From Beroe forskalii (taxonomy: Eukaryota > Ctenophora > Nuda > Beroida > Beroidae), in NCBI GenBank assembly GCA_011033025.1, contig WFMF01000274.1, positions 62,001 to 126,000 on the forward strand: 64,000 nt of DNA, written 5' to 3'. The translations under genes were made by a program, and so were the position numbers. Shown here in pieces: positions 1 to 64,000 of the stretch (the first letter of the stretch is position 1; the number at the start of each line of letters is the position of its first letter). The notes beneath the pieces are model-generated. The model ran no database searches. It had not been told where the DNA came from and saw only the letters and a list, made by a program, of their open reading frames with translations.

Positions 1-3000
1 CTTTCTCAAGTAACTTTGATGTTTGTAATTACCAAAAGTTATGACCGCTTTCGCAGTTTTTGCCTTCATTCAGCCCTATAAAAGAATCACTTTCGTTTTA
101 GCTCAAGCATAATAATTTTCGTTCTGCATAATATAACGTTGTTTGATTTCGTTTAACCTGCATTTACATCCCCCGAACTTTTAACAATCGTCCTTGGCTT
201 TGATAAAACCTGCATCTTAAAAAGAGAGACTATTCAATCCCACCAACTTAAACATTGCGCTATGATGGTAGCGCCATCTTAACTTAACATTTTATATATG
301 TTCTCATTCTCTTTCAGTCATCCATCTTAAACAGTAAACACTTCTCAGTGCTAGACTGAGAACTCTGCTTGCATCTCTGCCGGCGAGAAAGAAGCAGACA
401 TTTTCCAGTTAGTTCCCATTCTCCCTAATCTCAGTGTTGACTGAGCAGACATTTTCCAGTTTGTTCCCATTCTCTACTCTCAGAGTTGACCTAAAACTTT
501 GTCTCTTGATTGTCAATACAGTAATACCGGCGTCGTATAATATAAGCTCACCCAATGGTACATTTTTTAATTCTTCAGAGTTGATTCTTCAGAGTTGACT
601 GCGTGCAATTTGACCGTAAACTCGCGCACTGATTTGAACCATTTTTAGTTCTACAGGCAAGCTTATAACACACTTCTGATATTGTCTGATCGCTCTTTTG
701 TTCTTCAAATAGCCTTATTTTCCGGTGTATTATTTTACCTGAATCACCTTACCATTGTCTAGAAACTGTAGCTTGAGGAATCTAGACAGTACCTTCAGGA
801 CATTTTCATCGGCGTCTGTGATACATATAGACACTTGCTTTGCCAAGTAAAGCTAGACCCTCGCTCTACCAGGTAGAGACAACCCTTGCTCTACCAACTA
901 CGGGTCTAAACCAGCTAGAAGAACTTAGACTGAATAATTCCACAGGGGAGCTAGCGATATATTCCACTTTCAGAAATGAGAACTTTAAGGAATCTAGATT
1001 TTTTATAAATTATAAAAGATATTGTTCGAATTCCATGTAATAATAGTTAGTTTGAGCTGAAGTCCTACCGGTAGTAACACCTCGAAAGCAAAGCAATTAT
1101 ATAACCTAATCGCCCCGCGCGCGAGAAATAGGCGGTTCAACGTCATCAACTCACTACATCACGCTATGATAATGACGTCATCTTACCCGCCTATTTCTCG
1201 TGCGCGGCGTTTAATAGTTCCACGTGTTAATATTCTCAGTATTTGTCAGCACATTTCAGTGCCATATATAACTGCTCCTCGAAGCAAAGAAGTTTCACGA
1301 TGCTTATAAATAACTTTGCAAAGGTGAGAATTCCACCGAATATTCGACTTGACAGCACGCACAGTATATAATAGGTATGAAGTTTACACTTTGTTTGTCA
1401 CTGCATCGTGTCAATTTGTTAACTTCGTTCGGTCGTAAAATTTGTTAAAAACAAAATCTTGATTTTCAATAAAGTGCAGTATTCCGGATTTATGAAGATG
1501 AAATCATGAAACTTTTTACTCTGCTTTCGCAAGAAAATGAGCTGAAAATTTCATAATTTCGCGCCCGCGGTGTAATGGCGCGCGCAGAATTCTGGTTTCC
1601 AGTTTACAGAAGTGATGCAGGATCGGACTATACTTCAGTTTTCCAAGGCGGGTGGATTAAAAGGAGACATCATAGTTTGACATTAATCAACAAATTTATA
1701 ACAATATTGCATCCCACCTTTCAGCTGTCAGGCATAAAATTTACTATTATAATTAAATTTCCAATCAATGACATATTACAATTGATATAAATAATCTTAA
1801 TCCTTTGTGCTCACGTGCAGCAGGCGCTGTTGAGAAACGTTTAAATAAGCGGCAAATCCCGACAAATCATATATAATGATGAAAGTATGAAGGAAGAATA
1901 ACCTCCCCTGCCTTATACTTTCTTGACTGGCTTCCGAGCGAATTATTGTTGGCCAAATTGGCGCATACTTCATCATTGTTTATGGCATCGTGACAGTTCT
2001 AGATGATCGATAAAAATTGATATAAAGTTTGGATAAATCGCAGAAGCATATTTTTATTTCTACTCATAAGCACGGGAATTGTCTTATAAATGTCCTTCTT
2101 CAACGTGACCACCTTCTGTAAGTGCTTTTGTAAGCGTTATATTTCTATTCGAGCGTTCGATTCACTCCACAAAATCACAGTATGATACCAATATCTAGAA
2201 GTGATGATAGCGAGGTATCTGTTACATTTCTAAAACTATGTTACAAGATCTGAATTCCTCATGAGTACTCTGATATAACCAGTGGCTGTGATGCCATTAT
2301 CTGGGTTCCGGATGCTCAGTTGATGAAGTGTTTAAGTTTTTTCAGGCGTGGTCTTTGCGATGTGCTGAAAGAAATGATATATGATTGAATGGAACGTTCA
2401 GTTGAAAATATTACGCTGAGAGAAAATAGGCGGTTCACAGCCATTAACTATGCAATTAACTCACTATTATAACCCAAGATAATGACATCACTCTCAGGCC
2501 TGAGCCAGTCATCCATCTTTAAACTAATAAACCCACTAATTCTATTAGCAAATCAGCGTATCGGCTGCGCGAAATAGTCTCGGTCCGTCACCAGATATTT
2601 GTTTTTCGGCTTATTTGATTTGTAGGTGTGACCATTGCATACGCATAACACCCGAATCATTTTGCTGTCACATTTTTGCATTTAAAAATGAAATATTGTT
2701 CCTTAATCGAGTTTATTTTCCTGAACTATATTGTTAAATTCCAAATCAGGCTTCTATATAAACGAAGTTCTTGGATAAAAAATCACTTCTGTCTGCATAT
2801 TTCATCGAAAGGTGAGTTGAATATTTTTCAAAATAGTTTAGAAAATCGGAAATACGCGTCTTGTGAAAAGTAGGCGGCTTTAAGGTTATAATTAGGTTTC
2901 TAATAAACCTTGTTAAACCTTGAATATTCCGTCACTTTCTCCCACATAAATGTGTTTAAAAACGCCACTTTTGAATTTTAAAGTTTGAGAGTTTTAAGTT

Positions 3001-3280
3001 TATTTGTAAGAAGCTGTAAGAGGTTCATCAACAACTCGTGCCTTATAAAGGATACGGCTTCGTATAGCAGCAAGATATACCGTTTTACATTCCATTTCAA
3101 CTTCTATTGAGTTTCACTTCTAGGTTTCATAACAAGCTATAAAAATATAAGATTGTAAATAATGTTAAGGTTCTTTGTTGTTTTCCGCTCTAGAGTTTGT
3201 TTTCCGCTTCAGTGGTATAAAATTTTAATTTTTGAAAGTTATTGAGAGTTGAGACCATTCCAAATCACCATCTTCTTATT
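1..3280. other. Gene-free stretch with short palindromes
   Basis: I see no coding region with splice sites or a recognisable domain here. The open frames are short and their translations look like random AT-rich sequence. The stretch holds one complete GAGAAATAGGCGG palindrome (listed separately), partial copies near 2410-2430 and 2850-2880, and copies of a GATAATGACGTCA-like sequence near 1168-1182 and 2476-2490. Confidence 0.6.
1111..1210. repeat. Palindromic element, GAGAAATAGGCGG arms
   Basis: The left arm reads CGCGCGAGAAATAGGCGG and the right arm CCGCCTATTTCTCGTGCG, about 50 bp apart. The loop carries GATAATGACGTCAT, which contains the CRE octamer TGACGTCA. A second copy with diverged arms lies at 9067-9159. 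Single arms occur near 2410 and 2860. It looks like a non-autonomous inverted-repeat element. Confidence 0.7.
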
Positions 3281-4570
3281 ACCACCAAAACCGTTGGACG
3301 GTTGGTCTAGTAACCCCCCGCTGGTTTGGATGTGGTCAGTCCATTTTGGACCTTTTCAGGTTCCGTTGTCACATCCAAACCCGCGGGGGTTACTAACCGT
3401 CCAACGGTTTTGGTGGTGATATCTTGACAGATTCATGTTTGAACCCATGTAACTTGCCCAAACGCAGTTTGAACCCATGTAACTTGCCCTCATGTAGTCC
3501 AAACCCACGTTACTTGCCCACACGAAAGTCTAACCCACGTAACTCACCCTTAGGAAGCTCAAAACTACGTTTTTCTAACTTGGAATTACTAGAATTGATA
3601 TATTTCTTAATTTCTACAAATCGTCCACGTGAACTCACGTGCTAAAATATAGCAACCAGATCTAATTTCATTTAGTCGTATTTAAACTCATTTCAACATA
3701 ATCAACTCGAAAATCCCGTGTAAATATCAATTTCTTCAAATCCCCTAATTTCTACAAAACGTCCGCATGAACTCACGTGCTTCACTAGTCCATCGTATAT
3801 TTCCCCGTTATTCGGACCCCCGTTATTTGGACCCCCGTTATTCGGACCGCCATTATTCGGACCCCCGTTATTCAGACCCCCGTAATTCAGACTCCCGTTA
3901 TTCGGACTCCCGTTATTCGGACCCCCGTTATTCGGACCTCCGTTATTCCGACCCCCGTTATTCGGACCCCCGTTATTCGGACCCCCGTTATTTGGACCCC
4001 CGTTATTCAGAACCCCGTTATTTGGACCCCCTTTATTCGGACCCCGTTATTCGGACCCCCAAATCCTATAATTTGGAAATTGATTTTTCACCGTACCTTA
4101 GAAAACCGTGTATATCTCGATGAAAAAACGAGATAGCCCAATGATCCATATGATTTTCTGAAAGCTCATTAAATTTCCAACTAACGATTTTTCAACATTT
4201 TTGAGCTATCGCCTTTCCTTCTTGGTGAAAAATGCGCTCAAAAATGGCCTATTTTCGCTAAAAAAGCAATAAAATTTCGCTAAGTTGATGACGTCATAGT
4301 GACGTGAAAATGACGTCACCAGAACTTCTCTTATAGCCTATAACATTTTCCCATCTTAGATCAACAAAACCTGACCTCGATCATGGCTCTACCATTTCCC
4401 GTTCTTGAGATCTCAGCGTTTCAAATTTGCTCCCAATTATCATGATATATATTATATATTATATATTATTATATATTATATCACCCTGTGACACTCAAAT
4501 CTCTAACTTATACCCCTGGCCAGTTTTTTTTATTACCGCGGGGGGTTACCTCCCTGGCCAGGGAGGGAAT
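3281..4570. repeat. Composite repeat, copy A
   Basis: Parts in order: a hairpin at 3281-3418 with arms around CCGTTGGACGGTTGG and CGCGGGGG; degenerate tandem units of the form AACCCACGTAACTTGCCC at about 3430-3560; a 15-bp minisatellite (TTATTCGGACCCCCG, roughly 15 units) at about 3806-4058; a conserved tail at about 4062-4440 with three TGACGTCA/TGACGTGA motifs near 4287-4319; an AT microsatellite at 4441-4481; and a second hairpin ending in CCCTGGCCAGGGAGGG. No transposase frame is visible. The only open frame is the minisatellite translated as RYSDP repeats. It is probably a non-autonomous transposon. Confidence 0.8.
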
Positions 4571-5220
4571 GATGTCTCTAATTTCTACCAATGAATTTCA
4601 CTTTAAATTTAGCATAACAATCGTTCTTTCCCTCAGTCCGCACAATACCAACCAGTGGACCATGAATTTGAGAATTTCAAATCGTCAATGTCTTCATGTT
4701 TCATTCAAATGCTAATTTAGCTTTACATTTGAAATTAAGCATCAAGACTTTTGTTTTCGCACAATCCATTTCCTATTCAGTATTTTGACATAAAATTTGT
4801 CAATATAATTGATCTGTTCATATCTCTAAATTCCATTAAGTAGAAATGTTCCCCGTTGTCAACAAATTGCGTATTTGTTAAGCGTCATGGGCAATTAAAC
4901 ATGCCTTCGAGAAGATCATAAACTGCAATTACATAATTATCACATAACTGACATATCGTCATAATTAACATGGGATTCCTTTGAATATGCAAAAGAAATG
5001 CAGCGGTAGAGAGTGACGTCATTATCAGGGTTTATAATGGTGAATTGTCGAAGTAGAATCGGTCTTGGCGATGCTTCATCCTCGATGTTATGTCTGGAAA
5101 ACAGAAGGTTCAAATTATATTGCGAAGATAAACGCAACGATTTACATTTATTTCGACAAGAACAGTCCCTCTGGTGAGTTTAGAATATCGACGTGGAGTG
5201 AGTTTACCCACAGTTTTTAT

Positions 5221-5274
5221 ATTGACCAATCAGCAGGCAAGTTTATCATAAAATCACGCGCTGATTGGTCAATG
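5221..5274. repeat. CCAAT palindrome 1
   Basis: ATTGACCAATCAGC at the left and GCGCTGATTGGTCAAT at the right form a palindrome with a loop of about 25 bp. Related palindromes lie at 8236-8287, 23341-23398, 30672-30729 and 37159-37213. Confidence 0.75.
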
Positions 5275-8235
5275 ATTTCGAGATTCTATAGGTAAGCTAA
5301 CAAACCGCCGATACGAGTTTAATGGAGCCCGAAAACGAATAATAAGCAGTTAGCAGTGTCGTCAATTGATGCCATCAGATCACCTGATCAGACTTAGCAT
5401 CACAATAGTGACAAATTCGATGACTTTGTACCTAGCTAACAGGCTAAATAGTTTGTTCAAAGAGGCATATTTGTGACTGCCTTATCAATTTATTACGGTT
5501 GATAAATTGCAGATTATAATATTCGCAGAAAGGCTTACTAAAGCCCTCGTAAGCCCGCAATACCCAAAACAGCCCTACGACACAGTACTAGGGGCCATCC
5601 ATGCACTACCACAGCCCTCAATAAACCTAGACCTTGATCGGCATGTTCCTTCCTTCGATGCGCGCAGCATTACACGGTTCCAGTCAATTTCCCGCCGCAA
5701 AGCATTAATATTATAAAGCAAAACTAACTTCAAGTGAGCGATTATTAACCTCGCTAACAATTATAATTATACTGCAATATTTCTCTAACAAAAAAGTATT
5801 TTGCTAGACAAAACCCCTATTTCTGACTGCAGTGTGCATGAATGAACTGCAAGGTTGAATGTTAGTACAGTTATTTACGAAAATCTAAGCTCTTACTTTT
5901 CATCAAATCACCTCTTCAAACCATGATAATGACGCCATCAATTCCAGCGACATGAAGTTCACAGCATTAATTATTTACTGTGGGTACAAATTTCAGAGAA
6001 ATAGCTCGAGGCTGCTTAACAATTACTAGACTAGAACAATGTGAAAAGTTTATATAAGGCTAAGCTGCTTGTAAGTGTTTGATAGTTGAAAGTGACGTCA
6101 TTATCATAGTTTAAATGGTGAATTATAATGACGTCATAGTTCATACGGCGTAATTTCCCGCTAACGACCCTTAATTGTGACCTCTTAACCTTGGAGTGTC
6201 TCCTTGTGTGTAAGTTTGTCTTCTATTGAATATCAAATATAAAAGGGTTGTTTCGTTGCTCATCTAAGTTAGAAATATTATGTTCCTTACGGTCTTAGAA
6301 AGTCTGTCAACTTGGTTGTTAGATACTTGCAAAAATCGTAGGAGAAGTACGGCGTATTGGCTCTGGAGAAAAATATATTTTTTTGTCAAAAGTACGTGAC
6401 AAATAAATGGCAACACCAAGTCTGAATAGGGGTTGTTAAATATCAAATACGTGAAAAGTACGCGCGCAGCGCGCTATCGTATGAAATTTTGATATTGTCG
6501 ACATATAAGATGCGTTCGGGACATTTTTGCACACATGACAATACGAATTAATCATAAAAGGTAAATGATGCATCTTGCCTGATTATTGCACTCCAAAAAA
6601 GTACGGCATTTTCAGGAATAAAATACGTATCGTATTTTTGCCGCACTTTTTTTAAATACGTATATAATAACCTTGTCTCTCAAGTATGAAACAGGGGTTA
6701 TCCTTTCATTAAATGCCGATATCGGATCATTGCTAACATCGCTGTTACTGACACCAGTGACCAATCTTAGAAATTGCTGGCACAATTGCAAATTGGTACA
6801 GTTAATAATCTTAGGGCATTGCTGACGCCACTGCGACTGACAAATTTTACTTATCTTAGAGCCTTTTTACATCACTAGAATTGACAGTGCCATACAAATA
6901 GATCTAAAACAATTTTTCAATTTAAAAAATAAAAAGACAACTTTTGTGCCTCATCTAAAGTGTTGTGAATTTTGGCGATTGGCTGTGAGTGAAATTGATG
7001 TCGCCAACCACTACCAGTACGTTTTAGCGCGCGCGGTTGAAGCCTGGCTCGCTATTCTGGCTCATTTTCTTAGCTAGGATTTTGAATAATGGCCGCATAA
7101 TGGTCGATTAAATTCCACACGAGGCGGCATTATTGCTGCTTCATTATAACGATTTAGTTTTGTTGGGAGGTAACAAATTACATGATATTAAACACTGTCA
7201 AAGGGCACTAGACGATATGACCCCGTCAATAGGTCGATTTTAACCATGAAAATAACGTCACTTTTGAAATGTGAGCGCTTTATTATACTTCCTACAGAAT
7301 TTACGTGCCATCCTTTAGCTCTTCAACAAAGCAATGGTAATATATCGCAAGCGTGTTTTACAGTATAATGGCCTATTAACTAATTTGATAAGAGTTGGTA
7401 CATACTATATAAATGAGCGATTTTTTGTGAAAGCTCAGCGTTTACATATTGTTCAGTTGCTCACATGCTCGAGGAAGGAGTTAGCTGTTGTCGGCTATGA
7501 AAGTTAGAAAGTTATAAACGCTCATTATATATGAGTCTTTGAAGCTTCGTATTGCCTGAAACCCGAATTCTGGGTTCAGTATTCAGAAGTGTATTTTAAC
7601 GCGTCTCATTTGCTCATTGTCGATTGAAATGTTAATATATTAATCTCATGATTATTAAACAAGTATTTACAATGCCTTAACGGCGATGACAATTCGAAAA
7701 AAACACGCGTAACAGCGAATTAAATGAATTGTTATCTAAATATTTGCACTTGGTATTTTTCCTTCCCTTTTGGCTGAAAACGCAAAATTCCCCGGGCATT
7801 TTAAACATGTTATTTGTTGAAAATTAATATTTTGTCTCTTATTTGTTCTTGTGAACAGGTCTCGTTAGATTATGATTTGCGCAATATAAAGAGACAGCTT
7901 TAAACATAAATCATCTTTAATACTTTGATAATCTTCAAAAGCTATTTACCATGACTGTGTTATAAGACTTCAAATTCCTGAAACAGTGCCCTTTCCGCTT
8001 TATAAACTAACAAATTATCAAAATAATAACAATTTGATATTTAATTAGATTAATATATTACGATACATAGGCATGCTTGAAATTTGATAGTATTGATGAT
8101 ACGTACGTTGAAACTTTTATTATTTTGTTCTTCTCTCAATATGAGTTAGCTAATATTCACTCATTAACCGGAACTCTTCATTATGTTATTTAGCGGCGGC
8201 GTATTACTGTTAGTTTACCCACACAGCAATTTGAC

Positions 8236-8287
8236 ATTGACCAATCAGCGTGCGATTTTACAGTGAACTCGCGCGCTGATTGGTCGA
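8236..8287. repeat. CCAAT palindrome 2
   Basis: ATTGACCAATCAGCG and CGCGCTGATTGGTCGAT form the arms. The loop has GTGAACTCGC, close to the loop of the copy at 37159-37213, so these are related copies and not chance palindromes. Confidence 0.75.
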
Positions 8288-8802
8288 TAGCATGAAAATT
8301 TCGATATCCTACGGGTAAACTAATTAGCGATGAGATAACGGGAACTCTTGAACTGTTTATTTAATAAGAATGTGCCGGTTGCCGCAGATGCGCCTGGAAT
8401 TGACGCCATTGTCATGAATTAAGCTGTTAAAGTGGCACATTATATTGACGGTCAAGCAGCGTGTTCAGTTATTACTTTGCCAGCGTTGGCCGCACTCCGG
8501 AGGCTCGCTTGATTTTGTGATACTCAAATCATGAAGTAAATTATTGTGCGGCAAACATTGTTATTGCGTGCGTTTATAATACGTGTTTAGCTGAGTTAAG
8601 CTGAGTTATATGAGTTATGAATAATCCTTTCGGGTAATTTCGAAAGAGTTGTTATACCCAAGGGAGTCTAATAAACGGCGATTAGGTCTTTTTGTGTTGT
8701 TATATTCTCAGACTCTGTGCAGTCTTGGAGCGAATTTCATCTGCACTACGACATATGCTGAATGGGCATATTCTTTAGAAGAGATGCTTATTCAACATTA
8801 AT

Positions 8803-8858
8803 CCGACATCAAGCGAGAAATAGAGACTCTCAGATGCTGTATTTCTCGCTTGATTTGT
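8803..8858. repeat. Palindrome with AAGCGAGAAATA arms
   Basis: AAGCGAGAAATAGA and its complement TATTTCTCGCTT surround a loop of about 20 bp. The GCGAGAAATA core is shared with the element at 1111-1210, so it may be a reduced copy. Confidence 0.6.
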
Positions 8859-9066
8859 CCACTATTTCGAGTGAAGATTTTAGTGTAATAATTTATTATG
8901 TAGTAAAGTCTAGTAACTATTAAGTCGTACCACCTAGCACTCTTGTTACAGAGCTGATATTTCTTGATTTGTAGATATGACATATTTTGTGGAAGTTGGT
9001 AGGTAGTGTTTTGGAAGTCTAGTTTGAAGTTTCACCTGATAGTTTCGAGGAAATTTCTCGAGACTG

Positions 9067-9159
9067 CGCTCGTCAAATAGGCGGTTAAGATGGCGCCATT
9101 GTCATGGTTTAATGAAGTAAATTGATCACACATGGACCGCCTATTTTTCGCTGGCGAGT
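9067..9159. repeat. Palindromic AGGCGG element, second copy
   Basis: GTCAAATAGGCGGTTAAG on the left pairs with CCGCCTATTTTTCG on the right. The loop has GGCGCCATTGTCATGG in place of the TGACGTCATTATCATGG seen elsewhere. It belongs to the family at 1111-1210. Confidence 0.65.
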
Positions 9160-10473
9160 TTTAGTTGGTAGTACCAGTTACCACCCAACAGTTTTGTTGC
9201 AGGAAATTTAGGCGTATTACAGCTTTGTAATTTGACATATTGTAGGTATATTTCTGGATTCATTTAGTGGAAGAAGGTTGGGAGTTTCACACTTCGTCTT
9301 TCTGTAAAACACCAACTTTATGAAGGGATTTGTGCTTTTGCAGGATCGAAGATCCGAAGCGCGTTGTCCAATGTCCGTCTCTTCCTTCTGACATGCGAGC
9401 AAACAAGAGAGCATAACTGTGACATTTGACCATCCGAATGTGGAATGTTTGGCGCTAGGGTAGGGCAACATTCTACTTTACACTTTACTATGGTTTAAGG
9501 TCACATTTCAGAAAAGCCAGCTGTCAGCTAGCTCAAATTTCAGATAACACTTTGGATTCACATGTCGCTGTTTCACCCTCGTCACTTTAAAATGGTTTCT
9601 GTCCCCAATTTTGTATTGTTTTTATTAGGTGAGTACGTTGTCAGGAATCACTGTTGTCAGGAATAGAATTTTAACGCATTCATACTACTGTTCAAATCTA
9701 ATTTTTCGGACTTTTGGTCCAATTTTGACGTTGTCGATAATTTGAGGTATGTCAGGAAGACCGTGAACAGAAAATGACCCTACAAACCTACGAACATTTG
9801 AACGAACTGGATGAACATTTGAACGTGTAAATTGGATGAGCCTCTGAACCGGATAACCCATGGCACCCAGCTCGCTAACCCTCCACCTTCTTTCCCTCTA
9901 TCTACTCACTGCAGTATCCAGTAACTTTCTTCCTCACACAATATTCGGAGGGTTGGATTTGTCTCTCCTAGAGGAGGATTTGAGCATCCCCCTTAACAGT
10001 TGAGTGTTTTAACTTTTTGTGTTTTTTCAGATTTTTTACACTATTACGCACAATTTTGCACAATTTTAGGTTCTCATTGTTGAATCTAAAACTGAAAATC
10101 CCACAAGCCCGGAAACTCCACTTTGGAATATTCCGCATGGAATTCCACGCTAAATTCCTTGCAGAATCAAAAACTCATTCTAGATTTATCAGATGATAGA
10201 ATCAATTCATTTTTCAGATGATAGGATACATGAGTACGATCCAGATTTCAGCAAGGGTGTTTCCTTCTGAATTCTGTATTTATTCGTTACGCCGTCAAAC
10301 AAAATAGGTTGATCAACTTCATCAATTCATCATTCTGTTCCATAACAATGACGCAACTTTGCCTGCCATTTTTGAATCGTGCTTGACTAATAAATTCTTC
10401 CTCGTGTGTGACTTTTTAATTAATACATCGATAAATCTTTGATGAACGATCATGAGTACTTATCGAAATAATC

Positions 10474-11619
10474 ACCACCAAAACCGTTGGACGGTTGGTC
10501 TAGTAACCCCCCGCTGGTTTGGATGTGGTCAGTCCATTTTGGACCTTTTCAGGTTCCGTTGTCACATCCAAACCCGCGGGGGGTTACTAGACCAACCGTC
10601 CAACGGTTTTGGTGGTGATATCTTGACAGATTTATGTTTGAACCCATGTAACTTGCCGAAACGCAGTTTGAACCCACGTAACTTGCCCACACGACAGTCT
10701 AACCCACGTAACTCACCCTTACGAAGCCCAAAACTACGTTATTCTAACTTGGAATTACTAGAATTGATATATTTCATAATTTCTACAAATCGTCCACGTG
10801 AACTCGCGTGCTGAAATATAGTAGCCAGTTCTAATTTCACATGCAATAGTCGTATTTAAACTCATTTCAACGTAATCAACTCGAAAATCCCGTGTAAATA
10901 TCAATTTCTTCAAATCCCCTAATTTCTACAAAACGTCCGCGTGAACTCACGTGCTTCACTAGTCCATCGTATATTTCCCCGTTATTCGGACCCCTGTTAT
11001 TCGGACCCCCTTTTATTCGGACCGCCATTATTCGGACCCCCGTTATTAGGACCCCCGTTATTCGGACTCCCGTTATTCGGACCCCCGTTATTCGGACCCC
11101 CGTTATTCGGACCCCCGTAATTCGGACCCCCGTTATTCGGACCCCCGTTATTCGGACCCCTGTTATTCGGACCCCTGTTATTCAGAACCCCGTTATTCGG
11201 ACCCCCGTTATTCGGACCCCCAAATCCTATAATTTGAAAATTGATTTTTCACCGTACCTTAGAAAACCGCCTATATCTCGATGAAAAAACGAGATAGCCC
11301 AATGATCCATATGATTTTCTGAAAGCTCATTAAATTTCCAACTAACGATTTTCAACATTTTTGAGCTATCTCCATTTCGTCTTGGTGAAAAATGCGCTCG
11401 AAAACGACCTATTTTCGCTAAAAAAGCAAGAAAATTTCGCTAAGTTGATGACGTCATAGTGACGTGAAAATGACGTCACCAGAACTTCTCTTATAGCCTA
11501 TAACATTTTCCCATCTTAGATCAACAAAACCTGACCTCGATCATGGCTCTACCATTTCCCGTTCTTGACATCTCATCGTTTTAAATTTGCTCCCAATTAT
11601 CATGATATATTATATATTA
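10474..11619. repeat. Composite repeat, copy B
   Basis: Same layout as the copy at 3281-4570: the ACCACCAAAACCGTTGGACG hairpin at 10474-10616 with almost perfect arms; degenerate tandem units at 10630-10720; the 15-bp TTATTCGGACCCCCG minisatellite at about 10977-11221; then the conserved tail with TGACGTCA motifs near 11448-11480 and the AT-rich end. It abuts the next copy head to tail. Confidence 0.8.
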
Positions 11620-13375
11620 ACCACCAAAACCGTTGGACGGTTGGTCTAGTAACCCCCCGCTGGTTTAAATGTGATCAGCCCATTTTGTCTCTTTTCAGGT
11701 TCCGTTGTCACATCCAAACCCGCGGGGGGTTACTAGACCAACCGTCCAACGGTTTTGGTGGTGATATCTTGACACATGTATGTAGTTTGAACCCATGTTA
11801 CTTGCCCAAAGGCAGTTTGGACCCACGTAACTTGCCCTCACGTAGTCCGAACCCACGTTACTAGCCCACACGCAAGTCTAACCCACGCAACTTATCCGGA
11901 CGAAGTCCCAAACTACTTTATTCTAACTTGGAATTACTAGAACTGATATATTTCTTAATTTCTACAAATCGTCCGTGTGTACTCACGTGCTGAAATATAG
12001 CAACCAGATCTAATTTCACGTACATTAGTCGTATTTAAACTCATTTCAACGTGATCATGTCGAAAATCCCGTTAAATATCAATTTCTTCAAATCCTCTAA
12101 TTTCTACAAATCGTCCGTGTGTACTCACGTGCTGAAATATAGCAACCAGATCTAATTTCACGTGCAATAGTCGTATTGAAATTCATTTCAACGTAATCAA
12201 GTCGAAAATCCCTTGTAAATATCAATTTCTTCAAATCCCCTAATTTCTACAAAACGTCCGCGTGAACTCACGTGCTTCACTATTCCATCGTATATTTCCA
12301 TCCCTAGTCACTGCGAGACATGGAGAAACCATTATCAGTTCACTATCGTATCACAGAATAGGACTACAGTACAATTTTTCGTCATAAACGCAATTTCAAC
12401 CATTTTGCATCTCAATTTTTAGAGGCTTCACATGACGACATTTTTCGACCGATCACCTTGAAACTATTTTTATAGCTAAATCTCGAGGTCTTAAAGCAAA
12501 ATATCGACGTAAAACATTACCCGATGAAAACTCTCTGAGTTAGAGATGTTCAAAGTAGTGCAAAATAGCGTTTTATCGCAAAATACGTTATTTTAGTGGT
12601 TTTTTCGCGATTTTGATGACGTCATCACAGCACCAAAATAGACTCAAACCAATTTCCCATATAGCCTATTAAGCAATTCCGCCTTAGTAGAACATACTTT
12701 GACCGGTCTCATCTCAAGATACTTGGTACATCTCACTTGTTTCAGTTTTGACCTATAATTTGGAAATCGATTTTTCACCGTACCTTAGAAAATCGCGTAT
12801 ATCTCGAAGAAAAATCGAGATAGCCCGATGATCCGTATGATTTTCTGAAAGCTCTTTAAATTTCCAACCAACGATTTTTCAACATTTTTGAGCTATCTCC
12901 ATTCCTTCTTGGTGAAAAATGCGCACAAAGATGACCTAAAAAAGAAATAAAATTTCGCTAAGTTGATGACGTCATAGTGACGTGATAATGACGTCACCAG
13001 AACTTCTCTTATAGCCTATAACATTTTCCTATCTTAGATCAACAAAACCTGACCTCGATCATGGCTCTACCATTTCCGTTCTTGACATCTCGGCTTTCCA
13101 AGTTTGCTCCTAATTATCATGATATTATAATATTATTATAATATTAGATCACCCCTGTGACACTCTTTTTCTCTCATATATACCCTGGGCCAGCCCAGTC
13201 TCTTTTTATTACTGCAGGGTTACCGCCCTGGCCAGGGCGGGAACCCCTGGCCAGTTTTCTTTTTACCGCGGGGGGTTACCGCCCTGGCCATGGAATATAT
13301 TATTATATATATCACCCTGTGACACTCAAATCTCTAACTTACCGCGGGGGGTTACCGCCCTGGCCAGGGCGGGAA
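11620..13375. repeat. Composite repeat, copy C
   Basis: It starts with the same hairpin (11620-11762) but lacks the 15-bp minisatellite. Instead it has a duplicated block with TCTACAAATCGTCCGTGTG (near 11960 and 12102) and about 450 bp not seen in the other two copies (12300-12755). The conserved tail (about 12757-13130) and the CCGCGGGGGGTTACCGCCC hairpin, here repeated within 13150-13375, close it. The unique block may be the best guide to a longer parent element. Confidence 0.75.
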
Positions 13376-14275
13376 TTAAGTATTGCTAAGCTATTAATAC
13401 CGCTTTGTAATAATCACTGATTATTAAATTACAATTTGCCATCCCGAAAGTGACTTTTATATGATCATTTATATGATCATACTAAACTGCACTGAACACA
13501 TCAAATTGCCTAGATTTAGCCAAAACTGAGATATGCAACGAATCTTATTATACAAGGAAATAATTTCAGATTAATAATTATTTTAAATGTTTTCTTTTGA
13601 AGAAGATTTAAATCCTTCCAAATAATTATGATACTATTTCTGCCAGGTGTTCCCTATCGTTTTACCTCAATGAGGTGGCAGCCACAGAAAAGCCACAGGT
13701 GTGTAGACTAAAATCGTTCCTACTTCCTCACTGTCTTATGCTCGGGTTCCAGTTAAATCCTTGAGATCAGATCTCCTGTTGATTCCTCCAATATCTCTAT
13801 TTGATCTCTATCCAAATGTTGATCCCTCCTCCAATCCTCTGGTCCTATAATCCTCTGGTCCTATATAAATTGCTTCACGAGATTTTGCATCAGAATTGCT
13901 ATTTTGCATCAGAATTGCTATTACATCCCTAAAATCACAATCCCCGTTCGACCCTATATTTCAATTAACCCCTCATGTTACTCGCCACAGGTCCTATTCG
14001 GCCTGTACGGTAACAAAGTAGCCCTACACAGACTGGAAGATAATATTAAGGATTGTTACAATGTAACGGTGATAACATCTTACGGCCTTAATGTCACCTA
14101 TATGTAAAGCAAGGGATCATGATGGGAAATGGGTCGTAGAATCCAAAAATTAAAATGAGATTATTGAAAGTTCAGGCAATTTTAGGAACTCAAGTTTTTG
14201 CGCCTTTGTCAGATACTGAGTCAATCTGGCATGCCCCCCTGGCATTGAACATTTACGTTATAATCTTTCAATTTG
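13376..14275. other. Mostly non-coding; one possible isolated exon
   Basis: At 13991-14104 there is an exon-like stretch: an acceptor (CTCGCCACAG), an open frame of about 37 codons with two N-glycosylation sequons (NVT), then TAT-AT|GTAAAG as a possible donor. Only this frame is open. It could be an upstream exon of the extracellular-protein gene at 22 kb, with the mobile-element nest in the intron between them, but the phases do not join directly to 22008. I treat it as unproven. Confidence 0.25.
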
Positions 14276-15164
14276 AGTAACGGGTGATGACTATTTATCT
14301 GGAATTATTTCAATGTATTCTTGTGGGCAAATCGAGATCATGTTAGAGTTCAGATGTGCTTATTCTGGACCTAAAAAGTCTGCTAATTCAGAATAACATC
14401 ATGAGAAAATTTGAAAACCCTGTTTTCCCATGCTACTGGCCGTTTAGTTTGAGAAGGTACAAAAAATCTTGCACAAATTCAAAGATTGACTTCCAGACAT
14501 ATGATTTGGAAATTGCATTCAGGAGCATTCCCATCAGTTGCCATCTAGGTTTATTCATGAACTTCGTTAGCTGAGACACTAATGAAGACCTCTACATGCA
14601 TTTTTCGTTGAATATCAAGAAAATTCTTGGATTTTAGAGCTAAAATCACGCCAAATTTCTGGAAAAAGGTGTGTGTTTTTTTGCTATACCAGGCCTTAAG
14701 AAAGTCTTAGAACAGGATCTAGGTGGTCTGAACACTCAGATTTGATGGCAGGGACCTCATTAAACATATTTCATGTCTTTGGACCACATCCATTTATTGG
14801 TAGGCAGAATTTTGGATTAACAATTACCTGATATCGCAGTTTAATGAATGTGACATTATCCTAGAATTGACGATTTTAAACACGTTTTAGGTTCCATAGG
14901 GTCACCGCTGGATAAGTTAGTGATGCTACCTACTGCAGTCACTCTTGATACCCCCTGCTCAGAATCATCCCAAAGTAAGGCTTAATTAACACTTTTGGAA
15001 GTTTGGAGATAATTATTGTCATTCAGATTTTGTGCAAGTTTTTTGTACCTTCTCAAACTGATCAGCAAGTAGCATGGGAAAACAGGGTTTTCAAATCTTC
15101 TCATGAAAAGGGGAAGGAAAAAGTTTTTAAAACCGTAAAAAGAAAAAAAAAAGAGAAAAAGAAA

Positions 15165-15195
<31 letters not shown>

Positions 15196-15712
15196 GAAAA
15201 AAAGAAAAAAAAAAGAAAAAAGAAGGAAAATCGTCACAAACAAACAATGTAAATAGATTCATTAGGTGATGTCAGATACAGTTTTAACTGTAATATGTAC
15301 TATTGGGTGCACTGCGTTAAAACGCTCCCATTTTTGTTTCTCACGGTTCGATGCCCCTCATTCGATCTTCGTATCCTTTAGCAAAAATTGAGATTTAACA
15401 CATTTAAGATGGTATTATAATCTTCATTTTTATACCTGGATGCTTGGTCCAGTGAATGATAATCACCCTTATAGCTAGGACCATGGAATTCAAATTTTTG
15501 GCAATCTACATTTCTATCTAGCCTTTTCCCTTTATTTTCGTGTGTTGTGTGTTTATATTTTTATTTTATTTTTGGAAAAATTAACAGCTATGCAAATGTG
15601 GTGATACATGGTGCAGGAGCTGAACTTGGTATTTATGACAACTGCCACCCTTTGTTGGATCGTGGGCGATTGTTTACTTATGTTATCAAATAGGGAATCT
15701 AGAGTGGCTAGG

Positions 15713-18700
15713 TCCTAGAATAGCTACTTATAATTGTAATGGTCTGGGAGACGCGCAAAAACGTAAGTCGGTTCTCACTTGGCTGAAAGCCAAGCCTGAA
15801 GAAGTTATTTTTGTGCAGGAGACACATTCCACCCAGAGTTCTGAGGCTCTGTGGAGGAAGGATTGGGAGGTGATATTTACTTTAATCACGGCACTTCAAA
15901 CTCTACTGGTGTGGCGGTTTTGGTCAAACGTAACTCATCTATTAAGATAACTTCTCATAAGAGTATCTGTCAGGGTCGTGCAATTCTGATAGAAGCAGAA
16001 TGGGATGATATTAACTATTGTCTTGTCAATGTTTATGCACCTAATAATGATGATGCAAATTTCATGCAAACGGTGTTTATGGAGACCTTAGGTCGCGCCC
16101 GCGACGACTACGTCATTATGGCGGGCGATTGGAACACTGTTTTAGATAATACACTTGACAAAATGGGGGGTTCGCCGGCTCATGCTAACCGTAAAACTCA
16201 AGATATAATAAATAATATTAGCGACTACGGTATGAGTGATGTGTTCCGTTTAACCCATGACAATGAGCGTATCTTCACCCACTTTAATAAAAATGTAATA
16301 CTGCTTCACGTTTAGATTTCTTTCTCATTAATGATAAATTTTATTAATTTTCCTGTATGTTCCTCCGATATATCCCATGGTTTCAGATCAGACCATAGTT
16401 ATGTATCCCTAATTATACAAGGAACTTCTATTACACCTGGCAAGGGGTACTGGAAACTTAACAATTCCCATCTCCTTCAGGACGAATTCAAGAATGATAT
16501 CAGGAATATCATTTCTGATACAATGAATAGTAGTTTTGATTCCTATCGAGGAGTTTGGGACACTATCAAGTTTAAGGTTAAAGATTATGCTATTAGATTT
16601 GGTAAGAAATTAAATAAGGTGCGCGGAGAGGAGAAATCAGCTATAGAGTCCGAAATTGAGCGGATCAAGCGTATCCCAGATTTTATGACGGACAGTAGGC
16701 TGCGTAAGCAGTACTTTGACAATGAGATTAAATTAAACTCTATTATTGACCAAGAAGTAAAGGGTATTATAACCAGGTCACGTATCCAGTGGGTGGAGGA
16801 AGGGGAGCGCTCTACTAAGTACTTTTATGGTTTAGAGAAGTCTAATGGTAAGAAGAAATCTATCAATAAGCTAATTAATCATAACAGTGAGATTCTGTAT
16901 GATCAGAACGAGATCTCAAACCACGTAGTTGAGTTCTATCAAGCTCTTTACCGTTCGACCAACCCTACTAATCAAGACATTGATAACTATTTGATTAACT
17001 GTTGTCCTAACACACTAGATAGCGCCCTATCAGATGAGCTTGACGAGGAGATTTCTATCTCCGAGATGGATGCAGTAGTGACTAAACTGAAGAACAACAA
17101 GTCCCCAGGATGGGACGGGTTATCTGCGGAGTTTTACAAAGAATTCTGGGAAGAGGTTCGTCCGATATTGTTCAATACATTCTTAGAAGCAATAGAGACG
17201 AACTGTATGTCACCTTCCCAGCGTATCGGTATTATTACTCTTCTCCTAAACCCAAGACTCCAATGGAGTTGTCTTATATAAAGAATTGGAGGCCAATTAC
17301 TCTATTAAACGTTGATTATAAAATTTTTACTCATATCATCAAAAATAGAATTATCAAAGCTCTACCCTCTATTATCAGCAAGGTCCAAACAGGGTTTCAG
17401 GCGGGTAAGAGTACATGTGATAACCTTATTCTCATGAGTCTTACGCTTGAGTACTTCAACAAAACCCGGAGGATGAGGGTTTTCTCCTGCAAGTGGATCT
17501 GAAAAGGCTTTCGATTCTGTGGAGCACAGATTCTTGATTAAAACAATGGAAAACTTAGGTTTTGGCAATTATATAATTAAGTTGGTTAAAGTAGCTTTTG
17601 GTTGTATGAGTTTCGTAAATGTGAATGGCTATTTAAGTGCCCCTATTTATATCTTTCGTGGGCTGCATCAGGGCAGTCCTCTCTCCCAATCCTATTTCTT
17701 TTGGTTTGGTGGCTCAGATGTGCTCCTCCAAGTTATCTTTAAGGCCCGAAATAAAGGGCATAAACATCCATGGTGCTGATATTTTCCTCAGCCTGTTTGC
17801 AGATGATACGGATATTTTACCCAGGCTAGCATTCAGTGTATTGACGCGTTAGTGCAGGAGTTCACGGAGTTCGGGGTGCACTCGGGGTGTAGGGCTAACG
17901 TTACTAAGACAAGGTGTACCCCACTTGGTAGGGCTAGACATAACAAGGAGCTGCTTGACTGTATTACTAATAAGTATGGCGCTGATTTTGTTAAGCATTC
18001 CTTCACTGCCCTGGGTGTGGAGTTTAATAACAACATGTCTTTGACTGACATAAGTCGCCTTAACTATGAGTCTAAGCTGGAAAAGGCAAAGAATATCACC
18101 GATATTTGGAGCAAGCGAGACCTAACATTGCTCGGGAAAGTAAATATTATTAAGACATTAATTCTTTCCCAATTTACGTATATAGCTATACCGCTTCTGA
18201 AACCTAGCAATCTGATTATTCAGCGTGTCAACACTCTTGTTTTCCACTTCCTCTGGGGCTGTAAGAGAGACAAAATCAAACGGGATATAGTTACGAGGTC
18301 CAAGGAAGAAGGAGGTTTAGATATGATCTATCCTACAGATTTCATAATTGGTCTCAAATTAACCCTTCTCCGCAAGATCTTCGATGCCAACTATCATCAC
18401 TCTTGGAAAGATATTCTCTTACAACAGCTTAAATACCCTACTAATACTCTTATCTCCATAGAAAGGGTGGCACAGAAGGGATGTGATTACCTTCAAGACC
18501 TGCTAGACTGCTACGCGGAATGGAAGAATAGGGCAGCAACGAGGTATGCTGGTTTTGTTGATAGGTGTGTGGGGCAGTACAGACATAACAGGGTTATGGG
18601 GTAGGGAAACTCTGGGAGGACAGCCTCATTAGCAATTTTATTTTATATTTCGCATTTCCTCTCCAGTGATTCTAATTCCCTACTGTCCCATGGTCAATTC

Positions 18701-19433
18701 TGTACTAGATGGGACATTGATTCGCGGGAAATGTCGGAAACTGAATTTTCCATGATTCGTATTGCAATCAAACACTATTGTGAGGGCATAGGCGTCGGTA
18801 ACCAATATTGCTTGATCGATGAACGGGTCAATATTTCCACTATATTAGCAGAAAACTCAGGTTCACCAATCAAAGCAAGGGAGCTGAGAAGATTAATGAT
18901 GCCTTACATTGACCCTGAGACCCTGGCGCCCCTCCAGGAATGGTGTAGAGATCTCAATACGAGTTCTATAAACTGGGTGTCAGTTTTTAATAATCTGTAT
19001 ACATTAACCAACAATTACAAGCTCATCCAGTTTCAGTACAAACTTCTGTTGAGAATCTCAACTTGTAGGTATAGTAGATTTAAAATGAATATTGTTACTG
19101 ATAGCTCAAACTGTCTGAAGTGTAATCTCGCTATTGAAACACTTCCGCACATTTTTATCCACTGTCCTCACACCATTTCTTTCTTAAAGCAGCTTAAGAC
19201 TTTATTTTGCGGAAAATTGACCTATATAGGACAATAACCTAGTCCATTTTATCTTATTGAATCATAGTAACGATATTGTTAACTACCTAAATCTAGCTGC
19301 GAAATGGTATATCAGCAAACAGTTCCAGCTTGAAAAACCGTTGATATGGCAAGGTTTTGTGAGGCTTGTTCGGTTGGCTCTAACTGGGGAAAAGCAGAAC
19401 ATTGAAAGTGCTCTGCGTGGCACAATGTTCTAG
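15713..19433 (+). pseudogene. LINE ORF2: AP endonuclease plus reverse transcriptase, frame-broken
   Basis: An endonuclease/exonuclease/phosphatase domain comes first: ATYNCNG near 15720, VQETHS near 15810, GTSNSTGVAVL near 15890, GDWN near 16124, and DHSYV near 16390. The reverse transcriptase follows: KSPGWDGL near 17100, NWRPITLLN near 17285, GFQAGKST near 17393, a broken DLKKAFDSV near 17495, LHQGSPLS near 17662 and FADDT near 17797. A C-terminal CxxC...HxxxxHC cluster lies near 19109-19164, and the frame ends at a TAG at 19431. This is the L1/Tx1 layout. The reading frame shifts at about 15868, 16290, 17250, 17495, 17685, 17820 and around 18600 and 19230. Most shifts can be ascribed to one base in a homopolymer, so the true copy may be far less damaged than it looks. 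The product would act in target-primed reverse transcription. Confidence 0.85.
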
Positions 19434-19439
19434 CACTCA

Positions 19440-21080
19440 GGGGCTCTTCCATGAACACGTTTTTGTATTCTTAAGAACACTGTCACCTGATATTTTTGGG
19501 TAGTTACGAATGCTCTCCAAAAAATTTGTCCATGAAACTCGGATACTTGTTCGTAAGTGCATTGATTTACGAGTACTCTTGGACATTTACGAGTACTCCC
19601 TAGAACCCTTCGTAAGTGTGCGTGATTCACTGCTTTTGAGTCCGTGACCCCTCACGCAGTGTTCGTAAGTCAGAATTCACTCGTAAGTGTACTCGTAAAG
19701 TGTGCCAAGTTACGAAAAATCTTACGACCACTCGAGAGGGGTCTTACGAATACTCTTAGCTGCTCTCACTGAAATGAGCGTGTACCAACTCGTATATGAC
19801 ATTGAATAAATAAAGCTGAATTGTCGATTTTTTCGAATGGAAATAAATAAAAGCATCCTTTCAGATTGTTACACTCTTGTTTACATTCACTTGTCACTAT
19901 ATAACGAATCTTCAAGTTCACTGATAGTGATTCATTTTGAGTATTCGGTAGATGGTTTCTTCTCCTTCCAATAGCTTTTCAGTACTGATCAATCGATGAC
20001 GTAATACAAGATTGATCTATCGAGCCACCGATGATTATTCACACGTATTCCATAATTGTGAGGCTAAGTAAGTAAGTATGGAGATTGGAGAAGGGAATAA
20101 AACTCCTTAATCCTAGAAATGTACAACATCGATCAAGCAGAAAAAGAATTTATCGATCGTCTACGTAGCACAATCAAGTGAAAGGAAGCATGAAATTAAA
20201 TTAAACAAAAATTTGTACCAACCGAATTCATAATTTTTGCTTCATACCAAATCATTAACCACAATCATTAATGACAATTTACCGTCTCATCATGCCGTGT
20301 ACATACAAATACGATTCAGTACTAAAGTAATTTAAGATAAGACTAGTGTCAAAAATGTCGGACGCACCTACTTCATATCGGTTTAGACCCTCGCCCTACG
20401 GGCTCGGGTTAAAACCGGCTACATTCCTCGGGAAATATCCCAAAATGGTCCCGATAGGCCCGTGTCTATGTATTGTAATATAGCAATATGCGCTATGAAA
20501 AAAACTCGATCAAATAGTCTGTAATTCAATTCAATTTAAAAGATACGGTAAATGAGAAAAGAGAATCTGAAAAAAGGTAAATGGCAATATGGGTAAACGG
20601 GTAAAGGTATTAGGTAAATAAAGAGGGTAAACATGGTACACAGCACACTGAAGAAAAAGAGAACTCAAAGCAGCTTGACGCGGTTCCAAACAGCAAACTA
20701 CACACAAACAAACACTGAAATAGGTAATGAAATCGCTACACTCAATTCATAGTACGAAACACTGAAACATTGATACAACAACAAGTTTCCATATAAGGAA
20801 TAATGAGGTGACAAGGTACGAGAGGAGAGCATCCCGCTCTCAAATCCGCGTGAGAAATACCTACACCCTATTGGTTGGTGTTCATTACACGTGACATTGT
20901 CACATGTTTAGAGAGTATTCGTAAATCAATGTTCATGGACAGTGCGCGTGATATTTCAGGATCATTCAAACAGGGTCCGAGTGTTTCATGGACACTTTTG
21001 GAGAGTATTCGCAAATCGGGTACCATGTTCGTAGGAGTTACGAGTACTCTTAGGCGATTATTTCATGGAAGAGCTCCAGG
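19440..21080. mobile_element. Foldback element nested in the LINE 3' region
   Basis: The left end, GGGGCTCTTCCATGAA at 19440, matches the reverse complement of the right end, TTCATGGAAGAGCTCC near 21062. The homology goes on inward over roughly 200 bp in each arm, with shared ACGAGTACTC and GAGAG(C/T)ATTCG blocks. The interior (about 1.2 kb) has no open frame of note. It includes a segment near 20388-20465 (AGACCCTCGCCCTACGGG) related to one at 29058-29160. The insertion lies 7 bp after the LINE stop codon, so it did not disrupt ORF2. Confidence 0.7.
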
Positions 21081-21728
21081 AACCTAGTCGTTGCTCTTTT
21101 CTCTTAATTAACCCATACTCCCCACCTCCAATTCTGGGTGGCTTCTCTCTATTTCAGTTCTTTTCATGAATCAGGATACCTCTTATCTCCCATGTGTTCC
21201 ACCACTTTTGGTAGAGGCTCAAGCACTCACCACGCAATCCCTAGTGTTTGGGAAATTACGCCTAATAAATTTCCTTGTGTTTATTTTTAATTCTACCATT
21301 TCATTCATTTTTTTTTCAATATATTTTCCGTTTATGTACATTATTATTTACAATCCTGACTAGCAATAACCTTTACATCTTACCTTTTCCTCAGCTGTCT
21401 TTAATCACCTTTAATTCCATGAGAGTATCCCCACGCAGGTGACCGGTCATCCACTTCTGTAAAGACAGTACCAGAAATGACCCCTGACCTGACTCGTTAT
21501 TACAAGTTAAGGTTGGCCCGAGCCCGGGCCATGAGTCATTTGCTGGTAGCGTGGAATACTTTCTGTCCTATTAAAAATCACCAGATCTGGGATGGGGGCC
21601 TTCTGGCCACATCCACGCTGCTCCGCGGGAAACAGAACCTCTGTTTGGTAAGAGCTTATCGGCGGGGTCCTGTTTTCTCGCGGGTAGGGTGGGCATCTAA
21701 GTTCTGATAGTGATTTTGGGACACTGAG

Positions 21729-21774
<46 letters not shown>

Positions 21775-22007
21775 CATGATGTTATTCTGATTCAGCAGAC
21801 TTTTTAGGTCCAGAATAATCATATTTGAGATCTAACATGATCTCGATTTGCCCACAAGAATACATTGAAATAATTCCAGATAAATAGTCATCACCCGTTA
21901 CTTAATTATGGTAACTGCAGAATTTACTTGCTTCTTTTTCAAACATATTTCAATTTAAATTTGATTAATAACTCTCTTTTTTCTCAACCCAATCACCTCT
22001 TTGGCAG

Positions 22008-25000
22008 ATATGTTGCCTGGTTGCCACAGCCGACACTTAACCCTGGATCTCTACCACATGGGGGACAGGAAGCTATCTTTCCTCTACGACAACCTCGTCC
22101 CAGCTCTATCAGGTGACTGTGGTGTCGCGATATGTGAAGTGTCGTGATATGCACAAGGTGTCGTGATATGAGAGGTGTCGCGATATGCGAGGTGTCGCGA
22201 TATGTATTGACTGAATGCCGAAAATTCGGATCTATGCCACTAAAATGGTCCCAAAGTCATTAGTCAAATGAAGAGCATTATAAACGTGCCAACCTAACCT
22301 TGGGTAGCTCTTTTTTCCGAATTGCAATACTGAGAGTATCTATATCTGTCAGCCTGATAGCGTTTATTCTAGTGAGCAAGCGCACTGCATGAGTTCTACC
22401 GTACACCCCATCAGCATCTCTGAGCATTATAATAATATTATGGTCGATGTATTGACTCATAGGACAGCATTCTAATATTTTTCAATTTATGCATCAACTT
22501 TCCAATCATTGAACTCTTTCAACTCAGATTCGCTTGAAGAATGGACTAAGTACTCTAACATGACACTGGACGGGGCAGATATGATGCCCGCGATGCCCAA
22601 AAAATCCATCAGTTTGTACGATACTAAACAGCTTTGTGCCAACACCGGCCCTGAATTCAGTGAGTTATTCTCCTTACTTTATTTCCTTAATTTTTACTTT
22701 ATTTCCTTACTTCCTTACTTTTTACTTCAGTCTCTTGTTTCCTTGTTATTCTCCTTACTTTTAATGATTTTAAGGGGTTTATGCCAAAGTTAAAGGGACA
22801 GTTCGAGCTGTAGTTATGTGTGCGCGGCGTAAGTTTGCGCGGCGTACAGACATATTATTTATATGCCTTTACACCGCGCGAACCTACGCTGCGCGCACAA
22901 CGCTGCAGTTCGAACTGTCGCCGTTAATAATGAAAACGATCAACCAAACCAACAATTTTGTGTCTTTTTTCTGGTCTCTACGGTCACACCACACTACTAC
23001 ATCTTGCCGGCGATATATTTGCCTGAATAAAAACTCCCCTGGGAAAAGATCTCTTTGAATTAAAGCTTTTTTAAATTCTACAATCACACTGATATGAGGG
23101 TTCTCACGCAACTGCAAATTGTGCCTTTATCAACACTGGTCATATGGTTTAAAAACAATGGATATTGTGCAATATTGTGTTTCTTTTACATTCTTGGCCA
23201 ATTGTTTCAAAGAAAGAAAGAAGGGTAAATTAATTGGGCGTGAGATTTTGTTTGTATAATCAACCATGGCAACATCCAACAAATTATCCATCGGCGGCGG
23301 CACTAGCCTATGGCTCACTGGTAGGATCTCAAAATCGTGGCAATGACCAATCAGCGAACGAGTTTAATGTTTATGATCAAGTCGCGTGCTGATTGGCTAA
23401 TTAAAATGTTACAGTGTTAACCACTTTCAGCTATGACATCCCGCGATTCACAACCGTCCTTGACAGGTTCGAAGCTTGGTTTTGGAGTTTTTCTTGTTCT
23501 CAGTGATTTATATCCGGAATCAAAACGATGAACCCGGCTAATTTTGTGTCTGATTTGTGGTCTGCCTTACACACACCATTGACTGTTGTGGCCAATATTC
23601 TTATTGTGGCATAGACAAAAGCCCTGCTGTTTACAATTCAATGATCCATATTTTATGTAGAATATTATGATTTGATTGTCTCTGCATTAGTGCTTAATCA
23701 ACCCTAGGCCTAGCCACATGTCTTTTAAACAATGGATAGGCTACGAGTGCCGAGCTTTTGTTCTGCTTGATAATTTGACATAATTACGAAGTGTGCTGCT
23801 GATCTATAGAAAATTCCTGTCGTGAACTGATAATTTTCAACGATTTACGCAATAAGATACAGTTTTATAAACATAGGGCATCTTTAGTAATCTATAGAAC
23901 TATGGAAACAACTGTGGGTTACTGCCCATCATGACAGCGTTAGAAAACTGAAGTGGAAGCATTTCCTTTATATTTCTCAAACTTGATTCTTTTAAGTGCT
24001 GAAAAGTTCGAGGGAAATCACATTCTTAATCGAACTTCAACAAAATTTACCACTTCTTGCGAAATTGAATTTCAACAAATTTACCACTTTTTCCAACGAT
24101 GTTGACCACTTTCCACAGAGTCAGACCTGTGTTGTGGCGTGGTTGACTCCAACGGATTCTACACCCTGAGATCAGGAAGGAACCTGATTGCAGTGCCCCA
24201 TGACAACTCAACATCTGACGTTACAGCATCTGATAACGTTGCAGCTGATGAAGTTGTTACGTGGAAACATCGGCAGTGCAATGGTAAGCTCTTTACATTC
24301 AAAGTCTTTCCACAAGTTCAGTAAAAATGGCAATAATTGAGCCATAATTTTCATATCGGCATTCAGCCATCAAATCTCTACCTTCTTGAACCTTGATAGT
24401 AATAATAGTCGATACATGTTTCAGATTATTCCCACGAGGAGGTCAACATCTCCCGAAATCTTACAATATTCGCCACAACCCACACAGTACACATATCCCA
24501 TCTTAATGTGGACCCACTAAGATCTGTACTAGAGGAGGGGGAGGGGAGACGACGCTTCAAACGGTAAACAGTCGCGAAATCATTTTTATAGGAGGTTCAG
24601 GTACTTATCTTTTGGGTACTTTTGATCGTGATATTATTTTCCATGAAAATGAACCTGAACCCGCGAGTGCAAATATGTGACCATTCGCCGTTGAGCACGT
24701 GCGAGGGTCCTACGATCATCATGTTCGTATCAGATCATAATCTGTAAATGATGAAAATATCAAAATAATGTGACTATTTTGATCCCAGGTACGAGTTGGG
24801 TAGCCTGGTCCCCGGAGAGTACCTCAGTTCAGCACTTAAGCAGTTTTTTTGTTCACATTCACCCCCTCCTCCTCACTCCCTCCCCCTTAAAGTCCACTCA
24901 CCCTTACAGACTCATCAGACTCATCACTATCCCATCTGCGGAACCTTTTCTAGGACCCCCTTTTGTAATGATATGACTATCAATCCCAGGTACGAGTTGG

Positions 25001-26725
25001 GTAGCCTGGTCCCCGGAGAGTACCTCAGTTCATACCAAGTCCCGGGTAACGTGGGGTACCGTCAGGGGAGGGATCTGCTGAAACAGAGCCATCCACACAC
25101 AGGTTTCATTGAAAAGAGGGGTTTGCCTCTTTTGTATGGACGAAAATAAAATTAATTCATGAAACAAAGCTGAGACGCCAATAAGTCGTGAAAAGTTCAT
25201 CGTATTCGTAAATCAATGACAGCGAACTAAAAGAAAACATAAATTAAAATGATAAAGAATCAATTCTTCAAAAAATCTCTTTACTTTTTTTAGTAACTTT
25301 GATTTTAAATTTCTAGATTACATTCTAGAATTCCTGCTAAATTTCGAGACACTTTGACCTTATATTATGACAAATCCTTCATTGACTGTAATATTTTCTA
25401 TTTTCAACAACATTTTTCTCTCAGGAAGCTGGGTACCCACCCGAATCCTGCGCCATCTTACCGTAGGAGAAGGGACATTCCTAATGGTCAATGAAAGTAA
25501 AGGAGTGTTGACTGTCAAGGCAGAGGAGGAGGAGGAGTTTAGAGCTACGTCTCTGTGGGTGGCTGACGGGGTTCTTTATTGTGAGTATAGGAAGGGGCAG
25601 TGTAGTGATGTCAAAAGTAAAGTGGTGTCAAATTTCAATATTTGAGTGGTGTTAATTGTAGAATGGTGTCAATGTAAAAGTGGTGTCAATATAAAAGTGG
25701 TGTCAATAGTAAATTGGTGTAAAGTAGTAGTGAAGGGGACCGTATATTGAGTAAAGTAATTTGTTGTCTTAAAGTAGGATAACAGGGAGGTGCAGAAATC
25801 ATATAGTCCTACGTGCGCGGCTTCTTCATGCAATCATGCGCGGCGTAACCGTGCGCGGCTCACTGCCTGTCAATACCAGCCAGTGAGCCGCGCACGATAA
25901 CACCGCGCGCATAGCAAAGCCGTGCACTTAGGAGTTCGACACGCCACCAGATTGTCCCGATTTGAAATAAAAATCTGATATAATTTTACAAATTAATAAA
26001 GCTGATTTAGATTTCTCCTCAGATCATTTGACCGGGAATGGTACGAATCAAATAGATCTAGCTGGAAAGGATTCTGCGGATGTGGAGATAGTACACAACC
26101 CATTGCGATACCTTCAAAGCTTTTTCTTCTGTGAGTGGTTTTGTTAAAACTGAGATCTTCTCTGTTAAAACTTGAATTAGTAAGTTATTTATGGTTTAGT
26201 ATTTTGAGATTTCATCCTGTAGATTTTATCTTGTAGTCGGAATTCTGTGAAGGTGTCAATCTTGTAGGGCGTTCACAGTTTTGATTCTGATCCAATGTTT
26301 TTCGCAGATTCTAAGCCGGCTGATAAATTCGTATCTCAAGAAGAACAGTAAGTACAGTTCTACAGCACTTTGGATTTGAATTAAATTTGAAAGTGCCATC
26401 AAAATGTTATGACTTTGAGCTGAATGGTAAGGCTGACAAAATTTAAGGCTAAAATTGACCAAAAGCCAATTTAGCTAAATTCAGAGTTTTAAAGTCATTT
26501 CTAAGAAAATAATGTCCTAATTTCAGGTCCTGTTCCTTCAAATTGCCATACGACGTTGCTTCCGGTTCTGAACTTCTCGTGTCCTTCAAAACCTCACAAA
26601 ATGGATACCAAATACATCTCGACGACGTCAATTTTCCGGTTTTTAATGAATTCACATCTTTTAATAGTTTATTGTTCAGTCTTATCTGTCTTTTGGGAAC
26701 TCTTCTCATCTCTAAGAATACATAA
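22008..26725 (+). CDS. Extracellular GPI-anchored protein, 3' nine exons
   Basis: Nine exons join in one frame: 22008-22112, 22528-22659, 24119-24283, 24425-24563, 24990-25102, 25425-25580, 26023-26130, 26308-26347, 26527-26725. All junctions are GT-AG, phases agree throughout, and they give 384 residues to the TAA. The first exon and signal peptide are not identified. The product has many NxS/T sequons and scattered cysteines, which fits a secreted path, and ends in a hydrophobic stretch (SLLFSLICLLGTLLIS) with only KNT after it, typical of a GPI-attachment signal. An AATAAA follows near 26748. The motif YQVPGNVGY is reminiscent of a GNPGY motif in tectonic-family proteins, but the rest does not convince me. 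The exon at 24990 has a partial copy 201 bp upstream. Function is unknown. Confidence 0.75.
22113..22210. repeat. GGTGTCG(C/T)GATATG tandem repeat
   Basis: About five units of GGTGTCG(C/T)GATATG with small spacers, directly after the 5' splice donor of the exon ending at 22112. The array therefore begins in the first bases of the intron. Confidence 0.7.
22796..22919. repeat. MITE-like palindrome in an intron
   Basis: GGGACAGTTCGAGCTG at the left pairs with CTGCAGTTCGAACTGTC at the right. Inside each arm are GCGCGGCGTA-type blocks. It sits in the intron between 22659 and 24119. A related GC-rich palindrome lies at 25805-25937, in another intron of the same gene. Confidence 0.75.
23341..23398. 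repeat. CCAAT palindrome 3
   Basis: AATGACCAATCAGCG on the left and CGTGCTGATTGGCTAATT on the right, within an intron of the GPI-protein gene. Same family as the palindromes at 5221, 8236, 30672 and 37159. Confidence 0.7.
24775..24832 (+). repeat. Partial upstream copy of an exon with its acceptor
   Basis: The segment TGACTATTTTGATCCCAG plus the first 43 bases of the next exon (GTACGAGTTGGG...) is repeated at 24976-25032, with the exonic part identical. The upstream copy keeps the 3' splice site but diverges after AGTTCA and has no donor in register. It is a decoy acceptor or the trace of a short tandem duplication; I use the downstream copy because it alone continues the frame to a donor. 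Confidence 0.75.
25805..25937. repeat. GC-rich MITE-like palindrome in an intron
   Basis: GTGCGCGGCTCACTG and CAGTGAGCCGCGCAC flank a short loop at the centre; the outer arms (TCCTACGTGCGCGGCTT and AAGCCGTGCACTTAGGA) also pair. It lies between the exons ending at 25580 and starting at 26023 and stands out for its CpG content. Confidence 0.75.
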
Positions 26726-26814
26726 ATAATTATTGACAAATAATGAAATAAACTACGAAATTCATCTTACTGATTTTTTTTCTGTCTTCAAAACCAATTG
26801 ACAGGATGACAAAT

Positions 26815-27140
26815 GGCCTAAGGTGTAAGTTGAGTCATTGTGTGGTATAATTGTAGGTTGTTACACCTCCTATTTTCAGCCTGTGCCAGTCAACAGAACC
26901 ACGGAGGCGTAAGCCGAGTGGTATAAGTGTAGGTTATCACTCCTCCTATTTTCAGCCTGTACCAGTCAACAGAACCACTGAGGCGTAAGCCGAGTGGTAT
27001 AATTGTAGGTTAATAGGTTATTATACCTCCTATTTTCAGCCTGTACCAGTCAACAGAACCACTGAGGCGTAAGCCGAGTGGTATAATTGTAGGTTAATAG
27101 GTTATTACACCTCCTATTTTCAGCCTGTGCCAGTCAACAG
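26815..27140 (+). repeat. Tandem array of exon start plus donor-like site
   Basis: Four units of 78-84 bp. Each has a pyrimidine-rich 3' splice site (CCTATTTTCAG), about 29 bases starting CCTGT(A/G)CCAGTCAACAG, then GAGGC|GTAAGCC, a good donor. Unit starts are at 26880, 26958, 27040 and 27124. The last copy lacks the donor and continues as a longer open exon. Each upstream unit could therefore be used as a 29-nt microexon. Confidence 0.75.
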
Positions 27141-27256
27141 GACCACTGATCAAGGCATCCTACACCGGATGACGTTGTCTCATACGTATAGTGCAAGAGT
27201 TGTTAGGGTCAGCAACGCTACAGAAGATGCCTGCTCCTTCCAAATCTTCACTGAAG
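27124..27256 (+). CDS. Orphan exon, extracellular-type
   Basis: Acceptor CCTATTTTCAG at 27123, 133 bases open in one frame only, donor GAAG|GTACCT. The translation has two N-glycosylation sequons (NRT, NAT) and ends DACSFQIFTEG, which resembles the QSCSFKLPYD segment of the last exon of the gene just upstream. It may be an alternative 3' part or a decayed duplicate of that gene. No following exon is identified. Confidence 0.4.
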
Positions 27257-27478
27257 GTACCTAAGTTCTACAATCTACAATCGGCATGTTATCACGAACC
27301 TAAAGCTTCACGGATATTAATAATCACGCTGGATCCTGCCACTATTAATTTCAACAAAAATTCTAAATTATACTTTACTTACAGATTTTTCCATACTTTT
27401 GATATGATAAATTTCCACCGCGCACTGATTGGTCAAGGCACGATATTTTGCGGGTTAACCGAAACACCTTCGGCTGAA

Positions 27479-27715
27479 GTGTTCCTGGCTAGTAAAAGAC
27501 CGGTTAACCGAACCGAAATACCGGTTAGCCGGGCGTTTTCAGCCAACCGAAACCAGAACCGTAACCGAATATTTTGATTTTCACAATTAACCGTTTAGGG
27601 AAATCGGTCGGTAAACCGAACCGAAACCAAAAACCGGTTAACCGGCGTTTTTAGCGAACCGAAACCGTAACCGGATTTATTGAGGAATGGTAACCGGTCG
27701 TTTGGTGTTCCTGGC
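27479..27715. mobile_element. GGTTAACCG inverted-repeat element, intergenic copy
   Basis: GTGTTCCTGGCT occurs at 27479-27490 and 27704-27715, a 12-bp direct repeat that fits a target-site duplication. Between them lie about 213 bp with terminal inverted repeats (AAAAGACCGGTTAACC on the left; GGTAACCGGTCGTTTG on the right). The inside is built of two similar half-units with AACCGAACCGAAA and CGAAACCGTAACCG blocks. No coding capacity. Copies of the same element fill introns 1 and 3 of the transporter gene at 31.2-33.1 kb. Confidence 0.8.
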
Positions 27716-28694
27716 TGCGCAAATCAACTAAATTTCAGTCAACACACGCATTCACAGTGGAAATTGTCTGAACATAAAACCCCTTCGCCTACTTCATCAC
27801 ATAAAAGACTAGCTTATATACTAACATCAAGATCAAATATAATAGTACTGTGTTAGCATCAATTGTCAAACTCAAGGAAATATCTTGTATATCTTCTAGT
27901 TTAAATACAAAATTTGTCAGCAGTTTTTCGGGTATCAGCCTTGCCTGGCAAGCTCAGTGGATGTTCTTGCTAAACGGCATGTTTCGTTCAGTCCGAGCAG
28001 CTATTCTGTCAAATGTTGGTTTATACAAAGTGTGTTTCTCAACACAAATCCAGATTATTAATTCGTTTTAAATCGGGCCCAGGGAGCAGGTGGTTAGGTT
28101 TAGAAGGGCTGAGAGAACTCTGCTTGCGCTGCCAACCTGAAGAGGAAAAGCAGTGAACGGAGGAAAAGCAGTGAAAAGGAGTGGGAAACACGAAAAAGTG
28201 AAGTGTAAAGTGGGAGCAGAGGAAACATTGAAATCTTTCGAAATTTCCGTTAATGGCAAGCAATTATAGTCAAAATTTTGATCGCCTGGGGCTAAAAGCA
28301 GTTGCAGCTAGATCATTTTAAGCATTAACTTACCTGCTTTCATTTACTCGCCAATTTACTTACGTACATTCCAGCGCTTACGGCAATCAAGTCTTTATAG
28401 TCCAGGTTAAGCATACCCGGTTCAGATGTGACTTTGGGAGTTTGGTCAAGGAAAATTAAACTATAGAAGCGACTGAATTTCCCCGGAATTCAGGCGTTTC
28501 CCGTCACAATATTTCGTTATTTCAGTAAAGCAAGGATTTATACCCTGATACGTATAGATGTCGCAAGTTTGAAAACACTTTCTTAAATTTCCACACGACC
28601 TCCATTTGCAGGTTCATGCCACTGATTTAACAGCATATCCATGTAGGCTCATGAAGCCGCGTAACTTGGAAATCTTAGGATGATTCATTTCTCA

Positions 28695-28915
28695 AGGTGC
28701 AAGACATTAATTAATTTAATTCATCTCACAACATTTCATCTCAGGAAACTTTATAATATAACCCTGTTCTGACCCTCACAATGACCCTAACCGTAACCGG
28801 AACACTAACTCTTTACCCTTACCATACCCTTACATTTGCGTAGTAGTATAGAGTCTATAGGTATTGCGAGATAAAGTTTCGTGAGATGAAGTGTCATGAG
28901 ATGAATTATGTCCGT
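28695..28915. repeat. Palindrome with telomere-like core, copy 1
   Basis: The left arm has TTCATCTCACAACATTTCATCTCAGG and the right arm is its imperfect complement (GTGAGATGAAGTGTCATGAGATGAA). The core has CCCTAACC-like runs (GACCCTAACCGTAACCGG). A second copy is at 33546-33768. Confidence 0.65.
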
Positions 28916-29180
28916 CCCCCGTCTCTCAAACTATGTGATAATTGATAAACTTGGCTAGATGAAAGTCGTGTGGAAAGATTTTACAAAATTATAAACACCT
29001 CTAATGTTGTGTTTCTCAACACAACCCCAGATTCACAGGTAGTTTTAAAATAAAAAGACCTTCGCCTTTCGGGTCTACTTGGGACAATTCATGGGGTGCA
29101 GCCCAGGGGAATTAGCCCAAAATTCCTAAGGAATGGACCTGATAGGCGCGGGTCTACCTATTAACCTAAATATTTCATAA

Positions 29181-30166
29181 TCAATCATATCTTAAAAACT
29201 CACCGAGCGTTACCATGAAACTTTCATCCATATCAACAAACAAACACTCATCCTGATGATCACGTCCAATTAGCAGATATTCGAATTTCTCCAACCTGTC
29301 CAGAAAAACTGGGAAGCGTGTCCCCAAGTTGACACCATTTACCGTGACATCATGGTAGAGTTCGGTTGTTATCTCAATGAAGATATCATTGACAGGAAGA
29401 ATATCTGTAGGCATTGGCACCAGGGTTTCATATTGTGAGCTCCACGCACCCTCCGAAGTTACCATGTTCTGGATGATCATGGGAGAGTTTTGATTCAGAT
29501 ATCGGAGCCCAATGTGATACAGGGTCAAATAGTCAGAATCCTGGATGTTAAAGGAAACTTGGAAAGCTTGGCAATTCCCTTGAGCTTTTTCTGGGTCGTA
29601 TATGGCAGTTATGTAGAACTTTGTTTTGATTCCTGGAGCACTGCAGTGGATTTTACTGCCAAGCTGACAATCTTTTATCGGATAAGATGCACCTGACGGG
29701 AATACCTTACAAAATAAAATAATTCTGACAATAATTCTGGGGATCGAAATTTTGGGGGTTCGAAAATATGGGGATTTTTTCGAAAAATCCCCAAATTTCG
29801 TACCTTTTAGATATTATGTCTCGTAAGGTAAGTCACATATCATATTCAGAATATGTCCTGAGTGTTAAGAACGGTCTCTGAAATTTCTGCGCGACAACGA
29901 TTTGTACGTACGTGATAATAATCACGTATGTACATGGCGCTGGGAAACTTGGAAATTCCAAAAGGATTCCCAAATTTCTGAAACTCGTGACACAAGTAAA
30001 ACAGCCATGAATGGTCAAGCTTTTCGGTGAAAGTTATAGATGATCTCAGATCACTTTCTTTCGAAAATTTGTATTGATTGATATAGTAAACTAGAATTTT
30101 ACCTTTTGTCAATGGAATGAGCATCATAAATGCGACCCAGCCGATATAACGCATCATTACAATCAT
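29181..30166 (-). CDS. Secreted galectin-like protein
   Basis: Two exons: 30166-30103 (ATG start; the TAG at about 30194-30196 closes the frame upstream) and 29692-29181, joined K-G|GA-S across a GT-AG intron. The product has 191 residues. Residues 1-22 form a hydrophobic signal peptide (MIVMMRYIGWVAFMMLIP). The rest resembles one galectin-type beta-sandwich: LTLYHIGLRY at the place of the HxNPR strand, a tryptophan (GAWSSQYE) at the place of the WGxE segment, then VTVNGVNLGTRFPV, like the VNGxxxxxFxHR strand. The sugar-contact HxNPR triad is mostly absent, so sugar binding is doubtful. Galectins usually lack a signal peptide. A donor-like GTGAGT at 29203 could instead extend the gene, but the frame closes eight codons on and no further exon was found. 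Confidence 0.6.
29739..29803. repeat. Hairpin GGGGATTTTTTCGAAAAATCCCC
   Basis: A nearly perfect inverted repeat inside the single intron of the galectin-like gene. A diverged copy (GACGAAATTTGGGTATTTTTTCGAG...AATTTCGTTCC) lies at 32384-32433, inside intron 2 of the transporter gene. Confidence 0.65.
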
Positions 30167-30671
30167 AAACACGTCTTTATGCCAATTTCTCAACTAGAAA
30201 GAGAGAAGCGGGACAACAGAACGAAGATTCCAGGGATATACCAACCAAAAGCTCAGTTAACTGAGCAAAAATACCATCACTTGAATCATGGGAATTCAGA
30301 AACAAGGAAAAGAAACCACTCGCAGCTGCAAGTACAGCATAGGTTGTAAAATGACGATTCATTGTAACACACTCATCTAATCCCTCTGATCCTAAGATGG
30401 GGCCAACTTGGAGCAACTTAAGATGGGTTAATAAGGGAGCCAATTAGGTTTACCAAGTTGGAGGTGCATTTAATTGCTTTGCCTCGTTCTCCCCACAAAG
30501 ACCTCTTACCTTTTCGTTTAAATTGGAGGAATATGTCTCTCATAGCATTGGAGAATGAAGGATCCTTTCTGATTCATATTCAAAGCATCCTGCTCCATAG
30601 ATATATAATCATAGGTTACTTCAGAATTGAGGGTACATTACCTACAGGTCCAATGACCATTTGACATTTCA

Positions 30672-30729
30672 CATTGACCAAACAGGGTACAAGTTGATCT
30701 TATAAGCTCGCACGCTTATTGGTCAGTGT
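30672..30729. repeat. CCAAT palindrome 4 (diverged)
   Basis: CATTGACCAAACAGG on the left and CGCTTATTGGTCAGTG on the right, followed by a second half-copy (CGCACGCTTATTGGCCAATG) at about 30741-30762. Same family as the palindrome at 5221 but with more mismatches. Confidence 0.6.
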
Positions 30730-31171
30730 GTTGAGTATATCGCACGCTTATTGGCCAATGTGTTGAATATATCACAAGCTTTTGTTAGACTTTTTTCTAG
30801 GATTTCACACACGGGGAGGTAACTCGACCGTTCCAAATGTCCGAGTATTGCGCGCTAAGGATGGGGAAATCCATTTTAATTTTTCATGAAAAAATATAAC
30901 CAAATACCACGGCAATAAATCACGATCTCTGCTTACCTTTTCTCAATGTCATTTTGTAAAACAAAAACGCGATTGGGAACAGGAAAAAGAATTAAATAGT
31001 AAAATAAAAAAAATCATGCTGCGGTGGGGTTGTTTAACATATAATTGACACACCATGATTACTAATGATACTCTATTGCTAATAGGTGATATTCTATTGC
31101 TGGTGATATTCTATTGCTGATTAAAACTTAACAATTTGGAATTGATGTAAATTAAAACTCCCTCTGGATTA

Positions 31172-33069
31172 TTATCGTTCAATTATGCTCAAGAAAACAA
31201 TAATCTGTACGCAGCTCAAAACGAAGCAAAGCACCACGGCATAATACGTAGATAAGAATGCTGCAAAGATCGAACCCACTGCAGCTCCCAGCGAACCAAA
31301 AGCTATCATGACAAACGCTGCACTTTCCAAGTTCTTTGTCCCGAAGAAATACTTATCCGTCTCCATCAGACTCAGATCTATCCTAGAGATACAGAAAGCT
31401 AAGTTGGCTATTCCAACCCCTACAGCAGTCCAGATCAGGTCGTCTAGACGAAGTAGAACAAGCAAGTAAGCAGCAGCTATTACTGTGGAAACTATCGGGT
31501 GAATGACCCTGAAAGGTATGTACTTCAGCAGGAAGAACCCTGCAATCCGACCCACCATCTTGACACCCCCGAAGAGAAGAGCCAGGATTAGAAACTGGGC
31601 ACCATCCACATTAGCATCTTCCTTGTGGTTTGTCTCGTTACTGTGTCTCATCATTGTCTCATTACTGTGTCTCATTAGTGCAGGAGCCAGGATGATACTG
31701 CCCCATCCTTGTAGGAAGTTAATAAAGTTTGCTATGCAGGCCTTGAATAGCCTACATTTGAAGTTATGAACTTCAAAAGCATCCTCTTCATCACTCCCTG
31801 TATAATCTGATAAATTTCCGGATACAAGTCTCTGGCTTGGATCTGCTGATTTTCCAATACTTTTACTGGGATCTGCTGAATTTCCAAGACTTTGACTCGG
31901 AAACACAGTGTGCAGCAGTATAACCGGAGGTACCAACCAAGGGACTGACGAACTAACAATAAGGACTCTCCAGCCTAGCAAATCCAGAAAAAGATACCCT
32001 AAGATAGCTGCCCATCCACCCCCACTGCAAACATAATCACTGAAATGTACATACCAGCATTGTACACTTCGTAGGTTGATACCTCCTCTGCAATAAACAC
32101 GCATACCATCGCATAGTTGACTCCAATACACGCCCCTCTAATACACCTGGATTATGAAATTGTCAGTTATAAAAAAACCGAACCGAAATCGAAATACCGG
32201 TTAACCGGGCGTTTTTATTGAAAACATGGTAACCGGTTGTTTGCTTACCTGGATATCAAGAAGGTAGTGAGGTTTGGAACTAAGGCAGAAAACAAGGTTC
32301 CAAGGATGGTACAATACAAGGAGCACAGTAGGACACGTCTCCGACAGAACCTGCGGGTGGTGACTTACGTGATAAAATTATAAGGGACGAAATTTGGGTA
32401 TTTTTTCGAGAAAATGCCCATAATTTCGTTCCCCACAAGGTTTCAATATGACGTCATCATCATACATTAACATGCGTAATATCACCTTCCGAGGAGGGGG
32501 GCTATGACAATGCCTGCAGCAAACATGGAGACAGCAGTGCTGACAGCCAGCAGTCCTTCCTCTTGTCTTGTGACGCCCAACTCTGCCGCCACTACTTGGG
32601 TGAATACTCCTGGGAGATAGGAAACAACCGGTTAACTGAACCGAAATACCGGTTAACTTGGCGTTTTCAGCCAACTGAAACCGTAACCGAATATTTTTAT
32701 TTTACAATCAACCGTTCATGGGAAGCGGTAGGTTAACCGAACCGAAATATAAAAAAATTTGAAAAAAAAAAAAAAAAAAAAAAAAAAACGTTTTACCGGG
32801 CGTTTTAAGCAAACCGAAACCGTAACCGGATTTGTTGAGAAGTGGTACCTGGAAGATAGATCTCTACAGCATCCCCGAATACGGTGAATATTGTCACGGC
32901 GTACAGGAACTTGTCTCTTCGAGTCAGCTTGAGATTTGAGAAATCAACTGATGCTAAGCCCCTTTCTTTGGGTGAACTATTTTCAAATATCAGGGGTACT
33001 ACGTCACTGTCTTCCAAAGTCTTCATTGTCTTCCAAGTCTTCACTGTCTTCCAAGTCTTCAATCTTCAT
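31172..33069 (-). CDS. SVOP/SV2-like major facilitator transporter
   Basis: Four exons: 33069-32849, 32609-32486, 32350-32249, 32146-31172. The phases fit if one extra T (near 33020) is dropped and one G is added to the run at 32019-32023; the coding length is then 1422 nt (473 residues). The N-terminus repeats EDLED and is acidic. Next come TM1 (FLYAVTIFTVFGDAVEIYLP), TM2 to the GRFCRRRVLL loop (MFS motif A), TM3 (GTLFSALVPN), TM4 (RGACIGVNYAMV), TM5 (GGGWAAILGYLF), a cytoplasmic acidic loop (DYTGSDEEDAFE), and the C-terminal helices to IIER. SVOP and SV2 proteins are animal MFS members found on vesicles; substrate unknown. The loop repeats MRHSNET twice. Introns 1 and 3 are made of repeat elements. 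The two frame breaks are in base runs and are probably assembly errors. Confidence 0.85.
32145..32254 (-). mobile_element. Introner-like copy forming transporter intron 3
   Basis: The intron (32248-32147, 102 bp) holds an internally shortened copy of the GGTTAACCG element (about 32168-32243). ACCTGGAT occurs at 32145-32152 and 32247-32254, exactly 102 bp apart. On the coding strand this is ATCCAG|GT, so the donor GT lies in one copy of the direct repeat and the acceptor CAG in the other. This is the arrangement expected when a transposon's target duplication supplies the splice sites. Confidence 0.7.
32609..32859 (-). mobile_element. Introner-like copy forming transporter intron 1
   Basis: The 239-bp intron (32848-32610) is almost entirely one copy of the GGTTAACCG element, with both inverted ends and an added run of about 29 A on the plus strand near 32763-32788. 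CCTGG(G/A)AGATAG occurs at 32609-32620 and 32848-32859, 239 bp apart, with one mismatch. On the coding strand the repeat reads CTATCT(T/C)CCAG|G and spans both splice junctions. Confidence 0.7.
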
Positions 33070-33545
33070 CGTAATTTAACAAATACTGGCCTAATAAATT
33101 TTCATACTGGATTTTAATTTTTGTTTCGGTTGGAGTTCTGTTTTATCTGGCCTGGGAGCTGCCGCCCCCAGACTTCCGTTCCACATTCCACAAGTTCATA
33201 AAAATTCGGTTCAAATTTACCGGGAGGATTGAGCATACTGATTACTGCTAATGGGAGGAAAAATCTTTTCGGAAGGCAAAGATTTTGATCGAATCTTCAT
33301 AGCGAAGAAAGTCATGTAACATCAAGTGGACAATAATAACGAAGGTAAGTTTAAGTGTACATCGTTTAAAACATGCTCATAACATCAATGCACACGTAAA
33401 CTTGCACTTTGCAGCATGATTGAGAGTTCAACTTGGAACCTCACCGATCAAGTGTCTATAGTCTCTCTTGGCTGAGAAGTGAGAGCTTGCCTCATTTGAT
33501 GAGGAATACAATGCCGGAAGTCGTGCTCGTTCCTTCCCTTTTAAC

Positions 33546-33768
33546 GGACATTTCATCTCACGACAGTTCATCTCAGGACACTTCATCTCGCAATATGTCA
33601 GCTCTCTATGCAAAGGTAAGGGTCTGGGTTATGGTCAGGGTTAGGGTTTGGGTCAGGGTTTGGGTTTGGGTTAGGGTCAGGGTTAGGGTTTGGGTTAGGG
33701 TAATGGTTTGGGTCTGGACAGGGAGATTAAGTGTCCTGAGATGAAATGTCGTGAGATGAGATGTCGCC
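33546..33768. repeat. Palindrome with telomere-like core, copy 2
   Basis: Arms: GGACATTTCATCTCACGACAG on the left, TGAGATGAAATGTCGTGAGATG on the right. The core (about 33618-33712) is a degenerate run of GGGTTAGGGT, GGGTTTGGGT and GGGTCAGGGT, close to the animal telomere repeat TTAGGG. Probably an interspersed element that carries telomere-like sequence, since a smaller relative is at 28695-28915. Confidence 0.7.
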
Positions 33769-35376
33769 CACCCCCTTTTAATACCGCTAGTAAGCTAGTA
33801 GAACACCAAAACTTCTCCTTCATTGGTGTTCTTCAATATCTCTCATCCAATCTTATCTGCCGGTTTATATTTTCATCATTTTATCCCATAGCAACATATT
33901 GTAGGCTTTAAATCTAAGCACCCCAGAGGACTGTCTCCTGCCCATTTAATGTTTATGTGCGTGATATTACTGTCACTTTTACAGACTTGTTCTGCATTTT
34001 TCACCAACCAGTTTGAATAGAAGTTATAGCCAGCCTCCTCCAGCTACGAGTTTGGCTCCAGTCAAAGACTATTGTCATTTTCCTATGGTAAAATTCTTGG
34101 CGCCCAACGGTTTAATTTTTCTGTGCACTGCTCATATTTTGACGACAATGGTGCCTGTTCTTATGGAAACTTGATCGCCGTTTTATATTCGACACTCCGC
34201 TAACATTTAGTGACTTCTTCACTTTGCTACGCATTCACTCATGTAAATGCGCATACCTTACAATAGTTTAGAGCATAATTATGGCATTAGCGCAGAATTA
34301 TTGACTCTGAAGAATTCTGAAAGTGTTTCGGGCCGTGGTTGTCTTGGCCATTTCTACTTTTCAGTGCTGTTGGTGAATAAAATGTGCGAGTATAAATGGA
34401 AAATACCAAAATCTCCAGAAGGCATAAATGTAGGTTACAGAATAATTTCCTGTACTTCAAGCAGTACAGGTCATCTTTAATTGGCAGCAATTTAAAATAT
34501 TTCCAATAATACTTGATTTGCATTGCCGCATGCTATGTACGTGAAAATATGCAAATGATGAAAATATTCAAATATTTGAAATATGCGGATATTCAAATAT
34601 TGAAAATATCGAAATAGACATTTACAGATGTCAACATTTTGATTTTAAAAGGGTGAATTTGAATTAAAGACAACAGATGATAATCTCGTAAAATTTCGAA
34701 AGCTTCTACGTCGCGTCGTAGCAACTGCAATTTCATAATTTATCATTATGGATTCACCCCTGATTTCACTTTATTTCCAGATGTCCGGACATTTTTTCGT
34801 ACTAGTTTTATGTTAATCAATACCAATACTTGGCTCGCAAAGATGGATTTTCTCCCATCTTGAGCTTAGCACGAAACACTCGAACATTTGGTCTTTCCCC
34901 TAACCTGAACCTCGACGGTCGATGTCCACCGAAGGTGCAAAGGTGACGTCCAAATGTGGAACGTTGCGCCACGCGAGCAAGGGTATGGTAACATCCTGTC
35001 ATCCTACGAACCTGAACGAAGAGCAAGACAGCAAGAAAGCTACGCCGCGCGCGCGTAACAAACCAAGGACCCGGTTAGAGCATCAGCAAATTGTGATGGT
35101 CTTGTTAGAGCATCAACAAACTGTGAGCATCAGCAAATTGCGAGGGTCAGCAAGACAGCAAAATTGTGAGGGTCGCGACGCACCGAGCTTCGCGGCTTCA
35201 AGTTCATCAGCGGGTCTGGTAACACCAGGCAATGAGGGTTGTGTTGCAGAAATTAGTGTGCGCGACGGAGGGTAGGGTTAAATTCTACTATAGCACGCAA
35301 AATTCGGACATTTTTATCATTTATATTATGATCATTGTAGCTTTGTTCCTTGATTTAACCCCTTCGTATTTCCCAG

Positions 35377-38300
35377 ATATCTGTGAAGCCTTCTTCAACA
35401 ACACGGAACATGGGTTGTACTTCATCAACCGTCTGAGGAATGAGGAGAGTGTCAATGTGACGTGTACAGGGAGCGAGGGTGTCACCGCAACCTGGTGAGC
35501 TACATGGTGGGTTGCTTAGCAACATGGTGGGTTGCTTAGCAACATGTTGGGTTGCTTAGCAACTTGTCTACTCTGAGTTGCTTACTGCTCAGCAATAATC
35601 CAATGAAATTGTCCACTAAACTTGAAGTATCCAAGAAAAATCCATTGTATTTCTGGATTGCAAAACATGTTCAGTGATAAGTATTCATTAGATGAGTTGT
35701 TACATAAAAATGGTAACTGTAAAATGAAATGAAATTCGAGTACTTGATCAAGATATTCAATTTATTTCATTTTTCATCAATAAAATAATATCTTCACTTA
35801 GGCGGTGTGAGAACAGGGAGATTTCACTGGTTAGTGACCAGTGTCCGTTTTACCAGTGTACCGACAACGAGTCAAGGAAACACGTCAATAAATACGTTAC
35901 GAGTGGACGAGCAGTCAGCAAAATGCTGTGAGTATTTTTACATATATCATCAAAAACGCCTTAGGACTATAGTTATAGGAACATGATCGAAAATAGGTGA
36001 AATAGTTACATTTCAATCTTAAACTGGTTCTTTGCTGCGGAGCGGTGTTGTATGGGGAAAACATGCAGCCCAGTGATAAGGTATGTGTCTGAAATGCAAT
36101 GATTTTTTGTTGAAATTTGGGGATATTACGAAAACATAAGTCTTATAGTTTCGTATATGATGAAAGGAAATAACCCTCGGACTAAAAATAGTACATACCT
36201 CACTTGAGTTTCCATTAGGTTTTGCTTTTGTCAATAAATTATATTTTGCAGGTTTCCCTTCCTTGTCCTGATACCACCGGTGAGGTAATAATTCAGTGTG
36301 ACGGGTGTACCAAGCAGAAAGTACTCGTTTCACACAGCTGTGCTCCACAGGTATAATGTTCAATTGTCAAATGTCTCCACATGTCATATTGTCAAATCAT
36401 GCGTGATTGATTTCAATTAAAAGATCATTATAGGGCTATAATTAGCCAATAAATTGTAAAATTGATGTGTAAAATTAGTGACATATGGAAATTAGAGCAG
36501 AAGTTAAACCCCATTTACACTTTTTCATGTAACTTTATTTTCAATTGAATCTAAACTTTCAGTTTTGTCTGCTAAGTGACGAAGTAAAACACTTCAATTT
36601 CACTTGGATAGACCCAGAATCCCCTGGACTCGAGCCAAGTCGTCACCAGATAAAATACGGGAACGGCTCAGACTTCATCGTCTCACTTCACGGCCCTTTC
36701 TCCCATCTCAACTCCACGCAAACCTTCCCCTGCCCCTACAACGGATCTGTATCAGTTTCCTGTAGTGAGGCTAAGTGGCAGTTGGATTTCTCAGCTTGCA
36801 ACCCTGCCCCAATCTGTCCTCGGAGTTCAGAACATCCGCACCATCTTAAAGGAGTTTTCGATTTCGCACCGACCTTCGCTGCAGAAAATACCACTATTCC
36901 ATGTCCAAGAAACTCTGATAAGAAAGTAACCAGATACTGCTCACCTCAAGGGAGAATGGGAGTTATTCAACCACTCGGAATGCTCAATGTTTCCATGTAG
37001 TTCGGAATCTGGACTCATAGGGGGAGTGAGGTTTAGTACGGGAGTGACGGAACCGGGCATGGTGTCGTATACAGGGTGTGGAGTGGAGATGTGTGGGAAT
37101 GGAACCTGTGGGAGCAGAGTCTGTAATCCTGATACTGGCAGGTGGGTCACGTGACAGACATTGACCAATCAGTGTATTAGTTGACCGTAAACTTGCACAC
37201 TGATTGGTCAATGATGAAAATCTTATGATTTTCTATTATGACTAAAAATTGAGTTTTGAACCTAAAATCCTTCATTATTTGGTACTATCAAAATCAAATA
37301 GTTATTTCTATTGCAACTAAAAATTGTGTTTTGAACTAACAAGAAGTTCTCGAAGTATCCACCATTGATATCAACTCTCTGCAGGTACTCTGAACCCGAC
37401 TACTCCTCCTGTTGGTTCAACTGCTCAGTTCCTGTTGACAACGCCTTCTCTCAAGATTCTTACATTGTCAACAACACTCCTCTCGATTCTTACATTGTCA
37501 ACACCACTCCTCTCGATTCCTCAAACACCACTCCTCTCGATTCCTCAAACACCACTCCTCTCGATTCCTCAAACACCAGTGTCTAACAACGTTACAACAG
37601 TGGGATGCGTGCTCAAGACATGCCCGATAATATCGTGCTCAAGACATAACGCACGATGCGTCATTTGACAACCAAGTGCGTTTCAAGACATCTCTTGACA
37701 ACAGTGCGTCCCTTGACAACAGTGCGTCACTTGACAACAGTCCGTCACTTGACAAGAGAAGTCCTTCATTCAGTATTGTTATGCATGGATCCTACGCTGG
37801 GTTTCCCTGTACTCGAAATAACGGAGAAGAAGGCATTCACTACGTGCAGTGTTCTAACAACGTTACAACCAGTGGGCAGTGCGTTCTCAAGACATGCCCG
37901 GTAAGTGACAACCAGTGGACAGTGCGTTCTCAAGACATGCCCGGTAAGTGACAACCAGTGGGCAGTGCGTTCTCAAGACATGCCCGGTAAGTGACAACCA
38001 GTGGACAGTGCGTTCTCAAGACATGCCCGGTAAGTGACAACCAGTGGGCAGTGCGTTCTCAAGACATGCCCGGTAAGTGACAACCAGTGGGCAGTGCGTT
38101 CTCAAGACATGCCCGGTAAAACTTTATTAATTTCATAGGGTGTTTTTGCCCTATTTGCCCTATTATCCTAAAATTGGCACTGAGTCCATTCCTTCATTTT
38201 AATCACAGATATCCAAATTGATCTCTGCAGTGTTTTCAAACGCAAGGAAATGTTTTTAAACGCCTTTCCTTTTTCCTCAAATTTCTGGAGTGGTGCTGGC

Positions 38301-41124
38301 TGCGTGCAAAATCATTCTTAGGTTTTCATCACATTTAGTTTTCATGCAGTGTTTTCAAACACACGGAAATGTTTTCAAATGTCCATACGTTTACAACCTT
38401 TCCCCTTCTCCAGTTCGGGGGTGGTGCCGGGTGCGTGGAAACTAACCCTGAGAAACTGGAGGCTCTCCCAGCGGAGGAGTTAATTGAAGACTTTAACTCT
38501 TATCTGGACGACATTGACCTGTCCTCGGAAAAGGCGAAGGAGGAGACGCAGAATGTCGTAGCGGCGGTCATGACAAAGTCGCTCGTGCAGACGGAAACGA
38601 TAGGACAGGCTTTTAAACTTCATGCAATGAAATATGATTATATTGACCATGAGATTTGTGGATGTTTCATACGAAGATATGATGTGAAACATTTGGTAAA
38701 CATTCATGAATTGTCATGAAGGAAATTTTGAATGTCTCACAGTAGGATATAACTTTCTGATGATAACTTTCTTATCCTTGAATTTCCAATTCTCACGTAT
38801 AATTTTCAATTCGATAGGACAGGAACAGAAAGAGAAAGTTGCAAAGTTAGTTGACAAAGTATCGATGAATTTGGCGAAGTCGGGCGGTAAAATCATAACC
38901 AAATCCGTGGCTATGTACGGCATACCTGCCCCTTCTTCTTCTTCGAAGAGGAAACGAACTGCAGTAGAAGCAGAGAACTATCTTGCTAATAACGGGGTTA
39001 GTTACTTGAAATTTTAATGTGCTTCTTGTTAACGTTGTTTAATCTCTTCATGTCTGATTTAAGATCGCAAAATTGAGAACTCGTCACGTACTCATGAATT
39101 TCTGAATGCTGAAAGCTAAGCTTGAAAAAGTGCGTCTCGCTCTCAAGCTATGCGTATGGCATCATTACGTGAACGACATTTTCTCATTTTGTCTTAGCTG
39201 CCAGAATTATAATATTGGAAAATTGAGAAAAATGCACAACGTTCTGCCTGAGTAGTATTAATAGTTAATACTCTTGGAAAATTGAGAACTCGATTTCTCA
39301 AAATATTGCACCATAAACGAGTGAGAGACATGGGGCAGCAGAAGAATGGGCTACGGGGTCTTGTGTTTGAAAGTGCGCAAAGTGTAGTTGGAGCGGACCC
39401 TGTTTACGTTCGTGTTTAATAGCTCTAACGCTTTTCGCGATCCTGTTATACTAGTACTCGTTATTGAAGTATATTTCAGCTGTTGACCTCTTAGAAAGTT
39501 TTAAATGAGCCATCATAATCTCAGATCGCAGGCTCTGGTTTTAACGGCAGTATCGGACTGGCTATCTACTCTGATAACAAGCTCTTCACTCCCAAGAATA
39601 CGTCAGCAGGTCAGCTTTGAAACAACAGTGCGCGCAATGCTGTGATTTGCTTTGCGTTGAATTTTTTAACGGATTTCCTCGAGAGTTGGCCCCTCTAACA
39701 TTAAATTTTCCCCTTGACCCTTATTTATTGAAATATCTTTGTTTCCTTTTCAGAGAAGTTGATGAGCAAAGGTGTGAAAAGCATCACGACAGAACATGAG
39801 AGTAAAGACATCAACGTTAACATTTCCTTTGGGGTGAAAAGCGTGGCTAACAAGAGGTATGATTCATCTTGCACCTGTTCCATTACCCATTGACATTGCT
39901 CGTGATATTTGATACCCATCCAGGCTTGATTAGGAGTCCATTAGATGTAGCAAATGGTCACCAATTCATGTGTGACATCAAACATCCATATTCCTATCCG
40001 CATGAAGCGAATACGGTGATATTTAGACTAATGCAGCAAATGAGAATGTGAATATATCAGAAATAAAAGGAAAATGTGGGCCGCCGAAATAGCTCAGTTG
40101 GGAGAGCGTTAGACTGAAGATCTAAATGTCCCTGGTTCGATCCCGGGTTTCGGCAGTTTTTGTCCTCAAGTTGTTTAAATTTCCAACTCCAAGTGCCCAC
40201 TGCCCGCCCCATTGCTTGACTTCATTTATTCCCCTTGTTTTTCCACAGACTGAATGTTTACGTCATCAACTCGCCACTCTTACCCCTGATAATGACCTCA
40301 TCAACTCCCCATTCTAACCCCCTGATAATGACGTCACCCCATCAGCATTCTGAAATGTGTGTTCTACGACACTAGCAGTGGTGACTGGCTGACTGACGGC
40401 TGTTACCCCCACATTGACGGAGATAACATGGTGTGTCAATGCACCCATCTTACTAGCTTCGCCGTACTGGTAAGTCAACATCTGATTGGTTCATTTCGAG
40501 CACAATGTCTGATTCTTACGTCTGATTGGTCCATTTGAAGTCCAACGTCTGATTCTATCGCCTTATTCGTCCATTTAGAGTTTTCATTTATTTTTGACTT
40601 TTGTGATTTGTCATTTACTCATTTGCCTCTCCTCAGGTAAGTTTGGATGATATCCAGAGTGAGAGTCAGAGTCTTCTGACCCAGATCACCCTCTACATTT
40701 CCTGTACAGCGCTCATAATGACCATGTGCTGCATTCTTCCGTTCAGGTTCAATATTAAACCAATTTCGTTAACTTTGATTGTGTTTGAAATTTCTTGTCG
40801 ACAGTTTTGGAGCGGTATGGAGCTTGAATTTTTAAACTTCTTGGGACACCCAGACATGACCATTGACATGTCTTAATTCTGCACTATTTCCAGTTTTTCA
40901 TATCTATTCCCCTAAAACGTGCTATCTCTCCCAGGAAGCTGCGAAGCAGGGACATCATTAAGATCCACATGTTCCTGATATCCAGTATCCTAGTAGCTAA
41001 CATAGCCTTCCTAACCCTCGACTTGGCTTCCAACTCTGAGGGTATATGCTTGGTAGCGACTACTATTACTCACTTCGCTTGGCTGGTGTATTTCTCAACA
41101 CAGATCCAGATATCTAAGGCATGA
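35377..41124 (+). CDS. Adhesion G-protein-coupled receptor, 5' end not found, 3' end unclear
   Basis: Exons supported by splice sites and frame: 35377-35494, 35802-35927, 36252-36350, 36563-37141, 37385-(unclear), about 37770-37900, 38414-38608, 38823-38996, 39532-39609, 39754-39856, 40249-40469, 40637-40746, 40935-41085 or 41124. In order: cysteine-rich extracellular segments; a HormR-like module (GVFDFAPTFAAENTTIPCP ... VTRYC ... WELFNHSEC) in the fourth exon; a tandem NTTPLDSS segment; a GAIN domain (GLAIYSDNKLF); the GPS (CVFYD ... WLTDGCY ... CQCTHLTSFAVL, with self-cleavage expected between L and T of HLT); TM1 (LYISCTALIMTMCCILPF), TM2 (IHMFLISSILVANIAFLTL) and the start of TM3 (CLVATTITHFAWLVYFS). 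TM4-TM7 are not seen. Frame conflicts after 35927, and at about 36950, 38996 and 40335 each vanish if a run of A, G or C changes by one. Confidence 0.8.
35495..35570. repeat. GGTGGGTTGCTTAGCAACAT tandem repeat after a donor
   Basis: Three to four units of about 21 bp begin within 15 bases of the 5' splice site at 35495. GTTGCTTAGCAAC is itself palindromic. Confidence 0.7.
37159..37213. repeat. CCAAT palindrome 5
   Basis: CATTGACCAATCAGTG and CACTGATTGGTCAATG around a loop of about 25 bp with GACCGTAAACTTGC, in an intron of the adhesion receptor. It is the most perfect copy of the family in this window. Confidence 0.8.
37871..38117 (+). repeat. 43-bp tandem repeat carrying a 5' splice site, six copies
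   Basis: Unit starts are at 37871, 37914, 37957, 38000, 38043 and 38086. Each unit holds the last coding bases of an exon (GTTCTCAAGACATGCCCG) and the donor GTAAGT; the last has GTAAAA. Units alternate mainly by one G/A change. Because 43 is not a multiple of three, use of a later donor would shift the frame. Confidence 0.9.
40083..40155 (+). tRNA. tRNA-Phe(GAA)
   Basis: All 73 bases fold as a cloverleaf. The acceptor GCCGAAA pairs with TTTCGGC, the D arm is GCTC/GAGC, and the anticodon arm TTAGA-CTGAAGA-TCTAA has anticodon GAA. The T arm is CCTGG-TTCGATC-CCGGG with one U-G pair, and A is the discriminator base. The internal promoter boxes match (TAGCTCAGTTGG and GGTTCGATCCC). No intron and no encoded CCA. 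A run of T follows (GTTTTTG at 40156), a usual RNA polymerase III stop. It lies in an intron of the adhesion GPCR, on the same strand. Confidence 0.97.
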
Positions 41125-43482
41125 CATATTGGATAAAGCTGCTGATTTTTTAGATCACCCTGAACGTGCTGCAGCCTGTGACTGTATTATAATTATACTT
41201 TAGAACAAGCCACGGTCATTCCTCCTGTCTATTTTTAACAAATTCAGTCGTTCATGCATTAAAATTGATAATAACCTCCCTTCGGCCGTCGGTCAGTCAC
41301 TACATAATGTTATGCTTGATGTCATGGATCTTTTGATAAGTTATTGCTGCGGACCACGCGTCCACCCTGTGGGGATTTACCAACCACACCCGTGTGACGT
41401 GTCCACCCTGGTTTTCTGTTACCGACCAGGCGTCCATCGACCTCTTGTCTTATACCTCAATACTTCTCGGTCCGCTCGTACATTTCCGAATAAAGCAAGA
41501 TTTACGTGTGTTATAGAGCCATTAGGACGTGCCTTTATGAGTTGATTACCTACCCTTGATGCAATGCTCGACTTAGTTTGTTTGTTTGACTTCCTCCAAG
41601 ACAACCCTTGCTGTGGCTCAGATTAAATTCAGTAACATAATTCTAGTCTAATTTACACCTTTACACAGGCAAATTATCGAGAAGAAAGGGAATTTGGTGT
41701 GTTAAAAATGACTTATTTGCAGTTTAAAGTGGCAACGTCATCGTGTTTGGACTTTCGGAAAGCGTGCATAGCGACATTTGCCAAAATCGTTTTGTGGTGC
41801 ATAGTGTCAATGTCTAGTAGAATGTGCGTACCTAATTTGAGCTGAAATTCACAAAATTACTTTTCCTTCTGAACGTTGTCTGTTTAGTGTATACCAATAT
41901 GAAATGCTTGATTGGATGTCAACACACGAATAAAAAGTCGTGCACTGTGGGTTGAATGATCGTTGAGATGTATTTTTCCTGTTCCCAATCGCGTTTTTGT
42001 TTTACAAAAAGGCATTGAGAACAATGAAAATGCATCGGAAATATTTCGATAGCTCTATTATAGTCAACATTGTCTTACAACCGTCAATCGATTACTGTCC
42101 CTCATTTTATTCTTGTCCATGTGACTTCGAGATGATTTATTTATAAACTTTGCCACTAAACCTCTTAGCATGTTTGTAACGCGCGAAGACATTTCATTGC
42201 ACCAGAGTTGTCGCGCATTCGATCGAATCGATCACGCGCGCGCGCGCGTACCCGATGCGATCGACGTACGTCGCGTACGTGCGTCGCGTGATCTAAAACT
42301 CGCGCACGCTTGGAAATGGAAAGGTTTTTTTTGTATATTTTTGGACCAAAAACTGTAAAATTTTCCGGTCATAAGCGTAGAAAAAGGGACAATTTCCAAA
42401 TTCTGAACTCAATCGTGACTCTTTTTGGCATGGCCTCCAAAATTTGAATTTCAGAATTCTGGATGCCTTGAGAAATGATAAATGACATATGAAAAAAGGA
42501 AGTTTAAGCGTTTTTAATACTGTCATGAGACTGGCATTTTTCATGTGACTGGCATTTTGAACCTATACTTATTTTACAATTATAACTATTGAAGTGGTGA
42601 ATATAATTGCATAATCACGCGGTTTAATGGCACAAAATAACAAAACCATAATAGTGTTGACGCTTTACTGAGTATACTTATTACGTCAAATCAATCTTCC
42701 GGCATGCAATAATTCTGTCATGGTGTGGTTATATTGTTGCTAACCTTGTTTGCACCCAAATTTCCGATCTGAAAGTATAATCCAAGTTTCTAATCAACAT
42801 TCAACAATGTTGATTAGATGGGCTGGGGCAACTGAGTTAAGTTTAATTGTTAAAATTGGGAAATTATAGGGAAAAGGAAAGGAATTACCTTGTTTTTTAT
42901 TTTAATTGTATTGTAATGTTGATAAAAATAAATTTCTTTCTCTAAATTTCTTTCTCTAATGTCCACTTTTAAAAAATTGTTCCAGACATACTTTTGAGTA
43001 TACTCATATATATTTGAGTATTTGATCCGGTCAATTCAGATAAGAATCTATCGTTTAAGAATTCATGAAACTTTGCCAAAAGTTGAAGGTACTCTACATT
43101 AATCGGATTTTGATGGAAGTTGATCATCTGTGGCGGCTGCCTGTGCATTTCACATAGGTAGAAATATACTCGAGTATCTTAGGGCAATTAATTCCTGCAA
43201 ATTAACCGTTTTCTGGGTTTCCAAAATTGATAATAGATATATAGGTGCGATATTTTGGTATAGAAGAACCGTACTATTGCCGATTAAAAGTCTGCTCTTC
43301 CAATCCTGTCTGACTGTTCGTTTTTCTGACTGTTCATTTATCTGACTGTTCGTTAATCTGACTGTTCGTTTGCGTGCAAGACGCAAGTAGATAATGAGTA
43401 TGATCATTCGGTATTCAAACATTCAAATAGTGTCTAATTATGCCAATTGGATCATTTTCAGTGATCAGAAATAGTCTTACTG

Positions 43483-43732
43483 ATATGTGTGCTCATAGGT
43501 TGAAAGCAACAGGTCGAAAAGTAGGTTGAAAAGGTAGGTAGAAAGGGCTCAATAAAGACACTTCTTTTCTTGGAAATTGCAGATCATGCTTTCAATCTTC
43601 AAGAGATGAGGAAAAGGTAGTTCCTGATGTGAAAACCATCCAGACTGGGGCACAGTAAAATTTACATGTCCTTTCGACCTTCTTTTCAACCTACTTTTCA
43701 ACCTGTTGTTTTCGACCTATGAAGACACATAT
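43483..43732. repeat. Inverted-repeat element (MITE-like)
   Basis: ATATGTGTGCTCATAGGTTG at the left and CGACCTATGAAGACACATAT at the right begin arms of about 65 bp that contain CAACAGGTCGAAAAGTAGGTTG-type blocks. The interior has no coding frame. Confidence 0.75.
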
Positions 43733-44483
43733 GCGTTATCCACAATTTTTTTATTATCCTTTCCCATGTTTGCCACTTTAGATGGGTTTCATCTCCGAAT
43801 GTGAAACTTACAACGTGAATTTATGTATGTATGTATGTATGTAATCATTCGATTCACAGATGATGAAAAGAATACCACTGTTTACATTTCATCGTATAGG
43901 ATTATAACACCTCTACCGTGATATCAACTTACATAATATCAACTTACTCGGTAAATTCCTTGTACAGTGGTATCAGTTCCTTAGTAATTGTACGTACAAT
44001 GTATCATGTACATTGTGTGTATATGATACAATTAGCTATGTATTGTGTTTTCTTAACCCCAATGTATTAGGTTCTCTTTCATAGTTCAACCCATGTGCTA
44101 CGTTTCTATACCTCTATTGTACCTAGCCCTAGGTACCATTGTTCGATGATCTCACTGGCCCTGCCGATGGAATGCTTATCTGTGATTTAGTATAGTAGTG
44201 TGTTTAGTGTTTACCTTAACTTCAGCTATTCATCGTTCCCAGTTTTGATTTGTCATCGCTGCCTGAAATATTCGAGCGGCTGCAATTTTCCGCATTTTAT
44301 CTGCATTTGCTCCCTCTGAACTTGTGAGGGTTTGATATCCTGATTCCTGCTTGCAGTTACAAAGTTACAAGGGATGGCGTTGGTACGAGAACAGAGCATC
44401 ATGAGTATAAAGTGAGTTCTTCAACAGTCAACGTTTTAATTATGTTTCTGTACAGGGGGGGATACAGTAAGCTTTGTAATTTT

Positions 44484-44676
44484 GGCGCAATGAGTATTAG
44501 CTGGCTACGTCACGTGATCAAAACTCTGAACTGAGCTGGGGCAGTAACTGGAGTATCTTTTAACTTCAGTACACAGAGTGTCTCCTTCACACTACAAGAA
44601 CTGGTAGGTACAAGTGCTTCAGTTACTGCCTCAAGTTTTTCATCGCGTGAAATAGCCAGCCAATATTCATTGCGCC
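44484..44676. repeat. Inverted-repeat element (MITE-like)
   Basis: GGCGCAATGAGTATTAGCTG at the left matches the complement of CAGCCAATATTCATTGCGCC at the right. The arms continue through a CACGTGAT/CGCGTGA block and a GCAGTAACTG block to about 65 bp each. Total about 193 bp. Confidence 0.8.
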
Positions 44677-46500
44677 TAGTTTAATTGAAAGTTTAAAAAG
44701 TTCAGAAGATTTTTACATCATGCTGAATAAAAGTTATCGAGTTTTTGATCGAATTGTAAAATTAATCAATAGTCTTTCATCGCTGTGCTTTCCACGATCA
44801 AGAATCTTTCATGCAAGTTTCAAATTTTAATTTTCTTGAGTTCATTCAATAACTCAACATCTGAATCTGATGATAATTCAGTATTGGAATGTCTGTAAAA
44901 GTGTTATATGTACATATTTAAGAAATGACTGATTTGTGGACTAATAATTGATGAGTGAAAAATGAGCACATTCTTCTGCTGATGAAGTTTTTATGAGCTC
45001 TCGAGTCTTATTTTTCTGCCTGCTTAATAAAGTTTTTCATTCCGTACGCCGTATTATGTAAACCATCTTCACTTCACAAGTGTATTAACAGTCAGACCCA
45101 GCATATATACAGTGATTTACAACAAAACTGTCTATTATGACATGAAATCTCTATATTATATTTCGCCCTATCTAAGAATCTGGGAAGGATTGTGTTTGAC
45201 TCCATCAATTTTCACCCGTTACGAGCTATGACAGTGTCGTCATTTCTGTACGGCCATTTCACGCTCGTAACACATTACTTCCAGTGGTCGGTACCCGCTG
45301 GTAAATTAATTGCATGTTACAATACTAGAGTAGTAGTAGTAGTGCGATGATTCGCGTGTTGCCACTGCGCACGTGTAAGTTAACAGGTGTTGCTGTATCG
45401 TGTGCTAGCGTGTTCCGTAGGTGATGTGTGTCGTGGTGACGTCATTATCATGAATTAGAGTAGTCAGTTGATGTCGTCGAAACATTTATTTATCTGTGCA
45501 CAGGGGTGTGAATGTATTGATTCAATATAGTTTCTACCTACTTGAAGAGTTCAACTAATTGTATCTTTATCCGATAATTCCATTATCTATTGAGTTTAAA
45601 CAGCACATTTAAATTTGTATGGGAGCGTAAGTTTTACAGCTCGTTTTTAACTCTGCTACTATTTTACTATTTTAATTCTGCTACTATTTTATTGTAAACT
45701 GAGGGATAGATCGTTTCATTAACTGAGATTGTCTGTTTTTAATAAGAGTGTTGTGAAGTCAATTGCCGACTGTCGTGACCTGTGGCGTCCAGTTTGTGGA
45801 AAGGGGAACTGTGCCACTTTAAACAGGGCACGAATTCGCCCAATCTAGTGTTTATCAACCTTTTTTAATTAATTCTATTCTTTTGTTTTACACATTTTAT
45901 AACTTTTAATTACGGTATTGTACAAGATATTTCAATTCAATTGAAATGTGAATAGGAAAATGTAAATAGGAAAATGTGAAAATACACGCTGGTGTGTGTA
46001 TATTATTATTTCTCTGTTTTTCACAAAATAGCAACTTGCCCTCTACCCGTTTTCTGTTATTATTTTCTCATTTTCCAAATGACTGGTGTTATTTTCTGTT
46101 GTGAGAAGTTGGGTTTTAGTAGAATTGAAGCCGCTGTTTCGTAATGGACTTGGTGTTATTTGACACCGCGGCTGGTCACATTCTCCTTTCATAATAGCAG
46201 TTCTAAGGCAGATTTATCGCTTGCACCATGTTCTAATAATAGGCAACTTTTTGTTTTCCGAAGTTTCTTTTTGCAGTAAGTTTGAAAAGCTGTGGCGAGC
46301 TTTAGGTTAATGAGTCTTGTTGCTGTGTTGTATAGTGACTAAGAATTGACTCAGGATTTATATCAGTTTATCAGTAAGTTTGATAGATAAATACCTTCCT
46401 TTTAAGAGAATTCACTTCTGATTTTGCTACTAATAAAGTAATAATAAATTCACTGTACAGTTATCTTCAAATTTGAGTGTAAATTGACTGGGTTGCGGGC

Positions 46501-46839
46501 ATGGTCAGAGAAATCAAGTCGAAGGAGGAACTGGAAGCCATCCTATGTGACAACCCCGGACTGCTCATTGTTATCGACTTTTTCGCCACATGGTGTGGAC
46601 CCTGCAACAGGATCGCTCCCAAAGTGGCTGCCCTCGCTAAGGCAGACGAGTACAAAGATACGTGTATTTTCCTCAAGGTAGATGTGGACAAAACGGTGGA
46701 TATCTCGGAGGAATACGACATTCAGGCAATGCCAACATTCCTCTTTTTCAAGGACGGACAGAAGTGTGGTCAGTTTGTGGGGGCTAACGTGGCCAAGCTC
46801 AAAGCAACGATCAGTGATAACATTGCGGGCAAGATTTAG
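46501..46839 (+). CDS. Thioredoxin
   Basis: A single uninterrupted frame of 112 residues from ATG (context GCGGGCATGG) to TAG, close to the usual 105-110 of cytosolic thioredoxin. The redox motif WCGPC is at residues 31-35 after the DFFATW strand, the cis-proline at 78 (AMPTF), and the FFKDGQ and FVGAN segments are in the usual places. No signal or transit peptide is evident, so a cytosolic or nuclear protein-disulfide reductase is likely, recycled by thioredoxin reductase. The coding part has no intron; an upstream non-coding exon cannot be excluded. The frame has no base-run errors. Confidence 0.95.
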   Translation: MVREIKSKEELEAILCDNPGLLIVIDFFATWCGPCNRIAPKVAALAKADEYKDTCIFLKVDVDKTVDISEEYDIQAMPTFLFFKDGQKCGQFVGANVAKLKATISDNIAGKI

Positions 46840-49800
46840 CTGTTAGAAAATACAGTATATTTCAGCGTCAACAATGACAGCAACCCATTCAGTTTCAGCT
46901 GTAGAGCTGTCATTTGGTTAATTAAGTCCTTGTTCGTTATATAATGATTATATTATGTCAGAGACATTAAGTGTTTGTGGAAGTGTGGATGATGTTATTG
47001 TCAACTGGCGAGGTTATTATTGATGTTTAATTTGTGTATATTAACATTTTGAAGATGTATGTTTATAATGTCTCATGAGGTGTATATTGTCCTTATGAGC
47101 GTATGTAACATTTAGCAGACCACCCTAGCTGTAGCCAGGTGCATGCATTATCAAAGTACTTCAGAATCAGAGGACATTTTTCACGTATTGATGATTTTTT
47201 TGATTTCAGTGCGTAAATCTGCAGACTTTGGAATTCATGATCATATTTCTTGATAAAATTGGCGTTTCATTTCTATTCTCTATCATGAAATAGTCCTGAA
47301 CTACATCCCTAATCATATATTGTGCTGTCCGAAAGAGGTGTGTGTACCTAAGTGCACTGTTTGTATAGTCTGTCGGTATCGGACATTTTTTGTACTCGTA
47401 GCAACTATACGTTCGTTGTACGTCAAAATAATGTCAGCCCCCAGTGCAGAAGCTGCTATACTTTTCTCAATTATGTTTTGCTTTCTTTCAAAAGGTGGCA
47501 AATATAGTGCAATTATACTAGTTTTGTTGTTGAATTTCAGTCTTAAAATAGAATATTCATAAATAGACTCCTCAATTCTTGTTGACACCGTGCACTTTTG
47601 GTTGGTATACGTGCATTGAATGCATTTGAAAAGTATTGAAAATCGTTTCGCTGCTATTCTATTTTTATAATGAGACCCATCTGTTTATTTCAATCTATAA
47701 AACATCATTCGTCATGATAAACGCTAGCTTTATGATTATTATTACCTAATGACTAAATGATGACAGATGACGGCGTGTACTATTATTGATAGTCCCTCGT
47801 GAATATGATTGCTGGCGACAGCGGGACTATAGTAGCACCAGTCAAATGACTTCTTGACTACTTGGAACTTCGTTTTACGATGTTTGGTAGTCCAGCCCTA
47901 CAATCTGATATTAAAAAATTTATCACCAAAACTCATTATTCCTTCTCGACGTTTCCCCTAGATTCGAAATTTCGTGGAATTTAACCGATAAAAATGTGAT
48001 AGAATGTTGCGTCATGGCTCGATTGACTGCATTGCTGCACTAAGCTTAGCATTGCATTGTGATGTCATTATCAAAGTAAAGAAGTATCTCATAATGTGAG
48101 CAGTGATTTCCAGATCATCTTGAAATGCCGTACGTGAAAATCTCGCTGCGTTCCTTCACCTACTCTGTATTCTTAATCACCTTGTGCAGTTGAACTCGAT
48201 GCAGGAATCATGTTATCATTCATTTTAAATTGAAAAACTTATCTGTTATCGCTCTTATTCACAATGGGGAATTGATAACGCCGCTGGACAATTTACGATT
48301 TATTGTATTTCATTTTGTATTGTATTCCATTTTGTTAAAATGCAGCTGCAGCGTGAGTCCATTACCGCCATTACATAGAAATACTGCTGTTCTCCACTAG
48401 ATAGTGAAGTTAGAGTACCGCCAAACCTCTAACTCTCTTTCTCTGGTCACGTGTTATGTGCCACGTGTATAGGAGGTGTTTTGACGTCATTCATTGACCA
48501 TTCTGGGCCCTATGTGGGGGTGGATGTGACCTCACTCTCAACGAGGGATCATGTTACCTTCCCATCTGCCGTGTATCGCTTTCTGTGCCTTGTCAACGAA
48601 TAATCATTTCATCATCAGTTCAATCGTTTTTTTCAAACTTGCGTTCTGCACTTTAAACAAATTTTAAAATTCCTAATTCATGAAATGTTGGTAGAAGCTG
48701 ATGTTAATAACCTTACATAAACATTACTTTTAATTATATCCTATTTTTACTAGAAATGTTTAACTGCGTCGCATTGATTTTGGTATGATAAATGTGAATA
48801 TAATCATAACTTCAAGTTTTATCAATAAAGCAATACCAATACTCAAAAGTAACCCGAAAGTACATAAAATTCTCTTATCTGCTGAGCACATGATTTTCAT
48901 AATTTAGAATAATTCACTTTGAAATAAAATAATTTTACTTACTTTGCGTTGCTGTGAAATAGTCCTAATACAGCATAATGTTTTAAAATGCCCTATTTCT
49001 CTTGTAATGTAGTAATGTGTCGCTTTTCCGCCACTCTCTCAGCTCGCTGCTTCTCCACGAAATGCGATGTTAATGCATAACGCGTATTAGGCATGATGTT
49101 ATGAATCTGCTTTCATTGTCACTGTCTCACAGAACACTCTGCTTCGTAAGCCTCGATCAATCAAGTAGAACATCGTGTTATCAAGTATCGTGATGCACAT
49201 GAAAATACCAGTTGATCATTTTCTGTATGCTTGGAAAGTCATCTTCTAGGAATTGTGGTGGAATCAAACGTGCATCGTCGCACTCTACTGGTTATTTATT
49301 AAAAGTTATATAAAAGTTGGCACGAAAAATGTATTCTTTTGTTGTAAGTTTTGTACATCGCAATCCTATTTCTTTCTCTCCGGAATTGTATTCGTTCTGT
49401 TGCGACCTTTATTAATATTGCACCACATTAATTCGTGCTGTTGTAGGGCCTTCGTTTCTACTCGTTTCACAGTAATTATTAAGACCTGCTACATTCTCCC
49501 GTTTTACGGAATTATCGTGTTACACGACCGTAAAATACTCACTGCATAGTTTTGAAATTTGAGCACATTCGACACACCCTTCTGTGAAATTTCTCGATTT
49601 TTGCTTCGCTTTGTCAACGGGCTGAACACAAAAACCCAAACTTCGTGCCCTCGTGTTGAATATAGCTCTTACGATTTGGTGACAAAACATTGAACCCCCA
49701 AGTCATTTTCTACTGAACTTGTCTCAGTTAATTTCCCTCCCCTGATAAGGCCACCTGTGGACGGTTGAGCTCATCTTCAGTGCTATAATTCCTTGCACAA

Positions 49801-52570
49801 AGACTGGGGAATGGGGGAAAGGAAAGGCGAGCCCAAATCACATAATAATGCACAGACTGATAATTCCCAATCACATTTACTCAGTTACTCTTGCAATCTT
49901 TTTCCTAGAATCGACCTAGAACCCCAGTACAGAAGGAATGCCTAACTTTGTCGGAATGATTTTGAGGCTTGAACTCGGAAATGCCTGGATGTGCAGGTTT
50001 ACTGATCGGTATCCCTTCTAAGGAATACGTTAGGAAATGTTTGGATATCTACTCAACTGCAACTTCATTTCTTGTTCTTTGAACTATATTCGTTACTTTT
50101 CCCTTGGACTGCAACTTCATTTCTTGTACTTCCTTTATTTGTGACTTTCTTCTCTTGGCCATTGGTTCATAAGTTCTCCATGCAACACAATACTAGCCAT
50201 TTCATTATCACGTGACTTAAGAATTGATATGAAATCATCCTGCTGTTTCATGACGAAATATGTTCCCATTAAGTCACGATTCAATTTATTAGCATCTATG
50301 ATTTGTACCTAGGCATGTGTCATAACTCTATCAGAGCACCTGCTCATTTGTAATATGTGCAGTGTAATTAATTGGTTATTAGTAGCAGCTGGAAGCTATC
50401 GGCGGGTACCATCATTCAATACAACTCCTGCACCAACAATTCGCTGCTGAATCTGACGTCACTTCCATGAAAAATAACAGAGAGTTGTTCACATTGACTC
50501 GCCTGCGTTTTGGCGTCCACTCCTGTCCTCTTCACTGCATCGGTACCGTGTAGCCTAGCTACCACAACTCATGTACCATGGAAGAAATACCGGGTCCTAT
50601 AGCGGTACGCTATTTTGCGGAATGGAACATGCATCCCTCGAGTCCATTGTGTGCTTTCCATTGAGCATTGTGTGCCGATTTAATGAGTGTTTGTCGTGTT
50701 ATACAGGGTTCAATGTTCATGAACCTTTACGCAAACGATCCTTGGAGCTTGGAATTTTGTCTATATTTGCCCATGCCTCGAATGATTATTGTCGATTTTG
50801 AAATTCTTTAAACTCGATTGAAAATCTTTATTTCTCCGTTACGGTTAAGTTTCACGTCGCTCACTGATCGCGCTCAGTACAGTGTTATAGTTTTTTAAAT
50901 CTCTGTGTTTCTTAGCTCTGCAGTTTTCTTGATAGTTCAGTACCTACTCAGGAGCAATGTGACTCGTTCAACACTCCAATGACGCAATCTACTGATGACG
51001 ATTACAATATCGATGGAAGGTAATGTCAACCGTGTATAGTGTAGTGAAGCTAGACTTTGTCCCTATGAATTTACTTTGAAATGTTGCATTCAATTGCCTC
51101 CCGTATGCAGCTATCTTGGCTATTTGACAGTCGACACTTTCCCTCAAATTGCCATGAGTAGCTGATGCAAGGGTCAATGCCTGTCAATTTGCAGGGCAAA
51201 ATTGATAATAAACTTCACCATAATTACCATGTTTCATTCAAACAGTTTCACTGCCGCCTTGTGAATGTGATGTGAAGAAGTTTTGTGAAATGATAATCAA
51301 ATTAACTTATTGGCCCTTATTTAACCGGCCTTTTAATCCGGCATTTTTGACAAAAATTGATCAAGTGCCATTTGGTCTGTAAAGTGTGTAAGGGCCGTTA
51401 GATTATATACGGGGCCCTTATAAATAATCTAACGGCCCACACATTAAAGACCAAATTAAGGGCCGATAAGGTATAAGAAAGCTGTGTCGCCCAATGCCCG
51501 TGATGCAAGTAAAGCACTGTTATAGGTGTGAAATCGTGCTTGTTATTGGATGTGTTCGGCATTTTAATTTAAAATAAACTGTTAATTAGACAAACATATT
51601 TCATCAGTTCTCGTATTCTCGTTTTGTGATTGTTTTAATTCCCTACGTGTCTTAGAGCTTTAATAAAGCGCAGCTTCTCGATTTATTTCTTAACACAATA
51701 TAACACCGCCAGAAATAGTAACACTTTAAATTCGTTGTACAAATTTAGAATAATTGTTCCACAGATTGTTAAATGGTAACAAGTATTTATTTACTACCCA
51801 GACTGGAATAACAAATTGTAAGTAACAAGTATGATTTAGTTGCATGACATGCAATATTACAATACGCATGTTGACTCATATCAAAGAATTACCTAGAATC
51901 TACTCCGTCGTTATTTTAGACTGTCTTTTAGTATTCAATGTATTAATAACTGTATTCTATTGCTCGAGAGAAAGAATCGTCTTGAAGTGTCCAAAATTGG
52001 TCTGTACGATTTATATAAAAGGGACGGGGTTCTCCAATCCACAGTATCTAAATACCAACATGCTTTTGTTTCTTATTAATATTCGGGCCTGATCAGTGAT
52101 CATAACTTTTGAAACGAAAAGTACGCAACGATTTAGGGAAATTTTCGGAACCTTTCCATTGTTCGGATCCTCAAGACAATCTTTGAATCATGGTGAGAAT
52201 GATTGTTCACAAAGTACAAGCCCATTATAATCTCCCAACTGCAAAACTAGCTGATTGATGTCTGACCCCTCTGTACTCAATATCAAATTGCAGGAGGTAG
52301 GTAACTTTTGAGGTGGTTTTAAGTCAGCCATAGAAGATCTGCATTGATCCACCTGCACTGACAAGATCGTTAATTGATAGTAAGAATCTACCTCTTTACC
52401 AAGTTACTTGGTTGCTTTCTACTATTTCAAGTCACCGATCCACTGTCTCATAATACATACATAATACATGTCTCATAATACATACCCTCTCTCCTACCTT
52501 TCCCTAACTCAACCGACATGGATTGATCAGGGTACAGCAATTCTGTACTGTGGTTAGTAGATAAAAACTT
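46840..52570. other. Gene-free stretch
   Basis: Apart from the palindrome at 51308-51472 I see no feature I can support. The sequence is AT-rich with short random open frames. Upstream exons of the gene ending at 53262 probably lie here or further left, but none could be recognised. Confidence 0.45.
51308..51472. repeat. Palindromic element with TAAGGGCC ends
   Basis: Inner arms: TTTGGTCTGTAAAGTGTGTA with AGGGCCGTTAGATTAT on one side; ATAATCTAACGGCCC with ACACATTAAAGACCAAA on the other. Outer arms TTGGCCCTTATTT and AATTAAGGGCCGATAA also pair. The centre contains GGGGCCC. Confidence 0.75.
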
Positions 52571-53092
52571 CTGAACCCTCATCGGTTAACTGCTGTCTTC
52601 TAAGGCAAGGTCACTCCCCCATGTCAACCCTTTTGAACCCTCATCAGTTTAACCTCTGTCTTCTAAGATAAGGTCACTCCCCATGTCAACCCTTCTAAAC
52701 CCTCATCAGTTAACATCTGTCTTCTAACTTTCTAAGGCAAGGTCACTCCCCGTGTCAACCCTTCTGAACCCTCATCAGTTAACATCTGTCTTCTAAGATA
52801 AGGTCACTCCCCATGTCAACCCTTCTGAACCCTCATCAGTTAACATCTGTCTTCTAAGATAAGGTCACTCCCCATGTCAACCCTTCTAAACCCTCATCAG
52901 TTAATCTTTGTTTTCTAAGGCAAGGTCACTCCCCATGTCAACCTTTTGAACCCTCATCATTTAACCTATGTCTTCTAAGGCAAGGTCAATCCCCATGTCA
53001 ACCCTTCTGAACCCTCATCAGTTAACCTGTGTCTTCTAAGGCAAGGTCACTCCCCATGTCAACCCTTCTGAACCCTCATCAGTTAACCTCCG
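52571..53092 (+). repeat. 61-bp minisatellite ending at a 3' splice site
   Basis: About nine units of roughly 61 bp (CTTCTGAACCCTCATCAG, then TTAAC(A/C)TCTGTCTTCTAAG, then (G/A)(C/T)AAGGTCACTCCCC, then ATGTCAACC). The last CCCTCATCAG is the likely acceptor of the exon at 53093, whose first bases, TTAACCTC, belong to the repeat. Every unit therefore carries an acceptor-like site. Confidence 0.8.
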
Positions 53093-53262
53093 CGCTTTTC
53101 CAACTCTTCATCTCAAGACTGGCCCGATCCTCGCCCCATGACCCTCTTCTGAATGAACTACTTGACGCTGAAGAAGACAAGGAGGTTGGAGATGAGAAGA
53201 CTGGTGATGGGGTTGAGAGTGAGGATGACGATGAAGAGTATTTGGACTCCCAAGACTGGTGA
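53093..53262 (+). CDS. Last exon of an unidentified gene, acidic C-terminus
   Basis: An open frame from the CATCAG acceptor to TGA. It starts LTSALFQLFISRLARSSPHD, a helix-like segment, and ends in a strongly acidic tail (ESEDDDEEYLDSQDW). Codon use and the clean boundary make it exon-like. I do not recognise the family; acidic tails of this kind are found on many nuclear and transport proteins. Upstream exons were not found. Confidence 0.5.
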
Positions 53263-54056
53263 TTTCTGTGTGTTAAGAGCAGGCTCTGAATGTATCTCTG
53301 ATTCTCCATGATATGGCGCCAATCCTTTCAAAACGATCTTCCTGTTAATTCCTTTCATTAAATCGGGATCTTATTTGTGCAGTATTGAAAGATATTCGTA
53401 CATAATTGTTCCGTATCTGAACTGATTTTAGATCTAATGGTACTATCCATCAATCTAGAATTGGATGACTTAAATGTTTTCGAACTTGACTTGCATTGAA
53501 TTCTCTTGTTCCTCACGTTGTGAAGCCCATGTGCCATTGTTTGGCATTTCATCTTCTGGGGTCTCAATCTTTTGAAAAGCACGTGTTTACAAAATGATAT
53601 CCATGTTGCATTCACCTGTCAAAAGCACTTTTTGTTCATGATAGTTATTAGGTATTCAATAACCTATTTAGAATTTGAAAATTAAAACTTCTCTATAGAT
53701 TTACTAGAAATTATACCCAGTTAGATAAACTGTTGAAAATTAATCAAATGAACGGATTCTCAAAGGAAAAAATCATCTGACATGTTTTGATAACGTTTCC
53801 CTGGTCAACGTACATGCTTGAAAGTGTTTTTTATGCCAAGTTTAAATTGAAATCTTGGAATTTAATAATCGTTACTCAGAGTTTCTAGACTTTAGCCCAA
53901 CATTATTCCCCAACATCGCGCAGTGTTCGAGCTGTCATTGGCTAATTGCATCACAACTCGCAGATGTGTTGCTCCCAAAATAGCCTACCGGCAAAGCACT
54001 ATCGTTAATACGTGCAGTAAATGCACTAGTCTGCATAATATATTTATTTAAATAAT

Positions 54057-54977
54057 TTATCCTGCCGTTGTTAAACTACTGACACTAACTCTGCAAAGCC
54101 CATTCACAAACTCCTTAAAACTCCTAATGGTCCGATAGTAGATGACCGGATTACAGGTGAAGTTGAGGTACATGATGAACACAGAAAACATGTCAATATG
54201 TGCTAGTACCTCTGAGTTCCGTACAATGATTTCATCTGACATGAGGGCGATGACTATGTTGTAGGTGCAGTAGGGCAGCCAGGATACCATGAAGAGGACG
54301 GAAATCAGGACGAGGGACAGGGCCCCTTGGACCTGGAGACCCCTCGTTCTCTGCACGAACTTCATCAGCCAGATGGTGGTGAGGAGTATGGTGAGGACAG
54401 GTCCGGCAATTAGGATCGATATGGTGTACTGCTTCAGATCCTCGTGATGCGATGCCTCCAAGCAGTGCATGATGTTAGGACGGAACTCAAACTTCCAACC
54501 CGTAACTCCCAGCATGATCGCGTTGACTGCGACCGCCCAGATCCACACACACGCAACGATACGATAGCCCATCCTGCGGGATCTGAGGATGGATTTGAGC
54601 GGGTACTTCAGTGCCAGCATCTTGTTAACGTTCAGCCCGCAGATGAGGGTCATGCTGCCGACTGCTGTTAGATAGGTGAGCAGAGTGCACGCTTTGCACA
54701 TAAAGTCGCCCAGAACCCACTTCTTGGTAACATAGGCTGGTATGGCAAGACCAGCGTGCACGGTCATGTAGAGGCTATCAACCACGGCGAGGTTCTGAAT
54801 GAGCACTAGCGACACAGGGTCCAGGTGGATAGCTCGGTAGTGCCTGATGGCAACCAGAACGAAGGTGTTGCCTACCAGGGAGAGGAGAAGGGTAGCCACA
54901 GACCAGATGAGGACGAGGATGGCGGAGTGGGAGCTGGGTTCGTGGGAGTAGATCGTGTGCTCTGCTGGTAATGTCAT
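54057..54977 (-). CDS. Rhodopsin-class (class A) GPCR, intronless
   Basis: A single frame of 306 residues with seven hydrophobic segments. TM1 has GN (36-37) in SLVGNTFVL. TM2 has LAVVD (63-67). C94 or C97 and C172 can form the TM3-ECL2 disulfide. TM3 ends NVNKMLALKYP, so the DRY triad is replaced by NKM (118-120). TM4 has W145/W147. TM6 has SWLP (232-235) for CWxP. TM7 has CNPVIYY (NPxxY at 276-280). The N-terminus is short with no sequon. Ligand unknown; the fold suggests a peptide- or amine-type receptor of an expanded invertebrate family, but I cannot place it. The DRY change may mean altered G-protein coupling. Confidence 0.92.
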   Translation of the reverse strand: MTLPAEHTIYSHEPSSHSAILVLIWSVATLLLSLVGNTFVLVAIRHYRAIHLDPVSLVLIQNLAVVDSLYMTVHAGLAIPAYVTKKWVLGDFMCKACTLLTYLTAVGSMTLICGLNVNKMLALKYPLKSILRSRRMGYRIVACVWIWAVAVNAIMLGVTGWKFEFRPNIMHCLEASHHEDLKQYTISILIAGPVLTILLTTIWLMKFVQRTRGLQVQGALSLVLISVLFMVSWLPYCTYNIVIALMSDEIIVRNSEVLAHIDMFSVFIMYLNFTCNPVIYYRTIRSFKEFVNGLCRVSVSSLTTAG

Positions 54978-57035
54978 TCTGAGGGGGAGGGGTTAGTGAG
55001 TTGGTTGGTTTTACTGTTACTGTCGTGGTTTCCTGGTTTTCACTTCGCGAACCAAGGAGATTGAAGATATATCTAGACACTAACGTGAGAAGGTTGGCGA
55101 GAGACAGAGAAACGAGAGTTTAAGTTAATATCAATTTTAAACGATATAACAATGTACGTACAACATCTAGACCAGCTGGTGGCAATATAAATTCATGTAA
55201 TGCTGCTGAGAGCACAGCTTCAGCATTTCTGGCTGATATAATACCTATTCCCTGACCTCAAAACCCTAATTCAATAACTCATAATTGCCTGAGTCATAAT
55301 TGACCATCTGTTGACAAGTTCACTGCTGTGAAAACACGCTGCTGCAATGCTGTTATGAATATTCTTCTCATTCTAATTCTAATGAATAGTGGTAGGGGCT
55401 GGCATTATCTCATATGTACATTACCAATTAATAGATAAATACTCAGTTACTAATAAGTCACTAATTTATTAATTCAAGTCAATGTTTTGGATGAAATCTC
55501 ATTCACCTTTTAATATGATAAGCAAAAGATTTTTTTATTTCTGTGAATCGACTAGTGAACCTTTCATTGCTTGAAACGTGCCGTGCCGTAAGGACATCAT
55601 TCAATGAGTATTTATTTTATCGATTGACCGCTAACACATAGACGTCCTAAACTTCCATAAACCCATGAATTTTCGTCTTTCATCCCTGACGAATTACATA
55701 TTTGAAAACGCCAACTACACTGCATTAACCAACGTAGCAGAAATAGCACTTTACGAACTACTATTCATTGCACGTGCGCAAATATCTAATCTCCATGTCA
55801 GACCTATAAAGCAGGTATTCTTATAAGTGACTCGTCATGAGTATCAACATAATTATGAATGAGAAATGTGTGCTTAAATTTGAACATTTCAGGGGTTATA
55901 AACTATCGATAATCATCATGAGCCGGGCACAATCCAACGCCCGGAGATTACTATAATTATGATCATCACAAGTTTTTCGTCATGATCCTATTCATGTGGG
56001 GATAAGGTCATGGGTCCGGAGCTGCCGGTTGGTATATCAATTGACAATTCCCGGAATAAATATGCAGAGGCGGTGTACTTTATACATGAAAAGACATAAT
56101 ATCATGATCATTTCCTGATAACCAAGGTCAAATCTTCAATTTCCTTTCAATGATGGTGTTCAACTGCTGAAACGATGGTGATACTTAGATTTTCACTAAG
56201 TTCACCTGAGTACACAAAGATACATCGTCCTCTTTATTCTTTTCTAATTCTCCTGGCTTAATAAGAGACTTCTTCAGAAATGGATGATTAATATACTGAT
56301 CTTTCAAAAGAAATCGATCTAGCAAGTTTATGAAAAGAATCAATTTCGAGGAGCATTGAACCCGACAACCTGTCAGCTAGCCGCAGTGCACACCTTGGCT
56401 CTTGCTCAATGCCACTACACCAAACTACTCCGACTTGACTGATATTGTAAAGAAGTAATCGTGTAAAGCTTTGCGCTGTAAAAGGAGGAATTCACGCCAC
56501 AAATATGACGAATTTACGCCACAAGTATGACATATTAACACCGCAAATATGACAGATTTACACCACAACCATTGCCCGGCACTTTTCAGATTTAACAGTA
56601 TGGATAAAAGGATAAAGACAAAGGCAATATACACAAAATATCTCATACTCCTCCAAACCACGTGCATTAGCTCATTAGGTACTCTCATTTGACTTTTTTG
56701 TAAAACAAAAAAGCAATTAGAGATGTGAAAAATAGCTGTAAACTCCACGAATAGAAAGGGAATTAGGGAAATAAGGCTGTTAGGGAAGCGCCTTGCCCAT
56801 CAGTGCTAAACGTCTTACTAATGGTTGATAAACTATTGCTGGAGCTATGATCCTCCGTTATCAAAGCTGGCCCCCTCTCTCTTGTCTCAGTAAATTAGTT
56901 AATTCTAAGCTACTGTACCTTTCTCTTACCCCATTAAATATGTGAGAATCGTGCTCTCTCCCCCTCTTTTTGTAACCTTCTCCTATCATCATCTAATCCC
57001 TTACCACTCCATAGTATAGGGTTGAGAGAACCTAC
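54978..57035. other. Gene-free stretch
   Basis: No exon is supported. A minus-strand frame at 56425-56748 contains one hydrophobic segment (YFVYIAFVFILLSILLNL). Its first third overlaps a repeat shared with 41971-42021 and 30941-30990, so I do not call it a gene. The first exon of the CH-domain gene may lie here or further left. Confidence 0.4.
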
Positions 57036-57039
57036 TCTC

Positions 57040-57286
57040 TCTTTGCAACCCTTATCATCATTACCCCTTCCTCCTCCCAGGGTTGAGAACCTACTCTCTC
57101 TTTATTACCCCTCTCATCATCTCACTCCTTCCCCCTTCCCAGGGTTGAGAGAACTACTCTCTATAACTCCTATCATCATCTCACCCCTCCCCCAGGGTTG
57201 AAACCTATCTCTCCCTTTTAAACCCTCTCTTTTCTAACCCCCTCTTTTCTAACCCTTCCCCCTCCCCAGGGTTGAGAACCTGGCCC
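57040..57286 (+). repeat. Tandem units with acceptor and exon start
   Basis: Four to five imperfect units of 50-70 bp, each with a pyrimidine tract and CCCAGGGTTGAGA(G)AACCT, as in CTCCCAGGGTTGAGAACC. The last one is the true exon start at 57270. The upstream copies repeat both the 3' splice site and the first 10-15 exon bases. Confidence 0.75.
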
Positions 57287-60200
57287 ACGTGCGGGAGAAT
57301 GTGCAGAAGAAAACGTTCACGAGGTGGGCTAACATGAGTCTCCCTGCCGAGGACCAGATACTCGATCTCTTTGAGGAGTTCCGGTCAGGGGGCACGCTCA
57401 TTAAACTCATCAATGCGCTCTCAGGCGCTAAGATGATGCCTGAACGAGGTAGGGAAGATAGGGTGAAACTTAAATTTAAATTTTTGTACAAATGATCAAT
57501 TTACAAATTTTCAATGTACCACATGTCATCCCTTACCACATTCCATTTCCACACGCGTTCATTTGTCGTGGATCTGATAAACTTAAATAATAAATATCGT
57601 AAAGCAGTTCATATTTTGTTGCTATTTGTAACCCTGAGATATGGACGGATCGGACTACAGCACTTCTGTTCTGTAGTTTGTAGATTAATTACCTATCCTC
57701 AAATCATGCTTCCTTTTGACAGGTAAGATGGAGATTCATTACAGATCGAACATCGCTAAAGCGCTCAAAGAACTGGCCTCAGTCGATGTGAGTTATGAAG
57801 GTGCCTCTTCATTGAGAGTACCTCATCGTATCATGAAATAAGTCTTTCATAAGATGTGTCTTCCGTTATTATTATCTGATAATTTACTTCAGTAAAGTAT
57901 GTTATTCTTGATCTTTATGAATTAATAACATAATCATGACAGCATCTAATAACTAGGTATTACAATTTGCATGAACCATCATTATAACTTTTATGAAGTG
58001 ATTATTGCTGCCACTACCTAGTACCTGACAATCAAAAGTACATGACGTGGAACTCATGAAAGCGGCCTGATTTCGTCTATTCGCCATTTTAAATCCTCAT
58101 AGTGACGTCACGCCAAATCATTCTTTGTTCTCACTCGACACTCCCACATTTTGATAATAAATCCTTCTTTGTATGTTGCCATATTGCACAGCATTAGCCA
58201 TCTCTCGCAGCGAGTAGGAACACTCGCTACTTTCAGTTGTATTCTACACCTGCCTTGTTTCTAATTTCTATATCCTGCCATTGCATTCAGTGCCGTGCTA
58301 TGATGTGAACTTAAATCTTCAAATTTTAGACGTTAATCATTCTCACTATAGGCTGGGCTGCCTGCTTGAATTTAAGTCTGTGATGTTTAAACTCTATCCT
58401 GTCCTGTATTTCGGTGTGCCGCTCGGCATATTTCATCACCCTCTCTCATCCTTCCCTCTGCTCTTAAAGAGACATGTGTAGTACTACTACTACATTCTAT
58501 ATTGCTAATATAAACCCTGTATTACATTCCACCTATGGTTTGTAGATAAAACACCAAGCCTCCTGTACAATTCCTGACTTAACACTTTCTAAACTTTTCT
58601 GCTTGTATCTCAGACCTCCCTCTTTAGCACTTCACAAATCTTGCTGCTTGTTGTATCTCAGACTTCTTTGACACTTTCTAAACCTTACTGCTTTCTGTAT
58701 CTCAGACTTCTTTGACACTTTCTAAAACCTTGCTGCTTGTTGTATCTCAGACTTTTTTGACACTTCGTAAACTTTGCTGCTTGTTTAGAAATACTTTCCT
58801 ACTTTACTGTATCTCGGATCTCCTATGTATCAAAAGTGTTCGAATTTCGTCTTTCAATTTTTGATGCCGCTTGCAGGTAAACAGAGCATCATATTGGAAT
58901 GTCTGTGTGACGCACCTGAGTGACGCACCTGTGTGCGTCATCCCACTCGACATGTTCTAGAATCATACGATTTAACCATGACGCACAATTCTGGAATTTT
59001 CAAAATGATTTATAAGGCCCTTGCGACATCGAGGGTATTAAACGTATTTCCCCTTGAAAGCTGTTTAGGCTCTGATCCAAAGCCCCCTGAGCCCGCTGCC
59101 ATCTAAATGCTAGGGTTTAGTTATTTGTCTTTTGTGATGACAGGTCTTTCTCAAGTCCCTAACTCCCATGAGATTGGGGCTTCGTCTAAGGTGCTAAAAT
59201 ACGGCATTTCATGTTCATTGTCCACTCCCTGCTTATCATATGGGTGTTATTAACACCTCTCCAAATATTAACTATACATGATGTACATCGTACAAAAAGT
59301 ACATATTGTATTGATAATTGTATACTTTTAAAAGTTGATGACAGGTGCGCACTATTATTTCTAGATATTTATCGCAATGCACCATACGGCGTACATCGTA
59401 TAGAATTTACATTTTATTAGTTCAATTATGATTTAATATATATTTTGTTAATGAATGTTTCGTTATAAATCTACAAGTTTCTCAGTTTTGCAAAAAATTT
59501 CCTCCGTTTACCCAGTCCCAGGTTGTTCTCATTGCAACGCCCTCGGGGCTTTTAACTTTTTAATAAGCTTTCGCTCCAGATTCTTCCAGTTAACTTCAGC
59601 CCCAGGCCCTTTCCAGAGTCTTTCAATTACCTTCAGCTCCACGACCTTAAAATTAACTCTCCCCAGAGTCTTTCAATTAACTTCAGCTCCAGGGTGTTTC
59701 AATTAACTTCAACTCCGGAGTCTTCCAATTAACTTCAACTCCAAGGTCTTAAAATTAACTCTCCTCAGAGTCTTTCAATTATCAACTCTCTCCAGGGGCT
59801 GCTCAATGTCCATACAGACATTGTTCAATGCTAATTGTTTACTCTAACTTCTGTGGTTTAATTGGTATACCATCTCTTGCCGGCCTGAATACACTGCACG
59901 TCACCACTCAACACTGTACTTACATAATATGCCCTGTACACACTGTACATTCACTGTACCAAGTATTTTAGTATTTTGTGGGAGGATTTAACCGGGTACT
60001 TAGCCGTACGTTTAACTGCCTGAGCTATAGTTAGCCTACTCTTTCTCCTCCTTCTCCTATACCCGTACACGATATAAACATGCGCTTAACATGACGTCAC
60101 GATCATAGCTAAAAGTATTAAGTTGATGACGTGAAACCTGAATATTGCTGTCCACAGGGTTCTGTACTTCAACTGCTCCAAATACCCAGGATAATTGGGC

Positions 60201-63200
60201 TAAAACTCGATCGTATATATATCACGGGGCTTCGTTTGTTGTTTATCATCGCCAAGCTCTCTTTCTGCCATCGCTGCTTTGTGTTAATGGATCACTATCT
60301 GCGTATTTCCTTTTGCTGTGTGGCACGGAATGGATTAAATTGGAAGGATATCAAGTTTTAAATCGATTAGAAAAATGATGAAACTAAATTTTTTGTTTGC
60401 CAGTAAGTCCGTCTCTATTTAATGTAAATACGTTTACAGTAGGTAAACAGTTAACTGCCTCGTTACACTTACAGCAAGAAACTGACTTTTCATTAAATAT
60501 TTCCTCTCATAAGTGAACCCATATTGGTTTCACCCGAACTTAGACCTTACTACTTTTATGGAACATTTTAAAATTGCTTTAAGTATCTCTACTTTGATTA
60601 GAAATTAGCACTTCCCATTTTATCAGAGTTTTAGACGTAGCAAGAAATTTCTAACACTTTCTCATGGTACATCTAACAACCCCACTTGTTTCAGCCTTAC
60701 TATGGCAATTCTAACACCCCCTCTCATTCCAGCCTAATCATGGCATATCTAACACACACCCCTCATGTTTCAGCGCTACCATTGTACTTCTAACACACCC
60801 CCTCTCGTTTGAGCCTCACCATGGTATATCCATATCCTCCATCTACGAAGGTGTTCCGAAGCTAACCCTCGCGCTGGTCTGGCACCTCATTCTCAGATAC
60901 TCCCATCTACACGACATTGACATGAATGGGGTGTCTGTGGAGGTCCACTGCAAGTTAGTGGCTGCTAAATACTTCAATAATTTAATAGAATCGGAATTAT
61001 GGATCAATTCAAATGAAAGCCTATTGAGTTCGTTTATTAAGATCTATGAAGACCTTTGAAGTATCAGACATAGGGCAGTGAGTACAACCAAAATGGCCCT
61101 AACATCTCCATTTTTGCAAGAACTGGTGTGGTAGTAACACTGAAGGCTACCCAGGCTTAGAGAACATCCAGAAAGACTTCCTAGGAACCTGGGTCACTGG
61201 ACTGGTTTTACCTGCCATTATCAACAGGTGAGGATGCTTCCTAAAGTCCTAAGCGCGCAGAGAGGTTTGGATTTAATAAATTTAGTGGTTTAAGGGAGTA
61301 TTTAAGGGTGTTTAACTTGCATGTAATGGTATGCAGTATGCACTCGTGTGTCTTATCGTCAAGGTGCTTCCAACTTTCCAAAGCAACAGGTGGTGGGGTG
61401 AGGTGTTTTTGGAAACTTGAGTGAAATTTGACCTATTTTCTGAAAGTAACTATTAACTTATTAAGGCGTGTTTTGCTAACAGTTACATTCAATACATGAT
61501 GTATATTGCATATGTGAATGCATACTGCATAGTACATTTAAATGGCATATTTGAATTGGTAGTTTAAGTTCTGAGCTGTGTCTATAATCATCATACTTGC
61601 ACTAACTGTCACAAACTCATGGCTCACTTCTAGAATTTTCCTTTTGCATTTCTTTCCTCTCACGCGAGCAATTAATTAAAATCGCCGCTTCAGACCCCGA
61701 AGTTTGCTCCCCACTTTGACTCACATTATTAATTAATGACTTTATGCGACAAATATTCCCCTCACGCGCAAGTCGGGTATGTTTCCATTCTTCGAGAACC
61801 CATATTAAATTTCTCGAATATAACCGCTCCTAATGAAGCATTCTTGCTGCTTCATGCAAGTAATGGAGTATTACGTAACGCATAACTCTCTCCGATACCT
61901 CAATTTCAAATTCTCTCACATTTTTGCGATACGTAGGTACTTAAATGTATCATCAGTACTCGATCTCTTCATCAGCTAGTATTCTCTAGGTTTTAGTAAC
62001 CTTAGATGAACCCCCCTTTCATAAAGTGGTAAACCTGAAATCCTCTCATAGTTTCTCTAGTAGTTTCCTGACTTAAAGGCCATTTTACATAAGCGTTATG
62101 CAATGATGATTTGATATTGAGTTAGAGATCGTAGGCCCAGTCCCCAGCTAAATATTTTACAATTCTCCCAGAAACAACCCCGAACTTCTGGACTACGTTG
62201 ACATGTACCACAACAAGTCCCCTGAAGAACGCTTCGAACACTCGTTCACCGTGGTCGAGAACCACTACAATTTACCCAGACTTCTCGATGTCGAGGGTTC
62301 GTTGAATTTAGTTTTTTGTTGTTTCCTCAAATCAGTTAATCGTGAGATGTAGGATATTATAGCCAATTATTTTCGTCGTGGTTACGCATCAATGCAAAAC
62401 ATTATCCTTGTGACTAATCAACCACAATAATATTTATCATAGTTTTTGTTGCTTGCTACTTGTAATAGCAAGTTATCGTTGTTAGCCATGAATATTCTGT
62501 TTGCATTATATGGCCTGTTGTTTGTATTATAGTTTACAATTGAAACTGTTGGTTGATGAGAAGCTAGTTTACTAATTTATAATCACATCTGAATTTGCAC
62601 TTCTTTATTTCGTGAATTGTTTGTCAATACTGTACGTATAGTATTAATCCCACATTTACTTTTCCCTATTATTCTTACTGCTATTTCCCTCCAGACATGA
62701 ACCGAGCTAGTGTAGATGACCAGAGTGTGATTACCTATCTTATGACACTCAACAAAGTAATGCCGGATGAAATTCCGGTCGAGCCTCCCCCAGAAATTAC
62801 AGTACTCAAAAAAGAAATACTCAAAGGTATGTCGTACACGAATAAACTGGTAATTTCCCGTTTAACTATTTATTTCTTGCAATATCAAAACCGGAAGTTG
62901 TACACATTGTTAGCGAATGCCAATACCTTTATATTGATGGAAAATGCCAGTCATCTTTCCAGCACCACTCCTTTCACTTCTTCTATTTCGGCTGAATCGG
63001 TAGCTTGAGTAGAAACCATATTATATTTTCCCTTCTTCATCCCTCCTCCTTAATATCACCACTTCTTAGCCCCCAACACCCTACTCATCACATTCCTAAC
63101 AATATCACCACATTCCTAACGTATTCCTGTGTTTCAGCTGAATTCCCCAGTCTGGTAGAGGAGGAGCTTCCCTCAGAGGACAGCCTGACAGACGAGGACC

Positions 63201-64000
63201 TCACTCCAGTCGAGTCCGAGACCATCCCTCAAATCATGGCGCAGGTAATTACTATGGGAAATAGATTCAACTGCCAAGATACATGATGGGCTCTGTACTG
63301 AAATGGAGAGTTTGAGTATGTTACTTCTTTTAATCTACAAATCACAGTACATAAGTGCTGTGATTTGATCCGGTCATATATCTGTGTTATCTATCAACAA
63401 AACTGTTACTAACATCTGTTTCACCCACCCAAATCATGGCGCAGCGGGAGTTTAGCACCTCAGCCACACCAGAACCAGAGGACAAAGACTCTGAGGACAA
63501 AGACTCAGGACTGGAGGAGTCCCCGGCATCCATCACAGATAAGGTAGGTGCTACCTAGCTACAAGCTATGTAGGAGATGCGGGTTGTTTTTTTAGTTCAA
63601 TCATTTTGCTATGTTTTACTCCACGTTTCCTCCTTCAATTCACCTGAGATTATCTTTTACTCTCCAGAACTTGTTAGTCCAGCTTCTCTCTCATTTTACA
63701 AAGTTTTACTCCATGTTTCATGGGACTTCAACTCGCGATCCTCCCATTTGTTACATAACCAGCCCCTTCTCACTTCCTCCTTTATGACATTCTAACTTCC
63801 CTCATCTCATCCCCTCCTCTGCTACATTTCACACCCTTCATCTCACTTCCTCCTTTGTAACATTTCAAAATTTCAAATCCCTTCATCTCACTGACTCATT
63901 CCCTTCTTTTGAACATTCCACACCCCTCTATCCCCCCACTTGTTACACCCCTCATCTCCCCCACTTGTTACAGGCCAGTGAGGGTTGGCCAGCTACTCCT
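57270..64000 (+). CDS. Tandem calponin-homology actin-binding protein, partial
   Basis: Exons: 57270-57448, 57723-57787, about 60814-60953, 61121-61227, 62172-62296, 62695-62826, 63138-63244, 63445-63543, and 63974 to the window end. The first two and a half encode CH1 (VQKKTFTRWANMSL, DLFEEFRSGGTLIKLINALSG, KMEIHYRSNIAKALKELASVD, VPKLTLALVWHLILRY). CH2 follows (NWCGSNTEGYP, FLGTWVTGLVLPAIINR, NNPELLDY, YNLPRLLDVE, VDDQSVITYLMTLNK). After CH2 the chain is proline-rich and acidic (EEELPSEDSLTDEDL) and probably disordered. Tandem CH1-CH2 binds F-actin in spectrin, nesprin, dystonin and calmin; the disordered follow-up is most like nesprin or calmin, but this is open. The junction 60953/61121 is one base out of phase. 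Both ends of the gene are missing. Confidence 0.85.
58560..58820. repeat. About 50-bp tandem repeat in an intron
   Basis: Four to five units of (T/C)TTGCTGCTTGTTGTATCTCAGACTTCTTTGACACTTTCTAAAC type, in the large intron 57788-60813. Each unit contains TTGTATCTCAG, an acceptor-like site. Confidence 0.7.
59570..59790. repeat. About 30-bp tandem repeat in an intron
   Basis: Seven or so units of the type AGTCTTTCAATTAACTTCAGCTCC, with variants, in the same intron of the CH-domain gene. TTAACTTCAG is also acceptor-like. Confidence 0.7.
60660..60835 (+). repeat. Tandem units leading into the CH1 exon
   Basis: Four imperfect units of about 57 bp (CATGTTTCAGC...ACCATGG...ATTTCTAACACACCCC). The last lacks the TTTCAG seen in the others and reads GTTTGAG, next to the exon start used here. 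Where the exon starts is therefore uncertain. Confidence 0.55.

Follow-up and report, generated by a model that had tools for sequence, protein, structure and literature searches.

A hAT-like MITE as a probable orientation-blind introner in the ctenophore Beroe forskalii

Analysis of a 64,000-nucleotide stretch of Beroe forskalii DNA (contig WFMF01000274.1, positions 62,001 to 126,000; hereafter the window) and of the genome around it makes it very probable that a short element, here called family A, is a hAT-like orientation-blind introner, by which intron 3 of an SVOP-like gene was gained, and that intron 1 of the same gene is an old intron with replaced content. The gene lies on the minus strand of the window and encodes an SVOP-like MFS transporter, the joined protein matching MFS_1 in Pfam (E=2.4e-13). 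The coding part of exon 1 (32849..33027), which begins at a predicted start codon, is followed by exon 2 (32486..32609), exon 3 (32249..32350) and exon 4 (31172..32146). Intron 1 (32610..32848, 239 bp) and intron 3 (32147..32248, 102 bp) are composed almost throughout of sequence of the GGTTAACCG element, and intron 3 is a truncated family A copy with donor GTAAGC and acceptor ATCCAG. A sequence-only reading of the window had proposed that these two introns are nearly whole copies of one short element, and the window sequence bears this out.

Direct repeats bound both introns, as had also been claimed. At intron 3, ACCTGGAT (forward strand; ATCCAGGT on the coding strand) is found at 32145-32152 on the acceptor side and at 32247-32254 on the donor side, identical at 8 of 8 bases. 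At intron 1, CCTGGGAGATAG (32609-32620) and CCTGGAAGATAG (32848-32859) agree at 11 of 12. Over 2 million random draws of pairs of window places 60-400 bp apart, the chance of an 8/8 match was 1.8e-4 and that of an 11/12 match 1.9e-4, or about 2e-4 each. The 12-bp match at intron 1 is real, but the duplication itself is read as 9 bp (CCTGGRAGA, 8/9): on the forward strand, CCTGGGAGA at 32609..32617 on the acceptor side and CCTGGAAGA at 32848..32856 on the donor side, the latter being exon sequence that is present in the paralogue L069 too. The additional TAG is coincident: one side owes it to the terminal TAG of the element, the other to exon sequence.

Family A and its target duplications

The reference copy, cited earlier as 27479-27715, consists of a 218-bp full-length element with both TIRs (27490..27707, forward strand) between two copies of the target duplication TTCCTGGC (27482..27489 on the left and 27708..27715 on the right); the longest ORF over its restored site has no Pfam match. 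Full copies start with TAGGAAACGACCGGTTAACC and end with GGTAACCGGTCGTTTGGTA. The TIR begins TA[CG][CG]AAACGACCGGTT, and the other end is its near mirror image. Across the 216 Mb and 1134 contigs scanned, the left-end pattern gave 545 matches at up to three mismatches vs 2 for a reversed-pattern control, and the right-end pattern gave 325 at up to two mismatches vs 1 for its control. Copies with clear duplications measure 66-230 bp.

Thirty-three unselected copies with both ends present were chosen by TIR quality, the flanks being ignored. A clear target duplication of about 8 bp is present in 26 of them, and the seven with weak duplications were dropped. No copy with three or more TIR mismatches entered this set; L009 and L014, whose flanks look introner-like by eye, are examples of those excluded. 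In the 26 duplications, T stands at position 2 in 13 and A at position 7 in 12 (p=0.005, with a background of 0.3 assumed). The hAT transposon hobo has the duplication motif nTnnnnAn according to the available part of PMC11226609, and family A resembles hAT MITEs of the hobo/Ac type in its 8-bp duplication biased to this motif and in its short TIRs. The element is too short to code, and the hAT dimerisation domain (PF05699) has 23 matches in the genome. Judged by these features, family A is a non-autonomous hAT-like MITE. Intron formation is not, to our knowledge, typical of hAT MITEs.

One scanned contig of 13.3 kb, C1134, carries at 40-1344 a T-rich, apparently very divergent mitochondrial COX1 (L121) with TGA inside the frame. 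It presumably has AGR at the usual Arg and ATA at the usual Ile positions, i.e. code 4. Taken with collagen, SRCR, PAN and laminin-EGF matches among the host genes of family A, it suggests a non-bilaterian animal, most probably a ctenophore.

Introns of the SVOP-like gene

The SVOP paralogues compared here are the best 12 among 105 matches to a single 219-aa query. All 12 lack intron 3, with the reading frame continuous there, and the empty target could be aligned at the DNA level in seven of them at 70-79% identity (gap-free in six, with two compensating gaps in the seventh). The target is single at these empty sites, as with TTGATATCCAGGTGCAT in L074. The joined intron 3 site has seven contiguous matches in the genome, six of which are paralogues of the same set of seven. 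Absence from every fetched paralogue, together with seven uninterrupted targets, argues that intron 3 is a gain. The sequence-only reading had attributed both introns to gain by the element; its proposal stands for intron 3 and is not supported for intron 1, where paralogues have introns as well. The SVOP-like MFS genes appear expanded in this genome, many of the 105 matches lying in long single open frames, and many of the copies are possibly intronless.

An intron of unrelated sequence stands at exactly the intron 1 position in L069, L072 and L075, which are all three of the close paralogues whose fetched stretch covers both exons; five distant paralogues run through the position. This common position speaks against a gain of intron 1, and the unrelated introns of the paralogues lead us to read intron 1 as an old intron, the content of which has been replaced by a family A copy. 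The donor end would fit the loss of 15 bp between two TACC repeats within the TIR, and if this TACC-TACC deletion is allowed the window element abuts the splice sites with the 8/9 repeat. Replacement may have proceeded by loss and re-gain of the intron; alternatively, the element may have inserted at the donor boundary, with a later deletion between CAGG repeats. It is conceivable, if somewhat doubtful, that the repeats at intron 1 are a matter of chance, the element having landed within the old intron and deletions having trimmed the intron to its edges. Acceptors are often pyrimidine-rich CAG|G, so the acceptor of intron 1 would resemble the exon end TCTTCCAG regardless, and comparable trimming is seen in intron 2. 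However, both element ends adjoin the repeats once the 15-bp deletion is granted, and the acceptors of the three paralogues (ACTCAG or GCTCAG) are less similar to the window's TCTCCCAG.

Intron 2 (32351..32485) occupies an old position and, as the sequence-only reading did not remark, is mostly transposon too, being largely a truncated half of a MITE from another family, B. Family B has the TIR CCTTACGARAYAAATTT and a TA duplication, with window copies at 32351-32485 and about 29706-29830 and further copies in L004 and L005. As the intron 2 copy is truncated and its edges do not coincide with the splice sites, we make no claim that family B is a second introner. In one SVOP paralogue (L076:100-1450), intron 2 is an array of AAAAAGGTTTGT-like units, each resembling the donor site itself.

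Two further observations concern the window gene. Exon 4 has a frame break of a single base in a C/G homopolymer (32018-32029), at a site where the fetched paralogues read through. The break could be a sequencing indel, a polymorphism or the sign of a young pseudogene, and the window gene could thus be a pseudogene. Upstream of the gene, 33540-33750 holds CATCTCRnGACAnTTCATCTC units as well as degenerate GGGTTAGGG-like repeats; similar units occur near 28700-28910.

Family A copies and reading frames across the genome

With two mismatches allowed, a pattern combining CAGG with the TIR matched 224 times, vs 8 for the reversed control. All 62 matches with at most one mismatch were listed, 28 of them carrying CAGG, and three of the 38 two-mismatch matches listed carry it too. 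The CAGG set of 30 copies comprises 27 of the 28, which were fetched, L003 and the three two-mismatch copies, less L115, which lies at a contig end; L094 on the minus strand (113 codons) and L003 (139) are additions to this set, and the two window introns are outside it. Ten fetched [AGT]AGG copies, together with the L094 kinase copy taken from its other end and on the opposite strand, form a comparison set of 11, with L019 (45 codons) and L042 (40 codons) left out and L011 counted as unselected. The element and one duplication were deleted in silico from each copy, and the restored site was scored for a sense ORF across it of 110 codons or more. The far end was picked by TIR and repeat match with AG required, and ORF length played no part.

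Such an ORF is found in 22 of the 30 CAGG copies, compared with 3 of the 26 unselected copies, for which the longest ORF in any of the six frames was counted (Fisher 2.9e-6; one of the three has exactly 110 codons), and with 1 of the 11 [AGT]AGG copies (Fisher 3.3e-4; 1/10 without the opposite-end entry of L094). The eight CAGG copies below the threshold are L082, L084, L086, L088, L090, L096, L100 and L119. If the six with an uncertain far end (L083, L088, L096, L107, L119 and L120) are removed, the count becomes 19 of 24. The sense ORF exceeds the antisense ORF in 22/28 CAGG copies. A GAGG copy, L108, has a long frame as well, adjoining a DBC1 match. Several of the 22 copies lie in recognizable genes, and these copies elsewhere in the genome support the view that the element generates introns.

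Pfam matches were obtained for 14 of the 30 CAGG proteins, the input being the upstream part alone for L083 and L088; for L095, where two introns are possible, the shorter one was assumed. A domain spans the junction in six: kinase (L094), dynein AAA_7 (L098), Stealth_CR2 (L099), SRCR (L087), collagen (L084) and ASXH (L112). The scores of L087 (SRCR), L109 and L112 (ASXH) fall under the curated cut-off, the Amanitin match of L089 looks spurious and the ATG16 coiled-coil match of L095 is doubtful. Collagen, SRCR, PAN and laminin-EGF matches are represented among these proteins. The control ORFs, drawn from 10 of the 11 [AGT]AGG copies and 20 of the 26 unselected ones (the remainder having at most 47 aa), gave a match in 3/30 and a junction-spanning one in 0/30; a recognizable coding match was present in 2 of the 20 unselected copies. 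When five junctions were compared with PDB sequences, four (DYNC2H1 in L098, GNPTAB in L099, DIS3/RRP44 in L091 and asparagine synthetase) were free of gaps at the junction, the DIS3 and asparagine synthetase alignments having gaps elsewhere; the fifth, a cathepsin, has gaps near the junction. In these gap-free joins and in the six spanning domains, the element edges coincide with the predicted splice sites and the coding sequence is restored on removal. Similar introns recur across unrelated genes, including those for DYNC2H1, DIS3, a cathepsin and a kinase, and the frames of the DYNC2H1 and DIS3 hosts are open in the stretch covered.

At a matching cathepsin-like exon end, L085 (C469:106689) and L107 (C558:518082) apparently have one introner in common, which may for this reason predate the duplication of these loci; a tandem repeat at the exon end adjoins it.

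Homologues of 18 joined junctions were sought as paralogues within the same genome. Contiguous intron-free matches, that is, absence of the intron from homologues as expected of a gain, were found for three: intron 3 of the window, L089 (four places and a shorter one) and L099 (one place). For the other 15, the genome itself gave no intron-free homologue. Paralogues with the same intron present were found for L089, L092 and L098.

A preference of the element for CCAGG targets, suggested by the sequence-only reading, is not supported by the 26 unselected duplications with their bias to T2 and A7: one contains CCTGG, and CAGG occurs at 0 of 52 oriented ends. At intact ends CAGG was counted 10 times and the versions with any of the other three bases 12 times in all (p=0.03), a modest enrichment. 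With these two counts side by side, survival rather than targeting would be the better explanation, exonic copies persisting where the duplication ends in CAG|G.

Other histories of these introns have to be weighed. Insertion into pre-existing introns, with later deletions leaving the element to fill them, is true of the intron 1 position, as the three paralogues indicate, and of intron 2 with its family B sequence. As an account of the family A introns it is improbable, however, given the 12 paralogues without intron 3 and the seven uninterrupted targets among them. Old introns would leave residual sequence, and the long restored sense frames of the CAGG copies therefore speak against it, as do the four gap-free protein joins. 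The exonic copies might instead be unspliced insertions in dead or dying genes, with CAGG as a target preference, for which the frame break of the window gene could be cited. We consider this quite unlikely, since the [AGT]AGG copies were picked alike and lie in a long frame in only one of 11 cases, the unselected copies have no CAGG preference, and the hosts include DYNC2H1 and DIS3 with their open frames. Exact intron loss occurs across many lineages, and intron 3 could on that ground be ancestral and lost in every paralogue; but all 12 fetched paralogues, in which the duplicated target occurs once, would then have to have lost an intron made of a mobile element, and this is exceedingly unlikely.

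From insertion to intron, and related systems

In the gain of introns from family A as we propose it, a copy would be mobilized by a hAT transposase, and some 8-9 bp at the target site would be duplicated on its insertion. Where this target has CAGG at its end, a GU donor (CAG|GTA) would arise from the final duplicated G and the terminal T of the element, and the second target copy would provide the acceptor CAG|G. On either strand, the TTAAC/GTAAC of the far TIR would place a branch-point-like A some 21 nt before the end of the intron. Predicted splicing would drop the element with one target copy and restore the mRNA. That the duplication supplies CAG|G at both boundaries, as the sequence-only reading held, is supported by the paralogues of intron 3 and by the 22 long frames. 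In 20 of 32 introns the branch-point-like A stands 20-22 nt before the end of the intron (one of these reads GTGAC), a spacing that is supplied by the TIR and inherent in any full copy. With near-symmetric ends, family A would be orientation-blind as an introner. Copies are found in both orientations because the TIR ends are equivalent: 12 forward, 18 reverse and 2 unclear among the 32 introns from family A copies, and 9, 12 and 1 among the 22 with a long frame.

The introners of Micromonas and Aureococcus, on which Huff et al. reported in 2016, are said to be MITE-like and of genomic scale, with the duplication contributing splice sites; their hosts are algae, whereas the host of family A is an animal. 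In the accessible part of their survey, Gozashti et al. 2022 (PMC9860276) describe introners in 175 of 3,325 genomes, among them families with TSDs and TIRs that recruit splice sites in varied ways. Among animals and land plants they are rare there, with two groups in total, each of them animal. Family A is like the DNA-transposon introners of that part of the survey in its TIRs, its short target duplications, its presence as introns in many genes and its animal host, and in splice sites that would come wholly or partly from the duplication. It is unlike them in a GU donor that would straddle the junction (G from the target, T from the TIR), in equivalent ends with copies in both orientations, and in that its unselected copies are mostly without a coding match (2/20 had one). 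The word hAT is absent from the text of PMC9860276, and copepods are the only animal hosts named in its accessible part. The copepod Eurytemora affinis, in the part of PMC5714493 available, likewise presents a burst of lineage-specific introns in an animal; unlike those of family A, they have non-canonical GA/GG donors, and the words transposon and target site are absent from its text. PMC6142364, alone among the papers found, contains both introner and ctenophore, introner once, in its reference list. Among the papers listed by the literature searches, none describes the family A element or ctenophore introners; a prior description may exist.

We tentatively suggest, with rather less assurance than for the introner itself, that B. 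forskalii, a non-bilaterian animal, harbors an orientation-blind introner of hAT descent. Its symmetric TIRs, with a donor-completing T and TTAAC/GTAAC on both strands, would allow any exonic CAGG on either strand to become an intron, and at least once the element may also have displaced all the former sequence of an old intron with the position unmoved. As the element, filled sites in exons and unfilled sites in paralogues all occur in a single genome, the birth of an intron may be read in it directly. The symmetric ends predict that copies are spliced in both orientations and that those in exons persist where the target is CAG|G. Intron 1 raises the question of whether a transposon can take over the entire sequence of an old intron without shifting its position, which would matter for the dating of introns by position.
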